A stretch of 64,000 nucleotides of DNA from Solirubrobacter deserti (GTDB lineage: Bacteria; Actinomycetota; Thermoleophilia; Solirubrobacterales; Solirubrobacteraceae), in NCBI RefSeq assembly GCF_027587175.1, contig NZ_JAPCID010000020.1, positions 1-64,000 of the forward strand, read 5' to 3'. Made by a program: the position numbers and the translations under genes. Positions 1 to 64,000 of the stretch are shown piece after piece. Positions within the stretch are counted from its first letter, which is position 1. Each line of letters starts with the position of its first letter. Under the pieces are notes generated by a model, which saw only the letters and a list, made by a program, of their open reading frames with translations, was not told the DNA's origin and ran no database searches.

Positions 1-2
1 CG

Positions 3-620
3 GCCACGCCCGCCGCGCGCCGGCTGGAGCCGCTGCCGCCCCGTCGCAGCCAGGCGTCGCCCGGCCGCCGCGCGGCCTCGCCGCCGCCGCGGCGCGAGGG
101 CAACGCGCGCGGGATCATCGTCACGGCGATCGCCGCGGTGCTCGTCATCGCGGGCGTCGGCTTCGCGTTCACCCAGATCGGTGGCGACGACCCCGAGAAC
201 GCGAGCTCGCCGACGCCTCCCGCCGGCAACCGCATCGAGGAGGACCCCACGCCCGAGGGCGGCGACGCGACGCCGGAGGCCACTCCGGAGCCGGGCGTGA
301 GCAAGGAGGAGGCGCAGGTCGCCGTCCTCAACGGCACGAACGAGGCGGGCCTCGCCAGCGGGTTCCGGGACAACCTCGTCCAGGACGGCTACCCCGACGG
401 CAACGTCCTGTTCGGCAACCTCGGCGAGGCCGAGCAGACCACCACGTCGACGGTCATGTACGCCCGCGGCGACAAGAGCGCCGCCGAGGGGGTCGCGGAC
501 GTCCTCGGCATCGAGCGCGTCGAGCAGCTCAGCGACGAGATCCAGGCCGCGGCCGTGCAGGTGGGCCAGCGCGAGTGGAACGTGGTCGTGGTCATTGGCC
601 AAGACAAGTCCACCGGCTAG
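3..620 (+). CDS. LytR C-terminal domain protein (5' end outside window)
   Basis: The frame is open from the first bases, so the start lies upstream and 205 residues are visible. Order: a basic Pro/Arg-rich cytoplasmic stretch, one membrane segment (about residues 38-59, from GIIVTAIAAV), a Thr/Pro/Glu-rich linker, then a LytR_C-like domain opening with VAVLNGTNEAGLASGF. LytR_C domains are found outside the membrane in actinobacterial envelope proteins, often attached to LytR-CpsA-Psr ligases; their role is poorly defined. No catalytic LCP domain is visible. It overlaps the next gene by 26 bp, suggesting co-transcription with the polysaccharide locus. The GTG at 138 falls inside the membrane segment and is not a credible start. 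Confidence 0.8.
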   Translation, partial: ATPAARRLEPLPPRRSQASPGRRAASPPPRREGNARGIIVTAIAAVLVIAGVGFAFTQIGGDDPENASSPTPPAGNRIEEDPTPEGGDATPEATPEPGVSKEEAQVAVLNGTNEAGLASGFRDNLVQDGYPDGNVLFGNLGEAEQTTTSTVMYARGDKSAAEGVADVLGIERVEQLSDEIQAAAVQVGQREWNVVVVIGQDKSTG

Positions 621-2517
621 CCCTTCCCGGGCTGGGGCGCTGCCCCTGATCGCCCGGATCACGTTCGTGGTCCTGGTGGGAGCGACGTTTGCGGCCTTCT
701 TCGTCGCCCAGCGGCTCAAGAGCGAGCCGCCCGTCATCGACGTCCCGGACATCACGACGTCGTTCTCGCCCAACGGCGACGGCAACCGTGACGCCAGCGA
801 CATCGCGGTCTCGATCAAGGTCGCCGACGACGCCACGGTCGACGTGGTCAACCTCGACGGCGATCGCGTGCGCCGGCTCGTGGACTCGGTTCCGCTGCAG
901 CCCAACCGCTGGCGCCGGATGACGTGGGACGGCAAGGGCGACGACGGGCGCGTCGTGCCCGACGGCCAGTACCGCCTGCGCGTCGCGCTGCGTGACGAGG
1001 GCCGCTCGGCGATCGTGCAGAAGACCATGACCGTGGACACCCGCGCGCCGCGGCCGCAGGTCTGCATCGGCGCTCCGTGCGGTGAGAAGGACGGCTGGCA
1101 GAACGTCGTCTCCCAGGGCGATCGGGCGATCGACATCTACACGCGCGGGCGCTCGCGCTTCCCGACGATCTTCCGCGTGTTCCGCACCGACCAGGGCAAG
1201 CCCAAGCAGGTCGCGATGTTCGACCGCCCCGGGCGCTACCAGCGCAGGCGCTGGGACGGCCTGGTCGAGGGCAAGCCGCTGGACCCGGGCGTGTACCTCA
1301 TCCAGGCGCAGGTGCGCGACACCGCCGGCAACCGCGGGGTGGCCCCGGCGGAGTTCGAGGTCGGCGCCGTGCCGGGCCGGCCGGGCCTGACCGTACGCGG
1401 CATCTCGGCCCAGCCGCCCGTGCGGCCGGTGACCGCCGGCGGGCGCGCCGAGTTCTTCGTGGACGCGCGCGGGGCGAAGTACCGCTGGCGCGTGCGGCGC
1501 GTGGGGGAGAGCCGGGTCGTCAAGCGCAACACCGCGCGGGACGCGAGCCTCGTCTTCCGGGCCCCGGAGGGCCGTTCGGGCGTCTACCTGCTCGAGCTGC
1601 GCGCGGGCCGCTGGTCGACGACCGTGCCGTTCCTGGTACAGGCCAAGGAACGCGCGAAGGTGCTCGTGGTGGTGCCGACGCTGAGCTGGCTCGGCTCCGA
1701 CAAGATCGACGACACGCCGTTCGACGGGCTTCCGAACACGCTTGCGACCGGCGACAAGGTCCGCTGGCCGCGCATGTACGCGGGCGAGAAAGGGCTGCCG
1801 GCCGGCTTTGCCGACGACATCGCGCCGCTGCTCGTATTCCTGGACCGCCGGAGGATCCGGTACGACCTCACCAGTGACATCGACCTCGACCTCACCCGCA
1901 GCCCACGCGCCACGGACCGTGAGGGCGTGCTGCTGGCCGGTTCGATGACCTGGATCACACGCCCGCTCGGCCAGCGCCTGCGCAAGTACGTCAACGACGG
2001 CGGCAAGCTCGCGATCTTCGGCTCGGACACGCTGCTGCGCGGCGTGCGGCTGCGCGTGCGCAACGACGAGGACTCCGGGACGCTCGAACGCCCGACCCAG
2101 CCCGCCGCGGCCGACCCGTTCGGCGCGCGCGTGGCCAAGGAGCGGCGCGTCGGCGCACCCGCCACGCTCGTCCAGTACGAGCCCGAGGACACGAGCTTCG
2201 GCCTGATGGAGGGCGCGCTCGATCTGCCGGGCTTCACCCGCTTCGAGGAAGCGGCGTCGCTCGGCAAGGGCAAGGTGCTGGCGGCGGTCGGGCAGCCGCT
2301 CACGCCGGAGGAGGAGCTGGAGGCGGCGAACACGGGCAAGCCCGCGCGGGAGATCCGGTCGGCGCTCTCGGCCGTGCAACTCGGCAAGGGCACCGTCATC
2401 CGCGTCGGCCTGCCCGAGTGGCCGCAGCGCCTGGACGATCCGAACGTCGCGCAGGTGACGCGCAACATCTACGACATCCTGCGCGGCGTGCAGCCCAGGA
2501 TCAGGTCCGAAGGGTGA
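595..2517 (+). CDS. Exported protein with FlgD-type Ig-like domain and ThuA/DMFase-like C-terminal region
   Basis: 640 aa. One N-terminal membrane segment (about 20-38) acts as anchor or signal. A FlgD-like Ig region follows: SFSPNGDGNRD, then WDGKGDDGRVVPDGQYRLRV, a typical FlgD-Ig signature. The C-terminal half (from KVLVVVPTLSWLG) resembles the glutamine-amidotransferase-like domain of N,N-dimethylformamidase-beta or ThuA proteins, but I see no clear catalytic triad. The TTG start at 595 overlaps the preceding gene. Later in-frame starts fall within the membrane segment, so TTG is preferred. It is the second gene of a polysaccharide operon, so an extracytoplasmic role in the envelope is likely; the specific function is unknown. 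Confidence 0.7.
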   Translation: MAKTSPPASPSRAGALPLIARITFVVLVGATFAAFFVAQRLKSEPPVIDVPDITTSFSPNGDGNRDASDIAVSIKVADDATVDVVNLDGDRVRRLVDSVPLQPNRWRRMTWDGKGDDGRVVPDGQYRLRVALRDEGRSAIVQKTMTVDTRAPRPQVCIGAPCGEKDGWQNVVSQGDRAIDIYTRGRSRFPTIFRVFRTDQGKPKQVAMFDRPGRYQRRRWDGLVEGKPLDPGVYLIQAQVRDTAGNRGVAPAEFEVGAVPGRPGLTVRGISAQPPVRPVTAGGRAEFFVDARGAKYRWRVRRVGESRVVKRNTARDASLVFRAPEGRSGVYLLELRAGRWSTTVPFLVQAKERAKVLVVVPTLSWLGSDKIDDTPFDGLPNTLATGDKVRWPRMYAGEKGLPAGFADDIAPLLVFLDRRRIRYDLTSDIDLDLTRSPRATDREGVLLAGSMTWITRPLGQRLRKYVNDGGKLAIFGSDTLLRGVRLRVRNDEDSGTLERPTQPAAADPFGARVAKERRVGAPATLVQYEPEDTSFGLMEGALDLPGFTRFEEAASLGKGKVLAAVGQPLTPEEELEAANTGKPAREIRSALSAVQLGKGTVIRVGLPEWPQRLDDPNVAQVTRNIYDILRGVQPRIRSEG

Positions 2518-2521
2518 TCGG

Positions 2522-4075
2522 GTGAGCGACACCGCCGCCTTCCCCGAGTGGGCCCTGCTGGCGGGCATGATCGTCGCTGCCGTGCTGGCGGCCGCGGCCG
2601 TGCTCGGCCGGACGGTGCGCGGGCGCGCGTGGGCCATGCTCGGCGCGTTGGTCCTCACGCCGGTGCTGCTGGTGGGGGAAATCTGGAACTCGCCGCAGGT
2701 GGAGTCGGTGCGCGACCGCGGGCCGCTGGCGCTCGCCGCCGCGGCGATCGGCGTGGCCGCGATGGGCGGCCTGGCGTGGCTGTTCGCGCGCCGGCCGGGC
2801 TTCTTCGCCGTCCTGGCGCTGGCCGCACTCCCGTTCCGCGTGCCGATCCAGGCCGGTGGCAGCACCGCGAACCTGCTCGTCCCGCTGTACGTCGTGATCG
2901 GCGCGGGCGCGCTGGCGTGGCTGATCCCGCGGCTCGCGGCCCGGCACGCGGGCACGCCGGCGGAGCGCTCGGGCGGGCTGGAGTGGGTGCTGCTGGGCGG
3001 GATCGTGCTCTACGCGCTGCAGTCGATCTACGCCGACGAGCGCGCGAAGGCGTTCGAGCAGGTCGTGTTCTTCTACGTGCCGTTCGCGCTGCTGTTCGTA
3101 CTGCTGCGCGGGCTCGAGTGGACGCCGCGGCGGCTGCTGTGGGGCGGCGGCGCGCTGGTCGTGCTCGCGCTGCTGTTCGCCGGCATCGGCTTCTGGGAGT
3201 TCCAGACGCGCCATCTGCTGCTGAACCCCAAGGTGATCGCCTCCAATCAGGTCGAGGAATACTTCCGGGTCAACTCGCTGTTCTTTGACCCGAACATCTA
3301 CGGGCGCTTCCTGGCCTTGGTGATGCTCGGGCTCGCGTCCGTGCTGCTGTGGGCGAAGCGGCCGCGCAACCTGCTGCTGGCGATTGGCGCACTGCTGGTG
3401 CTCTGGGGCGGGCTGTTGACGACGCTGTCGCAGTCGAGCTTCGCGGCGCTGCTGCTCGGGCTCGCCGTCGTCGCCTGGCTGCGCTTCGGCGCCAAGTACG
3501 TGGTCGGTCCCGCGCTGGTGGCCGCGGTCGCCGCGGCGGTGCTCGTGTTCGCCTTTCCGGGCGCCCTGGGGATCGACAGCTTCGACTCCGACACGCTCGA
3601 CGACGCCACCTCGGGCCGCGTCGAGCTCATGCAGGGCGGCGTCGATCTGGCGCGCGAGCAGCCGCTGCAGGGCTGGGGGTCGGGCAGCTTCAACGCCGAG
3701 TACCGGCGCGCCGAGGACGCCTCCGGGCGGGAGGCGACGTCCGCCTCGCACACGATCCCGATCACGGTCGCCGCCGAGCAGGGCCTCGTCGGCCTCGCGC
3801 TCTACGTCGCGCTGCTCGTGCTCGCGTTCCGGCGGCTGCTGCACGGTGCGCGCGGCAACCCGGTGCGCGCGGCGCTCGCGGCCATGTTCGCCGCGCTCGT
3901 GCTGCACACGTGGCTCTACGCCGCGTTCCTCGAGGACCCCGTGACGTGGACGCTGCTCGCGCTGGGGTCGGCGCTCGCCGCGCCGCTGGCGAGCCGCCGG
4001 CACGAGCCGGAGGACGACGTGGCCGCGGCGCTCAACGGGCACCGTAGCCAGCCCGCCGCCGTCGTCCGCCAGTGA
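2522..4075 (+). CDS. O-antigen ligase / Wzy-like polysaccharide polymerase
   Basis: 517 aa integral membrane protein with about a dozen hydrophobic helices. The long loop before the last helices holds the Wzy_C-type pattern: a Gly/Trp-rich stretch QGWGSGSFNAEY, then SASHTIPITVAAEQGLVG, where the conserved His sits at the membrane face. Members of the family polymerise repeat units or transfer glycan to an acceptor outside the membrane. GTG start 4 nt after the previous stop. The 3' end overlaps the next gene by 4 bp (GTGA), so the genes are probably translationally coupled. With the flippase and phosphoglycosyl transferase nearby it suggests a Wzx/Wzy-type pathway. Substrate not predictable. 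Confidence 0.8.
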   Translation: MSDTAAFPEWALLAGMIVAAVLAAAAVLGRTVRGRAWAMLGALVLTPVLLVGEIWNSPQVESVRDRGPLALAAAAIGVAAMGGLAWLFARRPGFFAVLALAALPFRVPIQAGGSTANLLVPLYVVIGAGALAWLIPRLAARHAGTPAERSGGLEWVLLGGIVLYALQSIYADERAKAFEQVVFFYVPFALLFVLLRGLEWTPRRLLWGGGALVVLALLFAGIGFWEFQTRHLLLNPKVIASNQVEEYFRVNSLFFDPNIYGRFLALVMLGLASVLLWAKRPRNLLLAIGALLVLWGGLLTTLSQSSFAALLLGLAVVAWLRFGAKYVVGPALVAAVAAAVLVFAFPGALGIDSFDSDTLDDATSGRVELMQGGVDLAREQPLQGWGSGSFNAEYRRAEDASGREATSASHTIPITVAAEQGLVGLALYVALLVLAFRRLLHGARGNPVRAALAAMFAALVLHTWLYAAFLEDPVTWTLLALGSALAAPLASRRHEPEDDVAAALNGHRSQPAAVVRQ

Positions 4076-5514
4076 CAGGCAACACGTCGCCCGGGAGGCT
4101 CGCAGTCGCTGGGAGTTCGCCCAGAGGGCGAACATCCCGGTTCCCACGGCGCGTCGAGCTGGCCGCCGCGGTCGTCGCGTTCGCCGCGGCGGTGGCCGTG
4201 TGGGCGGTCACGCGCACGTATCCGAACTACGACTCCTACTACCACCTGGTGTGGGGGCGGGAGATCCTGGACGGGACGCTGCCGTCGCTGACGGCCTACG
4301 CGGCGCCGACCCAGCACCCGCTCTACATCGCGGTGGCGGCGGTGCTCGGGCTGGTGTTCGGCGAGAGCGGCGACCGCGCGCTCGTGCTGGTGTGCTTTCT
4401 TGCGCACGCCGCGCTGGTGCTCGGGACCTACCGGCTCGGCGCGGCCGTGTTCGGGCGCTGGAGCGGCGCGCTGGCCGCGCTGTTCGTCGCCGCGTCGGCC
4501 TCGTTCCTCCTCTACGCCGCCCGCGGGTACGTCGATCCGCCGTTCCTCGCGCTCGTGGTCTGGGCCGGCGTGCTCGCGGCCGAGGACCGCCGAGGCGCGC
4601 CCGTCCTGCTCGTCCTCGCCGGGCTCCTGCGCCCCGAAGCCTGGGTCCTGACCGGCCTGTGGTGGTTGTGGCGGCGTCGCCCGCGTGAGCTGCCGATCGT
4701 GTTCATCGCCCCGGCCCTCTGGTGCCTGACGGACTGGATCGTCACCGGCAACCCGATCCACTCCGTGCAGTCCACGAGCGCGCTCGCCGAGGATCTCGGG
4801 CGCGTGCGCGGGCTCCAGCACGTCCCCGGCTCGTTCGTCACGTTCATCGGCTCCACCGTGCGTCCGCCCGTGGCGCTGCTCGCGCCGGTCGGCGCGTACC
4901 TGGCGTGGCGCTTCATCGGCTGGCGGCGGGTGCTGGTCCCGGGCGCGCTGCTGGTCGGCGGGATCGTGACGTTCGTCGGCACGGGCGTGCTCGGGCTCTC
5001 GATCCTGCCGCGCTATCTGACGGTGCCGGCGATCGCGATGTGCCTGTTCGCGGGCTACGCGCTGCTCGGCTTCACCGAGGCGGAGGGCCGCGTCCGCGCG
5101 CTGTGGGTGCGGGCGAGCGCGGGCGCCGCGGTGGCCGGCGCGATCGGGCTGGTCATCCTCGCCCCGTCGCTCACGAACGTGCGCGAGGAGATGCGGTTCA
5201 TCCGGGCCACCCACGACAGCCTCGTCGCGCTGTTCGCCCAGCCCGAGGTGCAGGCCGGCATGCGCTGCGGGACGCTCACGTTCCCGACCTACCGGCTCGT
5301 CCCGGACGCCAAGTGGCACCAGCAGGACGCGCGGATCGGGGCGCGCAGCGCGCAGCGGCGCGACCGCGGCGTCGAGGTCTTCGCGCTCGGCCAGAAGGCG
5401 CTGCGCCGCTACGGGTTCGCCGACGGGACCAACCCGACGGTCAACCTGCCGAATCCGGCGTTCGAGCGCGCCGCTTCCGGCGGCTTTCTCGTGGCGTACG
5501 TTCGCTGTCCCTGA
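4072..5514 (+). CDS. GT-C-type membrane glycosyltransferase (ArnT/PMT-like)
   Basis: 480 aa with about 10 membrane helices. The first periplasmic loop has the pattern YPNYDSYYHLVWGREILDG; an acidic residue after the first helix is the hallmark of GT-C transferases using polyprenyl-phosphate sugars. The C-terminal 100 residues are soluble. GTG start overlaps the upstream stop by 4 bp. The 3' end overlaps the convergent glycosyltransferase by 74 bp (5441-5514), so the last 25 codons are antisense to another gene. Likely adds a sugar to a surface polymer. The family call rests on topology and the DxxY region, so sugar and acceptor are open. Confidence 0.65.
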   Translation: MTGNTSPGRLAVAGSSPRGRTSRFPRRVELAAAVVAFAAAVAVWAVTRTYPNYDSYYHLVWGREILDGTLPSLTAYAAPTQHPLYIAVAAVLGLVFGESGDRALVLVCFLAHAALVLGTYRLGAAVFGRWSGALAALFVAASASFLLYAARGYVDPPFLALVVWAGVLAAEDRRGAPVLLVLAGLLRPEAWVLTGLWWLWRRRPRELPIVFIAPALWCLTDWIVTGNPIHSVQSTSALAEDLGRVRGLQHVPGSFVTFIGSTVRPPVALLAPVGAYLAWRFIGWRRVLVPGALLVGGIVTFVGTGVLGLSILPRYLTVPAIAMCLFAGYALLGFTEAEGRVRALWVRASAGAAVAGAIGLVILAPSLTNVREEMRFIRATHDSLVALFAQPEVQAGMRCGTLTFPTYRLVPDAKWHQQDARIGARSAQRRDRGVEVFALGQKALRRYGFADGTNPTVNLPNPAFERAASGGFLVAYVRCP

Positions 5515-6640
5515 CGCGTTCGCTGCCCAGCCGTCCGCTCTCGATCCCCAACGCCTCCAGCCGCTCCCACAACGGCCCGTTCTGCTGGTGGGCGGTCTGG
5601 CTCAGCGCCCACTCGCGCAGCTCGGCGTCCGGCTGCATGCGCGCGCCCGCGTGCGCGCGCAGGGCGGCGATCCACTCCTCGGGCGTCTCCGCGGTGGTGA
5701 CGGCTTCCGCCCACGTGCGCACGCCCTTCAGGTCCCGCGAGACCGTCCGCCGCCCCAGCCGCGCGTACTTGAGGATCCGGTACGGCAGCCCGGTGTCGTT
5801 GAAGTCCGAGCGCTCGAAGGGGACGATGCCAACGTCGGCGCACGCGATCAGCCGCGCCGCCTCCTCGTCCGAGCGCCGGCCCAGCCACACGAGGTTGGGC
5901 GCCGCACGGCAGGCCTGGAAGTCCTCGTCGTGGCCGGACTCGGCCTCGTGCCACTCGCCGATCAGCAGCAGCACGAGCTCCGGCATGCCCGCGGCCACCG
6001 CGCGCAGCAGCTTCCAGTCCGTGCGGTGGCCCAGATGCCCGAGCGAGACGGCGACGACCGGCGTGAGCGGGGCGGACGGGAACGAGTCGGCCGCGAGCGG
6101 CACGAGCTGCGGGGCGCCCGCCGCTTCGTCGAGCAACTGCCCCAGCGCGTCGGTCACGACGATATTGACGCTCGCGCGCAGCGACGCCGCCAGGTGCAGG
6201 TCCTCGAGCCGCGCGCGCTGGCGCGGGTTCGCGTCGTAGGCGGCGTCGAAGCGGTCCCACTGCCAGTACCAGAGCTCGGCGTCCGGGTGCTGGGCGATCA
6301 GCCCGCGGGCGAGCGGGTACTGCAGCGGGTGGAAGATGACGATCACGCGCGGGACCCCCGGCAGCTTCAGCCGGCGCGCCTGCGTCGCGGCCAGTCCGTC
6401 GCCGACCGAGACCGGCAGCCGCAGATACGCGCCGTACGAGATCCGCGCGGGCTCCACGGCCACGACGCCGGGCGCGGTCAGCAGGTCCTCGGCCTGGTCG
6501 CGCAGGATGAACGACTCCAGCGCGCGCGGCAGCAGCAGGACCCCGATCGGCGGCGGCTCGTCCTGGCCCGCGCGCTCGGCGCGCGCCGCCGCGCCCGCGG
6601 GTCCCGCGCGCCACCCATAGCCGCCAGCCGGGTCGGTCAT
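5441..6640 (-). CDS. Glycosyltransferase, GT-B fold, GT4-like
   Basis: 399 aa, soluble. N-terminal half has short hydrophobic beta strands (IGVLLLPRA, RVIVIFHPLQYPLARG). The C-terminal half holds the nucleotide-sugar half of a GT-B enzyme: VSLGHLGHRTDWKLL, LVWLGRRSDEEAARLIACADVGIVPF, then FNDTGLPYRILKYARLGRRTVS, which corresponds to the EX7E region though the acidic residues are weakly conserved. The last about 25 residues are very basic and lie over the 3' end of the opposite gene; they may be non-essential. ATG start 30 bp from the divergent flippase, with a shared symmetrical -10 at 6650-6659. Probably part of surface polysaccharide synthesis. Confidence 0.7.
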   Translation of the reverse strand: MTDPAGGYGWRAGPAGAAARAERAGQDEPPPIGVLLLPRALESFILRDQAEDLLTAPGVVAVEPARISYGAYLRLPVSVGDGLAATQARRLKLPGVPRVIVIFHPLQYPLARGLIAQHPDAELWYWQWDRFDAAYDANPRQRARLEDLHLAASLRASVNIVVTDALGQLLDEAAGAPQLVPLAADSFPSAPLTPVVAVSLGHLGHRTDWKLLRAVAAGMPELVLLLIGEWHEAESGHDEDFQACRAAPNLVWLGRRSDEEAARLIACADVGIVPFERSDFNDTGLPYRILKYARLGRRTVSRDLKGVRTWAEAVTTAETPEEWIAALRAHAGARMQPDAELREWALSQTAHQQNGPLWERLEALGIESGRLGSERVRDSERTPRESRRKRRARTPDSAG

Positions 6641-6649
6641 CGCGCACGC

Positions 6650-6659
6650 ACGCTAGCGT
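6650..6659. promoter_or_regulatory. Symmetrical -10 element serving two divergent genes
   Basis: A perfect 10-bp palindrome ACGCTAGCGT reads TAGCGT on both strands (plus 6654-6659, minus 6650-6655). The plus copy ends 11 nt before the flippase ATG (6671) and the minus copy 9 nt before the glycosyltransferase ATG (6640). Both genes would have almost no 5' leader. No good -35 is visible on either side. Confidence 0.55.
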
Positions 6660-6670
6660 CTCGCCGTGGG

Positions 6671-8143
6671 ATGACGAGCTATCTGCGTCGGCTGCTGCGC
6701 ACGGGCGCGGCGTATCAGCTCGCGGACGCGGTCTCCAAGGTCATCGCGCTCGTCACGCTCCCGCTCTACACGCGTCACCTGACGAGCGCGGACTACGGCA
6801 CCGCCGAGCTGATCCTGACGACGATCATCCTGTGCTCGATCGTCCTGCGGCTCGGGCTCGGCGAGGCGTTCGTGCGCTTCCACTACCTGGACGCCGACCC
6901 GGTCCGCCGGCGCGCGCTGGCCCGCACGGCGGTCGGGACGCTGCTGGCGATCACGACCGTCGCAGCGCTGTTGATCGTCGTCTTCGCGGCGCCCGTGAGC
7001 CGGCTCCTGCTCGGCACCGAGCAGGTGGACGTGCTGCGGGCGGGCGCGCTCGGCCTGTGGGCGTTCACGAACCTCGAGCTGGCGTACGCGCTGCTGCGGG
7101 TCGAGGAGCGCGCGCGGGACTTCGCGATCGCGTCGCTGATCAACGTCGCGCTCACGGTCACGCTCACCGTGGTGCTCGTGGTCGGGCTCGACCAGGGCGC
7201 GTTCGGGCTCGTCCTGGGCAACTACGCGGCCTCCGCGGCCGTCCTGCTCGGCCTGTGGTGGGTGGAGCGGCACGTGCTCGGGCTGCCGTCGCGCCCACAG
7301 CTGGGCCCGATGCTGCGCTTCGGTCTGCCGACCGTTCCCGCCGAGGTGTCCGTCTTCCTGATCTTCTTCATCGACCGCCTCTGGCTCTACCGCGCCGAAT
7401 CCCCCGACGAAGCCGGCCTGTACTCGCTGAGCGTCAAGCTCGCCGGGATCGTCGTGTTCACCGTGCGCGCGTTCCAGTACGCGTGGCCGCCGCTCGCGTA
7501 CTCGATCGAGAGCGACGAGGAGGCGGCGCGCGTCTACGCCCGCATCGCGACCTACTACGTGCTCTTCACCGGGCTCGTCGTCGCGGGCATCGCGCTGCTC
7601 GGCCGCTGGGTGGTGCGGATCTTCGCCGCGCCGGAGTTCTACGCGGCCCACGAGGCGCTCCCGTGGGTCTCGCTCGGCTGGGCCCTGTACGGGCTGTTCC
7701 TCGTGCTGGTGGCGATGGCGGGCCGGGCGAAGGTCACGGTTCGCAACGCACCCGCGGCGCTGTGCGGGCTCGGGGCCAACGTCGTGCTGCTGGTCCTGCT
7801 GGTGCCCTCGCTCGGGATCGCGGGCGCCGGCCTCGCGCTCGTCGGCGCCTACGCCGTGACGCTGGTCGCGATGTGGGCGCTCACCCGCAAGCTGTTCCCG
7901 GTCGCGTTCGAGTGGGGCCGCCTGCTGCGCTTGGTCGCGGTGATCGGCGCGCTCACGGCGGCGGGGGAGCTGCTGCTGCCCACGGACGGCGTCGTGGGCT
8001 TCGTCAGCCGGGCGCTCGTGCTCGCGGCGCTGCCGCTGGCGCTGATCGCGACGCGCTTCTTCCGCCCGGGCGAGCTGCGGGCCGCGCGGGGCTTGCTCAG
8101 TCGAAGTCGACGCGGCCCACGGGAGGCTCCAGCCGCCGGTTGA
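6671..8143 (+). CDS. Polysaccharide flippase, MOP superfamily (Wzx-like)
   Basis: 490 aa with about 14 hydrophobic helices, the usual topology of MOP-type lipid-linked sugar flippases. The N-terminus (GAAYQLADAVSKVIALVTLPLYTRHLTSADYG, split between helix 1 and loop 1) is characteristic of the polysaccharide-synthesis branch. The reading frame is open far upstream, but this part has no family resemblance and lies antisense to the neighbouring gene, so the ATG at 6671 is chosen. The 3' end overlaps the convergent GT2 gene by 47 bp. Predicted to move undecaprenyl-linked repeat units across the membrane before polymerisation by the Wzy-like protein at 2522-4075. Confidence 0.82.
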   Translation: MTSYLRRLLRTGAAYQLADAVSKVIALVTLPLYTRHLTSADYGTAELILTTIILCSIVLRLGLGEAFVRFHYLDADPVRRRALARTAVGTLLAITTVAALLIVVFAAPVSRLLLGTEQVDVLRAGALGLWAFTNLELAYALLRVEERARDFAIASLINVALTVTLTVVLVVGLDQGAFGLVLGNYAASAAVLLGLWWVERHVLGLPSRPQLGPMLRFGLPTVPAEVSVFLIFFIDRLWLYRAESPDEAGLYSLSVKLAGIVVFTVRAFQYAWPPLAYSIESDEEAARVYARIATYYVLFTGLVVAGIALLGRWVVRIFAAPEFYAAHEALPWVSLGWALYGLFLVLVAMAGRAKVTVRNAPAALCGLGANVVLLVLLVPSLGIAGAGLALVGAYAVTLVAMWALTRKLFPVAFEWGRLLRLVAVIGALTAAGELLLPTDGVVGFVSRALVLAALPLALIATRFFRPGELRAARGLLSRSRRGPREAPAAG

Positions 8144-9056
8144 ACTCGTCGGCGCCCTCGCGCAGCCCTTCGCCGCGGCTGGGAAACAGCGTCGCGCTGA
8201 CGTGCTTGAGGTAGCGCTTCGGGTTGTGGTTGGGCAGGACGAGGGCGCCGAGGGCGCGCACGAGGTACGTCCACGCCGTGAGGAAGCGCACGGTGTAGGC
8301 GCTCAACCATGTGTGGTGCTTGCGCATGTAGCGGTCGCGGTTGCGGGAGAACTCGACGATTCGCCGGCTCGGCACGCTGCCGGTCTGCAGCTGCTCGTGG
8401 TGCACGGCGCGGGCCTCGGGCACGTACAGCACGTGGTGGCCGGCGTCCTGCAGCCGTTTGCAGAAGTCGACCTCGTCGGAGTAGACGAAGAAGTCCGTGT
8501 CGAAGAAGCCGATCTCCTCGGCAGCGGAGCGCCGCACGAGCATGGCGGCGGACTGGACCCAGTCGACCGGACGCACCACCTCGCCCCTGCTCTGCACGAC
8601 GAAGCGCTTGTGCAGCCACAACGCGGACAGCAGCGCCGTCCACGCCGAGGGAAAGCGCCACGCCGAGGGCTGCTGCTCGCCGTCCGGCCGGACGAGCATC
8701 GCGCCCGCCGCTCCCGCCTGGTCGTCGTGCTCGAGCGCGCCGTACAGTGCCACGGCCGCGCCCGGCTCCAGCTCGGAGTCCTCATTGAGCAGCATGCAGA
8801 AGCGGCCGCGGGCCCGCTGCAACAGGAGGCTGTCGTTGGCCGCCTTGCCCTGGCGCTCGGGCAGCGCGATCACCTCGGTCGTCGCCGGGTGCCGGCTGGC
8901 GACCTCGACCGAGCCGTCCTGCGACGCGTTGTCGAGCACCAGCACCTCGGTCTCGAAGTCGAGCGTCGCCCGCTCACGGGCGATCGAGTCCAGGCAGTAG
9001 CGCAGCAGTCCACGCTGCTCAGTGTTGACCACGCAAAAGGACAGCTCGACGCCCAC
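8097..9056 (-). CDS. Family 2 glycosyltransferase (rhamnosyltransferase-like)
   Basis: 319 aa. GT-A features in order: SFCVVNTEQRGLLRYCLDS, VLVLDNASQDGSVE (nucleotide-binding Asp), FCMLLNEDSELEPGA (the DxD-equivalent, here EDSE), and FFDTDFFVYSDEVDFCKRL (catalytic-base region EVDFC), as in WbbL-like rhamnosyl or galactofuranosyl transferases. A C-terminal hydrophobic stretch (YTVRFLTAWTYLVRALGALVL) may be membrane-associated. GTG start at 9056. The gene runs convergently into the flippase. Likely adds a sugar to the surface polymer. Confidence 0.78.
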   Translation of the reverse strand: MGVELSFCVVNTEQRGLLRYCLDSIARERATLDFETEVLVLDNASQDGSVEVASRHPATTEVIALPERQGKAANDSLLLQRARGRFCMLLNEDSELEPGAAVALYGALEHDDQAGAAGAMLVRPDGEQQPSAWRFPSAWTALLSALWLHKRFVVQSRGEVVRPVDWVQSAAMLVRRSAAEEIGFFDTDFFVYSDEVDFCKRLQDAGHHVLYVPEARAVHHEQLQTGSVPSRRIVEFSRNRDRYMRKHHTWLSAYTVRFLTAWTYLVRALGALVLPNHNPKRYLKHVSATLFPSRGEGLREGADEFNRRLEPPVGRVDFD

Positions 9057-9094
9057 GACGGCCTGCAGTCTGCCGCATACGCACGGTTCAGATA

Positions 9095-9111
9095 GCTGAC
9101 ACCACGTCAGC
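9095..9111. repeat. Inverted repeat GCTGAC-N5-GTCAGC between divergent genes
   Basis: A perfect 6-bp inverted repeat with a 5-nt spacer lies 74 bp upstream of the subtilisin start and 38 bp upstream of the GT2 start. It is placed where an operator for either gene could sit; there is no other evidence for its role. I found no convincing -10/-35 pair in the rest of 9057-9185. Confidence 0.35.
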
Positions 9112-9185
9112 GAGGGCGCAAGTCGGGTCTCGTGTGCGCGTTCTCACCTCCAAGAGTTGGGAGACTCAAACGGGAGGCGGTTCCA

Positions 9186-10337
9186 ATGCGTAGGGGTATC
9201 TCGGCGACGCTCGGCCTCGTCGCACTTCTGGCGGTTCCGACCACGGCGGGGGCCGAGGAAGTGATCGTCAAGTACAAGCCGGGTGCGTCGAAGTCGGCGC
9301 TGGCCGAGCGGGCCGGGTTGTCGACCGTGCTCGGCACGGTGGCGGCGAACGGCGCCCAGGTCGTGGCGGTCGCCGACGCGAAGGACGCGGCGGCGATCCT
9401 CAATCGCTCCGCGGCGGTCGAGTACGCGGAGCCCAACGTCGAGCTGAAGGCGTTCGGCGTGCCCAACGACGCGCGCTTCGGCGAGCTGTACGGGCTGAGC
9501 AACGCCAACGACGCGGACATGGACGCGCCGGAGGGCTGGGATCTCGCCGGCTATCCGAACCTCCCGGCGATCACGGTGGGGATCGTGGACACGGGCATCG
9601 ACGCGGCGCACGAGGACCTGTCGGGCAAGGTCGTGGCCTGCGGGCGCGTGCAGCTGCTCACCAACCGCGTCGTCGAGGGCTCGTGCAACGACGACAACGA
9701 CCACGGCACGCACGTCGCGGGAACGATCGCGGCCAAGGCCAACAACTCGGTCGGCGTCGCGGGTGTGTCCTACAACTCCAACCTGGCCATCTGCAAGGCG
9801 CTCAACGCGGTCGGCTCGGGCACCACGGCGGGCGTCGCCAACTGCATCACCTACCTCGCCGGCAAGGGCGTGAAGATCATCTCCATGTCGCTCGGCGGCG
9901 GCGCCTCCTCGACGCTGCAGACCGCGGTGCGCGACGCGTCCTCGCGCGGGTCGCTGATCATCGCCGCGGCCGGCAATGACGGTGACGCGACGCTCAACTA
10001 CCCGGCCGCGTACCCCGAGGTCGTCTCGGTCGCGGCGACGGACCGCAACGACGCGCGCGCCTCGTTCTCGAACGCGAACGCGGACGTCGAGATCGCCGCG
10101 GCGGGCGTGAACGTGCTCTCCACCAAGCGCGGCGGCGGCTACGTGGCCTTCTCCGGCACGTCGATGGCGACGCCGCACGTGGCGGGCGTCGCGGCGCTGA
10201 TCGCGGCGAAGAACCCGGCGCTGACCGCCACGCAGATCCGCTCCAAGCTGCAGACCTCGGTGGACGACAAGGGCGCCGCGGGCCGCGACCCGCAGTTCGG
10301 CTTCGGCCGCGTGAACCTGGTCAAGGCCCTGTCGTAA
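9186..10337 (+). CDS. Secreted subtilisin-like serine protease (peptidase S8)
   Basis: 383 aa. Signal peptide about residues 1-22 (MRRG..., cleavage near AGA-EE), an I9-like propeptide (VIVKYKPGASKSALAERAGL, about 26-88), then the S8 domain. Catalytic residues are D135 (GIVDTGID), H173 (NDHGTHVAG) and S326 (SGTSMATPHVAG); oxyanion N264 is in AAGND. The protein ends just after the catalytic domain, so there is no sorting or cell-wall domain and it is probably released. ATG 9186 follows a clear Shine-Dalgarno GGGAGG (from 9172, 8-9 nt spacing), one of few in the window. It lies inside the polysaccharide locus and may process surface proteins. Confidence 0.93.
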   Translation: MRRGISATLGLVALLAVPTTAGAEEVIVKYKPGASKSALAERAGLSTVLGTVAANGAQVVAVADAKDAAAILNRSAAVEYAEPNVELKAFGVPNDARFGELYGLSNANDADMDAPEGWDLAGYPNLPAITVGIVDTGIDAAHEDLSGKVVACGRVQLLTNRVVEGSCNDDNDHGTHVAGTIAAKANNSVGVAGVSYNSNLAICKALNAVGSGTTAGVANCITYLAGKGVKIISMSLGGGASSTLQTAVRDASSRGSLIIAAAGNDGDATLNYPAAYPEVVSVAATDRNDARASFSNANADVEIAAAGVNVLSTKRGGGYVAFSGTSMATPHVAGVAALIAAKNPALTATQIRSKLQTSVDDKGAAGRDPQFGFGRVNLVKALS

Positions 10338-10340
10338 CCT
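10335..10340 (+). promoter_or_regulatory. Putative -10 (TAACCT) overlapping the subtilisin stop codon
   Basis: TAACCT starts with the TAA stop of the protease gene and ends 9 nt before the ATG of the next glycosyltransferase (10350). No Shine-Dalgarno sequence precedes that ATG, so a leaderless or near-leaderless transcript is plausible. Confidence 0.4.
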
Positions 10341-10349
10341 GGGCGCGCG

Positions 10350-11408
10350 ATGCGCGTCCACCTGGTCGATCCGGCGGCCTACACGCCGCCCTACGACCGG
10401 GCGTTGGCTTCGGCGCTCGCTCAGGCGGGCGCCGAGGTGTCGCTGATCACGAGCGCGTTCACGTACGGCGACGTGCCGGACGCGCCCGCGGTCGACGTGG
10501 TCGAGCACTTCTACCGCTGGGCGCCGGCGCGCGGGCGGACCGCCGCGCGGCTCGCCCAGCACGTGCCCGACATGCTGCGCTACCGAGCGCGCGGCGCTGA
10601 CGTGGTGCACTTCCAGTGGCTGCCGGTCCAGCAGCTCGACGGCTGGTTGATGCCGCGCCGGCATCCACGCTTGCTGACCGCGCACGACGTGCTCCCGCGC
10701 GAGCCGAGGCCGGGCCAGCTGGCGGCGCAGCGGCGGCTGTACGAGCGGATGGACGCGGTGGTCGTGCACTCCGAGCACGGCGCGGCCCGGCTGCGCGACG
10801 AGCTGGGGCTCGACCCCGCCCTCGTCCACGTCATCCGCCACGGGGCCCTGACCGGGCTCGACGTGCCGGGCGAGGCGCCGTTCGCGGTGCCGGACAAGCC
10901 GGTCGTGCTGATGTTCGGGCTGCTGCGGCCCTACAAGGGCGTGGACGTGCTGCTGGAGGCCTGGCGGCGCGCGGGCGTCGACGCCGAGCTGTGGGTGATC
11001 GGCATGCCGCGCATGGATACGGCGTTCATCCACGGCCCACGCGTGCGCACGGCGTTGCGGTTCGTATCCGCAGGCGAGCTGGCGGGCGCGTTCCGGGCGG
11101 CGTCGCTGGTCGTGCTCCCGTACCGCGAGATCGACCAGTCCGGCGTGCTGTTCACCGCGCTGGCCTTCGGCAAGCCGATGCTGCTCACGAGCGTCGGCGG
11201 GTTCCCGGAGGTTGCGGCCACCGGCGCGGCGGCGCTGGTCGAGCCGGACGACCCCGAAGCGCTGGCGAGCGAGCTGTCGGCGTTGCTCGCCGCCCCCGAG
11301 CGGCTCGAGCGCATGGCCGCCGCCTCCCGCGCCGCGGCCGCGGGCGAGTACGGCTGGGAGGCCATCGCCCGCCGCACGCTCGAGCTCTACTCGGCGCTCC
11401 AGGCGTAG
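10350..11408 (+). CDS. Family 4 glycosyltransferase
   Basis: 352 aa GT-B enzyme. The N-terminal domain (MRVHLVDPAAYTPPYDRAL...) has the donor/acceptor cleft loop typical of GT4; the C-terminal Rossmann half has VVLMFGLLRPYKGVDVLLEA (start of Glycos_transf_1), then VLPYREIDQSGVLFTALAFGKPMLLT carrying the EX7E-type region and VGGFPEVA. No membrane segment. It starts 12 bp after the protease stop and ends overlapping the convergent GNAT by 22 bp. Predicted cytoplasmic sugar transfer onto a lipid-linked intermediate; sugar unknown. Confidence 0.8.
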   Translation: MRVHLVDPAAYTPPYDRALASALAQAGAEVSLITSAFTYGDVPDAPAVDVVEHFYRWAPARGRTAARLAQHVPDMLRYRARGADVVHFQWLPVQQLDGWLMPRRHPRLLTAHDVLPREPRPGQLAAQRRLYERMDAVVVHSEHGAARLRDELGLDPALVHVIRHGALTGLDVPGEAPFAVPDKPVVLMFGLLRPYKGVDVLLEAWRRAGVDAELWVIGMPRMDTAFIHGPRVRTALRFVSAGELAGAFRAASLVVLPYREIDQSGVLFTALAFGKPMLLTSVGGFPEVAATGAAALVEPDDPEALASELSALLAAPERLERMAAASRAAAAGEYGWEAIARRTLELYSALQA

Positions 11409-11887
11409 ACGACGTAGTCCGGCGCCGTCGGCGGGTCCACGCGCGGCGCGGGCCGAAGCTCGCCCGTGTCGATGAACCCCGCCTTGCGCGCCACGCCCCG
11501 CGAGCCCGCGTTGTCCTTGTGCGCGAGCAGCTCCAGCCGGGTGATGCCCAGCTGGTCGGCGACCAGCTTGAGCCGCTCCACCGCCTGCGTGGCGACGCCG
11601 CGGCCGCGCGCCTCCTTGGCCACCCAGTAGCCGACCTCCGCGTACTCGGCGTCCAGGTCGATCTCCAGCAGGCTGAACGAGCCCACGAGCTGGTCGTCCT
11701 CGAACCCGAGGAAGTTCAGCACGCGCGGGTCGTCGCGGTTGATGTAGGCGAGCGCGTGCTCGCGCGTGTACGGGCTGGGGACGTTGGTCCAGCGCGGGAT
11801 CTCGGGGTCCTGGCAGGCGGCGACGAGCGCGTCGGCGTCTTCGGGAGTGGGTCGGCGGAGCGTCAGCACAGCGCGCCAGTCTGCCAC
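11387..11887 (-). CDS. GNAT N-acetyltransferase (RimJ/RimL-like)
   Basis: 166 aa from GTG 11887. GNAT motifs: LTLRRPTPEDADALV (beta1), YAEVGYWVAKEARGRGVATQAV (acetyl-CoA loop Q/RxxGxG/A as RGRGVAT) and LLAHKDNAGSRGVARKAGF, typical of the RimJ/RimL/Ala-acetyltransferase branch. The frame is open further upstream, but that part is Arg-rich and runs under the divergent GT2 gene, so GTG 11887 (14 bp from the divergent start) or GTG 11869 is preferred. Possible substrates include protein N-termini and small amines. It lies within the glycan locus but need not belong to it. Confidence 0.8.
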   Translation of the reverse strand: MADWRAVLTLRRPTPEDADALVAACQDPEIPRWTNVPSPYTREHALAYINRDDPRVLNFLGFEDDQLVGSFSLLEIDLDAEYAEVGYWVAKEARGRGVATQAVERLKLVADQLGITRLELLAHKDNAGSRGVARKAGFIDTGELRPAPRVDPPTAPDYVVYAWSAE

Positions 11888-11901
11888 TCTCTTCGCCGCC
11901 C

Positions 11902-13002
11902 GTGCGCGCCCTGTTCTGGATCTCCGCCGCCCTGATCGTCTGGACACAGGCGGCCTACGCGCCCGCGCTGGCGCTGCTGCGCCGGCTGAAGGGCTCACCG
12001 CCGACCGCGCCGGGCGCCGATGTCACGCCGAGCGTCAGCCTGATCGTCGCCGCCTACAGGGAGGAGGCCGTGATCGCGGCGAAGGTCGCGAACGCGCGCG
12101 CGCTCGACTACCCCGGCCTCGAGGTCATCGTCGCCGTCGACGGGGGCGACGAGCCCACCGTGCGCGGCGCGGAGGGCGCCGACCAGGTGCTCGCGCTGCC
12201 CCGCGGCGGCAAGTACGTGTCCCAGGACGCGGCGGTCCAGGTCGCCCGCGGCGAGATCCTCGCCTTCAGCGACGCCAACACCATGTGGGAGCCCGACGCG
12301 CTGCGCCGGCTCGTTCGCCCGTTCGCGGACCCGGCCGTGGGCTACGCGTGCGGCAACGTGTCCTTCACCAACGAGGCCGGCACAAACCAGGAAGGGCTGT
12401 ACTGGCGCTACGAGATGTTCCTGCGCGCGCAGGAGTCGGCGCTGGCGTCCGTCACCGGCGGCAACGGCGCGATCTACGCCGTCCGGCGCAGTGCCTACGA
12501 GCGCGTGAACCCGACGATGGGGCACGACCTCGCGATGCCGTTCCAGATGGTGAAAAGCGGATTCCGCGCCGTCTACGTGCCCGACGCGCGCGCGACGGAG
12601 AAGATGGTGCCCTCGATCGAGGGCGAGTGGGCCCGCAAGCGGCGGATGATGTCCTACGGCTGGCCGATCGTGCTCGAGGGCGGGCTCCTGGACCCGCGCG
12701 GGTACTCGCCGCTGTACGCGCTGATGATCGTCAGCCACCGGCTGCTGCGCTACGGCACGCCGTTCCTGCACATCCTGCTCGCTGTCGCCACCTTCGCGCT
12801 GCTGCGCCGCGGGACGCTCTACCGGCTCGCGGGCGCCGCCCAGGCCGCGCTGCTGGCCGCCGCCCTGAGCGACAGCGGCGCCAAGCCGGCGCTCGTCGCC
12901 CGCTACTACCTGCTCACCACGGCCGCGCTCGCCCTCGGTCTCTATGACTGGCTCCGGCACGGCACGCAGGCCGGCTGGGAGAAGGCAGAGGGCACGCGCT
13001 GA
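11902..13002 (+). CDS. Membrane-anchored family 2 glycosyltransferase
   Basis: 366 aa. N-terminal membrane helix (LFWISAALIVWTQAAYAPALAL), GT-A domain with SLIVAAYREEAVIAAKV, EVIVAVDGGDEP, ILAFSDANTMWEPDALRRL (DxD-equivalent D-A-N), GGNGAIYAVRRSAYE and the acceptor-site Q/RxxRW-equivalent WARKRRMMSYGW, then two C-terminal helices. This arrangement resembles processive or membrane GT2 enzymes (hyaluronan/chitin synthase type). GTG start 11902. The stop and the next ATG share TGATG at 12999-13003, so coupling is likely. Confidence 0.8.
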   Translation: MRALFWISAALIVWTQAAYAPALALLRRLKGSPPTAPGADVTPSVSLIVAAYREEAVIAAKVANARALDYPGLEVIVAVDGGDEPTVRGAEGADQVLALPRGGKYVSQDAAVQVARGEILAFSDANTMWEPDALRRLVRPFADPAVGYACGNVSFTNEAGTNQEGLYWRYEMFLRAQESALASVTGGNGAIYAVRRSAYERVNPTMGHDLAMPFQMVKSGFRAVYVPDARATEKMVPSIEGEWARKRRMMSYGWPIVLEGGLLDPRGYSPLYALMIVSHRLLRYGTPFLHILLAVATFALLRRGTLYRLAGAAQAALLAAALSDSGAKPALVARYYLLTTAALALGLYDWLRHGTQAGWEKAEGTR

Positions 13003-13610
13003 TGAACCGCTATCTGCATTCGCGGCGCAAGCGCGCGCTCGATCTCGCCGTCGCGGTGCCGCTGCTGGTCGGGACGGCGCCGATCGTCGCGCTGGCCGCG
13101 CTCGCCGTCCGGCTCGAGTCGCAGGGGCACCCGATCTACCGGCAGCGCCGCGTCGGGCTCGACGGGCACGCGTTCGAGGTCTACAAGCTGCGCACGATGG
13201 TCTCCGGCGCCGAGCACATGGGCGCGGGCATGGCCGTCGACGAGGGCGACACGCGGATCACGAAGGTCGGCGCGCTGCTGCGGCGCACGTCGATCGACGA
13301 GCTGCCGAACCTGTGGAACATCCTCAAGGGCGAGATGTCGCTGGTCGGCCCGCGGCCGACGATCCAGGTCCAGGTGGACCAGTACACGGACCGCCAGCGG
13401 CGGCGGCTCAGCGTCCGTCCCGGGCTCACGGGCTGGGCGCAGGTCAACGGTCGCGCCTCGCTGCCGTGGAGCGAGCGCATCGAGCTCGACCTGCAGTACC
13501 TCGAGCGCGCCTCGCTGTGGCTCGACCTGCGCATCATCGCCTACACCGCGCGGATGGCCGTGACCGGCCACGGCCTGTATCGCGGCGAGACCGGCGGCTG
13601 GCGCGGTTAA
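13002..13610 (+). CDS. Undecaprenyl-phosphate sugar phosphotransferase (monotopic PGT)
   Basis: 202 aa, the short form of the bacterial sugar transferase family (PglC/WcaJ C-terminal domain). Re-entrant hydrophobic helix at about 13-33 after a basic N-terminus (HSRRKRALDL), then YRQRRVGLDG, FEVYKLRTM, and the catalytic Asp-Glu dyad D99-E100 in TSIDELPNLWNILKGEMSLVGPRP; RPGLTGWAQVNGR follows. Full length for the family. It would start repeat-unit synthesis by moving a sugar-1-phosphate to undecaprenyl phosphate at the inner face of the membrane, feeding the glycosyltransferases upstream. Confidence 0.9.
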   Translation: MNRYLHSRRKRALDLAVAVPLLVGTAPIVALAALAVRLESQGHPIYRQRRVGLDGHAFEVYKLRTMVSGAEHMGAGMAVDEGDTRITKVGALLRRTSIDELPNLWNILKGEMSLVGPRPTIQVQVDQYTDRQRRRLSVRPGLTGWAQVNGRASLPWSERIELDLQYLERASLWLDLRIIAYTARMAVTGHGLYRGETGGWRG

Positions 13611-13617
13611 AGCAGAA

Positions 13618-13690
13618 GGGCGACGCTGAGTCAGCGCCGCCCGTGAAGGTCGGATGATCGGGGTGGGGCGGAGGGGATGTCCGCCTTCAC
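13618..13690. terminator. Two hairpins between convergent genes
   Basis: Hairpin 1 (13618-13642): CGCTGA-G-TCAGCG, extended by GGC/GCC pairs across one mismatch. Hairpin 2 (13643-13690): GTGAAGG pairs with CCTTCAC across a G-rich loop that contains TGATCGGGGTGGGG, the same sequence as the left arm of the terminator at 29592-29622. There is no clear T-tract. The placement between the ends of the phosphoglycosyl transferase and DUF3105 genes supports a bidirectional terminator. Confidence 0.45.
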
Positions 13691-13696
13691 TTCCTA

Positions 13697-14392
13697 TTAC
13701 GGGACGATCTCCGGGCCCTTGTCGATGTGCTCCTTGCGGAAGCCGCGGATGGCGTCGAACACCTCGGGCTTCATCGTCGGGCACGTCAGGGACGCGTCCC
13801 ACGCGGTCGCGGCCACGGCGGCCGACATGCCCGTCGTGTTCTCGAACAGCAGCAGGTGGTGCCCGCCGTCCATCTCGTTGTAGAGCGTCTCGAGCTGCGC
13901 GACGGTCTCGGGCGAGGTGCCCGGCTTGTACTGGATGTCGATGCGCCCGTGCTCGAGCGTATGCACCAGGCGGCCGAGCTCCGGCGTGTCGCCCGGCGCG
14001 TAGATGCCGTCCTCGTACCACGTCGGGTGGTGGTTGCCGGACGTCGGCGGGTTCTGCTTGTAGTCCGAGGCCTTGAAGTCCTTCTCCTCGTGACCCGCGC
14101 CCTCGTTGGCGACCTTGGGCTCGTACTTGCAGCCCGCGAGCTTCGCCGCTTCCTTCACGTCGCCCGTCTTGAGCGCCGGAATCGACGCGGCGCCCGCCGC
14201 GACCTCCGGCTCGTCGTCGCCGCCCAGCAGCACGGCGGCCGCGACGCCGCCGCCGGCGAGCAGGGCTACGACCAGGACGGAGGCAAACACGAGCTGGAGA
14301 CGCTTGCGGCGAGCGGCAGCGGCCTTCTCGGCCTCCAGCTTCTCCATCCGTTCGCGCTTACGACGTTCTTTTTCTTCTTGGCGACTCGACAT
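13697..14392 (-). CDS. DUF3105 membrane-anchored protein
   Basis: 231 aa. Charged Arg/Glu/Lys-rich N-terminus predicted to form a coiled coil (EKERRKRERMEKLEAEKAAA), one membrane helix (about 38-58), then an extracytoplasmic DUF3105 domain with YKQNPPTSGNHHPTWYEDGIY, HTLEHGRIDIQYKP and LTCPTMKPEVFDAIRGF. The conserved His residues suggest metal binding, but the family function is unknown. ATG 14392 (MSSRQEEK) is chosen over a longer frame that would run into the upstream hydrolase. A TACCAT hexamer (14403-14408, minus strand) lies 10 nt before the ATG. Confidence 0.85.
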   Translation of the reverse strand: MSSRQEEKERRKRERMEKLEAEKAAAARRKRLQLVFASVLVVALLAGGGVAAAVLLGGDDEPEVAAGAASIPALKTGDVKEAAKLAGCKYEPKVANEGAGHEEKDFKASDYKQNPPTSGNHHPTWYEDGIYAPGDTPELGRLVHTLEHGRIDIQYKPGTSPETVAQLETLYNEMDGGHHLLLFENTTGMSAAVAATAWDASLTCPTMKPEVFDAIRGFRKEHIDKGPEIVP

Positions 14393-14424
14393 CCGGCGGG
14401 CGATGGTAGCGGTGGAAGATTGAT

Positions 14425-15255
14425 TTAGGACGCCCGCGCGCGGACATTCGCCGCGCGGGGGAGCCAACACTCGTCCAGAAACCGTCCGATCTCGTTGGTA
14501 AGGCGCTTAGGAGCGACCCGCAACTCGATCAACGAGTGGGCCTGCATGAGCTCCGCATGAGGAAGCTCCTCCGCGAGCATACCGGCGTCCGAGAAGGGAT
14601 GGACGATGTCGTACTGGTGTCCGATCACCAACGTCGGCGCCTCGATCGCCGCCCGTTCCTCCCGCGGCGGTGCGGTGCGCCCGAAGAACAGGCCCTGGAA
14701 GACCGCGGCGCTCGGCGCCGGGTCCTGACGCACCCAGTCGAGCAGGATGTCCGCCTGCCACGGCAACCGGCGCCGCGGCACCAGCCGCGTGAGCCGGGAC
14801 AGCCCGCGCATCGCGGGCTCGCCGGCGGTCAGCGCGATCATCACGGGCGTGAAGAAGATCGCGCAGCCGATGAGCGCGTGGTCGAGCACGGGCATCTCGA
14901 CCACCAAGGCGCGCACGCGCTCAGGCGAGCGCACGGCGGCTTCCAGCGCGACGTTCGCACCCAGCGAGGTGCCGAGCAGCACGGCCTCGTCGGCGTCGAG
15001 CTCGTCCAGCAGCGCGATCACCTGCGCGCCGAACGCGGGCATCGAGTAGCGCCACTTGTCCGCGGGGCGATCCGAGTCGCCGTGGCCGAGCAGGTCGAGC
15101 GTCACGACGCGGTGCCCGCGCTCGGCCAGCGCCTGCGCCAGCGCCGCGTGCATGCGCTGGTTGAACAGCAGCCCGTGCAGCAGGACCGCGAGCTTCGGGC
15201 CGGAGCCGTACTCGGTGTACGCCAGCCGCTGATCGCCGACCACGAGGCTCCCCAT
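14425..15255 (-). CDS. Alpha/beta-fold hydrolase
   Basis: 276 aa. Alpha/beta hydrolase pattern: LAVLLHGLLFNQRMHAAL (oxyanion HG), VVTLDLLGHGDSDRP, nucleophile elbow LLGTSLGANVALEAA (Ser in GTSLG), APTLVIGHQYDIVHPFSDA (acid Asp) and MQAHSLIEL, where the catalytic His precedes S. All triad positions are present. ATG 15255 is preferred: upstream the frame remains open but has no family resemblance, and a TACGAT hexamer sits exactly 6 nt before this ATG. Substrate unknown. The DUF3105 gene follows 32 bp downstream on the same strand. Confidence 0.85.
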   Translation of the reverse strand: MGSLVVGDQRLAYTEYGSGPKLAVLLHGLLFNQRMHAALAQALAERGHRVVTLDLLGHGDSDRPADKWRYSMPAFGAQVIALLDELDADEAVLLGTSLGANVALEAAVRSPERVRALVVEMPVLDHALIGCAIFFTPVMIALTAGEPAMRGLSRLTRLVPRRRLPWQADILLDWVRQDPAPSAAVFQGLFFGRTAPPREERAAIEAPTLVIGHQYDIVHPFSDAGMLAEELPHAELMQAHSLIELRVAPKRLTNEIGRFLDECWLPRAANVRARAS

Positions 15256-15261
15256 GCGAGG

Positions 15262-15267
15262 ATCGTA
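15262..15267 (-). promoter_or_regulatory. Putative leaderless -10 (TACGAT) of the hydrolase gene
   Basis: TACGAT on the minus strand ends 6 nt before ATG 15255, so transcription would start at or next to the start codon. The divergent GNAT start (GTG 15271) is only 15 bp away and has no comparable hexamer at the right distance. Confidence 0.5.
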
Positions 15268-15270
15268 GTC

Positions 15271-16119
15271 GTGCCCGAGCTGCGTCCGATGCGCGTGGAA
15301 GACGTCGAGGAGGTCCACGAGCTCAACCTCCTCACCTTCGAGGCCCTCAGCGCCAGCCGCGACGAGCCGCCCGAGCCGCGTCCCGACCCGGCGCAGGCGC
15401 ACATCCGCTACCGCCACCTCGCCACCACCGACCCCGAGGGCGCCTGGGTGGCCGAGCACGACGGCGCGATCGTCGGCTGTGCGCTCGCGCTCCGGCGCGA
15501 GGACGTCTGGGGCCTCTCGCTGCTGATCGTGCGGCCGGACATGCAGTCCAGCGGCACCGGCAGCGCGCTGCTGCGGCGGGCGAACGAGTACGCCGCGGGC
15601 GCGCGCGGGCGGATCATCCTCGCCTCGCCGGACCCGCGTGCGCTGCGGGCCTACTCCCGCCTCGGCCTGGACTTCCACCCGTCGGCGAGCGCCTTCGGTA
15701 CGCCGCGGGTGACCGCGCCCGGCGGGATCGTCGAGGGCGACGCGGGCGACATCCCGCTCACGGAGACGGTCGACCGCCACGTGCGCGGCGCCGCGCACGG
15801 GGTCGACATCGGCGCGCAGCTGGAGATGGGGCAGACCCTGCTGATCGCGCCGGAGCGCGGCTACGCGGTCGTGCCGCCGGGCGGCGGCCTGCGGCTGCTC
15901 GCCGCGCGCGACGAGGACGCGGCGGCCGACCTGCTGCGCGCCGCGCTCGCCCGGGCTGAGAGCGAGATGATGGTGGAGTGGCTCACCAGCTCCCAGCAGT
16001 GGGCGATCCGGGTGTGCGTGGAGGCCGGGCTGGAGCTGAGGGCCGGGACGGGCGGCGTATTCGTGAGCGGCGAGGTCGGCCCGTTCCGCCCCTACCTGCC
16101 CAGCGGAGCCTTCCTGTGA
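15271..16119 (+). CDS. GNAT family N-acetyltransferase with second GNAT-like domain
   Basis: 282 aa. The N-terminal GNAT domain has ELRPMRVEDVEEVHELN, GAWVAEHDGAIVGCALAL, LLIVRPDMQSSGTGSALLRRA (acetyl-CoA loop) and ASPDPRALRAYSRLGLDF. The C-terminal half (from IGAQLEMGQTLLIAPERGYAV) is a degenerate second GNAT-like domain, as in other tandem GNAT proteins. GTG 15271 is the first start outside the divergent hydrolase gene; ATG 15289 is an alternative. Substrate unknown. Confidence 0.75.
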   Translation: MPELRPMRVEDVEEVHELNLLTFEALSASRDEPPEPRPDPAQAHIRYRHLATTDPEGAWVAEHDGAIVGCALALRREDVWGLSLLIVRPDMQSSGTGSALLRRANEYAAGARGRIILASPDPRALRAYSRLGLDFHPSASAFGTPRVTAPGGIVEGDAGDIPLTETVDRHVRGAAHGVDIGAQLEMGQTLLIAPERGYAVVPPGGGLRLLAARDEDAAADLLRAALARAESEMMVEWLTSSQQWAIRVCVEAGLELRAGTGGVFVSGEVGPFRPYLPSGAFL

Positions 16120-16152
16120 CCGATCTGGACTTTCGGTCACTCGCTTACCGGC

Positions 16153-16158
16153 CATAAT
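16153..16158 (+). promoter_or_regulatory. -10 element CATAAT of the SDR gene
   Basis: CATAAT matches the TATAAT consensus in five of six positions and ends 6 nt before ATG 16165, so the predicted transcription start is at the start codon. No Shine-Dalgarno sequence lies between. It is one of the best -10 matches in the window. Confidence 0.6.
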
Positions 16159-16164
16159 CGAGTC

Positions 16165-17017
<853 letters not shown>

Positions 17018-17046
<29 letters not shown>

Positions 17047-18307
17047 GCACGTCCGCGTCACGGCCCGCCGTGACGCGGATCGTCCGCTCCGCGCGTGACC
17101 AGGCGATCACGTCGAGCACCGTCAGGCGGTCCAGCACGTACTGGAACGCCAGCGCCTGACGCTCGGAGGCGTAGTCGCGGGAGACGCGGAAGCTCCACCC
17201 GCCGTCCGTCGCGCTCGTGATCCGCAGCGCGCCCGATCCCAGGATGGAGCGCACCTCGGAGCCCATGTAGGCCGCGACGGCGGCGGCCTCGTCGCGCAGC
17301 TCGAGCTCGGGCGCGACCTCGAGCCCCGTGTTCTCGGGCGTGGCGTTGAGGGTGCCCAGATCGCCCCGCGGCGCCCCGGCGAGCAGGCGCCCCCGCCCGC
17401 TCGCGTCCTGCACGCGCTCGGCCGCGGTCCGGCGCAGGGCCTCAGGATCCTGCCGGTGCGCGCGCATGACGTCCCGCGCGGCCAGCAGCTTCCAGTAGTA
17501 GTTCGAGGAGTCGTCGCCGAAGCCCACGAGCAGGTCGTGCGCGGCCCGGTGCCGGCGCGGGTTGGAGTCGAAATACAGCTCCACGTACGGCCGCGGGCCG
17601 CCGCCGAATGCCTCCAGGACGTTGTTCAGGTTGCCCATGCCCATGTGGTAGGAGACGAGCGCGAGGTCCTCGCGGCCGTCGAACTCGGCCAGCGCGAGCT
17701 TGAGGTAGCGCGCGGTGCCGGCGAGCGCCTTCGCGGGGTCGAAGCGATCGTCCACGCGGGCGCGAGCCCGGGTGAGCGCCCGGATGCGCGGCCCGTTCGC
17801 CTCGCGCTGCGCGGTCTCGAGCCGGCGCGTGTAGGAGCGGCTGCGCTCGAGGTCGATGTCCATGTCGAGCAGGTTCTGGCCCGTCTCGGCGAGGATCTGC
17901 GTCAAGCCCGCGGCGCTCTCGATCCCGCCGGGCGCGAGCACGTCCGGCCGGCCCGCGCTCTCCAGGAACACGAGCCCTTCGAGCAGGTCCGGGTTCACCC
18001 CGGCCTCCCGCGCGGCGGCCTCCACCGGTTCCCGGAAGCGCGCGACCCGCGCGGCCGTCTCCGCCGCCCCGCCCGGAGAGCGCGTGTAGAGCACGCGGCT
18101 CGTGCCCGCGGCGGCGCGCCGCGTGAGTTCGTCCGAGCGCTCCGCCGACCACGCGAACGGGTCCGCGACGGGCTCGCCGCGCTCGGCACCGGGCGGCGTC
18201 GGGATGACCTGGACGTTCTCGTCCGGGTCGTCGGCCTGGTACACGAGGAGGGCGGCGGCGCCCACGAAGAGCACAGCGGCGAGCAGCGCGATGCGGAGGC
18301 GGAGCAA
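17018..18307 (-). CDS. Membrane-anchored lytic transglycosylase (SLT domain)
   Basis: 429 aa. N-terminal signal anchor (about 5-23), a linker, then an SLT domain: VNPDLLEGLVFLESAGRPDV with catalytic E116 followed by S117, GIESAAGLTQILAETG, KALAGTARYLKLALAEF and LVSYHMGMGNLNNVL. These are the ES, GLMQI-like and AYxxG-like motifs of family 1 transglycosylases, which cleave peptidoglycan to 1,6-anhydromuropeptides outside the membrane. The C-terminal 130 residues have no recognised domain. TTG start 18307, 25 bp from the divergent pyrD start, with a minus-strand TAGCCT 7 nt upstream. Confidence 0.85.
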
Positions 18308-18314
18308 GGCCCCC

Positions 18315-18324
18315 AGGCTAGTCT
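18315..18324. promoter_or_regulatory. Overlapping divergent -10 elements centred on CTAG
   Basis: AGGCTAGTCT gives TAGTCT on the plus strand (18319-18324, 8 nt before the pyrD TTG 18333) and TAGCCT on the minus strand (18315-18320, 7 nt before the transglycosylase TTG 18307). The arrangement matches the symmetrical element at 6650-6659. Both transcripts would be nearly leaderless. Confidence 0.55.
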
Positions 18325-18332
18325 GGTGCCGC

Positions 18333-19421
18333 TTGTACGCCGCTCTCTACAGCCGGGTGCTCTCGCGCGTCGACGCCGAGAACGCACACCTGCTCGGGAC
18401 CCGCGCGCTTGCGCTCGCCGCCCGGCTGCCGCGCGCCGAAGCGGACCCCGTGCTGCGCGTGCGGGCGCTGGGCCTGGAGTTCGACAGCCCGCTGGGCGTG
18501 GCCGCCGGCCTGGACAAGCACGCGACGGCGTTCGAGGGCCTCGGCAACCTCGGCTTTGGCTTCGTCGAGGTCGGGACGATCACCGCGCACGCGCAGCCCG
18601 GCAACCCGCGCCCGCGGGTGTTCCGGCTTCCCGCCGACCGTGGCCTGCTCAACGCCATGGGGTTCCCGAACCCGGGCGCGCAGGCGGTCGTCGGCAAGCT
18701 CGCGCAGCGTTCCGGCCGCGGGATCGTCGCGATCAACATCGGCAAGTCGAAGGTCACGCCGCTGGAGCAGGCGGCCGAGGACTACCGGGCGTCCGCCGCG
18801 CTGCTCGCACCGCACGCCGACTTCGTCGTGATCAACGTCAGCTCGCCGAACACGAGCGGGCTGCGCGACCTGCAGACGATCGAGCACCTGGGCGAGCTCC
18901 TCGACGCCGTGCGTGGGGAGACCGACAAGCCCGTGCTGGTCAAGCTCGCCCCGGATCTCACCGACGAGCAGCTCGACCAGCTCGCGGACTTCGCCGTCGA
19001 GGCCGGGCTGGACGGGCTGATCGCGACCAACACGACGATCTCCCGCGAAGGGCTGGATGCGCCCGCGGACCTGCTGGCGCGGCCGGGCGGCGTGTCCGGC
19101 GCGCCGCTGAAGGCGCGCTCGCTCGCGGTGCTGCGCCGGCTGCGCGCGCGGGTGGGCGACCGGGTCCTGCTCGTGTCGGTCGGCGGCGTCGAGAACGCGC
19201 AGGACGTGCTCCAGCGCGTGCGTGCCGGCGCGACCCTCGTGCAGGGCTACACCGGCTTCGTCTACGGCGGCCCGCTGTGGGCTCGGCGCATCAACCGGGA
19301 CCTCGGCCGGGCGGTCCGCAACGCGGGCGTCGGCACGATCCAGGATCTTGTCGGGCATGAAGTGGGAATCCGTCCTGGCCTGGCGCATGGCGCGCCAGCA
19401 CCTGACGGCGCACGCGACTGA
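18333..19421 (+). CDS. pyrD: Dihydroorotate dehydrogenase (quinone), class 2
   Basis: 362 aa. Oxidises dihydroorotate to orotate with FMN and passes electrons to quinone; fourth step of pyrimidine synthesis. The N-terminus (LYAALYSRVLSRVDAENAH) matches the membrane-binding helix of class 2 enzymes, which supports the TTG at 18333. Motifs: GVAAGLDKHATAFEGL, FGFVEVGTIT, NPRPRVFRLP, NAMGFPNPG, VVINVSSPNTSGLRDLQ (catalytic Ser region), VKLAPDLTD, TNTT and LVQGYTGFVYGGP. The last about 20 residues extend past the usual family end and overlap the next gene by 65 bp. Confidence 0.93.
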   Translation: MYAALYSRVLSRVDAENAHLLGTRALALAARLPRAEADPVLRVRALGLEFDSPLGVAAGLDKHATAFEGLGNLGFGFVEVGTITAHAQPGNPRPRVFRLPADRGLLNAMGFPNPGAQAVVGKLAQRSGRGIVAINIGKSKVTPLEQAAEDYRASAALLAPHADFVVINVSSPNTSGLRDLQTIEHLGELLDAVRGETDKPVLVKLAPDLTDEQLDQLADFAVEAGLDGLIATNTTISREGLDAPADLLARPGGVSGAPLKARSLAVLRRLRARVGDRVLLVSVGGVENAQDVLQRVRAGATLVQGYTGFVYGGPLWARRINRDLGRAVRNAGVGTIQDLVGHEVGIRPGLAHGAPAPDGARD

Positions 19422-20352
19422 CCCGCTCGCGGTCGTCTCGGACCTCTGCGGCCTGCACGCGCAGGTGCTCTCCAGCGCCCAGCTGACGCTGTGGGCGCGG
19501 ATGGACGACCCGCCGGACGTCCACGAGCTGCTGTGGCGGGACCGGACGCTGGTCAAGACGTGGGCCCAGCGCGGCACGCTGCACCTGCACCGCACGGACG
19601 AGCTCCCGCTGTGGGTGGGCGCGCAGGCCGCGCTCAAGCCGCGCTACGAGACCAGGTCCTGGCTCAAGCACTTCAAGCTGGGCGAGGACGACGTGAAGGC
19701 GATCATCGAGGGCGTCCCGGCCGCGCTGCGCGAGGGGCCCAAGAGCCGCGAGGAGCTGGCGACGCTCCACCCGGGGCTCGCGCGTGGCTACGGCGACCTG
19801 CTCAAGCCGGTCGCGTTCCGGGGCGAGCTGATCTACGCCGAGGACGGGCGCTTCACGCTGCCCGAGCCGTTCGAGCCGATGGACCCGAAGGCGGCGACGA
19901 AGGACGTCGCGCGGCGCTTCCTCACCCGCTACGGCCCGGCGACGCGTGAGGAGCTGGCCAAGTGGTTCGGGCACCCGTCGCCGGCTCAGGCCGGCAAGTG
20001 GTTCCCGGACGACGTGGTCGAGACCGAGTTCGGGCTGGCGCTGGAGGAGGACGTCGCGGCGATCGAGGCGGCCGCGCCGGCGGGGTACGTGCGGCTGCTG
20101 CCGGCGTTCGACCAGTACGTCGTCGCCGCGCCCCGCGACAAGCGTGCGACCGCGCATCCCGAGCGCATCTACCGCCCGGGCGGCTGGTTCTCGCCCGTCC
20201 TGCTCGTCGACGGCGTGATGGCGGGTGTGTGGACGCTGGAGGACGGCGTGGTGAGCATCGAACCGTTCGGCAAGCTCGCCAAGGCCGTGCGCGAGGCCGC
20301 GGAAGCCGAGGCCGCGCGGCTTCCGGAGTGCAAGGCAGTCAACTGGGGGTAA
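19357..20352 (+). CDS. HTH_42 winged-helix protein, AlkZ-like, H-x-Q variant
   Basis: 331 aa of the winged-helix DNA-binding family (HTH_42) that includes the DNA glycosylases AlkZ and YcaQ. N-terminal half: DLCGLHAQVLSSAQLTLWAR, KTWAQRGTLHLHRTDELPLW. Middle: winged-helix repeats (SREELATLHPGL, TREELAKWFGHPS). End: LLPAFDQYVVAAPRDK, a common family block. In AlkZ two Gln residues (Q37 and Q39) are catalytic; here the equivalent triplet is H34-A-Q36. The gene begins inside the pyrD 3' end (ATG 19357) and is followed within 3 bp by the kinase-like gene. Glycosylase activity is inference. Confidence 0.75.
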   Translation: MKWESVLAWRMARQHLTAHATDPLAVVSDLCGLHAQVLSSAQLTLWARMDDPPDVHELLWRDRTLVKTWAQRGTLHLHRTDELPLWVGAQAALKPRYETRSWLKHFKLGEDDVKAIIEGVPAALREGPKSREELATLHPGLARGYGDLLKPVAFRGELIYAEDGRFTLPEPFEPMDPKAATKDVARRFLTRYGPATREELAKWFGHPSPAQAGKWFPDDVVETEFGLALEEDVAAIEAAAPAGYVRLLPAFDQYVVAAPRDKRATAHPERIYRPGGWFSPVLLVDGVMAGVWTLEDGVVSIEPFGKLAKAVREAAEAEAARLPECKAVNWG

Positions 20353-20355
20353 CGT

Positions 20356-20967
20356 TTGGGCACGCCACCGCTCGTCACCATCTCCGCGTCCTATGGCGCC
20401 GGCGGCAGCCGGATCGGCCCCGCCGTGGCCGAGCGCCTGGGCGTCGAGTTCCTGGACCGCGCGATCCCGACGGCCGTGGCCGATCGGCTCGGCTGCTCGC
20501 TCGACGACGCGCTCGCCCACGACGAGTCGCTCGGTGACGCGATCGGGCGGCTCGCGTCCAGCTTCGCGCTGCTGCCCGAGCTCGCCGGCGCGATGGTCCA
20601 GGCCGGCGTGCTGGCCGGCGAGGACTACCGGCGCGAGACCGAGCGGCTGATCCGCGAGCACGCCGCCGCCGGTGGCGCGGTCATCCTCGGCCGCGCGGCC
20701 GCCGTGATCCTGCGTCGCCACGCGGAGGCGCTGCACGTGCGCCTGGACGGTCCGCCGGAGCGCCGCGTGGCGCAGGCGATGGAGTACGAAGGGCTCTCCA
20801 AGTCCGACGCGGAGCGCCTGCGGCGCGACGGCGATCGCGCACGCGAGGCCTACGTGCGTCACTTCTACGGCGTCGACGCCCGCGACCCCGCGCTCTACCA
20901 CCTCGTGATCGACTCCACCGCGCTCTCCACCGAGGCCGTGGTGGACGTAATCGCCGCTGCGGTGTGA
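20356..20967 (+). CDS. Cytidylate kinase-like protein
   Basis: 203 aa. Opens with VTISASYGAGGSRIGPAVAERLG, a P-loop-like nucleoside kinase start in which GAGGSRIG replaces GxxGxGKS, then LGVEFLDRAIP, as in the cytidylate-kinase-like family (Cytidylate_kin2). AAGGAVILGRAAAVILRRH and LHVRLDGPPERRVAQAM follow the LID-region pattern. Phosphorylation of CMP is not assured; members of this family often coexist with the standard Cmk. TTG start 20356, 3 bp after the upstream stop; 3' overlap of 4 bp (GTGA) with the next HTH_42 gene, so all three genes are probably one transcript. Confidence 0.75.
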   Translation: MGTPPLVTISASYGAGGSRIGPAVAERLGVEFLDRAIPTAVADRLGCSLDDALAHDESLGDAIGRLASSFALLPELAGAMVQAGVLAGEDYRRETERLIREHAAAGGAVILGRAAAVILRRHAEALHVRLDGPPERRVAQAMEYEGLSKSDAERLRRDGDRAREAYVRHFYGVDARDPALYHLVIDSTALSTEAVVDVIAAAV

Positions 20968-21956
20968 TCCTCACCCAGCGCCAGCTCAACCGCGCCGTGC
21001 TCGCGCGCCAAGGGCTGCTCGAGCGGCGCGAGCTCGACCTGCCGGCCGCGCTGGACGCGATGGCCGGCCTGCAGGCGCAGTACGCGCCGTCGATGTACAT
21101 CGGGCTGTGGTCGCGCGTGGCCGGCCTCGAGCGCGACGCGGTGACGCGCGCGCTGGAGGACCGCTCGATCGTCCAGGGGACGCTGATGCGCTTCACGATC
21201 CACCTCGTGTCGGCGGCCGACTACTGGCCGCTGACGCTCGCGATCCGCGACTCGCGCCGCGCCTGGTGGACGCGCGTGAGCAAGCACGGGCCGCTGGACG
21301 AGGCGGCGGCGACGCTGCGCGCGGCGCTGAAGGACGGGCCGCTCCGCCGTAAGGAGATCGACGCGCTGATCGGGAAGGAGGCGCTGCAGGGCGTCGGCGC
21401 GTGGGTCGACATGGTCCGCGTCCCGCCGCAGGGCACGTGGGAGAAGCGCCGCGCCGACAACTTCGGCCTCGCCGAGGACTGGCTGCCGCAGCCGCCGGTC
21501 GACGACCCGGTCGGCCACCTGGTCAGGCGCTACCTGACCGGGTTCGGCCCGGCGGCGAAGGGCGACATCGCGAACTGGGCGGGCATGGGCATCAAGGAGA
21601 TCGAGCCGGCGCTCGACGGCCTCGACACACACGAGGCCGAGGACGGCACGACGCTCTACGACCTCCCGGACCTCCCGCTCCCCGACCCGGACACGCCCGC
21701 CCCCGTGCGCTTTCTGCCGACCTGGGACGCGACGCTGCTCGTCCACGCCCGGCGCGCGCTGATCCTCCCGGAGGCGTTTCGCGAGCGCATCTTCCACACC
21801 AAGATGCCGCAGTCGATCGGCACGTTCCTGGTCGACGGCCAGGTCGCGGGGACGTGGAAACCGGACGGCACGGTCACCCCGTTCGTCGACCTCAACCGGC
21901 GACAACGCGCCCAGGTGGACAAAGAGGCGCGGGCGCTGGCCGAGTTCTCCGCTTGA
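20964..21956 (+). CDS. HTH_42 winged-helix protein, AlkZ-like, Q-x-Q
   Basis: 330 aa, second HTH_42 protein in this operon and only distantly similar to the first. AMAGLQAQYAPSMYIGLW places Q37-A-Q39 exactly where AlkZ has its catalytic Gln pair; then IVQGTLMRFTIHLVSAADYWPL, winged-helix blocks (RRKEIDALIG, AKGDIANWAGMG) and RFLPTWDATLLVHARR. By family, a candidate glycosylase for bulky or crosslinked bases. GTG 20964 overlaps the previous stop by 4 bp. Confidence 0.78.
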   Translation: MILTQRQLNRAVLARQGLLERRELDLPAALDAMAGLQAQYAPSMYIGLWSRVAGLERDAVTRALEDRSIVQGTLMRFTIHLVSAADYWPLTLAIRDSRRAWWTRVSKHGPLDEAAATLRAALKDGPLRRKEIDALIGKEALQGVGAWVDMVRVPPQGTWEKRRADNFGLAEDWLPQPPVDDPVGHLVRRYLTGFGPAAKGDIANWAGMGIKEIEPALDGLDTHEAEDGTTLYDLPDLPLPDPDTPAPVRFLPTWDATLLVHARRALILPEAFRERIFHTKMPQSIGTFLVDGQVAGTWKPDGTVTPFVDLNRRQRAQVDKEARALAEFSA

Positions 21957-21961
21957 CCCTG

Positions 21962-21967
21962 TACGTT
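21962..21967 (+). promoter_or_regulatory. Putative leaderless -10 (TACGTT)
   Basis: TACGTT, in the context TGTACGTT, ends 6 nt before GTG 21974. This placement favours the GTG over the TTG at 21953 as the start of the cyclic-nucleotide-binding gene. Confidence 0.45.
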
Positions 21968-21973
21968 TGCGCC

Positions 21974-22447
21974 GTGCACGAGGGACCGTTCACCGTCTTC
22001 GCGGAGGAAGCCCACGAAGACTCCGCCGACCTGCTGTTCATGCCGGACGCCACCGCGGCGGACTGGGCGACCGTCTTCTCGTACGCCGACGTGCGGCACC
22101 TCGGCGCAGGCCTCGCGCTCGTCCAGGCCGGCGAGGAGGACCGCGCGCTGTACCTGCTGACCGAGGGCACGGTGGGCGTCCGCCTGCCGCGCGACGAGGG
22201 CTCGTTCAAGGCGATCGAGGCACCGTCCGTGCTCGGCGAGCTCGCGTTCTTCGACGGCTACCCGCGCTCGGCGACGCTCGAGGCGCTCACCGACGTCGAG
22301 GTCGTCCGCATCGACCTCGCCGCGTTCGACCGCCTGCACGAGCACGAGCCGGCCATCGCGAACCTGATGCTGCGCGACCTCGCGCGCATCCTCGCGCTTC
22401 GCCTGCGCCTCGCCAGTGCTGTGATCGCGGATCTGCGGGGGAGCTAG
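21974..22447 (+). CDS. Cyclic nucleotide-binding domain protein
   Basis: 157 aa. A single CRP-type beta-roll: DVRHLGAGLALVQAGEEDRALYLL (GxxL/hydrophobic strand), EGTVGVRL, APSVLGELAFFDGYPRSATLEAL, which is the phosphate-binding cassette (GE-L/A-F...RSAT), and VVRIDLAAFDRL. A helix (EPAIANLMLRDLARILALRL) closes the domain. There is no HTH, so it is not a CRP-type transcription factor. The FGELAFFDGYPRSA-like cassette keeps Glu and Arg, so cAMP binding is possible. The 3' end overlaps the convergent small gene by 4 bp. Confidence 0.8.
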   Translation: MHEGPFTVFAEEAHEDSADLLFMPDATAADWATVFSYADVRHLGAGLALVQAGEEDRALYLLTEGTVGVRLPRDEGSFKAIEAPSVLGELAFFDGYPRSATLEALTDVEVVRIDLAAFDRLHEHEPAIANLMLRDLARILALRLRLASAVIADLRGS

Positions 22448-22701
22448 TAGGTCACCGTCGCGCGACGGTGATCCTCGCCCTTGCGGCACTTCCCGTCCCA
22501 CCACGACTCCGCCGAGGACGACTCGGCGGCGCGGGTGGGCGCCTGGGCGGTGCCCGTCAGCGCCGTGGCGCTGGCGGCCAGCGTGCCGGTGAGGACCGCG
22601 GCCGCCGTCAGGGCGATGGCCGCGTGACCGAGCCGCCGCGGCGCGCGCGTGGGCTCGGGCTCATCCACGATCCGGATGTCGACGTCGTCGAACCGGTCCA
22701 T
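22444..22701 (-). CDS. Small single-pass membrane protein, unknown
   Basis: 85 aa. Cytoplasmic acidic/basic N-terminus (MDRFDDVDIRIVDEPEPTRA), one helix (AAIALTAAAVLTGTLAASAT), and a short external tail ending SWWDGKCRKGEDHRRATVTY with a single Cys. No recognised family. ATG 22701 is supported by a TACGAT hexamer exactly 6 nt upstream (22708-22713). Longer in-frame starts would run under the divergent hydrolase gene. Confidence 0.6.
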   Translation of the reverse strand: MDRFDDVDIRIVDEPEPTRAPRRLGHAAIALTAAAVLTGTLAASATALTGTAQAPTRAAESSSAESWWDGKCRKGEDHRRATVTY

Positions 22702-22707
22702 GTGCGG

Positions 22708-22713
22708 ATCGTA
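22708..22713 (-). promoter_or_regulatory. Putative leaderless -10 (TACGAT)
   Basis: Minus-strand TACGAT, 6 nt before ATG 22701. The hexamer and spacing are identical to those before the hydrolase gene at 15255. Confidence 0.5.
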
Positions 22714-22765
22714 GCGAAGTCGGACGAGCGATGAATCGGGCGGGTACGGGCAGTCAATCCGGTAC

Positions 22766-23890
22766 ATGAGCTTCGATGAGATCTGGGCCGTGCCCGACGC
22801 GGCCGTCGCCTCCGGGCGCATCCCGGGCTACGTGGCGGCGGTGCGCGTGCGCGGGCACGTGGAGATCCACGCGGCGGGGCGGACGGCGATCGAGGCCGGC
22901 AGCCCGCCGATGCGGACGAACACGCTGTTCCGGATCGCGTCGGTGACGAAGCCGATCGGCGGCGTGCTCACGCTGAGCCTGGTCGAGGACGGGGTGATCG
23001 CGCTCGACGACGAGGTCGCGCGCTGGGCGCCCGAGCTGGCGTCGCCGCGCGTGCTGCGCGCCGCCGACGGCCCGCTCGACGACACGGTGCCCGCGGTCCG
23101 GCCCGTCACGGTCCGGCACCTGCTGACGCTCACCTCGGGCTGGGGCGTCGGGCTGGAGTCCTCGCCGCTGATCACGGCGATGATGGAGCGGGGCGTGTTC
23201 GCGAGCCCGATGGGCCACACCATCGGTGCTGACGAGTTCATCGCGCGCGTGGGGCAGCTGCCGCTGGTGTTCCAGCCGGGCGAGGGCTGGCGCTACGAGA
23301 CGAGCATGAACCTGCTCGGGATCGTCCTCGAGCGCGCGACCGGGCGGACGCTGAGCGAGCTGCTGGCCGAGCGCGTGTTCGGGCCGCTCGGGCTGGCCGA
23401 CACGGCGTTCGCCGCCGTCGACCCCGCGCGGATGGCGGCCGCCTACCGGCCGGGGGACGACGGCGCGCTGGAGCTGACCGACCCGCCGGACGGCAGGTTC
23501 GCGCGCCCGCCCGGGTTCGAGCAGCTCAGCGGTGGGCTCGTCTCGACGGCCGGGGACATCCTGCGCTTCTGCAACGCGATCGCGGACGGCGAGTTGCTCA
23601 GCGATGCCTCGCGCGCCGCGTTCAGCGCCGACGCGCTCACCCCCCAGCAGCGCGCCACGGCCTCGGACGCGTTCCTCCCTCCGGGAGCCAGCTGGGGGCT
23701 CGGCACCGGCGTGATCACGGAGACCGGCGCCTGGGGCTGGACGGGCGGCACGGGCACGACCGCGAGCGTGGACCCGAGCCACGACACCGTCGCGGTTCTG
23801 CTCACCCAGCGAGCGATGGCCGGTCCGGACGACAGCCCCGAGGACTTCTACGGGGCGGTCGAAGCCGCCGCTCAGCGCCCGCTCTCATAG
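22766..23890 (+). CDS. Serine hydrolase, beta-lactamase/PBP4* family
   Basis: 374 aa. Class C-type fold: NTLFRIASVTKPIGGV carries the S-x-x-K nucleophile motif (SVTK), VRHLLTLTSGWG, GWRYETSMNLLGIVLERATG (Tyr motif region), ELLAERVFGPLGLADTAF, and WTGGTGTTASVDP near the end in place of the K/H-T-G motif. No signal peptide, so it is probably cytoplasmic: an esterase, D-aminopeptidase or similar rather than a secreted beta-lactamase. ATG 22766. The 3' end overlaps the next convergent gene by 19 bp. Confidence 0.82.
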   Translation: MSFDEIWAVPDAAVASGRIPGYVAAVRVRGHVEIHAAGRTAIEAGSPPMRTNTLFRIASVTKPIGGVLTLSLVEDGVIALDDEVARWAPELASPRVLRAADGPLDDTVPAVRPVTVRHLLTLTSGWGVGLESSPLITAMMERGVFASPMGHTIGADEFIARVGQLPLVFQPGEGWRYETSMNLLGIVLERATGRTLSELLAERVFGPLGLADTAFAAVDPARMAAAYRPGDDGALELTDPPDGRFARPPGFEQLSGGLVSTAGDILRFCNAIADGELLSDASRAAFSADALTPQQRATASDAFLPPGASWGLGTGVITETGAWGWTGGTGTTASVDPSHDTVAVLLTQRAMAGPDDSPEDFYGAVEAAAQRPLS

Positions 23891-24315
23891 GAGCCGGGAC
23901 CCTTCGCGAACAGCGAGAAGCCGTGGCTGGTCGCCGGCGTGATCACGGCCACGGGCAGGCCGAGCGCCTCCACCCGCCGCGGCAGGTCCCGCTTGAGCCA
24001 CACCGACGTGCGCGACGGCAGCGTGGACACGACGATGTCGTCGTACTCGCCGGTCTCCACCGCGGACTTGACCGCCTCGAACGGGTCCTCGCTCGCGTTC
24101 GCGATCCCGTCCACCCACGTCGGCCGCGTCCCGTTGATCCCCGCCGCCGCGTCGCGCAGCGTGTTCACGGCGTCCTCGAGGCGCCAGTTGCTCGGCGTCG
24201 CGTCCGGCACCAGCAGCGTGAACGCGGTGCGCCGGAACTCCGCCCGGCGGTCGATCTCCTGCAGCAGCACCGGCGTCGCCGCGGTCCGGTTGGCAACGAT
24301 CAGCGTGTGATGCAT
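23872..24315 (-). CDS. Universal stress-like protein (Rossmann-like fold), unknown role
   Basis: 147 aa. MHHTLIVANRTAATPVLLQEI begins with a hydrophobic strand and an N-R-T loop; AFTLLVPDATPSNW, TGEYDDIVVSTLPSRTSVWLKRDLPRRVEALGLPVAVIT then resembles the C-terminal half of UspA-like proteins. The G-2x-G-9x-G(S/T) ATP loop of true UspA is not clear. ATG 24315 is the first start compatible with this fold; the longer upstream frame is Arg/Pro-rich and lies under the signal peptidase gene. Confidence 0.55.
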   Translation of the reverse strand: MHHTLIVANRTAATPVLLQEIDRRAEFRRTAFTLLVPDATPSNWRLEDAVNTLRDAAAGINGTRPTWVDGIANASEDPFEAVKSAVETGEYDDIVVSTLPSRTSVWLKRDLPRRVEALGLPVAVITPATSHGFSLFAKGPGSYESGR

Positions 24316-24349
24316 CCCGCCCGCACGTTCGCAAGCGCGGGCACGCGGG

Positions 24350-25717
24350 TCAAGCGACGCTGAGCTCGCTCGCCGCGACGAACCGGGTCGTCCCGGCCTG
24401 CGAGGCGGCGACCAACCGGGAGGCAGCCGCGAGCCGTCGCGGAGCGACCGCCGGCGCGGGAGGCGCCGGCTGAGCGACGAACGCCGCGGGAAGGGCACGC
24501 CAGCGCACCGCCGGCGCACCTGCAGTCGGTGCCGCGGGGGCGGGCCGCGAGGGCGCGAAGGTGGGGGTGGGCAGCGAGACGCGCCGGCCGGAGGTCGGCG
24601 CGGGCGCCTCGGGGGCGGGCCGCGCGGGCCCGAAAGTGGGGGTGGGCAGAGAGACGCGCAGGCCGGAGGTCGATGCAGGCGCCGCGGGGGCGGGGCGCGG
24701 CGGCCCGAAGACCGGCGTCGGAAGCGTGAGGCGTGGGCCGAAGGTCGGCGAAGCCGGCGCTGCCGGCGGTGTCGCGGGGGCCGCGGCGCGCGTCCACGCG
24801 AACGGCGCGACCGCGCTCGCCAGCACCGGCACGGGGGTCCGTCGCGGCGGCACGAACGGGGTCGCGGGCGCCGGGCGCGGGGCCACGCGCAGGGCGCCGA
24901 GCGCCTCGAACTGCGCCGTGGACACCAGCCGCAGCGGCGCCGGGCCGGCGATCAGCGGCGCAGCCGCGACGGCGGCGCGCTCGGCTGCGGCCGCGATGCG
25001 CGCCTCGGCCGTCTCCGGCGTCACCTGCGCGACGGCGGCGGCCACGGCCTGCTCGATCTGCGCCGGGAGCGACTCGACCTGCTCGCGGAGCACGTCGAGC
25101 ACGTGCTCGCGGGTCTCGCGCTCCTGCTCGGCGCGGCGCTGCGTCTCGCGGTGGCGCTCCAGCGCGGGCAGCACGAAGAACATGAGCACGCCGCCGGCGA
25201 TCCAGAGCAGCCCGAGCGTGCTGCCGAGGAAGCTGAACGCCTGTCCGGCGGCCGGAATGCTCGTCAGGACGCGGGTCGTGATCGCCGTCTGCGGCACCGT
25301 GAACGGGTCCGCGTCGGGCTTGGCGTCGCCCTTGGTGGTCACTTCGCCGTCGGCCGTGATCTTGACCACGCGGTGGATGACCACCGGCGGGTAGCCGTAG
25401 CGCGAGCGCGCATCGTCGGGGACCTGGATCAGCACGATCTCGCCGACGCGCGGGGCGCCGTCGAGGCGCTTGAGCACGACGATGTCGCCCGTGTCGATCG
25501 TCGGCGCCATGCTGGCCGACATCACGGTCGCGATCGGCGGCCAGGTGCGCAGAAACCCGAACCCGCCGGCGACGACCAGCAGGACCAGGACGAACCCGAG
25601 CCAGCGCGTGCCGCCGGCTCGGCGGTCGCCGACGACGGCGCGCTCGACGCGATGCGTGCGAGCGCGCTGTCCGAGGACCCGGAGACCCGGGTCGGCAAGG
25701 AGCGTCGTCGGCGGCAC
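24350..25717 (-). CDS. ER-type (S26B, SipW-like) signal peptidase with coiled-coil and repeat tail
   Basis: 455 aa. Membrane helix (about 38-56), then the S26 catalytic block: S69 in SASMAPTIDTGDIV; H115 in VVIHRVVKI, His instead of the Lys of bacterial LepB, which marks the archaeal/eukaryotic/SipW branch; and TTKGDAKPDADP. A second helix (LGLLWIAGGVLMFFVLPAL) follows. Unusually, about 260 more residues follow: an Arg/Glu/Gln coiled coil (about 185-235), an Ala-rich part, three 25-residue Pro-rich repeats and a basic tail. It lies 15 bp after the gene of a likely substrate. SipW-type enzymes cleave dedicated secreted proteins such as TasA. Confidence 0.85.
   Translation of the reverse strand: MPPTTLLADPGLRVLGQRARTHRVERAVVGDRRAGGTRWLGFVLVLLVVAGGFGFLRTWPPIATVMSASMAPTIDTGDIVVLKRLDGAPRVGEIVLIQVPDDARSRYGYPPVVIHRVVKITADGEVTTKGDAKPDADPFTVPQTAITTRVLTSIPAAGQAFSFLGSTLGLLWIAGGVLMFFVLPALERHRETQRRAEQERETREHVLDVLREQVESLPAQIEQAVAAAVAQVTPETAEARIAAAAERAAVAAAPLIAGPAPLRLVSTAQFEALGALRVAPRPAPATPFVPPRRTPVPVLASAVAPFAWTRAAAPATPPAAPASPTFGPRLTLPTPVFGPPRPAPAAPASTSGLRVSLPTPTFGPARPAPEAPAPTSGRRVSLPTPTFAPSRPAPAAPTAGAPAVRWRALPAAFVAQPAPPAPAVAPRRLAAASRLVAASQAGTTRFVAASELSVA
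24515..24739 (-). repeat. Three 75-bp tandem repeats inside the signal peptidase gene
   Basis: Units begin at 24739, 24664 and 24589 (reading down the minus strand), spacing exactly 75 bp. Each encodes 25 residues of the form G-x-R-(V/L)-(S/T)-LPTP-x-F-x-P-x-RPAP-x-AP-x-x-(S/G). The copies are diverged but aligned without gaps, so they arose by in-frame duplication. Confidence 0.85.
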
Positions 25718-25732
25718 GGCTGCCTGCGGCGG

Positions 25733-26371
25733 TTAGGCCGCGCGGTCCACGGTCGCGATGAACAGCGGGTGGCCGGTCGGCTCGGAGTCCTGCGCGGAGC
25801 GCAGGAACGTGCCGGTGTGGTCGTCGCCGGTGCTCGTGTCGACGCCGATGCAGTGCACCGCGTTCCCGGGGAGGTTGTTCCAGTACACGGCGGCGTCCTG
25901 GTCGTCCACGTTGAGCACGCGCGTGTTCGTCGCGCCGTCGAAGTCGGCCGCGTCGCAGGTGCCGCTGGCGGCCTCCTGCACGCGCTCGAACTCGAGCTGC
26001 AGCGTCGCCCAACCCGTCAGCACGGACGTCTTGGACAGCAGGACGGCGACGTTGTACTCCTTGGTGCCGGCGTACTCCGGGCCCGTGAGGTCGACCTTGA
26101 ACATGACCTTCGGGGTCGTCACCTTGCCCCAGCGGCCGTCCCAGTCGAACACGAGGGCGTCGACGGGGGCAGCCTTGCCGTTCAGCGCGGACGTCGAGTT
26201 GCCCGGCGCGGTCTTGGCCATGGCAGGCGACTCGGCCGCCGCGTTGCTGGTGGGTGAGATCGAGGCGAAGCCGGACGCCCACACGGCGCCCGTCGCGACG
26301 CCGGTGGCGCCGAAGGCGAGCCACGTGGCCGCTTTGCGGCTGATATTGAGATTGGAGAAGAGCCCAGACAC
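25733..26371 (-). CDS. Exported protein, probable substrate of the SipW-like peptidase
   Basis: 212 aa. The N-terminus (LNISRKAATWLAFGATGVATGAVWA, basic patch then hydrophobic core) is a signal sequence of the long type seen on SipW-processed proteins; cleavage is expected near residues 35-45. The mature part is beta-rich and acidic (VDALVFDWDGRWGKVTTPKV, EYNVAVLLSKTSVLTGW) with two Cys (SGTCDAADF, AVHCIGVD) that could form a disulfide. No named domain; a TasA/camelysin-like role is inferred from context. GTG 26371 has a Shine-Dalgarno-like AGGAAAGGA about 10 nt upstream. Probably co-transcribed with the peptidase. Confidence 0.6.
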   Translation of the reverse strand: MSGLFSNLNISRKAATWLAFGATGVATGAVWASGFASISPTSNAAAESPAMAKTAPGNSTSALNGKAAPVDALVFDWDGRWGKVTTPKVMFKVDLTGPEYAGTKEYNVAVLLSKTSVLTGWATLQLEFERVQEAASGTCDAADFDGATNTRVLNVDDQDAAVYWNNLPGNAVHCIGVDTSTGDDHTGTFLRSAQDSEPTGHPLFIATVDRAA

Positions 26372-26413
26372 GGCGCTTCGGTCCTTTCCTGGCCGTGTCT
26401 TCCGGCCGAGTCG

Positions 26414-26430
26414 AGTGATAGTTCGTCACT
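26414..26430. promoter_or_regulatory. Possible operator AGTGA-N7-TCACT
   Basis: A perfect 5-bp inverted repeat with a 7-nt spacer lies 43 bp upstream of the exported-protein start. It overlaps the best -10 candidate on the minus strand (TATCAC or AACTAT) downstream of a TTGCCG. The size suits an XRE dimer, and an XRE regulator is encoded immediately upstream. Binding is inference. Confidence 0.4.
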
Positions 26431-26459
26431 TTCGTCGGCAAATTGCGGCGATTGTTGAA

Positions 26460-26999
26460 TCAGCCGGTCAGCGCGGCGATGACCTGCGTCGCGTCCTCAC
26501 GGGTCCGGGCCAGCACGGCGGACCCGCTCACGACCGTCCCGTCGGCCGTCCGCGCGACCCACCGCCCCTCCGCCACGGCCTCGCCGCGCAGCGCGAAGAA
26601 CATCGTCCCGGGCGCTCCCGCGCCGCCGTACCAGCCGGTGAGCACGCGCTCGGCCTCCCACACGCGCAGCTCGCCGCGCAGGCCGCGCCCTTCGACCGTG
26701 ATCACGTCGCCGCGGCGCCGGAGCGTGACCGGCGTGGTCGCGATCAGCTCGCGCCCGTCGATCCGCACCCGCCGCGCGCTCCACCACTCGCCGTCGAGCG
26801 GCCCGCCGTCGAGCTCGGCCAGCTCGTCCAGGCTGATCCCGAGGGTCGCGGCGAGCTTCGCCGCCACCCCCAGCACGGGCTGCTGCTCGCCGCGCTCGTA
26901 GCGGCGGATCTGCCGCACGTGGACGCCGACGCGGTCCGCGAGCTCGGTCTGGGTGAGGTTCAACTCCTCACAGCGCCGCTTGATCACGTCGCCGAGCAT
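26460..26999 (-). CDS. XRE-family transcriptional regulator
   Basis: 179 aa. HTH_3 domain at residues 5-60: IKRRCEELNLTQTELADRVGVHVRQIRRYERGEQQPVLGVAAKLAATLG. The C-terminal 110 residues form a beta-rich domain (VRIDGRELIATTPVTLRRRGDVITVEGRG, WYGGAGAPGTMFFALRGEA) that may sense a ligand; not recognised further. ATG 26999 has a TATGCT hexamer 8 nt upstream and no Shine-Dalgarno. It lies 88 bp upstream of the exported protein and peptidase genes in the same direction, so it is a candidate regulator of that pair. Confidence 0.85.
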   Translation of the reverse strand: MLGDVIKRRCEELNLTQTELADRVGVHVRQIRRYERGEQQPVLGVAAKLAATLGISLDELAELDGGPLDGEWWSARRVRIDGRELIATTPVTLRRRGDVITVEGRGLRGELRVWEAERVLTGWYGGAGAPGTMFFALRGEAVAEGRWVARTADGTVVSGSAVLARTREDATQVIAALTG

Positions 27000-27007
27000 G
27001 GAGCGGC

Positions 27008-27013
27008 AGCATA
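27008..27013 (-). promoter_or_regulatory. Putative leaderless -10 (TATGCT) of the XRE gene
   Basis: Minus-strand TATGCT, 8 nt before ATG 26999. The same hexamer and spacing recur before lipB (47306-47311). Confidence 0.5.
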
Positions 27014-27046
27014 CGTCCGCCTCAGGACCGAAAGCGCCCCAGACGT

Positions 27047-27081
27047 ACGAAAGCCCGCCTCGGCATTGCCTGAGACGGGCT
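27047..27081 (-). terminator. Terminator of tRNA-Ala(CGC)
   Basis: Directly downstream of the tRNA 3' end, AGCCCG-T-CTC pairs with GAG-G-CGGGCT around a 10-nt loop. On the minus strand TTTC follows. This is a good intrinsic terminator for a high-GC genome. Confidence 0.7.
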
Positions 27082-27083
27082 GA

Positions 27084-27156
<73 letters not shown>

Positions 27157-27196
27157 ATATGCGCGGAAGGACTTGGGGTCCCGCCGTTCAATGCCG

Positions 27197-27202
27197 ATTA
27201 TA
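27197..27202 (-). promoter_or_regulatory. -10 element (TATAAT) of tRNA-Ala(CGC)
   Basis: Perfect TATAAT on the minus strand, 40 nt before the mature tRNA 5' end, leaving room for a short 5' leader cut by RNase P. No clear TTGACA at 16-18 nt. On the other strand TAGATT (27214-27219) may serve the divergent cyclase gene. Confidence 0.6.
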
Positions 27203-27241
27203 GCCGCCCTGGATAGATTGCGGGAGCGGTTCGCGATCGAC

Positions 27242-29131
27242 ATGCCACTCCTCCAGCCCTCCTTCCGCGGCCGCTTGCGGCTGTTCTTCGCCGTCATCGT
27301 GATCGTGCCGATCCTCGCGGTCGGCTTCGTGCTGTTCCAGATCCTCGGCGCGACCGACAACCGGCGGCTGGACTCGAGCCTCGAGCAGGCGCAGAAGACC
27401 GCGGAGAACCTGTACGCGCAGCACCGCCAGGAGTCGATGGCGGCCATCCAGCCGATCACCGAAGACACGCGGCTCGCCTCGAGCATCGCCGACGACGAGC
27501 CGCTCGCGGTTCGCAGCCGCCTGCAACAACTCGCCCGCGACGGCGGTATCCGGTACATCCGGCTCACGGCGAACGCTCTCGGGCGGCCGATCGAGATCGG
27601 CGACGCGACGGCGATCGCCGCGTCGTCGGCGCAGCTCGTCGACGACCAGGACCGGCAGGTGGGGGAGATCACGGTCTCCACCACGGAGGCGGGCGAGTAC
27701 GCCAACGAGATCGCCGGGCTGCTCGAGATGGAGGCCGTCGTCGAGCGCGACGGCGAGCAGGCCGCGACGACGCTGCCACGGTCGGCGACCGAGCAGCTGC
27801 CGGACCTTCGCCGCGGCGAGACGATCGAGATCGCCGGCGAGGACTACCGCACCACCTCCTTCAACGCCGACGAGCCGGACGGCTCCCGGGTCACGGTGCG
27901 CCTGCTGGCCGAGCTGCCGCCGCCGGAGCGCGTCGCCGTCTTCCTCGTGATCGGGTTGACCGTCCTGTTCCTCGCGCTCGCGCTGATCTTCTTCCTGATC
28001 GTGAGCCGGACGCTGTCCGAGCACGTCCAGCGGCTGCTGTCGGGCGCGCAGCGGATCGGTCGCGGTGATTTCAGCGTCCAGGTGCCGACCGAGGGCAACG
28101 ACGAGTTCGCCGCGCTCGGCGACGAGTTCAACCGGATGGCCGTCCAGCTCGAGCGCCGGCTGGAGGAGCTGCAGCGGGAGCGCGGCCGCCTACAGGACGC
28201 GATCCGCCGCGTCGGCGAGTCGTTCGCGCGCGGCCTGGATCGCGTCGGCGTGCTGGAGATCGTCGTGCAGACGGCGGTGGACGGCGTCGGCGGCGACTGC
28301 GGGCGCGCCACGATGCGCCGACGCGCCGACGCGCCGATGGAGGAGGTCGCGCACACGGGCGACCCGAGCAGCTTCCACCGGGTGTTGCACGCCGCCGAGG
28401 CGGCGGTGATGGACGCGGGCCAGGCGGCGGAGATCAGCGTCGGTGGCTCGTCCGCCCTCGCGGCGCCTTTGAGCGCGACCGAAGGCGGCGACCGCGTCCT
28501 GGCCATCGTCTCCGTCGCCCGCGGCGATCGCGCGTTCAGCCCGCAGGAGCGCGACCTGTTCTCCTACCTCACGAGCCAGGCGGCGGTGTCGGTCGAGAAC
28601 GTCGACCTGCACGAAACCGTGCAGCGCCAGGCGGTCACGGACGAGCTCACGGGGCTGTTCAACCACCGGCGCTTCCAGGAGGTCATGGACGCCGAGGTCG
28701 AGCGCGCCCGCCGCTACGACGCCGAGATGGGGCTCATCATGCTCGACATCGACAACTTCAAGCGCGTCAACGACACCTACGGGCACATGCAGGGCGACGA
28801 GGTCCTGCGTGCGGTGGCGCGGGTGCTGCGCCAGTCCGCGCGTGAGATCGACGAGCCCGCGCGCTACGGCGGCGAGGAGATGGCGGTCGCGTTGCCGCAG
28901 ACCGACCTGGACGGCGCGTTCAACTTCGCGGAGCGCGTGCGCAAGCGCATCGAGGACCTCGAGCTGCCGCTGCTGGACGGCGACGGTGTCCTGAAGGTGA
29001 CCGCGTCCTTCGGCGCGGCCTCGCTGGCGTCCTCGCCACAATCCGACAAGGAAGGCCTGGTGGCCGCGGCGGACGCCGCGCTTTACCGGGCGAAGCGCTC
29101 GGGTAAGAATCGGACGGTCAAGGCCGAGTAG
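27242..29131 (+). CDS. Membrane diguanylate cyclase (sensor-HAMP-GAF-GGDEF)
   Basis: 629 aa from ATG 27242. Helix 1 (LRLFFAVIVIVPILAVGFVLF), a 200-residue extracytoplasmic sensor region, helix 2 (VAVFLVIGLTVLFLALALIFFLIV), HAMP (LLSGAQRIGRGDFSVQVPTEGNDEFAALGDEFNRM in two pieces around a turn), a GAF-like domain, then GGDEF. The active site is GGEEM (about residue 542), and R-E-I-D exactly five residues before it is a product-inhibition I-site. Predicted to make cyclic di-GMP from GTP. ATG 27191 is an alternative start, but it overlaps the tRNA promoter. A second c-di-GMP protein is at 46614-49847. Confidence 0.88.
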   Translation: MPLLQPSFRGRLRLFFAVIVIVPILAVGFVLFQILGATDNRRLDSSLEQAQKTAENLYAQHRQESMAAIQPITEDTRLASSIADDEPLAVRSRLQQLARDGGIRYIRLTANALGRPIEIGDATAIAASSAQLVDDQDRQVGEITVSTTEAGEYANEIAGLLEMEAVVERDGEQAATTLPRSATEQLPDLRRGETIEIAGEDYRTTSFNADEPDGSRVTVRLLAELPPPERVAVFLVIGLTVLFLALALIFFLIVSRTLSEHVQRLLSGAQRIGRGDFSVQVPTEGNDEFAALGDEFNRMAVQLERRLEELQRERGRLQDAIRRVGESFARGLDRVGVLEIVVQTAVDGVGGDCGRATMRRRADAPMEEVAHTGDPSSFHRVLHAAEAAVMDAGQAAEISVGGSSALAAPLSATEGGDRVLAIVSVARGDRAFSPQERDLFSYLTSQAAVSVENVDLHETVQRQAVTDELTGLFNHRRFQEVMDAEVERARRYDAEMGLIMLDIDNFKRVNDTYGHMQGDEVLRAVARVLRQSAREIDEPARYGGEEMAVALPQTDLDGAFNFAERVRKRIEDLELPLLDGDGVLKVTASFGAASLASSPQSDKEGLVAAADAALYRAKRSGKNRTVKAE

Positions 29132-29134
29132 GCT
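29129..29134 (+). promoter_or_regulatory. Putative -10 (TAGGCT) built on the cyclase stop codon
   Basis: TAGGCT begins with the TAG stop of the cyclase gene. Transcription would start near 29141, giving a 13-nt leader containing AAGGGAG before ATG 29154. Confidence 0.4.
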
Positions 29135-29153
29135 GTGAAGGGAGCGGCGCCTT

Positions 29154-29594
29154 ATGGGACTTCTCGACGACGCCATCCGCGAGCATCTCGAGCTCAAGCG
29201 CAAGCACGGAGCAGATCCGGAGGACCTCGCACGCCAGGAGCGCGAGGCGCTGGGGCCCGGCATGCGCAACGAGTTCGCCCAGAAGCCGGAGCAGGAGGCT
29301 GAGCCGGCGCAGGAGCCTGTGGCCGCCGCCGAGGAGCCGCAGCCGCCGATGAACGAGGAGCCGCCCGCGGCGGTCTCGCTCAACGAGTCGGAGATCGGCC
29401 AGGAAGAGGACCCGTGGCTCGCCGACGAGCGCGACGAGGTCCCGGCCGACGAGGCGCTGCAGTCACGCCCGGCCGGCGCACAGGGCGAGGACGACGTGCT
29501 CGAGGAGACCCCGGAGTTCCTCCAGGAGACGCCCGAGCACGACCGCCTGTGGTTCGAGCAGAAGCCGCCGCGCGACTTCGACTGGGACAAGTGA
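29154..29594 (+). CDS. Conserved acidic hypothetical protein
   Basis: 146 aa, strongly acidic and low-complexity in the middle (Glu/Pro/Ala-rich, about 45-130). The N-terminus MGLLDDAIREHLELKRKHGADPEDLARQ is a charged amphipathic helix, and the C-terminus is compact (RLWFEQKPPRDFDWDK). I recall proteins with this type of N-terminus in other actinobacteria, without a function. AAGGGAG lies 9-10 nt upstream of ATG 29154. Likely disordered; partner unknown. Confidence 0.7.
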   Translation: MGLLDDAIREHLELKRKHGADPEDLARQEREALGPGMRNEFAQKPEQEAEPAQEPVAAAEEPQPPMNEEPPAAVSLNESEIGQEEDPWLADERDEVPADEALQSRPAGAQGEDDVLEETPEFLQETPEHDRLWFEQKPPRDFDWDK

Positions 29595-29622
29595 TCGGGG
29601 TGGGGCATGCCCACCCCGATCA
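29592..29622. terminator. Bidirectional terminator between convergent genes
   Basis: A 13-bp perfect stem (TGATCGGGGTGGG pairs with CCCACCCCGATCA) with a 5-nt loop starts on the stop codon of the acidic protein gene and lies 9 bp from the 3' end of the gene on the other strand. No T-tract on either side, as is common in high-GC actinobacteria. Confidence 0.75.
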
Positions 29623-29630
29623 TCCGAGCG

Positions 29631-30623
29631 TTACGGGTTCGTGGTCGTCAGCGTGAACGTCAGCGTCTTGGCGTAGCGCCCCGTGCGAAGCGGCTCGTTC
29701 CCGCCGATCGCCTGCCGGAACTGCAGCGGCACCGAGTGGCCGGAGACCGGGGCGCTGTAGGCGTATAGCCGCAGCGGTGCGGCGCGCAGCGGGAAGAAGT
29801 CCCCGCTGTTCCCGGCGCGGGCGTGCAGCGGCTGCTGGAGCGAGTAGGCGCCGTTGACGAGGTGGCCCGGGTTCGCGCCGGTGTCGGCGATGCTCAGCAT
29901 GGCGTCGCCGGCGGTGGAGGTGACTTTGGCGTCGGTGCTGGCCGTGTACTCGCGCGCCACCCCCGGCTGGAAGGCGTCGAATCCGACGGTGCCGTCGAGG
30001 GTGAGCGAGAGCGTCGGCGGCACCTCGCCGCCGACCTCCGCCGTGGCCACCGCCGTCGGCGTCGGCTGGACGGCGGCTTGGGTGTCGAGGATCACGAGGT
30101 CGATGCCGGCGAAGTAGTTCGTCGCCGCCTCGTTCTTGGCCGTCACCGTGAACGTGAACGTGTGCTTGCCCTCGGCCAGCGCGAGCGTGCCCACGTTCAC
30201 CGGTTCAGCGCGCTGGAGCGCGGGCGCGTAGAGGTCGACCGGCTGGCCGAGCGGGCGGCCGTCCACGGCGACCTGCACGATGCCGTGCGTCGGGGCCTTC
30301 ACGAACTGGATCGAGATGCCGTAGAGCGCGCCTTCCTCGACCTCGACCGGGAACGTCGCGCGGCTGCCGTCCGCGTTGTGGTTCTCGAACTGGGCGTACG
30401 CCTGGCTGGAGAACACGACGCCGCCCGAGTTGCCCTGGCGGCGGATGATCGACTGGGTCGTGTTGCCGACCGCGATGGTGGAGTTGTAGGACTCCAGGTA
30501 CGGCGTCTGCTGCTCGATCTCGACGAGCTGCAGGGCGGCGTCCGGGGCCTCCTCGACCGCGTCGGCCCGGATGGCGAAGACGACGGCGATGGCAGCCGCC
30601 GCGAGTGCGATGGCGAACTTCAT
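29631..30623 (-). CDS. Secreted beta-sandwich protein, malectin/CBM-like
   Basis: 330 aa. Signal peptide (FAIALAAAAIAVVFAIRADA). First module (about 30-185): VEIEQQTPYLESYNSTIAVG, ATFPVEVEEGALYGISIQF, VAVDGRPLGQPVDLYAPA and LALAEGKHTFTFTVTAKN resemble a carbohydrate-binding or malectin-like beta-sandwich. Second module (about 205-330): TLSLTLDGTVGFDAFQPGVAREY, ending GRYAKTLTFTLTTTNP, resembles WxL-type or Ig-like surface domains. The start ATG shares TGATG with the stop of the PhoD gene, so the two are coupled. No catalytic residues seen; may bind surface glycan. Confidence 0.6.
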   Translation of the reverse strand: MKFAIALAAAAIAVVFAIRADAVEEAPDAALQLVEIEQQTPYLESYNSTIAVGNTTQSIIRRQGNSGGVVFSSQAYAQFENHNADGSRATFPVEVEEGALYGISIQFVKAPTHGIVQVAVDGRPLGQPVDLYAPALQRAEPVNVGTLALAEGKHTFTFTVTAKNEAATNYFAGIDLVILDTQAAVQPTPTAVATAEVGGEVPPTLSLTLDGTVGFDAFQPGVAREYTASTDAKVTSTAGDAMLSIADTGANPGHLVNGAYSLQQPLHARAGNSGDFFPLRAAPLRLYAYSAPVSGHSVPLQFRQAIGGNEPLRTGRYAKTLTFTLTTTNP

Positions 30624-32191
30624 CACGCGTCCTTGAGGCCGGGGTTGCCCGCTTCCACGACGAACGACTTGTGCGTGGTGATCGGTGAGCCGGGCCGCTT
30701 GACGTACTGCAGGGTGCGGTAGTCGGTGCGGCAGACGTTCTGGTCCAGCTGCACCCGCACGTAGCCGCGGCGCTGGTTGTTGTACTTGATCCAGGGGTTC
30801 TCGGCCATCGTCGCCGTGTTGACGTTGTCGTTGCCGTCGCCCGTGGTGGAGATCGAGGTGCCGACGAACTCGGAGCCGAGGATCTTCGACTGCGGGTTGC
30901 TGAAGTCCGCGAGCAGGTCGTTCGCCCAGTTCTGGTGGACGTCGCCCGTGATCACGATCGGGTTGTCGATCTCGCGCGTCTCGATGAAGTCGAGCAGCTT
31001 GTCGCGGGACACGGTGTAGCCGTCCCAGCCGTCCATGCTGTAGCTCTCGCCGGGACCGTTGGTGGCGTCGCGCTGGGCCATGAACACCTGCTGTGCGATC
31101 ACCTGCCACTTGGCCGGGGAGGTCTCCAGGCCGTTGTAGAGCCACTGCTCCTGCTGGGCGCCGGTGAGCGTGCGCGCCGGGTTGTTGCGGTCGTCGCAGC
31201 CCGCACGCGTGCCGTCGCCGCACGCCTGGTCGGAGCGGAACTGGCGCGTGTCCAGCACGTGGAACGACGCCAGGTTGCCGTAGGCGGCGCGGCGGAACAG
31301 CTGCATGTCCTTGCCGACCGGGCGCGTGGCCTTGCGCAGCGGCATGTGCTCCCAGTAGGCGCGGAACGCGTTGCGCCGGCGGCGCGCGAAGTGCTCGAGC
31401 GGCAGCCCGTCCTCCGGGATGTCGTCCGCCCAGTTGTTGTCGACCTCATGGTCGTCCCAGGTCACCAGCCACGGGAACGCCGCGTGCGCGGCCTGCAGGT
31501 CCGGGTCGCTCTTGTACTGCGCGTGACGCTCGCGGTAGTGCCCGAGGTCCACGATCTCGTGGTTGGAGTTGCCGCGCACGTTGGTGTTGCCGGACACCTG
31601 GTAGGAGTTCGTGTCGTACTCGTAGATGTAGTCGCCGAGGTGGATCACCAGATCCAGGTCCTCGTTGGCCATGTGCTTGTAGGCCGTGTAGTAGCCGTGC
31701 TCGTACTGCTGGCAGGACGCGAACGCGAACGCCAGCCCGGCGACGCTGGCGGCCGTCGCCGGCGCCGTCTTGGTGCGGCCCGTCGGGCTGATCTCCCCGT
31801 TGGCCTTGAAGCGGTAGAAGTACTCGTAGCCGGGCTCGAGCCCGGCCGGCTCGGCGTGCACGGAGTGCGCCTCGCCCGGCACCGCGATCTCCTCGCCGCG
31901 GGCGACGACGTTCGTGAACGCCTCGTCCTTGGCCACTTCCCACTGCACCGGGTACGGCTTGGCCGGCATGCCCCCGTCGGGGCTCAGCGGCGCCGGCGCC
32001 AGGCGCGTCCACAGCACGACGCCGTCCGGCGTGGGGTCGCCCGACGCGACCCCCAGCGTGAACGGGTACCCCACGAAGCGCGGCGGCGCGGTGCGCGCCC
32101 GCGCAAACGGCCACTGCGATGCCACCGCGGCACCGCCGGTCGCGCCCGCGACCGCGATGAACCGCCGTCGCGACAGCCCTTCTCTTGACAT
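30623..32191 (-). CDS. phoD: Alkaline phosphatase D (PhoD), Tat-exported
   Basis: 522 aa. Twin-arginine signal SRRRFIAVAG (residues 7-16). N-terminal PhoD domain (FTLGVASGDPTPDGVVLWTRLAP, FYRFKANGEISPTGRTKTAP), then the metallophosphatase core: AFASCQQYEHGYY, VIHLGDYIYEY, VTWDDHEVDNNWA and NPIVITGDVHQNW. These supply the Asp/Asn/His ligands plus the Cys that bind Fe3+ and Ca2+ in characterised PhoD. Releases phosphate from phosphodiesters and monoesters outside the cell. ATG 32191 follows a G-rich stretch (GGGGGGCGA). No recognisable Pho box in 32192-32342. Confidence 0.92.
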   Translation of the reverse strand: MSREGLSRRRFIAVAGATGGAAVASQWPFARARTAPPRFVGYPFTLGVASGDPTPDGVVLWTRLAPAPLSPDGGMPAKPYPVQWEVAKDEAFTNVVARGEEIAVPGEAHSVHAEPAGLEPGYEYFYRFKANGEISPTGRTKTAPATAASVAGLAFAFASCQQYEHGYYTAYKHMANEDLDLVIHLGDYIYEYDTNSYQVSGNTNVRGNSNHEIVDLGHYRERHAQYKSDPDLQAAHAAFPWLVTWDDHEVDNNWADDIPEDGLPLEHFARRRRNAFRAYWEHMPLRKATRPVGKDMQLFRRAAYGNLASFHVLDTRQFRSDQACGDGTRAGCDDRNNPARTLTGAQQEQWLYNGLETSPAKWQVIAQQVFMAQRDATNGPGESYSMDGWDGYTVSRDKLLDFIETREIDNPIVITGDVHQNWANDLLADFSNPQSKILGSEFVGTSISTTGDGNDNVNTATMAENPWIKYNNQRRGYVRVQLDQNVCRTDYRTLQYVKRPGSPITTHKSFVVEAGNPGLKDA

Positions 32192-32342
32192 TCGCCCCCC
32201 ACTCGAATCGTTGGCGGGCGGGACATTTGCCCGCGAACGGGCGCGTCAGGTGAACATTCGGTGTCCTGTGGCGGTTTGCCGCCTGTCGGTGGGCGAGGTG
32301 TCCGCATCGAGACGGTGAGCGCCGGCCGGGAGACTGCCGTGC

Positions 32343-33326
32343 ATGCTCCGTGCCGCCCTCCTCACGCTCCTCATCCTCGTCGTGCTGCCCGCCTCCGCGT
32401 CCGCCGCGTGCCGCACCGCTCCAGCCGCGAACGTCTGGTACGACTCGCCCGTCCTGCAGGTGTGGGCCGACGGGGAGGGCTGGGCGTCCTGCGTGCGCCC
32501 GACCAACACCGAGCACGTCTACCGCGACCGCGGGGACGGCCCTGAGGCGCGGCTCGACTTCGGCCACGTGTGGGGCGACCGCTGGATCACGCTGGTGCGC
32601 GAGAAGGGCTACGACTCCGACGACTCGTCGATCGAGTACCTCGGCAGCGACACCTACGACGCCCTCACGGGCCAGCCCGCCACGGGCCGCTGGGGCGTCG
32701 ACGCCGGCCCGCAGGGCATCGTCCTGCGCCACGGGGACGGCCGCACGGAGGTGATCGACCCGACGCCGGTCTCCGAGGAGCTCGAGCTCGTCTTCCAGGG
32801 TCGGCGGCTGTACTGGCTGACGCCGTCCGGCCCGCGTACGGCGCTGCTCAACGTGCCGGACGAGCCCGCGCCGCCGCGGGCCAAGCCGCTGCGGGCCCGC
32901 AAGATGACCAACTGCACGCCGCGCACGGGCGCGAACCTGCTCGTCCGCTACCGCCGGATCGTGGTCACCCGCAAGGGCAAGTCGGTGCATGCCTGCTTCA
33001 ACAAGCGCGTCACGCCGATCGGCGACGCCCGTGAGTTCCAGCACCTGGGCGGCGCCGCGATCGCGTACACCCGCCCCGGCTTCGCGGGCTACCTGGACGC
33101 CAACCACGGTCCCCACCACGAGCTGCCCAGCGCCGGCGGCCCGATCGCCGCGACGTTCTCGCTGCTGGCGGCGGTCGACCGCCGCGGCGTCCTGCGCGCC
33201 TGGGCTGAGGACCGCAAGCGCCCCGTCGTCCTCACCCGCGGGGGCGCCTCCGACGTCGTCGCCACGCACTACGAGGTCTTCTGGATGGCGCCCGACCGCA
33301 CCCCGCGCGTGCGCAAGGTGTCTTAG
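32343..33326 (+). CDS. Secreted protein of unknown function
   Basis: 327 aa. Signal peptide (LLTLLILVVLPASASA, cleavage near residue 21). Mature protein has repeated short beta motifs (VLQVWADGEGWASCVRP, LVREKGYDSDDSSIEYLGS, VLRHGDGRTEVI) that suggest a beta-propeller or similar, and Cys residues at three or four positions (ACRT, ASCV, TNCT, HACF) that could pair. No family recognised. A GGGAG lies about 9 nt before ATG 32343. The last 4 bp overlap the RtcB-like frame on the other strand. The 151-bp gap to phoD holds only a short CGGGC/GCCCG inverted repeat (about 32215-32245). Confidence 0.7.
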   Translation: MLRAALLTLLILVVLPASASAACRTAPAANVWYDSPVLQVWADGEGWASCVRPTNTEHVYRDRGDGPEARLDFGHVWGDRWITLVREKGYDSDDSSIEYLGSDTYDALTGQPATGRWGVDAGPQGIVLRHGDGRTEVIDPTPVSEELELVFQGRRLYWLTPSGPRTALLNVPDEPAPPRAKPLRARKMTNCTPRTGANLLVRYRRIVVTRKGKSVHACFNKRVTPIGDAREFQHLGGAAIAYTRPGFAGYLDANHGPHHELPSAGGPIAATFSLLAAVDRRGVLRAWAEDRKRPVVLTRGGASDVVATHYEVFWMAPDRTPRVRKVS

Positions 33327-34417
33327 CCCTTCACGGTGAGGAGTGGCTCCAGCCGCGCGACCCGGCGCGCCGCGCCGGCCGCCACCACGGCGTCGACCAC
33401 CGGGCCGATCGGCTTGTAGGCGCGCGGTGCCTCCTCGCGGACGCGGCGGGCGTGCTCGTTGCGGACGTCGCGGCGGACGCGCAGCGGGTCGACCGGCGTG
33501 ACGACGCGCAGGCGGGCGTCGGCCTGGTCGTCGCGCGTGCGGGCCGCGCGGCCGCGGGCGAGGACCCGGCCGGCGGCGTGGCTCGTGGAGGCGAGCGCCG
33601 CCTCGGCCCCCGTGCCCGCGAGCACCCAGGACGAGTCGCCCATCGAGCCCGGGATCAGCACGGGCTTGCCGAGCAGTGCCGGGCACGCACCCTTGCGGTG
33701 GCGCCAGATGTCGCCCTCGCGCCAGATCAGGTTGTGCGGCGCGTCGCCGACGGTCACCCAACGCGGCGGGGAGCCCAGCTCGTGGGCGACCGCGCCCACC
33801 GCCATCGCGGTCAGGGCGAGCCGGTTCGCGAACGCGAGGTTGGCGGCGTTGTGCTGCGCGCGGACGTAGGCGTCCTGTTCCGGCCCGGCGCGGAGGAACG
33901 GCTCCGTGCCGCCGCGGGAGCGGGCCACGTGGCCGAAACCGAGCGAGCCCGCGTGGACCATCACCGCGAGCGCGCCGCGACGCAGGCCCCAGGCCCACGC
34001 GGTCGGGCCGTCGCACAGCTCGGCGACACGCTGGAGCTCGCAGAAGTGGTGGCCGCCGCCGAGCGAGCCGAGCTGGCTGTCGCGCTCGCCCGTCCGGCGC
34101 GCCCAGGCGGCCAGCGCGTCGTCGACGCCGCCGGCGTCCATCCCGCCCCGCCGTGCGCGCGCTCGACATGGCGCGCCAGCTCGTCCGCGACCGGCGCCCA
34201 GCCGCCCGCCCCGCCGCTCACGTGCGGGGCGTCGAGCAGCGCGACCAGCCCATGTTCGAGCACGGCCAGCCGGTCCTGCGGCCGCAGCCGCAGGTCACGC
34301 GCGCCCTCGAAGAACACGGCCCGCCAGCGCCTGCCGGACGGCCTTGGGTTCGATCGGGACGCCAGGCCCCGACATGAGCACGGCGGGCAAGCCGTGCGGG
34401 TTCGCGAGGAGCTCCAT
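33323..34417 (-). pseudogene. RtcB-like RNA ligase, frame-disrupted and lacking the N-terminal active-site part
   Basis: The intact frame 33323-34141 (272 aa) carries the C-terminal RtcB blocks: QLGSLGGGHHFCELQ, ALAVMVHAGSLGFGHV, GDAPHNLIW, WRHRKGACPALLGKPVLIPGSMG, TSHAAGR, and AYKPIGPVVDAVVAAG. These keep the four His positions of the metal and GMP site. The N-terminal part with the DxGCGM metal-binding Cys is absent. Upstream coding-like sequence continues in another frame (34142-34317: VFFEGARDLRLRPQDRL) and then back in the first (34318-34417: MELLANPHGLPAVLMSGPG). Two opposite frame changes near 34310 and 34145 would join them. It could be a decayed gene, a sequencing error, or two separate genes. 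Confidence 0.6.
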
Positions 34418-34535
34418 CGCTGCCTTCCACTGAGAACGAGGGATCAGCCGGACGCGGGCGGTATCCGGCGACGGATCAGGTGAAGTCCACGCCGCGCAGG
34501 CGTGGCAGCAGCGACGTCCAGGGTAGCCCGGAACC

Positions 34536-34811
34536 GTGCCGGCCGAAGACGACGAACGCTGGATCGTGATCGACGGCCGCCGCTGGCGCCGCTCGGACCC
34601 GTCGCTGCCCGAGGAGCGTCGCCAGGAGCTCGTCAGCGAGCTGATGAGCGCGCGCAGCGCGGTGGGCTGGGCCAAGCGCCGCGGCGACGAGCCGGCCGAA
34701 CGCGCGGCCCGCGACCGGGTCCACGCCGCCAAGGTCGCGCTCGGCGAGCGCGGTCCGAAGTGGTGGGAAAGTGAAGCTGACGGCGCCGAACCTCGCACCT
34801 GTTCCGGCTGA
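34536..34811 (+). CDS. Conserved small protein (family often labelled 'biopolymer transporter Tol')
   Basis: 91 aa. DDERWIVIDGRRWRRSDPSLP, LVSELMSARSAVGWAKRRGD, then VHAAKVALGERGPKWWES. I recall this pattern from a widespread small family in actinobacteria and proteobacteria that databases often name after Tol without evidence. No membrane segment; two helices after a short beta region are likely. GTG 34536, no Shine-Dalgarno. The short C-terminal tail runs to 34811. Confidence 0.72.
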   Translation: MPAEDDERWIVIDGRRWRRSDPSLPEERRQELVSELMSARSAVGWAKRRGDEPAERAARDRVHAAKVALGERGPKWWESEADGAEPRTCSG

Positions 34812-34888
34812 GCCGGTGCCGGACTACCTTTCCGGCCTCTGCGCTCGACGGCGCGGAACCAGGAACGAAGCTGCAAGGAGGCAGGACG

Positions 34889-36001
34889 GTGAAGGTGATC
34901 GGGAATGCGGCTGCGCTGGCGGCCGCCGTGGTGTGCGCGCTGCTGTTCGCAGCGCCGGCGTCCGCCGCGACGTGCTCGGACTATGAGACCCAGGCCGCCG
35001 CGCAGCGTGCCGCGGACACGCTTGACGCCGATGGGGACGGCTTGTACTGCGAGGCGCTGCCCTGTCCGTGCTTGAAGCCCGGCCAGCCAAGCCGGCCGAA
35101 GGAGCCGAGCCGGCCGTCGAAGCCCGCCCGGCCGAAGCCGAAGCCGAAGGCGAAGAAGCGGGCCAAGGCCAAGCCGCTGGTCGGCCGGGCTCAGATCGTC
35201 GACGCGCCCGCTCCCGGCGTCTATGCGGTGGAGATCGCCCGCACCGGGCGGTCGAGCGGACTCAGGCGCCGCGAGACGGTGCGGCTGATCGGGCTCACAC
35301 CGCCGGCGGCCGGGCGGTGCGGGCACAAGGAAGCGCTCGCGGCCACGCTGGACCTCGCGTTCGGCACCGAGGCGCGCGACAGCGACGGTGACGGCCTCGT
35401 CGACCTCGCGCCCACGAACGCGCGAGAGGTCGGCCCGCTCGTCGACGTGCGCACCGACGTCAAGGTCAAGCCGGTGCGGGACCTTCAGGGCCGGCTGCGC
35501 GCATACCTGGACGCCGGGCACACGGGCACGGACCTCGGGCGCGAACTGATCGCGTCGGGCTGGGCCGCGGCGGGCTACGGCGACTACACGCGCTCGCAGC
35601 GCCTGCTCGCCGCGCAGGACCGCGCCGAGCGCGGCAGCCTGGGCGCGTGGCTGCTCTGCCACGCGGACTTCGAGCGGCCCGCCGCCGAGCGCTTCGACGG
35701 CTTCACGGCGTGCCCGGACGGGCTGAACCCCGACGGCTCGCCGTTCGAAGGCCCCGGCGGATTCATCCGCAACATCATCGTCGCGGGCGGTGACTGCGAG
35801 AGCGCCTACGCCGCGATCGCCGCATGGACGCCGATGCCGAGGGTCGACATGGAAGGCCCGGCGCAGGAGCGCGACGCGGCGACGCTCGCCGACGGGAGCG
35901 TGTGCGACTGGGTGATCCATCGCGGCCAGGACAATCCGGCCATCGAGGTCACCTGCCGCACCGCCGCGGGCGTCACGGCCGTGGCGTGGGCGGCTCCCTG
36001 A
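34889..36001 (+). CDS. Secreted Excalibur-domain protein with SNase-like nuclease domain
   Basis: 370 aa. Signal peptide (AALAAAVVCALLFAAPASA), then an Excalibur calcium-binding motif CSDYETQAAAQRAADTLDADGDGLYCE (the DxDxDGxxCE signature), a Pro/Lys-rich linker and an SNase-like beta-barrel (ETVRLIGLTPPAAGRCGHKEA, GRLRAYLDAG, LGRELIASGWAAAGYG, AERGSLGAWLLC). The catalytic Arg/Glu positions of thermonuclease are only partly matched, so activity is unsure. Excalibur domains often sit beside secreted nucleases. GTG 34889 has a perfect AAGGAGG 7 nt upstream (34875-34881), the best Shine-Dalgarno in the window. Confidence 0.75.
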   Translation: MKVIGNAAALAAAVVCALLFAAPASAATCSDYETQAAAQRAADTLDADGDGLYCEALPCPCLKPGQPSRPKEPSRPSKPARPKPKPKAKKRAKAKPLVGRAQIVDAPAPGVYAVEIARTGRSSGLRRRETVRLIGLTPPAAGRCGHKEALAATLDLAFGTEARDSDGDGLVDLAPTNAREVGPLVDVRTDVKVKPVRDLQGRLRAYLDAGHTGTDLGRELIASGWAAAGYGDYTRSQRLLAAQDRAERGSLGAWLLCHADFERPAAERFDGFTACPDGLNPDGSPFEGPGGFIRNIIVAGGDCESAYAAIAAWTPMPRVDMEGPAQERDAATLADGSVCDWVIHRGQDNPAIEVTCRTAAGVTAVAWAAP

Positions 36002-36002
36002 G

Positions 36003-36074
36003 TGGAGGCGAGGGGAATCGAACCCCTACCTTGGCCGTGCAAAGGCCACGTGCTCCCATTATCACTACGCCCCC
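36003..36074 (-). tRNA. tRNA-Ala(UGC)
   Basis: 72 nt. Acceptor GGGGGCG pairs with CGCCTCC and contains the alanine-specific G3-U70. The anticodon stem TGGCC/GGCCA encloses TTTGCAC, giving anticodon UGC (codon GCA, reading others by wobble). The T arm is AGGGG-TTCGATT-CCCCT. The D stem has only three Watson-Crick pairs (GTG/CAC) and an A-G mismatch. Discriminator A73; CCA is not encoded. It begins 9 nt after the stop codon of the HDAC-like gene on the same strand, so it may share that transcript. Confidence 0.95.
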
Positions 36075-36083
36075 GGAGACCCT

Positions 36084-36980
36084 TCACCTTAGTGCCAGGA
36101 CGCAGTCGAGCGTGGCGGCGTTGATGTCGACGGTGTCGTTGGGGTCCGGCGCGTAGCCGCCGGCAAGCACGACGACGGTCGGAATGCCGCGCAGGCGCGT
36201 GAGCACGAGCTCGTCCCGCGCGCGCAGGCCGGGCTTGGTCAGCGACAGGCGGCCGAGGCGGTCGCCCTCCCACGGATCGGCGCCCGCCAGGTAGAACGCG
36301 ATGTCGTACGCACCCGACAGCGCGACGTCCAGCGCGCGATCGAGCTCGGCCAGGTAGTCGTCGTCGCCGGTGCCGCTCGGCAGGTCGACGTCGAGGTCGG
36401 ACGGGATGCGCTGGAACGGGTAATTGCGCGCGCCGTGCAGCGAGAGCGTGAACGCGTCAGGATCTTGTCCGAGGATCTGCGCGGTGCCGTCGCCCTGGTG
36501 CACGTCGCAGTCGACCACGACCGCGCTGCGGACGGCGCCCTCCTCACGTAGGCGGGCGAGCGTCACCGCGACGTCGTTGAACAGGCAGTAGCCGCGGGCG
36601 AAGTCGCGGCCCGCGTGGTGGGTGCCGCCACCGAGGTTCATCCCGACGCCGTGCTCGAGCGCCCGCCGGGCCGCGGCCATCGTTCCCCCGACCGACCGCC
36701 GGCCGCGCTCCACCAGCGTCTCACTCCAGGGCAGCCCGAGCCCGCGCTGCTCGCGGATCGACATCTGACCAGTCCGGATCCGGTCCAGTAAGTCCTGTTC
36801 ATGGACGAGCGCGAGCGTCTCCCACGACACCGCATCGCTCTCCCGCACGATCACGCGGTCCTGCACCCGCTCGCGCAGCAGCGTGTACTTCGAGATTGGG
36901 AACTTGTGGCCGTCCGGCAGCGGAATCGACCACCGGTCGTGGCTCCACACCTCGAAAGCGATGTTTAAGCTGCGGGTCAT
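36084..36980 (-). CDS. Histone deacetylase family hydrolase
   Basis: 298 aa. Zn-dependent deacetylase fold of the HDAC/AcuC/acetylpolyamine amidohydrolase group. Motifs: WSIPLPDGHKFPISKYTLLRE at the start, GVGMNLGGGTHHAGRDFARGYCLFNDVAV (the HH pair), VVVDCDVHQGDGTAQI (metal Asp-x-His), YLAGADPWEGDRLGRLSL (second metal Asp) and VVVLAGGYAP. Likely substrate is an acetylated small molecule or protein lysine; unknown. The start ATG (36980) overlaps the ROK start; another ATG at 36986 would deepen the overlap. Confidence 0.88.
   Translation of the reverse strand: MTRSLNIAFEVWSHDRWSIPLPDGHKFPISKYTLLRERVQDRVIVRESDAVSWETLALVHEQDLLDRIRTGQMSIREQRGLGLPWSETLVERGRRSVGGTMAAARRALEHGVGMNLGGGTHHAGRDFARGYCLFNDVAVTLARLREEGAVRSAVVVDCDVHQGDGTAQILGQDPDAFTLSLHGARNYPFQRIPSDLDVDLPSGTGDDDYLAELDRALDVALSGAYDIAFYLAGADPWEGDRLGRLSLTKPGLRARDELVLTRLRGIPTVVVLAGGYAPDPNDTVDINAATLDCVLALR
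36966..36971 (+). promoter_or_regulatory. Putative leaderless -10 (TAAGCT) inside the HDAC gene
   Basis: TAAGCT ends 7 nt before ATG 36979 of the ROK gene and lies within the first codons of the opposite HDAC-like gene. It argues for ATG 36979 over the in-frame ATG 36961. Confidence 0.45.
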
Positions 36981-37956
36981 GGCCATCTACGGAGGGATCG
37001 ACCTCGGCGGAACCAAGATCCAGGCCGCGGTCGTGGACGAGGGCGCCGACAATACGGTCCTCGGCGCCAAGCGCGATCAGACGCCGCTGAAGGGTGGCCC
37101 GAAGGCGATCGCCGCGCGCATGGCCGCCGTGCTGATCGAGTCGCTGGAAGAGGCCGGGCTCCCCACCTCCGACCTGGCCGGGGTCGGCGTCGGCTCGCCC
37201 GGCAGCGTGGATGACGTGAAGGGCACCGTCTCGGGCGCGATGAACCTGAGCGAGTGGTCCGGCAGCTTCAACCTGCGCAAGGCGCTGGAGAAGGAGCTCA
37301 ACGCGCCCGTCAGCCTCGGCAACGACGTGGACCTCGCGACCGACGCGGAGTTCCAGATCGGCGCGGCGAAGGAGTTCGACACGCTGCTCGGCGTGTTCTG
37401 GGGCACGGGCGTCGGCGGCGGGCTGATCCTCGAGGGCAAGCCGTGGGTGGGCCGCAAGACCGCCGGCGAGATCGGCCACATGGTCGTGCGCATCAACGGC
37501 GCCGTCTGCGGCTGCGGGCGGCGGGGCTGCATGGAGGCCTACGCCGGCCGGGGCGCGATGGAGGCCCGCGCGCGCCGGCGCGTGGAGCAGAAGGAGAAGA
37601 CGGTCCTGTTCGAGATCATGGAGGAGCGCGGCCGCGACCGCCTGTCCTCCGGCATCTGGGAACGGGCCCTGGCGCGCGACGACCAGATGGCGCTCGAGCT
37701 GCTCGAGGACGCCGTCGAGGCGCTCGGCGCGGGCGTCGCGTCCGCGGTGAACCTGCTCGACCCGGAGGCGGTCGTGATCGGTGGCGGGCTCGGCATCCGG
37801 CTCGGCGAGCCGTGGGTGGAGCGCATCCGCAAGGCCATGATCCCGCACCTGTTCGTCGACGACACGCCGCCCGCGATCATGCTCGCCGAGCTCGGCGACC
37901 TGGGCGGCGCGCACGGCGGGGCGCTGCTCGCCGCGCGGCGTGCCCGAGGGGAATAG
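36979..37956 (+). CDS. ROK-family sugar kinase
   Basis: 325 aa. IYGGIDLGGTKIQAAVVDEG (phosphate 1), GVGVGSPGSVD, GSFNLRKALEKELNAPVSLGNDVDL (catalytic Asp in GND), FWGTGVGGGLILEG (phosphate 2), EIGHMVV and the ROK zinc site CGCGRRGCMEAYAG. Typical of bacterial glucokinases or N-acyl-hexosamine kinases; the sugar cannot be decided. Likely cytoplasmic. ATG 36979 shares two bases with the start codon of the divergent deacetylase. The 3' end overlaps the next gene by 17 bp. Confidence 0.9.
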   Translation: MAIYGGIDLGGTKIQAAVVDEGADNTVLGAKRDQTPLKGGPKAIAARMAAVLIESLEEAGLPTSDLAGVGVGSPGSVDDVKGTVSGAMNLSEWSGSFNLRKALEKELNAPVSLGNDVDLATDAEFQIGAAKEFDTLLGVFWGTGVGGGLILEGKPWVGRKTAGEIGHMVVRINGAVCGCGRRGCMEAYAGRGAMEARARRRVEQKEKTVLFEIMEERGRDRLSSGIWERALARDDQMALELLEDAVEALGAGVASAVNLLDPEAVVIGGGLGIRLGEPWVERIRKAMIPHLFVDDTPPAIMLAELGDLGGAHGGALLAARRARGE

Positions 37957-38497
37957 CTTCCACGCGGCGGCGCGCGACATGCTCGGCGCCGCCCCCGAGG
38001 CCGTCCAGGCGGACGTTCCCGCGGCCGTGGCCGAGTGGCCGCTCGAGGGCCTGGCGGAGACCCGCGACCGGGTGCGCGTGGCGCCCGGCTTCTACGTCCG
38101 GCGCGACGAGGGCGACGACCCGCCCGTGTACGACGAGGAGGGCCGCGTGTCCCTGTCGTACTCGAACTTCGTCTTCGACCTCGCCGCCGCCGGGCGCCTG
38201 AAGGGCCAGCATCTCGGCGCCAAGGGCCCGATACCGGGCGAGGCGGGCCTGGAGTGGCTCGCGGGCCGCCTCAAGCCGGGCCCGGTGACCGCCACCGAGG
38301 CGCTCGTGATCTACCGCTTCTACGGCCCGCACGAGTACGCGACGGTCCGCTGGGGCGCCGAAGGGGACGCCGAGTGGCACCTGGAAGCCGACTCGCCGGC
38401 GGCGCTGCAAGCCCTGCGCGAGACGGTGGACCGCGTCGGCGGGGTCGCGCCCAGAGGGCCGGCGAGCCGCCTGCTCCGGCGCAGGCGCAAGCGGTAG
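37940..38497 (+). CDS. Hypothetical protein downstream of the ROK kinase
   Basis: 185 aa, soluble, not recognised. The middle contains YSNFVFDLAAAGRLKGQHLGAKGPIPGEAGLEWLAGRL, and the end YRFYGPHEYATVRWGAEGDAEWHLEADS reads as beta strands; the tail is basic (SRLLRRRRKR). GTG 37940 overlaps the ROK stop by 17 bp, which implies co-transcription. Codon composition is like that of its neighbours. A functional link to sugar phosphorylation is possible only by position. Confidence 0.55.
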   Translation: MPEGNSFHAAARDMLGAAPEAVQADVPAAVAEWPLEGLAETRDRVRVAPGFYVRRDEGDDPPVYDEEGRVSLSYSNFVFDLAAAGRLKGQHLGAKGPIPGEAGLEWLAGRLKPGPVTATEALVIYRFYGPHEYATVRWGAEGDAEWHLEADSPAALQALRETVDRVGGVAPRGPASRLLRRRRKR

Positions 38498-38506
38498 GCC
38501 TCGGCA

Positions 38507-38540
38507 CGCGTGCACGGCGGGAGCCCCCACCGTGCACGCG
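38507..38540. terminator. Strong hairpin between convergent genes
   Basis: CGCGTGCACGG (38507-38517) pairs perfectly with CCGTGCACGCG (38530-38540) around a 12-nt loop. It sits in the 51-bp gap between the convergent hypothetical and ActP genes, fitting a bidirectional terminator without T-tract. Confidence 0.75.
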
Positions 38541-38548
38541 GAGGCGAC

Positions 38549-40165
38549 TCAGCGGACTTCCACGGGGGCCGGCTGGCGCTCGAAGCGGCCTGACCGGCTG
38601 GGTTCCGGTCCTCCCTCGGAGCCGATGCCGGTCTCCGAACGCACGAGCAGCTCGTCGTAGGTGGCGTCCGTCGTCTCCTCTCGGCGGCTGAGCACGGTGC
38701 CCAGCCAGCAGCCGAGGAACCCGATCGGGATCGTGACCAGGCCTGGGAACGTCAGGGGCGAAGGTGAGCCCTGCGAGTCCGGGCCGGGCCACACCGGCGG
38801 GCTGAGCACGATCATCACCACGGAGGCGACGATGCCGAAGGTGATGCCGGTCAGCGCACCGGCGGTGTTGAAGCGCCGCCACAACAGCGCCAGCAGCAGC
38901 GGCGGGAAGTTCGCACTCGCGGCGAACACGAACGCCATGCTCACGAGCACGGTGACGTTGAAGCCGGAGCCGATCGCGAGCGTGCCGGCGATCGCGGCCA
39001 CGCCGACGCCGATCGACGCGATCCGCGCGACCTTGCGCTCGGACTCCTCGGAGCCGCGACCCAGCACGTTGCGCCACAGGTCATGGGCGATCGCGCCCGC
39101 CGACGCGATCACCAGGCCGGCGACGACGGCGAGGATCGTCGCGAAGGCGGCGGCGGAGAACAGCGCGAGTGCGATGTCGCCGCCCGTGGTGCCGAGTCCG
39201 CCGCCCAGATCGGCCGCCAGCAGCGGCGCGGCGAGGTTCCCGCCCGGGCCGACGGCTTCCGTCGCGCCCTGGCCGAGCAGCGCGCGGGCGCCGAAGCCGA
39301 TGATCGTGACCATCGCCGTGAACGTGGCGATGATGCCGATCGTGTAGAGCACCGACGTGCGCGCGGCCTTGGAGTCCGGCACGGTGAAGAAGCGCATCAG
39401 GATGTGCGGCAGGCCGGCGGTGCCGATGAAGATCGTCAGGCCGGTGGAGATGATCAGGATCGGCGACGTCAGGTACGTCCCCGGGCCCTTGATCGCGTCG
39501 CCGTCCGGGTGGTTGGCGGCCGCGCCGTCGAGCAGCGCGCCCGGGTTGAAGTTGAATTTCGCCAGCACCGCGACGGCGACGATCGTGCCCGCGATCATCA
39601 GCATCACGGCCTTGACGATCTGCACCCAGGTGGTGGCCAGCATGCCGCCGAAGACGACGTAGACGACCATGAACACGCCGCAGATGAGCACGGCGACCGG
39701 GAACGAGATGCCCGCGAGCGCCTCGATCACGGCGCCCGCGCCCACGAGCTGCGCGACGAGGTAGATGCCGGAGATCAGCAGCGTGTTGATCGCGGTCGCG
39801 ATCCGCACCGGGCGGGCCTTAAGGCGGAACGCGAGCACGTCGGCGACCGTGAACTTGCCCGCGTTGCGCATGCGCTCGGCCAGCAGGTAGAGCACCGGCA
39901 GGAACGACAGGCAGGCGCCGAGGCCGATGATCCAGCCGTCGAAGCCGTACAGGTACATCAGGCCCGCGTAGCCGAGGAACGTCGAGGCCGACAGGTAGTC
40001 GCCCGCGGTCGCGATGCCGTTCTGCGCGCCGCGGACGCCGCGGCCCGCGGCGTAGAACTCGGTCGCGCTGTGCGTGCGCTTGGCCGCCCAGCGCGTGATC
40101 AGCAGCGTCACGGCCAGCACGCAGCCGAAGACCGCGACCGCCAGCGTGTTGAACTCGCCGGTCAC
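38549..40165 (-). CDS. actP: Cation/acetate symporter (SSS family, ActP-like)
   Basis: 538 aa with about 13 membrane helices. RTHSATEFYAAGRGVRGAQNGIATAGDYLSASTFLGYAGL, split around helix 2, is the ActP/YjcG signature of the sodium:solute symporter family; GTAGLPHILMRFFTVPDSKAARTSV is another ActP block. Likely imports acetate or other short monocarboxylates. GTG 40165 overlaps the DUF485 stop by 4 bp (GTGA), the common yjcH-actP order. The soluble C-terminal tail (about 45 residues) is acidic then basic. Confidence 0.9.
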   Translation of the reverse strand: MTGEFNTLAVAVFGCVLAVTLLITRWAAKRTHSATEFYAAGRGVRGAQNGIATAGDYLSASTFLGYAGLMYLYGFDGWIIGLGACLSFLPVLYLLAERMRNAGKFTVADVLAFRLKARPVRIATAINTLLISGIYLVAQLVGAGAVIEALAGISFPVAVLICGVFMVVYVVFGGMLATTWVQIVKAVMLMIAGTIVAVAVLAKFNFNPGALLDGAAANHPDGDAIKGPGTYLTSPILIISTGLTIFIGTAGLPHILMRFFTVPDSKAARTSVLYTIGIIATFTAMVTIIGFGARALLGQGATEAVGPGGNLAAPLLAADLGGGLGTTGGDIALALFSAAAFATILAVVAGLVIASAGAIAHDLWRNVLGRGSEESERKVARIASIGVGVAAIAGTLAIGSGFNVTVLVSMAFVFAASANFPPLLLALLWRRFNTAGALTGITFGIVASVVMIVLSPPVWPGPDSQGSPSPLTFPGLVTIPIGFLGCWLGTVLSRREETTDATYDELLVRSETGIGSEGGPEPSRSGRFERQPAPVEVR

Positions 40166-40464
40166 GCCCGCTCCGCGACCCGCTGGGCCATGCGTTCCCA
40201 CTCACCGGCGCGGCGGGCGTACAGCCACGCCATCAGGACGGTGAGCGCGCAGATGCTCAGCCCACCCCAGAGCGCCAGCGAGATCCCGCCGATCTCGTTC
40301 GCCATGAAGTCCTTCGCGTAGCCCAGCAGCGCCAGGAACGCGATCAGGTACCCGGTGTAGATCGCCGTGCCGATCGCGACGAACCGCCTCCGGCTCGCCA
40401 CCAGCGCACGGAACTCCGGGTCGCGAGCCAGGGCCTCCCAGCCGGGCTCGGCAAGACTGTTCAT
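40162..40464 (-). CDS. DUF485 membrane protein (YjcH-like)
   Basis: 100 aa with two helices: AIGTAIYTGYLIAFLALLGY and GGISLALWGGLSICALTVLMAWLYARR. The N-terminal WEALARDPEFRALVASRRRF is the DUF485 start pattern. The family is almost always encoded next to ActP and is thought to assist it. ATG 40464 (MNSLAEPG) is chosen; the longer frame upstream is basic and not family-like. A TATCTC hexamer lies 8 nt before the ATG. Confidence 0.88.
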   Translation of the reverse strand: MNSLAEPGWEALARDPEFRALVASRRRFVAIGTAIYTGYLIAFLALLGYAKDFMANEIGGISLALWGGLSICALTVLMAWLYARRAGEWERMAQRVAERA

Positions 40465-40504
40465 GGGGGCCCGAGATACCCGGCCCCATTTGTGACGAAA
40501 CGAA

Positions 40505-41140
40505 CTAGAGGGGCAGGCGCGCGACGACCTCGTAGCCGCCGCTCGCGGGCGCGCCGGCGGCCAGCTCACCGCCGTGAAAGCGGACCCGCTCACCGATGAT
40601 CGCCAGTCCGCGCGCGTCCTCGGCCGAAGGGCCGGTGTTGCGCACCGCGACGCCGAGCTCGTCCTCGCGCCAGCTCACGCGCACGCTCGCGGGCTCGCCC
40701 TGTGCGTGCCGGTGCACGTTGCGCAGCGCCTCCTGGACGATGCGAAACGCCGCCTGGTCGACGCTGGCGGGAATCCGGCGCGGCGTGCCCTCGACGTGCA
40801 GCGTGACCGGCATCCCCCCGTCTCGCGCCCGGTCGACCAGCGCGGCCACCGCCATCAGGCTGCGCTCGGTCTCCTCGTCGGCGCCGCCGCGCAGCATCCC
40901 GCGCAGCCGGTCGAGCTCACCCAGCGCCTCGTCGGTCAGCCGCGTGATCGCGGGCTGCTCGCCGTTCGCGGCCTCGGCGGCGATCGCGTGCAGCGAGCGT
41001 GCGATCCCGTCGTAGAGCTCGAGCGCGATCTGCGCCTGCTCCTCGGCCTCATCGAGCCGGGAGAGCCGCTCGCGCGCGGCCCCGAGCTCGGCCTTCAGGT
41101 CCCGCAGTTGCCGTTCGGACTCGCGATCGCGCCGCAGCAC
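40505..41140 (-). CDS. NarL/DesK-type histidine-kinase-like ATPase without phospho-acceptor His
   Basis: 211 aa, soluble. A coiled coil (about 8-38) leads into a HisKA_3-like segment ALELYDGIARSLHAIAAEA, in which the usual HD(G) pair reads Y43-D; the phospho-acceptor His is replaced by Tyr. The HATPase part has an N-box AFRIVQEALRNVHRHA, VRNTGPSAEDARGLAIIGERVRFHGGEL. The G1 box is altered (NTGPS instead of DNGxG). It may be a non-autophosphorylating partner or degenerate kinase. GTG 41140 begins 3 nt after the upstream stop, and no response regulator is adjacent. Confidence 0.75.
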   Translation of the reverse strand: MLRRDRESERQLRDLKAELGAARERLSRLDEAEEQAQIALELYDGIARSLHAIAAEAANGEQPAITRLTDEALGELDRLRGMLRGGADEETERSLMAVAALVDRARDGGMPVTLHVEGTPRRIPASVDQAAFRIVQEALRNVHRHAQGEPASVRVSWREDELGVAVRNTGPSAEDARGLAIIGERVRFHGGELAAGAPASGGYEVVARLPL

Positions 41141-41143
41141 GCC

Positions 41144-42115
41144 CTATTCGTACACGACGACATCGGGCCGCGGCTGAAGGCGCATGACCTCCGCCGGCGA
41201 CATCGTGTCCTGGTCCTCTTTGTAGAAGAGCTTGAACCCGTGGCGGAAGGCGTGCGACTGGCGGGTGAACTCGTTGTACTTGGCGACCTTGAGCGTCTGC
41301 GTCCCGAAGCCGTCGACGTTGAACACGATCGCCAGGTCGCTGCGCTCCTTGATCTCCTTCTCGGGGATCATGTCGTCGGTGAACTGGTGGATGAGCACCA
41401 GCTTCTGCGGCAGCTTCTCCCGCTTGGTGAGCTTGTTCAGCCAGTCCGTGGTGGCGTTGACCTCGCGCGCGCTGACGCTGCCGATCGTCTTCCCCGGCAC
41501 CTCGTTCGGTCCCATCCGCCACTCCGGGTCCAGCGCGAGCGACACGTCGGGCTCCTTGAGCCACTTGCGCAGCCGCTTGGTCTCGCTGAAGAAGTCGGCG
41601 CGGCCGGGCTGGATGTCGAGGATGAGCAGCGCCTTGGCCTTGCGCGCGGCCTTCAGATAGCGCCGGATGACGGTGTCGGACTGGCGCAGGATGTACTGGC
41701 CGTCGTCGCCCGGGTGGGCGGCCGCGACCGTCGCGATCAGCTCCAGCGCCGGCATCACCGGCCGCGTCTTGCGGTCGTAGCCCTTCGCCTGGCGGTTGAG
41801 CCTCTTGACCGCCGAGGCCGGCGACCCGATCCCGAGTGCCCCGAGCTCGTCGTCCTGCGGCGCGCCGTAGTAGGCGACCACGCGGTAGTCGGGCAGGATC
41901 GTGCGCCCGCCGCGCGGGAGCTCGGGCAGCGGCTCGGGCGTCGGCGTGGGCTCGCCCTGCTCGGCCTCGGCCCCGTCCGCGGCCGCGCGTGGCTGCTCGG
42001 CGGCGTCGGAGCCGGTGAGCTGCGTGAACAGCAGCACGAGCAGCGCGGCGGCCACCGCGAGCGCGATCACGGCCGCGATACGGCGCTGTCGAACCACCTC
42101 GGGTGACGGGGCCAT
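41144..42115 (-). CDS. Membrane-anchored extracytoplasmic protein, possible TIM-barrel fold, unknown
   Basis: 323 aa. One N-terminal helix (IAAVIALAVAAALLVLLFTQL), a Thr/Pro linker (EPTPTPEPLPELP), then a domain with alternating strands and helices: YRVVAYYGAPQDDELG, PVMPALELIATVAAAHPG, KALLILDIQPGR, VSLALDPEWRM, QKLVLIHQFTDDMIP, LAIVFNVDGFG and FKLFYKEDQD. The pattern and Asp/Glu at strand ends suggest a glycoside-hydrolase-like TIM barrel; this is inference. ATG 42115. It sits between the D,D-carboxypeptidase and the kinase-like gene in one operon, so a cell-wall role is possible. Confidence 0.6.
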   Translation of the reverse strand: MAPSPEVVRQRRIAAVIALAVAAALLVLLFTQLTGSDAAEQPRAAADGAEAEQGEPTPTPEPLPELPRGGRTILPDYRVVAYYGAPQDDELGALGIGSPASAVKRLNRQAKGYDRKTRPVMPALELIATVAAAHPGDDGQYILRQSDTVIRRYLKAARKAKALLILDIQPGRADFFSETKRLRKWLKEPDVSLALDPEWRMGPNEVPGKTIGSVSAREVNATTDWLNKLTKREKLPQKLVLIHQFTDDMIPEKEIKERSDLAIVFNVDGFGTQTLKVAKYNEFTRQSHAFRHGFKLFYKEDQDTMSPAEVMRLQPRPDVVVYE

Positions 42116-42137
42116 CAGCCCCCGATCTACCCCGATC

Positions 42138-43100
42138 TCAGGTGGATGAGGCCTTGAAGCCCCGGTCGAGCAGCTGCATCGCCTGCTTGCCGGGGTCCGG
42201 CGAGTCGAGCAAGACGACACCGAGCTTGACCGCTCCGCGCCGCGCCGTGGCCACCAGGCAGCGCCCGGCGGCGTCCGTGTAGCCCGTCTTGAGCCCGGTC
42301 GTGCCCGGGTAGCCGGCGCGCAGCAGCGGGTTGTGGTTGTAGAGCCACAGCCGGCCGCCCTTGATCGGGAACGGGAGCACCGCCTGGCGGCGCTTGACGA
42401 TGCGGGTCAGGCGCGGCTCGCGCATGACGGCACGGGCGATCGCGGCGAGGTCGGCCGCGCACGAGTGGTTGCCCTTGTCGACGATCCCGCTCGAGGACGC
42501 GAAGCGGGTGCAGAGCAGGCCGAGCTGCTCGGCCTTCTCGTTCATGTAGCGGACGAAGCGCTTCTCGCTGCCGCCTGCGGCCCGCTGGGCGAGCGCGATG
42601 GCTGCGTCGTTGCCGGACGGCAGCATCAGCCCGTGCAGCATCGTGTTGACGCCGATCCACTTCCCGCGCGGGAGCACGCCGACGCCCGAGCCCGTGTAGC
42701 GCAGCGCCTCCTTGGTGATGCGGACCTTCGCGCCCTCGGGGACGCGCTCGACGACCACCAGCGCGGTCATCATCTTGGTCAGCGACGCGATCGGCAGGAC
42801 CTTCGTCGGGTCCCGGCGCCACAGCACCTTGCCCGTGTCCAGGTCGAACACGACCGCGGACCGGGGCGGCTTCTTGAACTTAACCTGGATCGGGTCGGCG
42901 GCCGAGTCCAGCCGCACCGCGAGCGGCGACGGCGCCGTGCCGCCGCTCACCAGCGGCGCCGTCGAGGAGTCCTCGAGCGCGCCGGCGGCCGCGGGCGTGC
43001 GCGCCTGCGGCGGCTCACCGCTGTCGCGGAAGAAGAACAGATAGCCCGCGGCCGTGAACAGCACGAGCGCGAGCAGGGCCATGAACGCTCGGCGCATCAC
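42138..43100 (-). CDS. D-alanyl-D-alanine carboxypeptidase (peptidase S11)
   Basis: 320 aa. Signal anchor (FMALLALVLFTAAGYLFFF), a linker, then the DacA-type domain: S106-L-T-K109 (ASLTKMMTAL), S162-G-N (MLPSGNDAAIAL) and K271-T-G (GLKTGYTDAAGRCL). Also IPIKGG-like FPIKGGRLWLYNHNPLL. It removes the terminal D-Ala of peptidoglycan pentapeptides. No C-terminal membrane helix, so it is held by the N-terminal anchor. GTG 43100 or ATG 43097 overlaps the rhomboid stop (GTGATG). Confidence 0.93.
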   Translation of the reverse strand: MMRRAFMALLALVLFTAAGYLFFFRDSGEPPQARTPAAAGALEDSSTAPLVSGGTAPSPLAVRLDSAADPIQVKFKKPPRSAVVFDLDTGKVLWRRDPTKVLPIASLTKMMTALVVVERVPEGAKVRITKEALRYTGSGVGVLPRGKWIGVNTMLHGLMLPSGNDAAIALAQRAAGGSEKRFVRYMNEKAEQLGLLCTRFASSSGIVDKGNHSCAADLAAIARAVMREPRLTRIVKRRQAVLPFPIKGGRLWLYNHNPLLRAGYPGTTGLKTGYTDAAGRCLVATARRGAVKLGVVLLDSPDPGKQAMQLLDRGFKASST

Positions 43101-43843
43101 CGTGTATACAAACGCTCCGGCGGCCGTTTGGTGCGCTGTTTACTCGCGAATAGACGAATGGCCAGCAGCCCCCAGACGAACCCTCCGATGTGGGCGAAGT
43201 ACGCCACGCCGCCGCCCCCGCCGGTGGGGTCGGCCAGGTCGAAATAGCCCATCAGTGCCTGCTGGAGGAACCAGAAGCCGAGCACGAGCAGCGCGGGCAG
43301 CTCGAGGATGGTGAAGAAGAACACGATGAAGATCACCGTCACGACCTTCGCGCGCGGGTACAGCAGCAGGTAGCCGCCGAGCACGCCCGCGATCGCGCCG
43401 GAGGCGCCGACCGTCGGGATCACCGACGCCGTGTCGGTCACGAACTGCAGCGCGAAGGCCGCGATCCCGCCCATCAGGTAGAAGACGACGAACTTCACCG
43501 GGCCCATCGCGTCTTCGACGTTGTTGCCGAAGATCCACAGGAACAGCATGTTGCCGCCGAGATGCAGCAGGCCGCCGTGCATGAACATCGCGGTGAAGAG
43601 GGTCGCGTAGGTGGGCGCGTCGTCGGTGCCGCACTCGGTCGGGAGCGGCTGCTTGTCGCCGGAGAACTCGGCCGGGATCGCCGCCCACTCGTTGAGCTGG
43701 CACAGGTAGGCGGTGCTGTCGGGTCCGTTGAGCGAGAACCCGCCCTTCTGCCAGAAGAAGTAGACGAGGATGTTCGCCGCGATGAAGACGTAGGTGACGT
43801 ACGGCGTCCGGCTGGTCGGGACGTTGTCGCGCAGCGGGAGCAT
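43097..43843 (-). CDS. Rhomboid-family intramembrane serine protease
   Basis: 248 aa with six or seven helices. MLPLRDNVPTSRTPYVTY is a typical start. TAMFMHGGLLHLGGNMLFLWIFG carries the HxxxN oxyanion region, GASGAIAGVLGGY has catalytic S148, and AHIGGFVWG has H218. A cytoplasmic basic tail ends the protein. A loop with two Cys (residues 48 and 71) between helices 1 and 2 is unusual and may form a disulfide. ATG 43843 is preferred to a longer frame starting at 43891, because the divergent SIS gene starts at 43879. First gene of the minus-strand run to 38549. Confidence 0.92.
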   Translation of the reverse strand: MLPLRDNVPTSRTPYVTYVFIAANILVYFFWQKGGFSLNGPDSTAYLCQLNEWAAIPAEFSGDKQPLPTECGTDDAPTYATLFTAMFMHGGLLHLGGNMLFLWIFGNNVEDAMGPVKFVVFYLMGGIAAFALQFVTDTASVIPTVGASGAIAGVLGGYLLLYPRAKVVTVIFIVFFFTILELPALLVLGFWFLQQALMGYFDLADPTGGGGGVAYFAHIGGFVWGLLAIRLFASKQRTKRPPERLYTR

Positions 43844-43853
43844 CGCGCGGCCG

Positions 43854-43870
43854 AGGGTAGCCGGTAGGGT
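43854..43870. promoter_or_regulatory. Divergent -10 elements of the rhomboid and SIS genes
   Basis: Minus-strand TACCCT (43854-43859) is 10 nt before ATG 43843. Plus-strand TAGGGT (43865-43870) is 8 nt before ATG 43879. The two hexamers are 5 bp apart, within a GGGTAGCCGGTAGGGT direct repeat. Confidence 0.5.
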
Positions 43871-43878
43871 CGACGGCG

Positions 43879-44856
43879 ATGCCAGGGTCACACATGCGTC
43901 GTGAGATGACCGAGCAGCCCGAGGTGCTCGCCCGCCTGCTCTCGCGCCGGATCGACGTGGGACTGGAGCGGCCGGCGGGCGTGATCATCGTCGCGCGCGG
44001 CTCCTCCGACCACGCGGCCGTCTACGGCCGCTACCTGCTGGAGCTCGCGACGCGCCGTCCGGTGGCGCTCGCCGCGCCCAGCCTGTTCACGCGCTACGGC
44101 GCGCGGACCGACGCGAGCGGCTGGCTCGTGGTGGGCGTGTCCCAGTCGGGCAAGACGCCCGAGATCGTCGACGTGGTCGAACGCCTGCGCGCGACGGGCG
44201 GGCACGCGGTCGCGATCACCAACGACGCCGACTCCCCGCTGGCCGCCGCCGCGGAGACCGTGATCGAGCTCGGCGCGGGGGAGGAGCGGGCCGTGCCCGC
44301 GACCAAGACCTACACGGCGCAGATGGCGGCGTTCGCGGTCCTGGCGGCGGCGTTCGGCGAGGTGCCGTGGGAGCAGGGCGCGCTGTCCGCCGTCCCCGGC
44401 GCGGTCTCAGCCGTGTTGGAGGATCCCGACCCGATGGCGACGCTCGCCGTCCGCTGGGCCGCGATCGACAAGCTCGTCGTCACCGCCCGCGGCTGGATGT
44501 TCTCGGCCGCCTTGGAGACCGCGTTGAAGGTGCGCGAGACCGCGCTCGTGTCCGCCCAGGGCTTCTCGGTCGCCGACCTGCTGCACGGGCCGATCGCGGC
44601 CGTGGATGCGGGCGCCGCCGTGCTCGCCCTGCGCGCTGACGGTCCGTCGGCGACCGATGTCGACGAGGCCGTCGAAGCACTGCAGCAGCGCGGCGCCGAC
44701 CTGCACCTGATGCCGACGGTCACCGGCGTGCCCGAAGCGCTGGCGCCGATCGCGGCCGCCGTGCGCGGTCAGCAGCTCGCGCTGGAGCTCGCGCTGCGCA
44801 AGGGGCTGGACCCCGACGCCCCGCGCGGCCTGAACAAGGTGACAATCACGCGGTAG
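43879..44856 (+). CDS. SIS-domain sugar isomerase/deaminase (GlmS C-terminal-like)
   Basis: 325 aa with two SIS domains and no glutaminase domain. First: VIIVARGSSDHAAVYGRYLLE, VVGVSQSGKTPEIVDVVERL (the SxSGxT phosphate loop), AITNDADSPLA, PATKTYTAQMAAF. Second: RGWMFSAALETALKVRETALVSAQGFSVADLLHGPIAAV, in two conserved blocks, ending with ALRKGLDPDAPRGLNKVTIT, which matches the GlmS C-terminus. Likely acts as glucosamine-6-phosphate deaminase/isomerase or an AgaS-like enzyme. The first residues before MTEQPEVL may not be translated. Overlaps lipA by 11 bp at the 3' end. Confidence 0.88.
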   Translation: MPGSHMRREMTEQPEVLARLLSRRIDVGLERPAGVIIVARGSSDHAAVYGRYLLELATRRPVALAAPSLFTRYGARTDASGWLVVGVSQSGKTPEIVDVVERLRATGGHAVAITNDADSPLAAAAETVIELGAGEERAVPATKTYTAQMAAFAVLAAAFGEVPWEQGALSAVPGAVSAVLEDPDPMATLAVRWAAIDKLVVTARGWMFSAALETALKVRETALVSAQGFSVADLLHGPIAAVDAGAAVLALRADGPSATDVDEAVEALQQRGADLHLMPTVTGVPEALAPIAAAVRGQQLALELALRKGLDPDAPRGLNKVTITR

Positions 44857-45835
44857 CGGCCGCGAGGGGCCCGACACCGGGCTGGTCCTGCGGGAAGTGC
44901 TCGTCCGCGTGGTAGCTGGAGCGGACGAGCGGGCCGGCGGCGACATGCTCGAAGCCGAGGTCGTAGGCGGCGGTCTCGAGCGCCTTGAACTCCTCGGGCT
45001 CCCAGTAGCGGACGACCGGCAGGTGGCGCTCGGTCGGGCGCAGGTACTGGCCGACGGTGAGGATCTGCACGCCCGCTTCGCGCATCTGGCCGAACGCGTC
45101 CACGAGCTCCTCGTGCGTCTCGCCGAGGCCGACCATCAGGCCGGACTTGGTCGCGACCTCGCCCTCGCCCATCTCCTGGGCGTTCGCGAGCACGCGCAGG
45201 GAGCGCTTCCAGGTGGAGCCGCGTCGCGCGACCGGGTACAGGCGCGGCGCGACCTCGAGGTTGTGGTTGAAGACGTCGGGGCGCTCGGCGATGACGCGCG
45301 CGAGCGGCATCTCCTCGCCGCGGAAGTCCGGCGTGAGGCACTCGATCTTCGTCAGCGGCGCCTGCATGCGCACGGAGCGGATGACGCCGCACCAGACGGA
45401 CGCGCCGTAGTCCGGCAGGTCGTCGCGGTCCACCGAGGTGATCACGGCGTGGCGCAGGCCCATGCGGGCGACCGAGCGGGCCACGCGCAGCGGCTCCAGC
45501 GGGTCGTTCCACGTCGGCTTGCCGGTCTTGACGTTGCAGAAGCCGCAGCGGCGCGTGCAGGTGTCGCCAAGGATCATGAACGTGGCCGTGCCGCGGTCCC
45601 AGCAGTCGCCGATGTTCGGGCAGGCCGCTTCCTTGCAGACCGTGTGCAGGCCCTCGTCGGCGATCGTCTTCGACAGCTCGCGGTACTTCGCGCTGCCGGG
45701 GCGCGGGACCTTGAACCAGGCCGGCTTGCGCGAGCGGAAGGGCAGCACGTCCTCGCCGATCACCTTGCGGACGTCCATGCCGCCCGGGTTCGACCGCGAG
45801 CGGGTTTGGTGGATGCGGAGGACCGGTTCGCTCAC
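44846..45835 (-). CDS. lipA: Lipoyl synthase
   Basis: 329 aa. Radical SAM enzyme that inserts two sulfur atoms into octanoyl groups on E2 and GcvH proteins. Auxiliary cluster Cys67, Cys72, Cys78 (CKEAACPNIGDC), SAM cluster Cys93, Cys97, Cys100 (CTRRCGFC), HAVITSVDRDDLPDYGA, and the C-terminal RSSYHADE with the Ser ligand of the auxiliary cluster. GTG 45835 overlaps the upstream stop by 4 bp (GTGA). It is separated from lipB only by the luciferase-like gene, so lipB, this flavin enzyme and lipA look like one unit that would supply the E2 proteins at 49968 and 54129. Confidence 0.97.
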   Translation of the reverse strand: MSEPVLRIHQTRSRSNPGGMDVRKVIGEDVLPFRSRKPAWFKVPRPGSAKYRELSKTIADEGLHTVCKEAACPNIGDCWDRGTATFMILGDTCTRRCGFCNVKTGKPTWNDPLEPLRVARSVARMGLRHAVITSVDRDDLPDYGASVWCGVIRSVRMQAPLTKIECLTPDFRGEEMPLARVIAERPDVFNHNLEVAPRLYPVARRGSTWKRSLRVLANAQEMGEGEVATKSGLMVGLGETHEELVDAFGQMREAGVQILTVGQYLRPTERHLPVVRYWEPEEFKALETAAYDLGFEHVAAGPLVRSSYHADEHFPQDQPGVGPLAAATA

Positions 45836-46614
45836 TGGATCGATGGTATCGGGGGCTCGGGAACGGATTCGAGGACGATCAGCGCGCGATCGACGCCCGC
45901 CTCGCGCAGCTGCGCCAAGGTCTCGGGCTTCGCGCCGTAGTAGGTCACATGAACCTGGCGCCCCGCCCGCTCGCGCAGCGCCGCGACGCGCTCGCGCAGT
46001 TCGCCGAGGTCGGGCATGTTCGGCATCCAGCCGTCGGCGTAGCGCAGCACGCGGTCTTCCACGCGCGGGCCATTGCCGCCGACCAGCACCGGCGGGACCG
46101 GCTGGGGCTTCGGCCACTGCCAGATCGGGTCGAAGTCCACCTGCTTGCCGTGGTACTCCGCCTCCTCCGCGGTCCAGAGCGCGCGCATGGCCTCGATCCG
46201 CTCGCGCATCAGGCCGTGGCGCGTGGCCGGGTCGGTGCCGTGGTTGCGCAGCTCGGGCTTGTTCCAGCCCGCGCCGATCCCGAACACGAACCGCCCGCCG
46301 GAGAGGTTCTGCAGCGACGCGATGACCTTGGCCAGCACGATCGGGTCGTGCTCGGTGACCAGGCACACGGACGTGCCGATCACGAGCCGCTCCGTGGCAG
46401 CGGCCGCGAACGCCAGCGCGACGAACGGGTCGTGCGTGCGCCGGTAGTGCTCGGCCAGCGGCCCGCCGTCGCGCGCGACCATCCCGGCCGACACCGGGAT
46501 GTGCGTGTGCTCGGTCAGCATCAGGGACTCGTAGCCCGCCGCCTCCAGGCGCTGGGCCAGCTGCGCCGGGTGCTGGACGTCCCCGGTGAGGAAGATGGCC
46601 GCGCCGACGTCCAC
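45832..46614 (-). CDS. LLM-class (luciferase-like) flavin-dependent oxidoreductase
   Basis: 260 aa, a TIM barrel of the F420/FMN type. VGAAIFLTGDVQHPAQLAQRLE at the start, SLMLTEHTHIPVS, RLVIGTSVCLVTEHDPIVLAKVIASLQNLSGGRFVFGIGAGW in two blocks, and PPVLVGGNGPRVEDRVLRYADGWMP. Such N-to-C order is typical of the TIGR03619-like group in actinobacteria. Substrate unknown. GTG 46614 shares TAGTG with the LipB stop, and the 3' end is coupled to lipA, placing an uncharacterised flavin enzyme inside the lipoate genes. Confidence 0.85.
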   Translation of the reverse strand: MDVGAAIFLTGDVQHPAQLAQRLEAAGYESLMLTEHTHIPVSAGMVARDGGPLAEHYRRTHDPFVALAFAAAATERLVIGTSVCLVTEHDPIVLAKVIASLQNLSGGRFVFGIGAGWNKPELRNHGTDPATRHGLMRERIEAMRALWTAEEAEYHGKQVDFDPIWQWPKPQPVPPVLVGGNGPRVEDRVLRYADGWMPNMPDLGELRERVAALRERAGRQVHVTYYGAKPETLAQLREAGVDRALIVLESVPEPPIPSIQ

Positions 46615-47297
46615 TACGCGGGCACCGGCTGCTCGATGCCCAGCCGCGACGCGCTCACGATCCGCTGCCGGCGGCCGAAGGCCTCGGCGAAGCGCCACGC
46701 CGCGCGCTTGCGGAAGCAGGCGACCGACTCGCGCACGCCCTCGGCGGCGATCGACGTCATCTGCACGTCCGGCAGGCCGCACGCGACCACCCAGCCGAAC
46801 GGGTCCAGGTCGTCGTCGACGTTGACCGCGAAGCCGTGCGAGGAGACGCCGTGCGAGATGTGCACGCCGACCGACGCGATCTTGCGGTCACCCACCCACA
46901 CGCCGACGTGCTTGTGGCCGAGCTTGGTGCCGGCTTGGACCCCCGCGTCCGCCAGCGCGGCGACGAGTGCCTTCTCCATCGTGAGGATGTACTCGGGCAC
47001 GCTGCTCACGCGCATGATCGGGTAGCCGACCAGTTGCCCGGGCCCGTGGTAAGTGAGCTGGCCGCCGCGCGGTGTTTGCACCACGTCGATCCCCCGCTCG
47101 CGGTAGAAGCTCTCCGGAAACGGCAGGTCGGACGTATCAGTCCGGCGCGTGACCGTATAGACCGGTGGGTGCTCCAGCAGGAGCATCAGCTCCGGCAGCT
47201 CCCCGGCGATCACCTGCGCGCGCAAACGCTCCTGCAGCGCCGTGGCCTCGCGGTATTCGACGCGGCCCAGGTGGCAGACGAGCAGCTCGGAGGGCAT
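46614..47297 (-). CDS. lipB: Octanoyltransferase (lipoyl-protein ligase B), probably also started internally
   Basis: 227 aa, normal family length, from ATG 47297 (MPSELLVCHLGRVEYREA). Motifs: LMLLLEHPPVYTVTRRTDTSDL, RGGQLTYHGPGQLVGYPI, GRKIASVGVHIS-type DRKIASVGVHISHGVSSHGFAVNV with the catalytic Lys, and ACGLPDVQMTSI with the nucleophile Cys. It moves octanoate from acyl carrier protein to lipoyl domains. A TATGCT hexamer sits 8 nt before this ATG, the same arrangement as at the XRE gene, so a separate leaderless lipB mRNA is plausible despite the open frame from the GGDEF-EAL gene. Confidence 0.93.
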   Translation of the reverse strand: MPSELLVCHLGRVEYREATALQERLRAQVIAGELPELMLLLEHPPVYTVTRRTDTSDLPFPESFYRERGIDVVQTPRGGQLTYHGPGQLVGYPIMRVSSVPEYILTMEKALVAALADAGVQAGTKLGHKHVGVWVGDRKIASVGVHISHGVSSHGFAVNVDDDLDPFGWVVACGLPDVQMTSIAAEGVRESVACFRKRAAWRFAEAFGRRQRIVSASRLGIEQPVPA

Positions 47298-49847
47298 ACG
47301 CTCCGAGCATAGAGACCACGCTACGGCGGCCAGCGAGTCCGCGGCGGTGAGCGGTTTCGAGAACAGGAAACCCTGGCCGTACTGGCACCCGAGGGCGCGC
47401 AGGGCGTGCCACTGCTCGTCCTCCTCGATCCCTTCGGCGACGACCTCGAGCGACAGCGCATGGCCGAGGCTGACCACGGCCGCGATCAGGTTCGGCTCGT
47501 CCCCGGCGAGGAACGCGCGGTCGAGCTTGAGGATGTCCACGGGCAGGCGGCTGAGGTACCCGAGCGAGGAGTGCCCGGTGCCGAAGTCGTCGAGCGCCAG
47601 CTTGATCCCCAGGGCCTTGAGGGCGGTCAGCTGGTCGACGGCGTGGTCGGCGTCGTCCATCACCATCGACTCCGTCAGCTCGAGCACGAAGCGCGAGGGG
47701 TCGAGCCCGGCGATCGCCGCCCGCACGTCCTCGACCAGCCCCGGGTCCTGCAGCTGCTTGGCCGACAGGTTCACGTTCATCCGGTAGTCGCCGTCGAGCG
47801 CGCGCAGGTGGGCGGCGGCCTCGTGCAGCGCCCAGCGTCCCATCGGGACGATCATCCCGGTCTCCTCGGCGATCGGGATGAAGTCGGCCGGCGAGACGAG
47901 CCCACGCTCGGGGTGCTGCCAGCGCATCAGCGCCTCGAAACCCGCCGTCGAGCCGTCCGAGAGCCGGACGACGGGCTGGTAGTGCAGCTCCAGCTCGTCG
48001 GCGTCGATCGCCCGCGCGAGGCCGGTGCGCAGCTCCAGCCGCGCGAGCACGCCGGCGTGCATCGCGGGCTCGAACAGGCGGTAGCTGCTCTTGCCCGCGC
48101 GCTTGGCGACGTACATCGCGGCGTCGGCGTCGCGGATCAGGTCCTCGGCGCTGCGGCCGTCGTCGCCGATCGCGACCGAGAGGCCGAGGCTCGCCCGCAG
48201 CGTGACGGACCGGTCGGCGAGGGTGACGGGCGCCGCGAGCACGTCGAGGATGCGCTGGGCCGTGTCGGCGGCCGCCTGGCTGCCGGCGCCCTCGAGCAGC
48301 ACCGCGAACTCGTCGCCGCCGAACCGCGCCGCCGCGTCCGAGCCGCGCAGCCCGCCGTCGATCCGGCGGGCGACCTCGACCAGCACGTCGTCGCCGGCGG
48401 CGTGGCCGAGTGAGTCGTTGACGAGCTTGAAGTCGTCGAGGTCGAGGAACAGCACCGCGAGCGAGCCGTCCGAGCGCCGGGAGCGGGCGATCGCGTCCCG
48501 CACGCGCTCGACGAACAGCGCGCGGTTGGCCAGCCCGGTGACCGGGTCGTGGAAGGCCTGGTGGGTGAGCTGGGCCTCGATCGCCTCGCGCTCGGTGATG
48601 TCACGCGCGTTGACGAGGATGCCGCCGACGGCCTCCTCGTCGATCAGGTTGGTGAGCTGGACCTCGAACACGCGCCGCTGGCCGTCCACGTCCACGAGCG
48701 TGCACGCGAACGCGCCGACCTCTTCGCCGGCTGTGGCGGCGGCGATCGCGCCCCGCACGCGGACACGATCCTCCGACACGAGGAACGACGCCGCGGGCTG
48801 CTCACCGAGGATGCGCGTCACCGACGGGCTGGCGTAGCTGATCCCGCCGCCCGGCTGGAGCACCAGCAGCAAGTCGGTCGCGTGGCGGACCAGCGCGGCG
48901 AAGCGCTCCTCGCCGCGGCGGCGGTGCAGCTCTTCCCCGAGCGCCCGCTGGCGCGCGGAGAGCAGGAACATGCGCGCGATCACGAGCCCGAACAGCGCCA
49001 CCGACGCCACGTGGACGACGATGAAGTCCCCGTCGCCTTCGAGAAGCTCGTCGACGGCGCCGAGCACCGGGGCCACGAGCGAGGCGAGCGTGAGCAGCGC
49101 CAGCCGCGGCCGGGTGAGCAGCAGGTCGGTGCGCCGCGGGGAGGGCGCGCCGAGGCGGGCCATCGAGGGGTGCAGCACGGCGGCGCCCCACAGCGCGGTC
49201 GCGAGCACCCAGCCGGCCTCCAGCCACGGCGGCGTGCGGTCGGCCCCGGAGAGCGTCATGGACCCGGCGGTGAAATCGGTCACGAGCAGCAGCGCGAGGC
49301 TTCCCAGCAATAGCCGGAAGGCGGGCGAGCGGCGGCCGCCGTCGAGCGCGAGCTGCGCGGCCGCCGCGAGCAGGATCAGGTCCCCGACGGGGAACGCGAT
49401 CGCCGCCAGCTGCTCGACCGGGTCGAGGTCGCTGCGCTGCAGGTACGGGGAGATGAGCGCCGTCCAGGTCGGGAGCGCGAGCCCGATCGTGACGATCAAG
49501 CCGTCGATCATCGTGCCCGCGGTCGTGCGGCAGCGGCGGCTGCGCACGAGCAGCACGAGCCCGGCCATCACCACCGGGTACATCGCCATGTAGGCGACGT
49601 GCGCGGTGGCGCTGAGCCCGGCGGTGAGCAGCACGTCCCCGAGCGATAGGCAGGCCACGCCCGCGGCCAGCACGATCCAGGCCCGCCGGGCGGTGGGCTT
49701 GAAGCGCACGATGGCGTAGACGGTCGCGACGAGGGCGGACAGCCCCGTCAGGCCGAGCACCGTCTCGCTGCCCTGCAGCGGGCCCGGGATGAGGTACAGG
49801 ACCCCGATCAGCGTGCCGAGGGCGAGGAAGATGGCCCAACGGCTCAT
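46614..49847 (-). CDS. Membrane PAS-GGDEF-EAL protein reading in frame into LipB
   Basis: 1077 aa as a single open frame. Residues 1-310 have about nine membrane helices (MASE-like). A PAS domain (330-430) comes next, with FAALVRHATDLLLVL. GGDEF domain: active site RFGGDEF (about 507), preceded five residues earlier by the I-site R-G-S-D. EAL domain: FEALMRW (about 636), DDFGTGHSSLGYLSRLPVDILKLD (around 740), ending near YGQGFLFSKPLTAADS. No stop codon follows; after about 15 residues the complete LipB sequence starts (residue 851). The upstream part could both make and degrade c-di-GMP. Whether the two parts exist as one polypeptide is unknown. Start ATG 49847. Confidence 0.82.
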   Translation of the reverse strand: MSRWAIFLALGTLIGVLYLIPGPLQGSETVLGLTGLSALVATVYAIVRFKPTARRAWIVLAAGVACLSLGDVLLTAGLSATAHVAYMAMYPVVMAGLVLLVRSRRCRTTAGTMIDGLIVTIGLALPTWTALISPYLQRSDLDPVEQLAAIAFPVGDLILLAAAAQLALDGGRRSPAFRLLLGSLALLLVTDFTAGSMTLSGADRTPPWLEAGWVLATALWGAAVLHPSMARLGAPSPRRTDLLLTRPRLALLTLASLVAPVLGAVDELLEGDGDFIVVHVASVALFGLVIARMFLLSARQRALGEELHRRRGEERFAALVRHATDLLLVLQPGGGISYASPSVTRILGEQPAASFLVSEDRVRVRGAIAAATAGEEVGAFACTLVDVDGQRRVFEVQLTNLIDEEAVGGILVNARDITEREAIEAQLTHQAFHDPVTGLANRALFVERVRDAIARSRRSDGSLAVLFLDLDDFKLVNDSLGHAAGDDVLVEVARRIDGGLRGSDAAARFGGDEFAVLLEGAGSQAAADTAQRILDVLAAPVTLADRSVTLRASLGLSVAIGDDGRSAEDLIRDADAAMYVAKRAGKSSYRLFEPAMHAGVLARLELRTGLARAIDADELELHYQPVVRLSDGSTAGFEALMRWQHPERGLVSPADFIPIAEETGMIVPMGRWALHEAAAHLRALDGDYRMNVNLSAKQLQDPGLVEDVRAAIAGLDPSRFVLELTESMVMDDADHAVDQLTALKALGIKLALDDFGTGHSSLGYLSRLPVDILKLDRAFLAGDEPNLIAAVVSLGHALSLEVVAEGIEEDEQWHALRALGCQYGQGFLFSKPLTAADSLAAVAWSLCSERMPSELLVCHLGRVEYREATALQERLRAQVIAGELPELMLLLEHPPVYTVTRRTDTSDLPFPESFYRERGIDVVQTPRGGQLTYHGPGQLVGYPIMRVSSVPEYILTMEKALVAALADAGVQAGTKLGHKHVGVWVGDRKIASVGVHISHGVSSHGFAVNVDDDLDPFGWVVACGLPDVQMTSIAAEGVRESVACFRKRAAWRFAEAFGRRQRIVSASRLGIEQPVPA
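47306..47311 (-). promoter_or_regulatory. Putative leaderless -10 (TATGCT) of lipB inside the fused frame
   Basis: Minus-strand TATGCT, 8 nt before ATG 47297, located in the linker codons between the EAL and LipB parts. Confidence 0.5.
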
Positions 49848-49906
49848 GAGCCGGGAATCGGCGCTCGTGAGCCGATCTTGAGGTGCGCCTCCCCCGCTGG
49901 ATCTGT

Positions 49907-49941
49907 CCCGCCCCGGAGGCCTTCCAGCCGTCCGGGGCGGG
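49907..49941. terminator. Hairpin downstream of the E2 gene
   Basis: CCCGCCCCGGA (49907-49917) pairs perfectly with TCCGGGGCGGG (49931-49941), with a 13-nt loop. It lies 27 bp past the stop of the E2 gene at 49968 and would end the E1-alpha/E1-beta/E2 transcript before the GGDEF-EAL gene. The rest of 49848-49967 shows only a CGGCTC direct repeat. Confidence 0.7.
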
Positions 49942-49967
49942 TGTCCGTCAGACCCCGTCTCTCTAGG

Positions 49968-51281
49968 TCAGGTGATCGGCCAGGACTCCAGTTTCTTTCG
50001 CAGCGCGCTGAGGAACTGCGCGGCGTACGCGCCGTCGAGCGCGCGGTGGTCCCAGGACATGCACAGGTACGTCATCGAGCGGATCGCGATCGAGTCGTTG
50101 CCGAGCTCGTCCGTGACCACGACCGGGCGCTTGACGACGGCCTCGGTGTCGAGGATGCCGACCTGCGGGAGGTTGATCACGGGCGTGGCCATGATCGACC
50201 CGAACGGCCCGGGGTTGGTGATCGTGAACGTGCCGCCGCTCACCTCGTCCGGCGTGAGCTGGTTCGTCCGCGCGCGGGCCGCGAGGTCCTTGATGCGCTT
50301 GCTCAGACCCTCGACGCTGAGGTCCTGCGCGTCGCGGATCACCGGGACGATCAGGCCGCCCTCGCCCAGGCTCACCGCGATGCCGAGGTGCACGGCTTCG
50401 CTGTGGACCGTGTGCTGGTCGCCTTCGAGCGTCGCGTTCAGGTGCGGGAACTCGAGCAGGGTCTCGATCGTGGCGCGCGCCTGGAACGGCAGGTAGCTCA
50501 TCTTGGCCGCCTTGCGGGCGACCTCGATGCGGCTCATGTCGGCCTCGGCGATGGTCGTGCACGTCGCGGCGGTCTGCAGCGACTGGACCATGCGGGAGCC
50601 GATGGCCTGGCGCATGCGGCTCAGCGACCCACCGCTCGGGCTCGGAGCGGCGACCGTGTCGCTCTTTGGTACTTCCTCGACGCGCTGCAGCCGGGGCTTC
50701 GGCTTGCGCTTGATCGCGGGCTCGTCGGGCCGGTACGGCGACTCGATGTGCATCGGCGGCTCCTCAGCGCCGCCCTCCATGAACGCCAGCACGTCCTTCT
50801 TCGACACCCGGCCGCCACGGCCGGTGCCCTGAACCTGCGAGAGATCGATGTTGTGCTCGGCCGCCATGCGCATGACCACGGGGGAGTAGCGCTTGGCCTG
50901 CGAGGTGTCGCGCTCGGCGTCGCCGAGCAACTCGCCGGCCGCCCCGGGGGCTTCGACCGCCGCCGCGGCCTCGCCCGTGCCGAGGTCGCCGTTCTCGGAC
51001 GCGTGCGCCTCACCCGGCCGCGCATCGGTCGCGATCCGCGCCATCACGACCCCGACGTCCACGGTGTCGCCGACGTTGACGATGATCTCCGCCACGCGGC
51101 CCGTGGCGGGTGACTCGACGTCGGTGTCGATCTTGTCGGTCGAGATCGAGGCGATGATCTCGTCGGCCTCGATCCAGTCGCCGACCTGCTTCTTCCACTC
51201 GACGACCGTGCCCTCCGCGACGGACACGCCCATCTGGGGCATGGTCACGTCCACGTGAGTGCTAGTACTCGAGGAGCTCAC
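49968..51281 (-). CDS. 2-oxoacid dehydrogenase E2 (dihydrolipoamide acyltransferase), set A
   Basis: 437 aa. Lipoyl domain with K50 in SISTDKIDTDVESPATG, an Ala/Glu linker, an E3/E1-binding domain (YSPVVMRMAAEHNIDLSQVQGTGRGGRVSKKDV), and the catalytic domain ending MSWDHRALDGAYAAQFL with the canonical H-x-x-x-D-G. The best match by pattern is the branched-chain or acetoin type. Transfers acyl groups from lipoate to CoA. GTG 51281 overlaps the E1-beta stop by 20 bp; GTG 51254 (VDVTMPQMG) is an alternative start. Third gene of an E1-alpha, E1-beta, E2 operon, without its own E3. Confidence 0.92.
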   Translation of the reverse strand: MSSSSTSTHVDVTMPQMGVSVAEGTVVEWKKQVGDWIEADEIIASISTDKIDTDVESPATGRVAEIIVNVGDTVDVGVVMARIATDARPGEAHASENGDLGTGEAAAAVEAPGAAGELLGDAERDTSQAKRYSPVVMRMAAEHNIDLSQVQGTGRGGRVSKKDVLAFMEGGAEEPPMHIESPYRPDEPAIKRKPKPRLQRVEEVPKSDTVAAPSPSGGSLSRMRQAIGSRMVQSLQTAATCTTIAEADMSRIEVARKAAKMSYLPFQARATIETLLEFPHLNATLEGDQHTVHSEAVHLGIAVSLGEGGLIVPVIRDAQDLSVEGLSKRIKDLAARARTNQLTPDEVSGGTFTITNPGPFGSIMATPVINLPQVGILDTEAVVKRPVVVTDELGNDSIAIRSMTYLCMSWDHRALDGAYAAQFLSALRKKLESWPIT

Positions 51282-52224
51282 GGCACGCCTCCCTGACGTC
51301 GTCGACCTGGGGCAGGACGGCCTGCTCGAGCGTGGGCGAGAACGGGATCGGCACGTCCGGCGTCGCCACGCGGACGATCGGGCCGTCCAGGTCCTCGAAC
51401 GCGCGCTCGGCGATCATCGCCGACACCTGCGCGCCCGCGGCGCACATCTGGTTGGCCTCGTCGACGATCACGACCTTGCTCGTCTTGCGCACGCTGTTGA
51501 GGATCGCCTCCTCGTCGAGCGGGACCAGCGAGCGCAGGTCGAGCACCTCGACCGAGCCGTCGAGGTCGGCGGTCGCCTCCAGCGCGGTGTGGACCATCGC
51601 GCCGTAGGTGATCACGGTGAGGTCGGTCCCCTCGCGCGCGATCCGCGCCGTGAACGGCGTCTCGTACGTGCCGCCGGGCACCTCGCCCTTCACGCGCCGG
51701 TACAGGTGCTTGTGCTCCATGAACAGCACCGGGTTGGGGTCGCGGACGGCGCTGATCAGCAGGCCCTTGGCGTCCTCGGCGGTGCTCGGGGCCACGATCT
51801 TCAACCCCGGCGCGTGCATGAACCACGCCTCGGGGTTCTGGGAGTGGAACGGGCCGCCGGAGAAGCCGCCACCGGAAGGGAGCCGGACGGTGATGTTCAC
51901 CGACAGCCCCATCCGGTAGTGGGTCTTGCCCGCGACGTTGACCAGCTGGTCGAAGCCGCAGCTGACGAAGTCGGAGAACTGCATCTCGGCGATCGGGCGC
52001 ATGCCCTCCACCGCCGAGCCGATCGCGCAGCCGATGATCGCCGACTCGGCCAGCGGCGTGTCCATCACACGGCTCGCCCCGAACTCGTCGATGAAGCCGT
52101 CGGTCACCTTGAAGGCGCCGCCGAAGGTTCCGATGTCCTCGCCCATCAAGAAGACGCGCTCGTCGGAGCGCATCTCCTCGCGCATGGCGTCGGAAATCGC
52201 CTGCAGGTAGGTCATGGTCGGCAT
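51262..52224 (-). CDS. 2-oxoacid dehydrogenase E1 beta subunit, set A
   Basis: 320 aa. Transketolase-like pyrimidine domain: YLQAISDAMREEMRSDERVFLMGEDIGTFGGAFKVTDG in two blocks, RVMDTPLAESAIIGCAIGSAVEGMRPIAEMQFSDF (Glu that contacts TPP), then the C-terminal domain (DLTVITYGAMVHTALEA, VVIVDEANQMCAAGAQVSAMI, GPIVRVATPDVPIPFS). Shape and length fit BCKDH or acetoin E1-beta. ATG 52224, 4 nt after the E1-alpha stop. Forms the alpha2-beta2 E1 that decarboxylates the 2-oxoacid with thiamine diphosphate. Confidence 0.92.
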   Translation of the reverse strand: MPTMTYLQAISDAMREEMRSDERVFLMGEDIGTFGGAFKVTDGFIDEFGASRVMDTPLAESAIIGCAIGSAVEGMRPIAEMQFSDFVSCGFDQLVNVAGKTHYRMGLSVNITVRLPSGGGFSGGPFHSQNPEAWFMHAPGLKIVAPSTAEDAKGLLISAVRDPNPVLFMEHKHLYRRVKGEVPGGTYETPFTARIAREGTDLTVITYGAMVHTALEATADLDGSVEVLDLRSLVPLDEEAILNSVRKTSKVVIVDEANQMCAAGAQVSAMIAERAFEDLDGPIVRVATPDVPIPFSPTLEQAVLPQVDDVREACRELLEY

Positions 52225-52228
52225 GGCG

Positions 52229-53272
52229 CTAGCTCCGGAAACCCGACCAGGGGGCGTTGCCGTCCTCGAGCAGCGCCGGCTCGTCCGCGAACAGGCCGTC
52301 CAGCACCGTGTCCGGATCGGGCTGGGGCGACTGCAGCGCACGCTCGACGGCGGCCTCGATCTCGGCCTTGACCTCGTCGCGCACGGCCTGCGTGTCCACG
52401 CCCAACGCCTCGAGGCGGCGCACCTGGCGGTCGATCGGGTCCTTCGCGCGCCATTCCTCGACCTTCTCGGTCGGGACGTACTTCATGTCGTCGTGGGCGG
52501 CGTGGCCGTGCATGCGCATGGTCACGGCCTCGACGAGCGTCGGGCCCTCGCCGGCCAGCGCGCGCTCGCGCGCCTGGCGGACGACCTCGAACATCGCCTC
52601 GGGGTCGTTGCCGTCCGCTGAGACGCCCGGGAAGCCGTAGGCGGCGGCGCGCTCGATCGGGTTCACGGCGAACTGCTGGTCCAGCGGCGTCGAGTAGGCG
52701 TACTGGTTGTTCTCGAGGATGAAGATGACCGGCAGCTTCTGCACGCCGGCCCAGTTCATGGCCTCGTGGAAGTCGCCGCGCGAGGTCGAGCCGTCGCCGA
52801 ACCAGGTGATCGCGCAGCGCCGTTCACCGCGCAGCTTGAACGCCATCGCCATCCCGGTCGCGATCAGCATCATGTCCGGGAGCATCGAGACCATGCCGAC
52901 GCAGCCCTTCGTGCGGTCGCCGAAGTGCACGTTGCCGTCGCGCCCGCGCGTGATGCCGTCGGCCCGGCCCATGTACTGGGCGAAGATGCGCCACGGCTCG
53001 ACGCCGCGGATGATGTGCGCCGCGAGGTCGCGATGCAGGATGCACAGGCGGTCCTGCGCCGCCATCGCCCACGTCGCTCCCGCGGACACGGCCTCCTGGC
53101 CGAAGCCGTCGTAGAAGCTCCCCGGCACCTTGCCCTGCCGGTAGAGCGTCATCGCGCGTTCTTCGATCCCCCGCATCATCAGCATCGCTTTGAGCAACCC
53201 GACGCGGTCTTCCGTCGTCAGGTGCTCCGATACGTCCGGAGGTACTTCGGTTCGGGCGGTCTCAGTCGCCAT
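52229..53272 (-). CDS. 2-oxoacid dehydrogenase E1 alpha subunit, set A
   Basis: 347 aa. LLKAMLMMRGIEERAMTLYRQGKVPGSFYDGFGQEAV at the start, HRDLAAHIIRG, then the TPP motif WFGDGSTSRGDFHEAMNWAGVQKLPVIF (GDG-x-N form), ENNQYAYSTPLDQQ and EAVTMRMHGHAAHDD. The final block KYVPTEKVEEWRAKDPIDR is typical of branched-chain or acetoin dehydrogenases. ATG 53272 has a GAAGGAG about 11-12 nt upstream; the upstream open frame is not family-like. The 139-bp gap to the next gene shows no other clear promoter. Confidence 0.92.
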   Translation of the reverse strand: MATETARTEVPPDVSEHLTTEDRVGLLKAMLMMRGIEERAMTLYRQGKVPGSFYDGFGQEAVSAGATWAMAAQDRLCILHRDLAAHIIRGVEPWRIFAQYMGRADGITRGRDGNVHFGDRTKGCVGMVSMLPDMMLIATGMAMAFKLRGERRCAITWFGDGSTSRGDFHEAMNWAGVQKLPVIFILENNQYAYSTPLDQQFAVNPIERAAAYGFPGVSADGNDPEAMFEVVRQARERALAGEGPTLVEAVTMRMHGHAAHDDMKYVPTEKVEEWRAKDPIDRQVRRLEALGVDTQAVRDEVKAEIEAAVERALQSPQPDPDTVLDGLFADEPALLEDGNAPWSGFRS

Positions 53273-53411
53273 CTGGGCGTGCTCTCCTTCGCGGTTTCTG
53301 TGCGCCGCCCCAGGATCGCCGGGGCCTGCGCCGGTCCGGGCGGACGGGATCTCCGTCGCTGTCCGGTCAGGGGTGAGCCTACGGCATGGCGGGTTATCGT
53401 TGACGCCCACG

Positions 53412-53981
53412 ATGGTCGAGTCCGTTCGCTGGCGGCGCCTGCGGTGGCGCCTGCGCGGGGCCTGGCAGTGGCCGGCCTTCGCCGTGCTGACGGTGGGCGA
53501 CGCGCTGCTCGTCGCCTGGCTCCCGTTCCAGGGCGAGGGCGGCGACCCGTGGGGTGCCGCGCTGCTCGCGGGCTTCTTCAATCTACTCGCGATCGCCGTC
53601 GTGGCACCGTTTCTCGGTATGGCGCTGCGGCGCCGCCGGCCCGACCTGCCCTTCATGATCGCGCGCGACTACGCGGGTACGGCGCTGCTCGTGACGATCT
53701 TCGCCGCGCTGCTGGTGGGCGGTCTGCTGCACCGCTCCGAGCGCGCGGCCCAGCAGAACGCGCGCGTGGTCTCAGAGCTCGCGGCGCGCGAGTGGCTGCG
53801 CGACGAGGAGCCGCGCTTCGCGCCGATCACGTTCGTGGACACGCTCGAGCTCGAGCCCAACCGCTACCGCGCGTGCGCCTACATCGCGGCCGACCGCGAC
53901 CCGATCTGCCTGTTCGTGAACACCGACCAGCACCCGCCCGGCCTGATCCGCGACACCGAGCGCCTGCCGAACCGACGCTGA
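53412..53981 (+). CDS. Two-helix membrane protein, unknown
   Basis: 189 aa. Basic N-terminus (WRRLRWRLRGAWQW), four hydrophobic stretches of which three are long (FAVLTVGDALLVAWL, ALLAGFFNLLAIAVVAPFLGMAL, YAGTALLVTIFAALLVGGLL), and an external C-terminal domain (RFAPITFVDTLELEPNRYRACAYIAADRDPICLFVNTD, in two blocks) with two Cys. No family recognised. ATG 53412 with TATCGT (53395-53400) 11 nt upstream. It diverges from the E1-alpha operon; no functional link is evident. Confidence 0.6.
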   Translation: MVESVRWRRLRWRLRGAWQWPAFAVLTVGDALLVAWLPFQGEGGDPWGAALLAGFFNLLAIAVVAPFLGMALRRRRPDLPFMIARDYAGTALLVTIFAALLVGGLLHRSERAAQQNARVVSELAAREWLRDEEPRFAPITFVDTLELEPNRYRACAYIAADRDPICLFVNTDQHPPGLIRDTERLPNRR

Positions 53982-54090
53982 ACCACCGTTATGTCGCTGG
54001 ACGAACGTCGGATTTTGCGGAAAGCGTCCGGGGGGAATCCTTCGACTGCGCTCAACCCGGTCGCCGCCTCCCTGGCGCGACGAGCGGGTG

Positions 54091-54116
54091 CCCCCGCCGT
54101 CTGACCGCGGCGGGGG
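54091..54116. terminator. Hairpin between convergent genes
   Basis: CCCCCGCCG (54091-54099) pairs with CGGCGGGGG (54108-54116), 8-nt loop. It lies 13 bp from the E2 stop (54129) and 110 bp past the membrane-protein stop. The remaining 53982-54090 has nothing I can identify. Confidence 0.7.
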
Positions 54117-54128
54117 CGGGAGCGCCTC

Positions 54129-55493
54129 CTAGAGGACGAGCCGGAGCGGCTGCTCGAGGTACTCGCGGATGCGGCCCAGGAACTCGGCGGCCTCCGCGCC
54201 GTACAGGATCCGGTGGTCGCAGCTGAGCGTGAGCTCCATGATCGTGCGGACCACGACCTCGCCGTCGCGGACCACGGGGCGCGGCGTGAGCTCGCCGACG
54301 GCCAAAATCGCGGCCTGCGGCGGATTGATCACGGCCACGAAGCGCTTGATGCCGTACATGCCGAGGTTGGAGATCGTGAACGTGCCCGCCGAGAGCTCGG
54401 GCGGCGTGATCTTGCCCTCGCGTACGCGCTCGGCCAGCTTGCGTGCCTCCTCGGCGATCTGACCGAGGCTCTTGGCGTCGGCGTCGAACACCGTGGGGAC
54501 GACGAGCGCGTTCTGGCCCGCGACCGCGACGCCGACGTTCACGCGCGAGTAGAGCTCGAACTGCCCGTCGCGGTAGGCGCCGTTCGCGCGCGGGAAGTCC
54601 TTGAGCGCGAGCGCCGAGGCCTTGATGACGAAGTCGTTGAAGGACGGGGCGGGCGCGTCCCCGGCGGCGGCCTTCAGCTGCGCGCGCAGGTCGACGGCGT
54701 CGGTCATGTCGACCTCGAGCGTCATCACGAAGTCCGGCGCGGTGGCCTTGGACTCCGCCATGCGCCGCGCGACGGTGCGCTGCAGGCGGGACAGCTCGAC
54801 CTGCTCGGTCTCGCCGCGGCCCTGGTCGGCCGCGCGCCCCTTCTTCGGCGCCTCCTCCTCCTTGGGCGCCTTCTCCTCGGGCGCGGACTGCTCGACGTCG
54901 GCCTTCACGATCCGCCCGCCGGGTCCGCTGCCCTCGACGGTGGAGAGGTCGATGCCCTGCTCGGACGCGATCCGCCGCGCGATCGGCGACGCCTTGATGC
55001 GCTCGCCCTCCTCCGGCTCGGGCTCCTTGTCGTCGCGCTTGTCGCCGGCCTCGCCGGTGTCCGCCTCGCCCTCATCCTCGGACGCCTCGTCGGCCGCGCC
55101 GGAGTCGCCCTGGTCCTCGGCCTCCTCGCCCGCGGACTCGTCCTCGTCGTCCTCGTCCTCGTCGGACGCCTCCGGCTCCTCGTCGCCCGCCTCCTCGGCC
55201 TCGGGCGCCTCGGGCTCCTCGTCGTTGGACTCGGATGCCTCGGACTCGTCGGACGCGCCGCCGCCCTCGCCGATCCGGCAGATCGTCTCGCCGACCGGCA
55301 GCGTGTCGCCCTCCTGCGCCACGATCTCGAGCGTCCCGGCCTCGTCGGCCTCGTAGGTCATGTTGGCCTTGTCGGTCTCGATCTCGACCAGCTCGTCGCC
55401 CTTGGAGACCTCATCCCCGTCGGACTTCAGCCACTTGAGGATCGTGCCTTCCTCCATCGAGTCCGACAGGCGGGGCATGGCGACGTCTGACAT
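54129..55493 (-). CDS. Pyruvate dehydrogenase E2-like acyltransferase with long acidic linker, set B
   Basis: 454 aa. Lipoyl domain with K42 in EIETDKANMTYEA, then an unusual linker (about 77-165) made mostly of Glu, Asp and Ser instead of Ala/Pro. The E3/E1-binding domain is IKASPIARRIASEQGIDLSTVEGSGPGGRIVKADV, and the catalytic domain ends SCDHRILYGAEAAEFL. The usual catalytic Asp of DHRxxDG is Tyr here. To my knowledge plastid and cyanobacterial E2p proteins also have DHRxxYG, and the E1-beta at 60315 is of that type, so they probably form one complex although 5 kb apart. TAATAC on the HK stop lies 8 nt upstream of ATG 55493. Confidence 0.9.
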   Translation of the reverse strand: MSDVAMPRLSDSMEEGTILKWLKSDGDEVSKGDELVEIETDKANMTYEADEAGTLEIVAQEGDTLPVGETICRIGEGGGASDESEASESNDEEPEAPEAEEAGDEEPEASDEDEDDEDESAGEEAEDQGDSGAADEASEDEGEADTGEAGDKRDDKEPEPEEGERIKASPIARRIASEQGIDLSTVEGSGPGGRIVKADVEQSAPEEKAPKEEEAPKKGRAADQGRGETEQVELSRLQRTVARRMAESKATAPDFVMTLEVDMTDAVDLRAQLKAAAGDAPAPSFNDFVIKASALALKDFPRANGAYRDGQFELYSRVNVGVAVAGQNALVVPTVFDADAKSLGQIAEEARKLAERVREGKITPPELSAGTFTISNLGMYGIKRFVAVINPPQAAILAVGELTPRPVVRDGEVVVRTIMELTLSCDHRILYGAEAAEFLGRIREYLEQPLRLVL

Positions 55494-55501
55494 GGGAGGC
55501 A

Positions 55502-55507
55502 GTATTA
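55502..55507 (-). promoter_or_regulatory. Putative -10 (TAATAC) overlapping the kinase stop codon
   Basis: TAATAC starts with the TAA stop of the histidine kinase gene and ends 8 nt before ATG 55493 of the E2 gene. Confidence 0.35.
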
Positions 55508-57133
55508 CCCGGACGGCAGCGTGAAGCGGAAAACGGTGCCGCCGCCCTCACGCTCGTCGACCCAGATCCGCCCGCCGTGGCGCTCGACGATCTTGCGGCA
55601 CACGGCCAGGCCGATGCCCGTGCCCTCGTAGGCCTCGCGGTCGTGCGCGCGCTGGAACATCTCGAACACCTGCTCGCGCTTCTCGCGCGGGATGCCGATG
55701 CCGCCGTCCGCGACCGCGATCTGGGCCATCCCGCCCGCCTCGCCTTCCGCGCGCACCCACACCTGCGCGCGCCCGTCGCGGCGGAACTTGAGCGCGTTGG
55801 CGACGAGGTTCTGCAGCAGCTGCTCGAGCTGCGCGCGGTTGCCCATCACCGTCGGCAGGTCGCCGATCTCGATCTGCGCGCTCGCCTCGACCATCGCCGC
55901 CGCCAGCGACTGCAGCACCACCGCCGTCACGTCCGCCAGCTCGACGGGCTCGAGCGGGTCCTCGCCGCGCCCGGCGCGCGAGTACTCGAGCAGGCCCTCG
56001 ATCAGGCTCCGCATACGGGCGGCGCCGTTGACGGCGTACTCGATGAACTCGTCGGCGTCGTCGTCGAGGCGGCCGTGGTAGCGCCGGCGCAGCAGCCCGA
56101 GGTAGCTGGACACCATCCGCAGCGGCTCGGACAGGTCGTGCGAGGCGATGTAGGCGAACTGGGACAGCTCGGTGTTGGAGCGTTCGAGCGCCTCGGCCGC
56201 CTCGCGCTCCTCGGTCACGTCCGTGAACGAGACGACGATCGTGTACGGCGGCTCGCGGTCGCTCTCCACCGCGCGTGTGGACACCGCCAGCCAGCGCGTC
56301 TCCCCGCGCCGCCGTCGCAGGCCGGCCACGACCGACACCTGCGGTTCGCCCGTGTGGCCGGTGATGAACAGCGGGGTCTCCCGCAACGGCAGCGGCTGAC
56401 CGGTCTCGTCCACGAACTGCCACTCGTCGTCGGTGCCGTAGGCCGAGAGGATCTCGCCGGGGTCCATGCCGAGGATCCGGGTCGCGCTCGGGTTGGCGGC
56501 GACCATCTGGCCGTCGCGGTCGATCATCACCACCCCTTCCTCCAGCGACTCCACCAGCGAGCGGAACGCCTCGCGATCGCGGGCCGAGGCGCGCCACGTC
56601 GCCAGGCAGACGAACGACAGCGCCGCGATGAACGCCGAGTGCACGAGCGCCCAGCGCCACGGCGAGTTCGCCTCGTCGTAGTCGACGATCTCGGCCGTGA
56701 TCGTCTGCTGGATGCCCACGTAGAGCACGGCGGTCGCGAACGGCAGCCAGTCCTCGTACAGCGACAGCGCGGCCACCATCACGAAGAAGTGGAAGTACGC
56801 CTGGATCAGGCCGCCCGTGATGTGCACGATCAGCGCGCTGCAGGAGAGCAGGCCGACCGTGACGATCAGCGACTGCACGCGCCGGCTGCCCTTGCGCAGC
56901 TGGGCGAGCACGGCGAAGAACGACGGCGTGAACGTGTCCAGTGCGGCCTCCGCGACGCCCTGGTCGAACAGCAGCGAGATGATCGGGATCGCGACGACGT
57001 GCGCCCACAGCAGCCACCGCAGCCCGCGCTGGCGTGACTGCCACTCCGCCTCCGGCAACGAGTGGCCGTGCGGCAAGACGGCACCGAGGTGCCGGGCCGC
57101 GTCCCGGAGTCCGCGCTCGCCAGGCCCGCTCAA
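55505..57133 (-). CDS. Membrane sensor histidine kinase (PAS, HisKA, HATPase)
   Basis: 542 aa. Five or six membrane helices (about 38-195), a PAS domain (RSLVESLEEGVVMIDRDGQMVAANPSATRILG), a PAC-like region, then HisKA with the phospho-acceptor in YIASHDLSEPLRMVSSYLG. HATPase boxes follow: N-box LLQNLVANALKFRRDG, G1 VADGGIGIPREKREQVFEMF, G2 YEGTGIGLAVCRKIVERHGG. The His and ATP-site residues are intact. TTG 57133 has TAACCT (57144-57149, on the Fur stop codon) 10 nt upstream. No response regulator is nearby; the partner must be elsewhere. Confidence 0.9.
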   Translation of the reverse strand: MSGPGERGLRDAARHLGAVLPHGHSLPEAEWQSRQRGLRWLLWAHVVAIPIISLLFDQGVAEAALDTFTPSFFAVLAQLRKGSRRVQSLIVTVGLLSCSALIVHITGGLIQAYFHFFVMVAALSLYEDWLPFATAVLYVGIQQTITAEIVDYDEANSPWRWALVHSAFIAALSFVCLATWRASARDREAFRSLVESLEEGVVMIDRDGQMVAANPSATRILGMDPGEILSAYGTDDEWQFVDETGQPLPLRETPLFITGHTGEPQVSVVAGLRRRRGETRWLAVSTRAVESDREPPYTIVVSFTDVTEEREAAEALERSNTELSQFAYIASHDLSEPLRMVSSYLGLLRRRYHGRLDDDADEFIEYAVNGAARMRSLIEGLLEYSRAGRGEDPLEPVELADVTAVVLQSLAAAMVEASAQIEIGDLPTVMGNRAQLEQLLQNLVANALKFRRDGRAQVWVRAEGEAGGMAQIAVADGGIGIPREKREQVFEMFQRAHDREAYEGTGIGLAVCRKIVERHGGRIWVDEREGGGTVFRFTLPSG

Positions 57134-57143
57134 AGCGACGCAC

Positions 57144-57149
57144 AGGTTA
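57144..57149 (-). promoter_or_regulatory. Putative -10 (TAACCT) overlapping the Fur stop codon
   Basis: TAACCT begins with the TAA stop of the Fur-family gene and ends 10 nt before the kinase TTG 57133. The sequence is identical to that at 10335-10340. Confidence 0.4.
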
Positions 57150-57539
57150 GATGCAGTCGACGCAACGCCCCACGATGGGGAAGCGGTTGAACCCCGCCTG
57201 GTAGCCCGTGACAGCGAGGACGGCCTCCCGGAGGCGGTGCAGCGCGTCGTCGGCGATCGGCGTCGAGCGGCCGCAGCGCTCGCACGTCACCCACCCGGCG
57301 GAGCGGCCGCTGAGCGTGTAGCGGCCCGGCCCGTGGCCCAGGTGGATGTGGCGCACGACGCCGATCGTCTCCAGCGCGTTGAGGTTGCGGTACGTCGAAG
57401 CGACGTCCTCGCCGCGCGCGAGCTCCTCGGCCGTGAGCGGCGCGTCGGCCGCGAGCAGCCGCCGGAGCACCGTCCGGCGCAGGGCGCTGACGCGCAGCCC
57501 ATGCGCACGGACGGTGTTCACCAGCGCGGCCTCGGTCAT
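57147..57539 (-). CDS. Fur-family metal-responsive repressor
   Basis: 130 aa. Winged-helix part: VRAHGLRVSALRRTVLRRLLAADAPLTAEELA, EDVASTYRNLNALETIGVVRHIHLGHGPGRY (recognition helix STYRNL). Dimerisation part: VTCERCGRSTPI and IVGRCVDCI supply two CxxC pairs for structural zinc. The His/Glu cluster of typical Fur (HHHH) is reduced, so it may be Zur- or Nur-like; the metal is undecided. ATG 57539. It is the first gene before the sensor kinase on the same strand. Confidence 0.88.
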   Translation of the reverse strand: MTEAALVNTVRAHGLRVSALRRTVLRRLLAADAPLTAEELARGEDVASTYRNLNALETIGVVRHIHLGHGPGRYTLSGRSAGWVTCERCGRSTPIADDALHRLREAVLAVTGYQAGFNRFPIVGRCVDCI

Positions 57540-57574
57540 CTCGGCTTCAGTAGCGCGAGGCCGCACCGTTCGGA

Positions 57575-58792
57575 TCAACCCAGGGCGCGGCGCGCCTGCT
57601 GCGCCTGCCACGGATGGCCGTCGAGGCCGTGGGCGAGCGCGAGCCGCAGCTCCCGCCGCCCGTCCCCGCCCGCGGCGATCTCGGTCAGGCCCGCGTGCGC
57701 GAGCCACAGCGGGTCCAGCGCGCCGTCCCGCAACGCCTCGCGGGTGTAGCGACGGCCTTCCTTCGGCGCTCCGGCGCGGGTCAGCGCCCATCCGAGCGTG
57801 TCCGCGGCCTTCGCGCTCGGCGCCTCCCGGTAGCCGAAGCGGGCGAACCGCACGGCCTCCCGCGGGTTGCCGTGATCGGCCTCGTAGAGCGCCAGCTCGA
57901 GCGCGGTGTCGGCGTTCAGCGGCCCGATCGTCTTGCGCTTGGCGGCGACGCGCTGGAAGGTGCGTCGCGCCGGTTTCCCGGCTGCCAGCTCCGCCTCGCC
58001 GAGGGCGATCAGGTGGTCGAAGTCCGGCAGCCGGTCGGCGAGCCGCCGCAGCCGTGCGATCCCGGCGTCGAGCGAGCGGGCCGCGTCCAGCCGGGCGAGG
58101 CCCATCTCGGCCTCGGGATGCTCGGGCATCAGCGCCAGCGTGCGCTGGAACGCGCGCCGTGAGGCCGCGGGCCGGCCCCGTCGGCGTTCGAGCTCGCCGA
58201 GCAGGACGTTGACGTAGGCGCCGTGTTCCACCGACGGCCCGCCCGCGGCCAGCGCGAGGCGCATGGCCTCCACGGCGCCGTCGAGGTCCCCGCGCAGCTC
58301 GCGCACGTAGGACACGCGCGCGTAGCCCTCGAGGTTCGGGCGGCGGTCGATCATCGCCTGCAGCTCGCGTTCGGCGTCGTCCAGGCGGCCGAGCTCGACG
58401 AGCGCGTCCACGCGGATCGGCGCTCCCAGGTTCCCGGCCTTGGCGCCGAGCGCGAGCGCCTTGGTGAACTCGTGCCGCGCGGCGGCGAGCTGAGCGGCGA
58501 TCGCGAGGCCGGCGGGCGTCTTCGGCCTGCCCAGCGCCCGCTCGGCCGTGTCGTAGAACGCGGTGTCCTCGGTCTCGCGCGCCCGTTGCAGGTACGCCAG
58601 CGCGAGGTCGGGGCGCAGGTCGTCCTGGCCGGCCGCGACCGCGCGCTCGAGCGCCGGGATGTCCGCGGACGTGCCGGTCAGGACGGGCCGGTCGACGCGC
58701 GGCGCCGCGGTGGCGGGGTCGTCCCCGCGGGTGAACGCGACGGTCGCGGCGGCGAAGGCCGCGGCGACCGTGAGCAGGGCGAACTTGATCAT
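57575..58792 (-). CDS. Exported tetratricopeptide-repeat protein
   Basis: 405 aa. N-terminal signal anchor (FALLTVAAAFAAATVAF). The rest is helical, with TPR-like units: LALAYLQRARETEDTAFYDTAERALG, ALVELGRLDDAERELQAMID, LRGDLDGAVEAMRLAL, RPAASRRAFQRTLALMPEHPEAEMGLARLD, ADTLGWALTRAGAPKEGRRYTREAL. ATG 58792 overlaps the DUF4331 stop by 4 bp (ATGA), so the two are coupled. Likely a scaffold outside the membrane for the DUF4331 partner. Confidence 0.8.
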   Translation of the reverse strand: MIKFALLTVAAAFAAATVAFTRGDDPATAAPRVDRPVLTGTSADIPALERAVAAGQDDLRPDLALAYLQRARETEDTAFYDTAERALGRPKTPAGLAIAAQLAAARHEFTKALALGAKAGNLGAPIRVDALVELGRLDDAERELQAMIDRRPNLEGYARVSYVRELRGDLDGAVEAMRLALAAGGPSVEHGAYVNVLLGELERRRGRPAASRRAFQRTLALMPEHPEAEMGLARLDAARSLDAGIARLRRLADRLPDFDHLIALGEAELAAGKPARRTFQRVAAKRKTIGPLNADTALELALYEADHGNPREAVRFARFGYREAPSAKAADTLGWALTRAGAPKEGRRYTREALRDGALDPLWLAHAGLTEIAAGGDGRRELRLALAHGLDGHPWQAQQARRALG

Positions 58793-60234
58793 GGCGTCGG
58801 CGGCTGCGGGACCGGGGCGTGCGCCGGCTCGACGCGCCCGAACTTCGCGTCGAAGCCGCTGTCGGGCAGCGCGACGTACGGGAACGTCGTCCGGAACGGC
58901 TTGTCGTTGACGTCGATGCCGTCACCGAGCGGGATCTGCTTGCCGCCCTGCTCGGGCTTGAGCAGCGCGCCGGCGATCACGCGCAGCTCGATGTCGGTGA
59001 CGTCGTCGGCCAGGCGGCGGCCGTTCGGGAAGCCGGCGGTGTCACCGGCGAGCACGCCGAAGCGGTTCGGGTTCGCGGCCGGCGGGACGCCGAGGTTGAG
59101 CTTGAGCGTGTCCGCGGGCACGGCGTTCTTCGCGATCTGCGTGAGGCCGGGAACGCCGGTCAGCAGCGCCTGCACGATGTCGGTGCGGCCGGTCTCCTTG
59201 ATGCCGAGGTTGAACAGCTGGTTGAGGATCCGGGCGGGCTCCGGCGCGAGCGCGGCGGCGCCGAAGTTCTTCGCGTCGTCACGCGGCGCGCTGGCGTTGT
59301 AGAGATCCTTCTTGCCGATCGGGATCACGACCTCGTTGATGAGCGGGTTGCCGAGCCGGCTCACCTGCACCCAGCGGTCGTGCACGCGGCCGCGCTGGAC
59401 CTTGATCGCCTTGCGCTCGGTGGTGGTCCAGAGGCCGACGACGGCGTTCGCGCCGGTCGGGCCGGACACGGGGCGCCCGTCACGCGTGACCTCGGCGGCC
59501 GGGACCTGCAGCGCGAACGAGTGCACGGTGAAGCCGGACACGTCGTCCTTGCCGCCGCCCTGGTTGCCGAGCCCGATCCCGGGCCGGCCGGGCTTGTCGA
59601 TGTTGATGCCGTCGAAGATCGAGCCGAGGTCGACGAAGAACGGGTCGTCCACGGGCCCGACGAACGTCTTGCCGCCACCGGGCAGCGGCTGGGTGGCGCC
59701 GGCGGCGACGGCCGCGTAGTTCGGCATCGTCTTGGGGCCGACGTTGTCCGGCGCGACCGGCACGTTGCGCGCGATCCGGTCGGAGTCGGTGACCCGCCCG
59801 CCGCGGTAGCGCTCGCGGTAGAGGTCGTAGGTCTGGACGAAGTTGAGGTTGGAGTCGCCGATCGAGTTGACCGGCGGCACCGCGTACAGGAACGAGTTCG
59901 GGTTGCGGAACGTGTTGCGGAACTGCCAGCGATACGCGACGTCCTCGACGCCGTCACCCGTGTTGTCGATCTTGACGTAGTAGCGGGCCTCGGGATCGAG
60001 CTTGCCGAAGTACGGGCCACCCGCCGGGTTCTGCAGCGGCACCCAGTTCGAGATCACAGTCAGCTTGCCGGGCGCGTCCGGGGCCGTGAACGCGTACAGG
60101 TCCGTGTTGTCCGCGCTCGGGTCGAGCATGATGCGCGGGGCCTCGCGGTGCGAGGAGCCGAACACGCCGGTGGTCGCCAGCGCGCCGGCCGCCAGGGCGG
60201 CGACGGTCGCCGCCCCGAACAGGGCTGTCCTCAT
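58789..60234 (-). CDS. Secreted DUF4331 protein
   Basis: 481 aa. Signal peptide (FGAATVAALAAGALATTGVFG) directly followed by SSHREAPRIMLDPSADNTDLYAFTAPD, the diagnostic DUF4331 start, then NWVPLQNPAGGPYFGKLD, YRWQFRNTF, VHSFALQVPAAEVT, VSRLGNPLINEVVIPIGKKDLYN and DVTDIELRVIAGAL. Function unknown. ATG 60234 has CAGGAG about 6 nt upstream and a TATAAC -10 at 60288-60293 (leader about 47 nt). Paired with the TPR gene downstream. Confidence 0.92.
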   Translation of the reverse strand: MRTALFGAATVAALAAGALATTGVFGSSHREAPRIMLDPSADNTDLYAFTAPDAPGKLTVISNWVPLQNPAGGPYFGKLDPEARYYVKIDNTGDGVEDVAYRWQFRNTFRNPNSFLYAVPPVNSIGDSNLNFVQTYDLYRERYRGGRVTDSDRIARNVPVAPDNVGPKTMPNYAAVAAGATQPLPGGGKTFVGPVDDPFFVDLGSIFDGINIDKPGRPGIGLGNQGGGKDDVSGFTVHSFALQVPAAEVTRDGRPVSGPTGANAVVGLWTTTERKAIKVQRGRVHDRWVQVSRLGNPLINEVVIPIGKKDLYNASAPRDDAKNFGAAALAPEPARILNQLFNLGIKETGRTDIVQALLTGVPGLTQIAKNAVPADTLKLNLGVPPAANPNRFGVLAGDTAGFPNGRRLADDVTDIELRVIAGALLKPEQGGKQIPLGDGIDVNDKPFRTTFPYVALPDSGFDAKFGRVEPAHAPVPQPPTP

Positions 60235-60287
60235 GAGGGTCTCCTGAGGTTGGGGTCGGCTGTGTGTGCGCAGGACCCCGGCGCGCG

Positions 60288-60293
60288 GTTATA
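60288..60293 (-). promoter_or_regulatory. -10 element (TATAAC) of the DUF4331-TPR operon
   Basis: TATAAC on the minus strand, 53 nt before ATG 60234, in the only gap between the PDH E1-beta and DUF4331 genes. Unlike many genes here it implies a normal leader with a Shine-Dalgarno. The -35 is not clear. Confidence 0.5.
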
Positions 60294-60314
60294 AGACTTG
60301 TCGCGACTGGGTCG

Positions 60315-61292
60315 CTACAAGAGCGCCTTGACGGCCTCGACGATCTGCGGCTCGTGCGGGAACGCGATCTGCTCGAGCGGCTTGGAGTACGGCATCGGCA
60401 GGTCGGCGCCCGTCACGCGCTTGATCGGGGCGTCCAGGTAGTCGAACGCGTGCTCCTGGATCAGCGCCGCCAGGTTGGCGCCGACGCCGCCGTGCGGCCA
60501 GCCCTCTTCGACGATCACGGCGCGGTTCGTCTTGCGCACGGATTCGACGATCGTGTCCAGGTCGAGCGGGCGCAGGGTGCGCGGGTCGATCACTTCGGCG
60601 CTGATGTCGTGCTCGCTCGCGAGCTCCTCGGCGGCCTTCTGCGCCGTGACGGCCATGCGCGAGATCCCGACGATCGTCACGTCTTCGCCCTCCCGGCGGA
60701 CCGCGGCCTGGCCGAAGTCGACGATCAGATCGTCGTCGTCGGGCACCTCGCCCTTGGCGCCGTAGAGCGACTCGTGCTCGATGAAGACGACCGGGTTGTC
60801 GTCGCGGATCGCGGCCTTCAGCAGGCCCTTGGCGTCCGCGGGCGTGGACGGCACGGCGACGAGCATCCCGGGCACGTGCAGGTAGATCGCCTCGAGGCAG
60901 TGCGAGTGGGTCGGCCCGAGCTGGTGCCCGGCGCCCTGCGGCATCCGGACGACCATCGGCACCTGGACCTGGCCGTTGAACATGTACGGGATCGCGGCCA
61001 TGTGGTTGACGATCTGGTCCATCGCCAGCAGGCTGAAGTTGACCGTCATCAGCTCGACGATCGGCCGCAGCCCGGTCATCGCCGCCCCGACGCCCACGCC
61101 CACGATCGTGTTCTCGGAGATCGGCGTGTCCCGCACCCGCTTGCCGCCGAACTCCTCCAGCAGCCCCTGCGTGACCTTGAACGCGCCCTGGAAGACGCCG
61201 ATGTCCTCGCCGATGATGAACACGCGCTCGTCGCGCTCCATCTCCTCGCGCAGCGCCTGGTTGAGCGCCTCCCGGTAGCGCAGCTCAGCCAC
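60315..61292 (-). CDS. pdhB: Pyruvate dehydrogenase E1 beta subunit, set B
   Basis: 325 aa. LRYREALNQALREEMERDERVFIIGEDIGVFQGAFKVTQGLLEEFG (two blocks), RVRDTPISENTIVGVGVGAAMTGLRPIVELMTVNFSLLAMDQIVNHMA with the TPP-contacting Glu, GAGHQLGPTHSHCLEAIYLHVPG, and VIVEEGWPHGGVGANLAALIQ. The VELMTVNFSLLAMDQI block is typical of the plastid/cyanobacterial-type PDH E1-beta. ATG 61292 overlaps the E1-alpha stop by 8 bp. Confidence 0.93.
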   Translation of the reverse strand: MAELRYREALNQALREEMERDERVFIIGEDIGVFQGAFKVTQGLLEEFGGKRVRDTPISENTIVGVGVGAAMTGLRPIVELMTVNFSLLAMDQIVNHMAAIPYMFNGQVQVPMVVRMPQGAGHQLGPTHSHCLEAIYLHVPGMLVAVPSTPADAKGLLKAAIRDDNPVVFIEHESLYGAKGEVPDDDDLIVDFGQAAVRREGEDVTIVGISRMAVTAQKAAEELASEHDISAEVIDPRTLRPLDLDTIVESVRKTNRAVIVEEGWPHGGVGANLAALIQEHAFDYLDAPIKRVTGADLPMPYSKPLEQIAFPHEPQIVEAVKALL

Positions 61293-62250
61293 GGACCTGG
61301 CCTCCGGTGACGTACACGTGCTCGTAGATCGACTCCGGCGTCGGAAAGTCGGACTCCTCGGCGAACTCGACCGCGGCGTCGATCGTCTTCGCGGCCTCCT
61401 CGTCGAGCGCGTCGAGATCGACGTCGTCGAGTTTGGCGGCGAAGTTCTTGATCGGGTCGTGCTGCTCGCGCCACTTCTTGACGTCGTCCTTCTCCCGGTA
61501 CTCCTCGGGATCCGCCATCGAGTGGCCGGCGAAGCGGTACGTGACGGCCTCGACGAGCAGCGGCGTGCGCTCGCTGCGCACCTTCTCGATCGCCTCGCTC
61601 AGGACCTCGTAGGTGTCGCCGATGTCCATCCCGTCGCACTTGAGCCCGGGCACGCCGAAGCCCTCGCCGCGCTTGTGCAGGTCCGGCTGCGCGGCGTGGC
61701 GCTCGAGCGCGGTTCCCATCCCGAACTGGTTGTTGGTGACCATGAAGACCACCGGCAGCTTCCACAGCGCGGCGATGTTGAGCGTCTCGCCGAACGTGCC
61801 CTGGTTGGCCGCCCCGTCGCCGAACACGCAGACCGTCACTTCCTCGGTCTCGCGATAGTCGCTGGAGAGCGCGATGCCCGCCGCGAGGGGGAGGTTGCCG
61901 CCGACGATCCCGTAGCCGCCCATGAAGCGCCGCTCGGCGTCGAACATGTGCATGGAGCCGCCGCGCCCGCCGCTGACGCCCGTCGCCTTGCCGAACAGCT
62001 CGGCCATCACGTGTTTCGGGTCCGTCCCGCGCGCGAGCGCGTGCCCGTGCGAGCGGTAGGTGGAGATCAGGTAGTCCTCGTCGCGCATCGCCCGCACCGC
62101 GCCGACGATCGTCGCCTCCTCACCGATCGCGAGGTGCAGGAAGCCGCCGACCTTGTTCTTGGCGTACATCTGCCCCGCGCGCTCCTCGAAGCGCCGGATC
62201 AGCACCATCGTCTTAAGCCACTCACGCGCCGCGTCGAGCCCGTCTCCCAT
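61285..62250 (-). CDS. pdhA: Pyruvate dehydrogenase E1 alpha subunit, set B
   Basis: 321 aa. MVLIRRFEERAGQMYAKNKVGGFLHLAIGEEA, YRSHGHALARGTDP, SGGRGGSMHMFDAERRFMGGYGIVGG, TPP motif VFGDGAANQGTFGETLNIAALWKLPVVF, TNNQFGMGTALERHAA, EAVTYRFAGHSMADPEEYR. These match PDH E1-alpha, including the phosphorylation-loop region. ATG 62250 is the first start in line with the family; an ATG at 62283 would overlap the start codon of the divergent gene. Confidence 0.94.
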   Translation of the reverse strand: MGDGLDAAREWLKTMVLIRRFEERAGQMYAKNKVGGFLHLAIGEEATIVGAVRAMRDEDYLISTYRSHGHALARGTDPKHVMAELFGKATGVSGGRGGSMHMFDAERRFMGGYGIVGGNLPLAAGIALSSDYRETEEVTVCVFGDGAANQGTFGETLNIAALWKLPVVFMVTNNQFGMGTALERHAAQPDLHKRGEGFGVPGLKCDGMDIGDTYEVLSEAIEKVRSERTPLLVEAVTYRFAGHSMADPEEYREKDDVKKWREQHDPIKNFAAKLDDVDLDALDEEAAKTIDAAVEFAEESDFPTPESIYEHVYVTGGQVRG

Positions 62251-62256
62251 GCCGCT

Positions 62257-62275
62257 GGTCGTACCCGGGTAGGCC
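62257..62275. promoter_or_regulatory. Possible divergent -10 region around palindrome TACCCGGGTA
   Basis: Minus-strand TACGAC (62257-62262) is 6 nt before ATG 62250, and plus-strand TAGGCC (62270-62275) is 6 nt before ATG 62282. Both are TANNNC instead of TANNNT, and both overlap the 10-bp palindrome at 62262-62271. The spacing is right but the hexamers are weak. Confidence 0.35.
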
Positions 62276-62281
62276 ACCCGC

Positions 62282-62665
62282 ATGCGCACTTGGACCGCGG
62301 ACTCCCGCGCACCGGCAGCGATCGCGTGGGCCCTGATGGCGCGTCCGGGGGTCTGGGCCAGCTGGGCGCCGCACGTCCGGGGCGCCTGGGGCCTCGGCAC
62401 ACCGGAAGTCGAAGCGGGCGCGGTGGGCGCGGCGCGGCTGTTCGGCGTGCTGCCCGTCCCGGCGAAGATCACGGCCAAGTCGGCGCGTTCCTGGACCTGG
62501 CAGGTCGGCCCGGCCGAGATGGTCCACCGGGTCGAGGAGCGCGGCACGGGCTGCGTGGTCGCCATCGACCTGCGCGCGCCCGGGCCGCTCGAACCGGCGC
62601 TCGCCGCCACCTACGGCCCGATCATCCAGGTCATGCTCAACCGCCTGGCCCGGGTCGCCGAGTGA
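62282..62665 (+). CDS. SRPBCC (START-like) family protein
   Basis: 127 aa. DSRAPAAIAWALMARPGVWASWAPHVRG (first strand/helix with the W-x-x-W region), TAKSARSWTWQVGPAEMVHRVEERGTGCVVAIDL (antiparallel strands), EPALAATYGPIIQVMLNRLARVAE (long C-terminal helix). This order is that of polyketide-cyclase/dehydrase-like proteins binding hydrophobic ligands. ATG 62282. It diverges from pdhA with 31 bp between starts. Confidence 0.78.
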   Translation: MRTWTADSRAPAAIAWALMARPGVWASWAPHVRGAWGLGTPEVEAGAVGAARLFGVLPVPAKITAKSARSWTWQVGPAEMVHRVEERGTGCVVAIDLRAPGPLEPALAATYGPIIQVMLNRLARVAE

Positions 62666-62669
62666 ACGC

Positions 62670-62900
62670 CTAGCTCTCGTACTTGCGCCAGCGCGCGAGG
62701 AACTCGTCCGCTTGGAGCTGGATGAGGTCGGCGCGCAGCGCGCGGGCGAGCTTGCCCGTGTCGCGCGGGCGGGTGTCCCAGGCGAGCACGGTCTCGCCCG
62801 TGTCGGCGCGGAGCAGCTCGACCTGCTCGAGCTTGTCGGAGGGACGGAAGAAGCGTCCCTGGCGGTGCACCTTCAGCTCGAACGTGTGGTCGGCCCTCAT
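62670..62900 (-). CDS. Small conserved-looking soluble protein, unknown
   Basis: 76 aa: HTFELKVHRQGRFFRPSDKLEQVELLRADTGETVLAWDTR, in two strand-rich parts, then a helix LARALRADLIQLQADEFLARWRKYE. No family recognised. The ATG at 62900 overlaps the stop of the DsbA-like gene by 4 bp (ATGA), which supports it as a real gene of the same transcript. Ends 4 bp from the convergent SRPBCC gene. Confidence 0.65.
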   Translation of the reverse strand: MRADHTFELKVHRQGRFFRPSDKLEQVELLRADTGETVLAWDTRPRDTGKLARALRADLIQLQADEFLARWRKYES

Positions 62901-63460
62901 ACGACCGGGATCGCCCGCTCGCCGGCGAGCACCTGGCCGTCGACCCAGATCGCCGGCACCGTGTCGATCCCGTCGGCGGCGGCGCGCTCATGCGCCTCCG
63001 CGAGCGCGCGCTTGGTGGTTTCCAGCTCGACGCCCTTGATCACCGCGTGCGGGTGCATCTCGCACGCGGCCGCGGCGAGCAGGACGTTGTCGGGCACCGA
63101 CAGGTCGCGCCCGGCGGCGAACGCCTGGCGCAGCGCGGCGAGCGAGAAGGCCACGCCACGGCCGATCCACTTCGCGTAGGTGGCGGCCAGCGTCGCCCAC
63201 TCGATGTCCGCTGGGAACGGGTCCGGCCAGCGGATCGGCATCACGCCGAGCGCGGCGGCGCGGCGCTCGACGTCCTCCTTGTACGCCTCGACCTCGGCGG
63301 CGCAGCGAAACGCCCCGCCGAGATCGACCGGGATCCACTCCGGGACCTCGCCCACCGCGTGGAGCGCTCGTTCGGCGACGAAGTAGCTCTCGGGGGAGGC
63401 GAGGTCGTAATAGAAGCGGGGCTGGGCTCTATCCGTGGATGAGCCAACCGTCTGCGGCAC
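62897..63460 (-). CDS. DsbA-family / HCCA isomerase-like thioredoxin-fold protein
   Basis: 187 aa. RFYYDLASPESYFVAERALHAV opens the thioredoxin fold with S-P-E-S in place of the C-x-x-C redox site, as in 2-hydroxychromene-2-carboxylate isomerases and GST-kappa. A helical insertion (residues 60-140) follows, then DGIDTVPAIWVDGQVLAGERAI with the cis-Pro (VPA). It therefore probably has a glutathione- or thiol-independent isomerase role, not oxidoreductase; this is inference. GTG 63460 overlaps the E3 stop by 32 bp. Confidence 0.75.
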   Translation of the reverse strand: MPQTVGSSTDRAQPRFYYDLASPESYFVAERALHAVGEVPEWIPVDLGGAFRCAAEVEAYKEDVERRAAALGVMPIRWPDPFPADIEWATLAATYAKWIGRGVAFSLAALRQAFAAGRDLSVPDNVLLAAAACEMHPHAVIKGVELETTKRALAEAHERAAADGIDTVPAIWVDGQVLAGERAIPVV

Positions 63461-64000
63461 GCGCGGCCTCCATCACACCCTCCGACAGCGTCGGGTGGCC
63501 GTGGATGATGCGCGCCACTTCGGCGTAGCCGCCTTCGAGCGCCTTGGCGTTGACCAGCTCCTGGATCAGCTCGGTGGCCTTCGCGCCCACGATGTGGCCG
63601 CCGACCAGCTCGCCGTACTTCTTGTCGCCGATGATCTTGATGACGCCGGTGCGGTCGCCGTAGACCGTGCCCGCGCCGACGGCGCCGTACTGCAGCTTGC
63701 CGACGACGACGTCCATGCCGGCGTCGCGCGCCTGCGCCTCGGTGAGGCCGAAGCTCGCCACGTTGGGCGTGCAGAAGGTCGCGCGCGGGATGTCGACGTA
63801 CTCGATCGGGTGCGTCTTCATGCCGGCCGCGTCCTCGACGGCGATCACGCCTTCATCGGACGCCTTGTGCGCGAGCGCGGGGCCGGGGACGAGGTCGCCG
63901 ATGGCGTAGATCTTCTCGACGGACGTGCGCAGCGCGCCGTCGACCTCGATCAGGCCGCGGTCGGTGAGCTTGATGCCGGCCTTGTCGAGCCCGAGCGCCT
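63429..64000 (-). CDS. lpd: Dihydrolipoamide dehydrogenase, E3 (5' part beyond window end)
   Basis: 190 residues visible, the C-terminal part. TSVEKIYAIGDLVPGPALAHKASDEGVIAVED is the second FAD-binding block (GD), VDIPRATFCTPNVASFGLTEAQA starts the dimerisation domain, and ARIIHGHPTLSEGVMEAARAADG has the His-x-x-x-x-Glu active-site pair. The redox Cys pair and NAD domain lie outside the window. Would reoxidise dihydrolipoamide on the E2 proteins of both sets; only one E3 is seen here. Confidence 0.93.
   Translation of the reverse strand, partial: ALGLDKAGIKLTDRGLIEVDGALRTSVEKIYAIGDLVPGPALAHKASDEGVIAVEDAAGMKTHPIEYVDIPRATFCTPNVASFGLTEAQARDAGMDVVVGKLQYGAVGAGTVYGDRTGVIKIIGDKKYGELVGGHIVGAKATELIQELVNAKALEGGYAEVARIIHGHPTLSEGVMEAARAADGWLIHG

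What the first reader, a model, noticed from the sequence alone, without database searches (positions are those of the whole stretch)
46614..49847. GGDEF-EAL c-di-GMP protein in frame with LipB, no stop codon between them
A single open frame of 1077 codons holds a complete membrane PAS-GGDEF-EAL protein and a complete octanoyltransferase (from residue 851), with about 15 residues between the end of the EAL fold and the LipB start. I know of no described link between c-di-GMP turnover and lipoyl attachment. The LipB part keeps its catalytic Lys and Cys and has its own ATG with a TATGCT hexamer 8 nt upstream, so both a fusion protein and a free LipB could be made. The gene is followed directly by the flavin oxidoreductase and lipA.
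Basis: partly seen in the sequence, partly recalled or inferred. Interest (0 to 1): 0.72.

Follow-up and report, generated by a model that had tools for sequence, protein, structure and literature searches.

The report
Neighbouring genes joined by lost stop
In one Solirubrobacter genome a single-letter change removed the stop codon between a signalling-enzyme gene and the lipoate gene lipB beside it; all five related species checked still keep the two genes separate, and lipB seems to have its own promoter, so this looks like a chance event or a base-call error and not a new signalling-metabolism protein.

Summary
In detail: window 46614-49847 (-) is one 1077-codon ORF with membrane segments, PAS, GGDEF and EAL domains joined in frame to a complete LipB. 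Codon-position composition shows that both halves are read in their true coding frame. The interpretation as a notable fusion is mostly undone by relatives. All five other Solirubrobacter species held carry the same GGDEF-EAL gene upstream of lipB, but with its own stop. In the three closest the stop falls at the same codon (TGA, TGA, TAG), where the window has TGG, codon 844, 47316-47318. So one substitution, not an indel, opened the frame, because lipB lies in the same phase. No other sampled genome of the class or phylum shows an EAL-LipB frame. A TANNNT -10-like box sits 6-8 nt before the lipB ATG in all six species, even where the upstream DNA differs, so free LipB is probably made from its own near-leaderless promoter. 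Best reading: a stop loss in one lineage, real or a base-call error, without evidence of a functional fusion. What is conserved in the genus is a c-di-GMP gene lying between the E2 and lipB genes.

The parts
47319..49847 (-). GGDEF-EAL gene (843 aa up to the ancestral stop position): hydrophobic N-terminal segments, PAS, GGDEF with I-site, EAL
   Evidence: Pfam; motifs and hydropathy; orthologues with their own stop in 5 congeners
47316..47318 (-). Codon 844, TGG (Trp), at the position of the stop in relatives (TGA in S. taibaiensis and G001, TAG in S. phytolaccae): the lost stop
47298..47318 (-). Read-through linker WSLCSER; former stop and intergenic stretch
   Evidence: 18 nt gap after the stop in S. 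taibaiensis
47306..47311 (-). TATGCT, -10-like element of a probable near-leaderless lipB promoter
   Evidence: TANNNT 6-8 nt before the lipB ATG in all 6 Solirubrobacter species; enrichment before starts in this genome
46614..47297 (-). lipB, octanoyltransferase, 227 aa, own ATG
   Evidence: Pfam and NCBIfam; 76-90% identical free LipB in congeners
45832..46614 (-). LLM-type flavin oxidoreductase, GTG start overlapping the lipB stop
44846..45772 (-). lipA, lipoyl synthase (approximate start)
   Evidence: ORF; conserved order; named from sequence and context
49968..51281 (-). 2-oxoacid dehydrogenase E2 gene upstream of the GGDEF-EAL gene
   Evidence: ORF; conserved order

Best explanation
Two separate neighbouring genes, a membrane PAS-GGDEF-EAL c-di-GMP enzyme and lipB, became one open frame in this Solirubrobacter lineage through one stop-loss substitution (TGA or TAG to TGG). 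LipB needed for lipoylation is most likely still made from its own ATG, driven by a conserved near-leaderless promoter whose -10 box lies in the old intergenic stretch. Ribosomes that translate the GGDEF-EAL message would now run on and add LipB as a tail, a by-product without known function. Shown: the frame, the lost stop, the stop kept in all five congeners, the conserved TANNNT box. Inferred: promoter activity, free LipB, and lack of function of the fusion.
For: Stops at the same codon in the three closest species and a stop before lipB in all five. The joined frame is unique among 398 class and 396 phylum genomes sampled, two overlapping draws. TANNNT at 6-8 nt before the lipB ATG in 6 of 6 species, including S. 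phytolaccae (177-nt gap) and Ca. S. pratensis (1.3 kb of other DNA before lipB). TANNNT at spacing 6-8 is found 28 times for 547 start-region ATGs against 4 for 2145 internal ATGs. Leaderless genes with TANNNT are common in Actinobacteria (PMC3160421). The two halves evolve at different rates, dN/dS 0.40 and 0.19 against S. taibaiensis.
Against: No transcript or protein data. Only six species of the genus are held, and only one genome of this species, so it is not known whether the open frame is fixed.
Confidence: 0.8

Rival explanations
1. The TGG is a base-call or consensus error in a draft assembly, and the real genome has TGA or TAG as in its relatives; there is no joined frame at all.
For: The genome is a draft of 428 contigs; one base separates TGG from either relative's stop; the joined frame is seen in no other genome.
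Against: The neighbouring codons also differ from relatives (GTA GCG against GTG AGG; CGT against GAG before the ATG; codon 2 of lipB CCC against GCC), so the stretch is diverging anyway, and the site lies well inside a 948-kb contig. Reads are not available.
Confidence: 0.14
2. A functional fusion: LipB is tethered to a membrane c-di-GMP enzyme, so that octanoyl transfer to the E2 subunit encoded next door is localised or tuned by c-di-GMP.
For: Both halves keep their catalytic motifs; the GGDEF-EAL gene lies between the E2 and lipB genes in all six species.
Against: The five other species do without the fusion; no other EAL-LipB frame found; separate promoter-like element kept at lipB; no paper found that links the two.
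Confidence: 0.05

Closest known systems
Adjacent, separate GGDEF-EAL and lipB genes of S. taibaiensis (L040), S. phytolaccae (L039), G001 (L041), S. soli (L042)
   Same: Same genes, order, orientation and domains; in S. taibaiensis and S. phytolaccae lipB is even in the same phase
   Different: A stop codon ends the GGDEF-EAL gene before lipB
LipB octanoyltransferase (TIGR00214, PRK14345)
   Same: Full-length domain above cut-off, catalytic Lys and Cys, own start
   Different: An in-frame upstream extension of 850 codons
PAS-GGDEF-EAL dual c-di-GMP enzymes (for example DibA-like)
   Same: Domain order and motifs
   Different: C-terminal read-through into LipB
Leaderless actinobacterial genes (TANNNT about 12 bp before the start; PMC3160421)
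   Same: TANNNT begins 12-14 bp before the lipB ATG
   Different: No transcript start has been mapped here

Membership tests
LipB octanoyltransferase | LplA-B catalytic domain and LipB model above cut-off | tested here: met
LipB octanoyltransferase | Catalytic Lys and Cys | tested here: met
   K989 and C1023, in columns conserved among the LipB rows of alignment A2
LipB octanoyltransferase | Octanoyl transfer activity | not testable with these tools
   needs an assay or complementation
GGDEF-EAL c-di-GMP enzyme | Intact GGDEF and EAL domains with active-site motifs | tested here: met
GGDEF-EAL c-di-GMP enzyme | Cyclase or phosphodiesterase activity | not testable with these tools
   needs an assay
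Conserved two-domain fusion protein | Fused arrangement shared by relatives | tested here: not met
   stop before lipB in all 5 congeners; no other fused frame
Leaderless gene (lipB) | -10 box about 6-7 nt before the start codon | tested here: met
   spacing 6-8 in 6 of 6 species, 8 in the window itself
Leaderless gene (lipB) | Transcript start at the start codon | not testable with these tools
   needs 5' end mapping

The most novel reading that the evidence does not exclude
The fusion protein is made and used in this species: a membrane c-di-GMP enzyme carries LipB and couples second-messenger state to lipoylation of the 2-oxoacid dehydrogenase encoded upstream, beside a pool of free LipB.
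Probability: 0.04. Interest if true: 0.6.

Novelty: new member of a known kind. Interest (0 to 1): 0.15.

Why it matters
Mostly as a caution and a small natural experiment: an automatic annotation would report a c-di-GMP/LipB fusion enzyme and could lose lipB as a separate gene. It also shows how one substitution can join neighbours in a high-GC genome when the downstream gene has its own promoter. The conserved placing of a c-di-GMP gene between the E2 and lipB genes throughout the genus is the part that could deserve a test.

Tried and rejected
Chance openness in a high-GC genome: rejected for the window by codon-position GC, although it explains the long frames upstream of eight other lipB loci. 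Indel or frameshift near 47300-47345: rejected, since the window and S. taibaiensis align there without gaps. Fusion conserved in relatives: rejected. Papers on LipB with GGDEF or c-di-GMP: nothing pertinent. An alignment meant for a structure prediction of EAL-LipB placed EAL rows on LipB columns, so no prediction was run.

Full report
What is there. Window 46614-49847 on the minus strand is one open frame from ATG to TAG, 1077 codons. Its first part has several hydrophobic segments, PAS_4 (323-421), GGDEF (431-587) and EAL (610-832); its last part is a full LipB domain (865-1041). The motifs are intact: I-site R501-D504, GGDEF 510-514, EAL E638, DDFGTG 753, LipB Lys989 and Cys1023. LipB has its own ATG at residue 851.

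Is the frame more than chance? High-GC genomes have long stop-free frames by accident. Of 30 lipB loci examined, nine have at least 100 open codons upstream in the lipB frame. In eight of these the codon-position composition shows that the frame is not a coding frame. Only in the window is the upstream frame truly coding (GC by position 0.76/0.45/0.97), and that pattern continues across the junction.

What relatives show. The window belongs to a Solirubrobacter genome: contig lengths tie its congeners to S. taibaiensis (G004), S. phytolaccae (G003), S. soli (G005) and Ca. S. pratensis (G002); G001 is unnamed here. All five congeners have the same GGDEF-EAL gene upstream of lipB, and in all five it ends with its own stop. 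S. taibaiensis reads GCC GTG AGG TGA TCT CTA TGC TCG GAG GAG ATG, the window GCC GTA GCG TGG TCT CTA TGC TCG GAG CGT ATG. The stop is TGA in S. taibaiensis and G001 and TAG in S. phytolaccae, at the same codon. The window therefore differs from the ancestral state by a stop loss at codon 844 (47316-47318). In S. taibaiensis lipB is in the same phase as the upstream gene, which shows that loss of one stop is enough to give a joined frame. Searches of 398 genomes of the class and 396 of the phylum (even draws, partly the same genomes) found no other joined EAL-LipB frame; these are samples, not a census.

How LipB is probably made. TATGCT lies 8 nt before the lipB ATG. A TANNNT box at 6, 7 or 8 nt is found in all six Solirubrobacter species, including S. 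phytolaccae, where 177 nt separate the genes, and Ca. S. pratensis, where 1.3 kb of other DNA lies between. It also occurs at about that spacing at ten or so of 24 lipB starts outside the genus. In about 0.86 Mb of this genome the box at spacing 6-8 was counted 28 times for 547 ATGs in start regions and 4 times for 2145 internal ATGs (Fisher p about 4e-16; the counts are by position and the start calls are rough). Leaderless genes with this box are common in Actinobacteria (PMC3160421). I infer that free LipB is made from its own near-leaderless promoter whatever happens at the upstream stop. No transcript data were available.

Selection. Against S. taibaiensis dN/dS is 0.40 for the GGDEF-EAL gene and 0.19 for lipB (simple counting method): both are constrained. 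The linker is too short to test.

What remains of interest. In all six species the GGDEF-EAL gene lies between the E2 gene and lipB, next to the flavin oxidoreductase and lipA genes. In several genomes of the family and order E2 is followed at once by lipB (for example L016 and L026), so the GGDEF-EAL gene appears to have been placed there in the Solirubrobacter line. The genome has 52 matches to the query, nearly all GGDEF or EAL, so one such neighbour may be chance followed by inheritance.

Verdict. A real open frame of the ordinary stop-loss kind, seen in one genome, possibly a base-call error; no evidence that it works as a fusion.

Noticed in passing
window 44846-53275 and L039-L043, L065: Gene order E1alpha-E1beta-E2, GGDEF-EAL, lipB, flavin oxidoreductase, lipA is kept in Solirubrobacter (E1 genes not covered by the S. 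pratensis stretch fetched); outside the genus E2 and lipB are sometimes adjacent without the GGDEF-EAL gene.
   Followed up: partly
window about 54153-55487 (-): A second E2-like stretch (30% identical to the E2 at 49968-51281) lies upstream of the E1alpha gene.
   Followed up: no
L039 4975-5139: S. phytolaccae has about 165 nt of extra GC-rich sequence between the GGDEF-EAL stop and lipB; by eye it may be a small repeat element.
   Followed up: no
G000 (whole assembly): 52 matches to the query, nearly all GGDEF and/or EAL: a large c-di-GMP network.
   Followed up: no
genomes G038, G041, G047, G055, G057, G059: In several genomes of one family of the order, LipB matches come as two pieces separated by a short gap, possibly an insertion or a frame change in lipB.
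   Followed up: no
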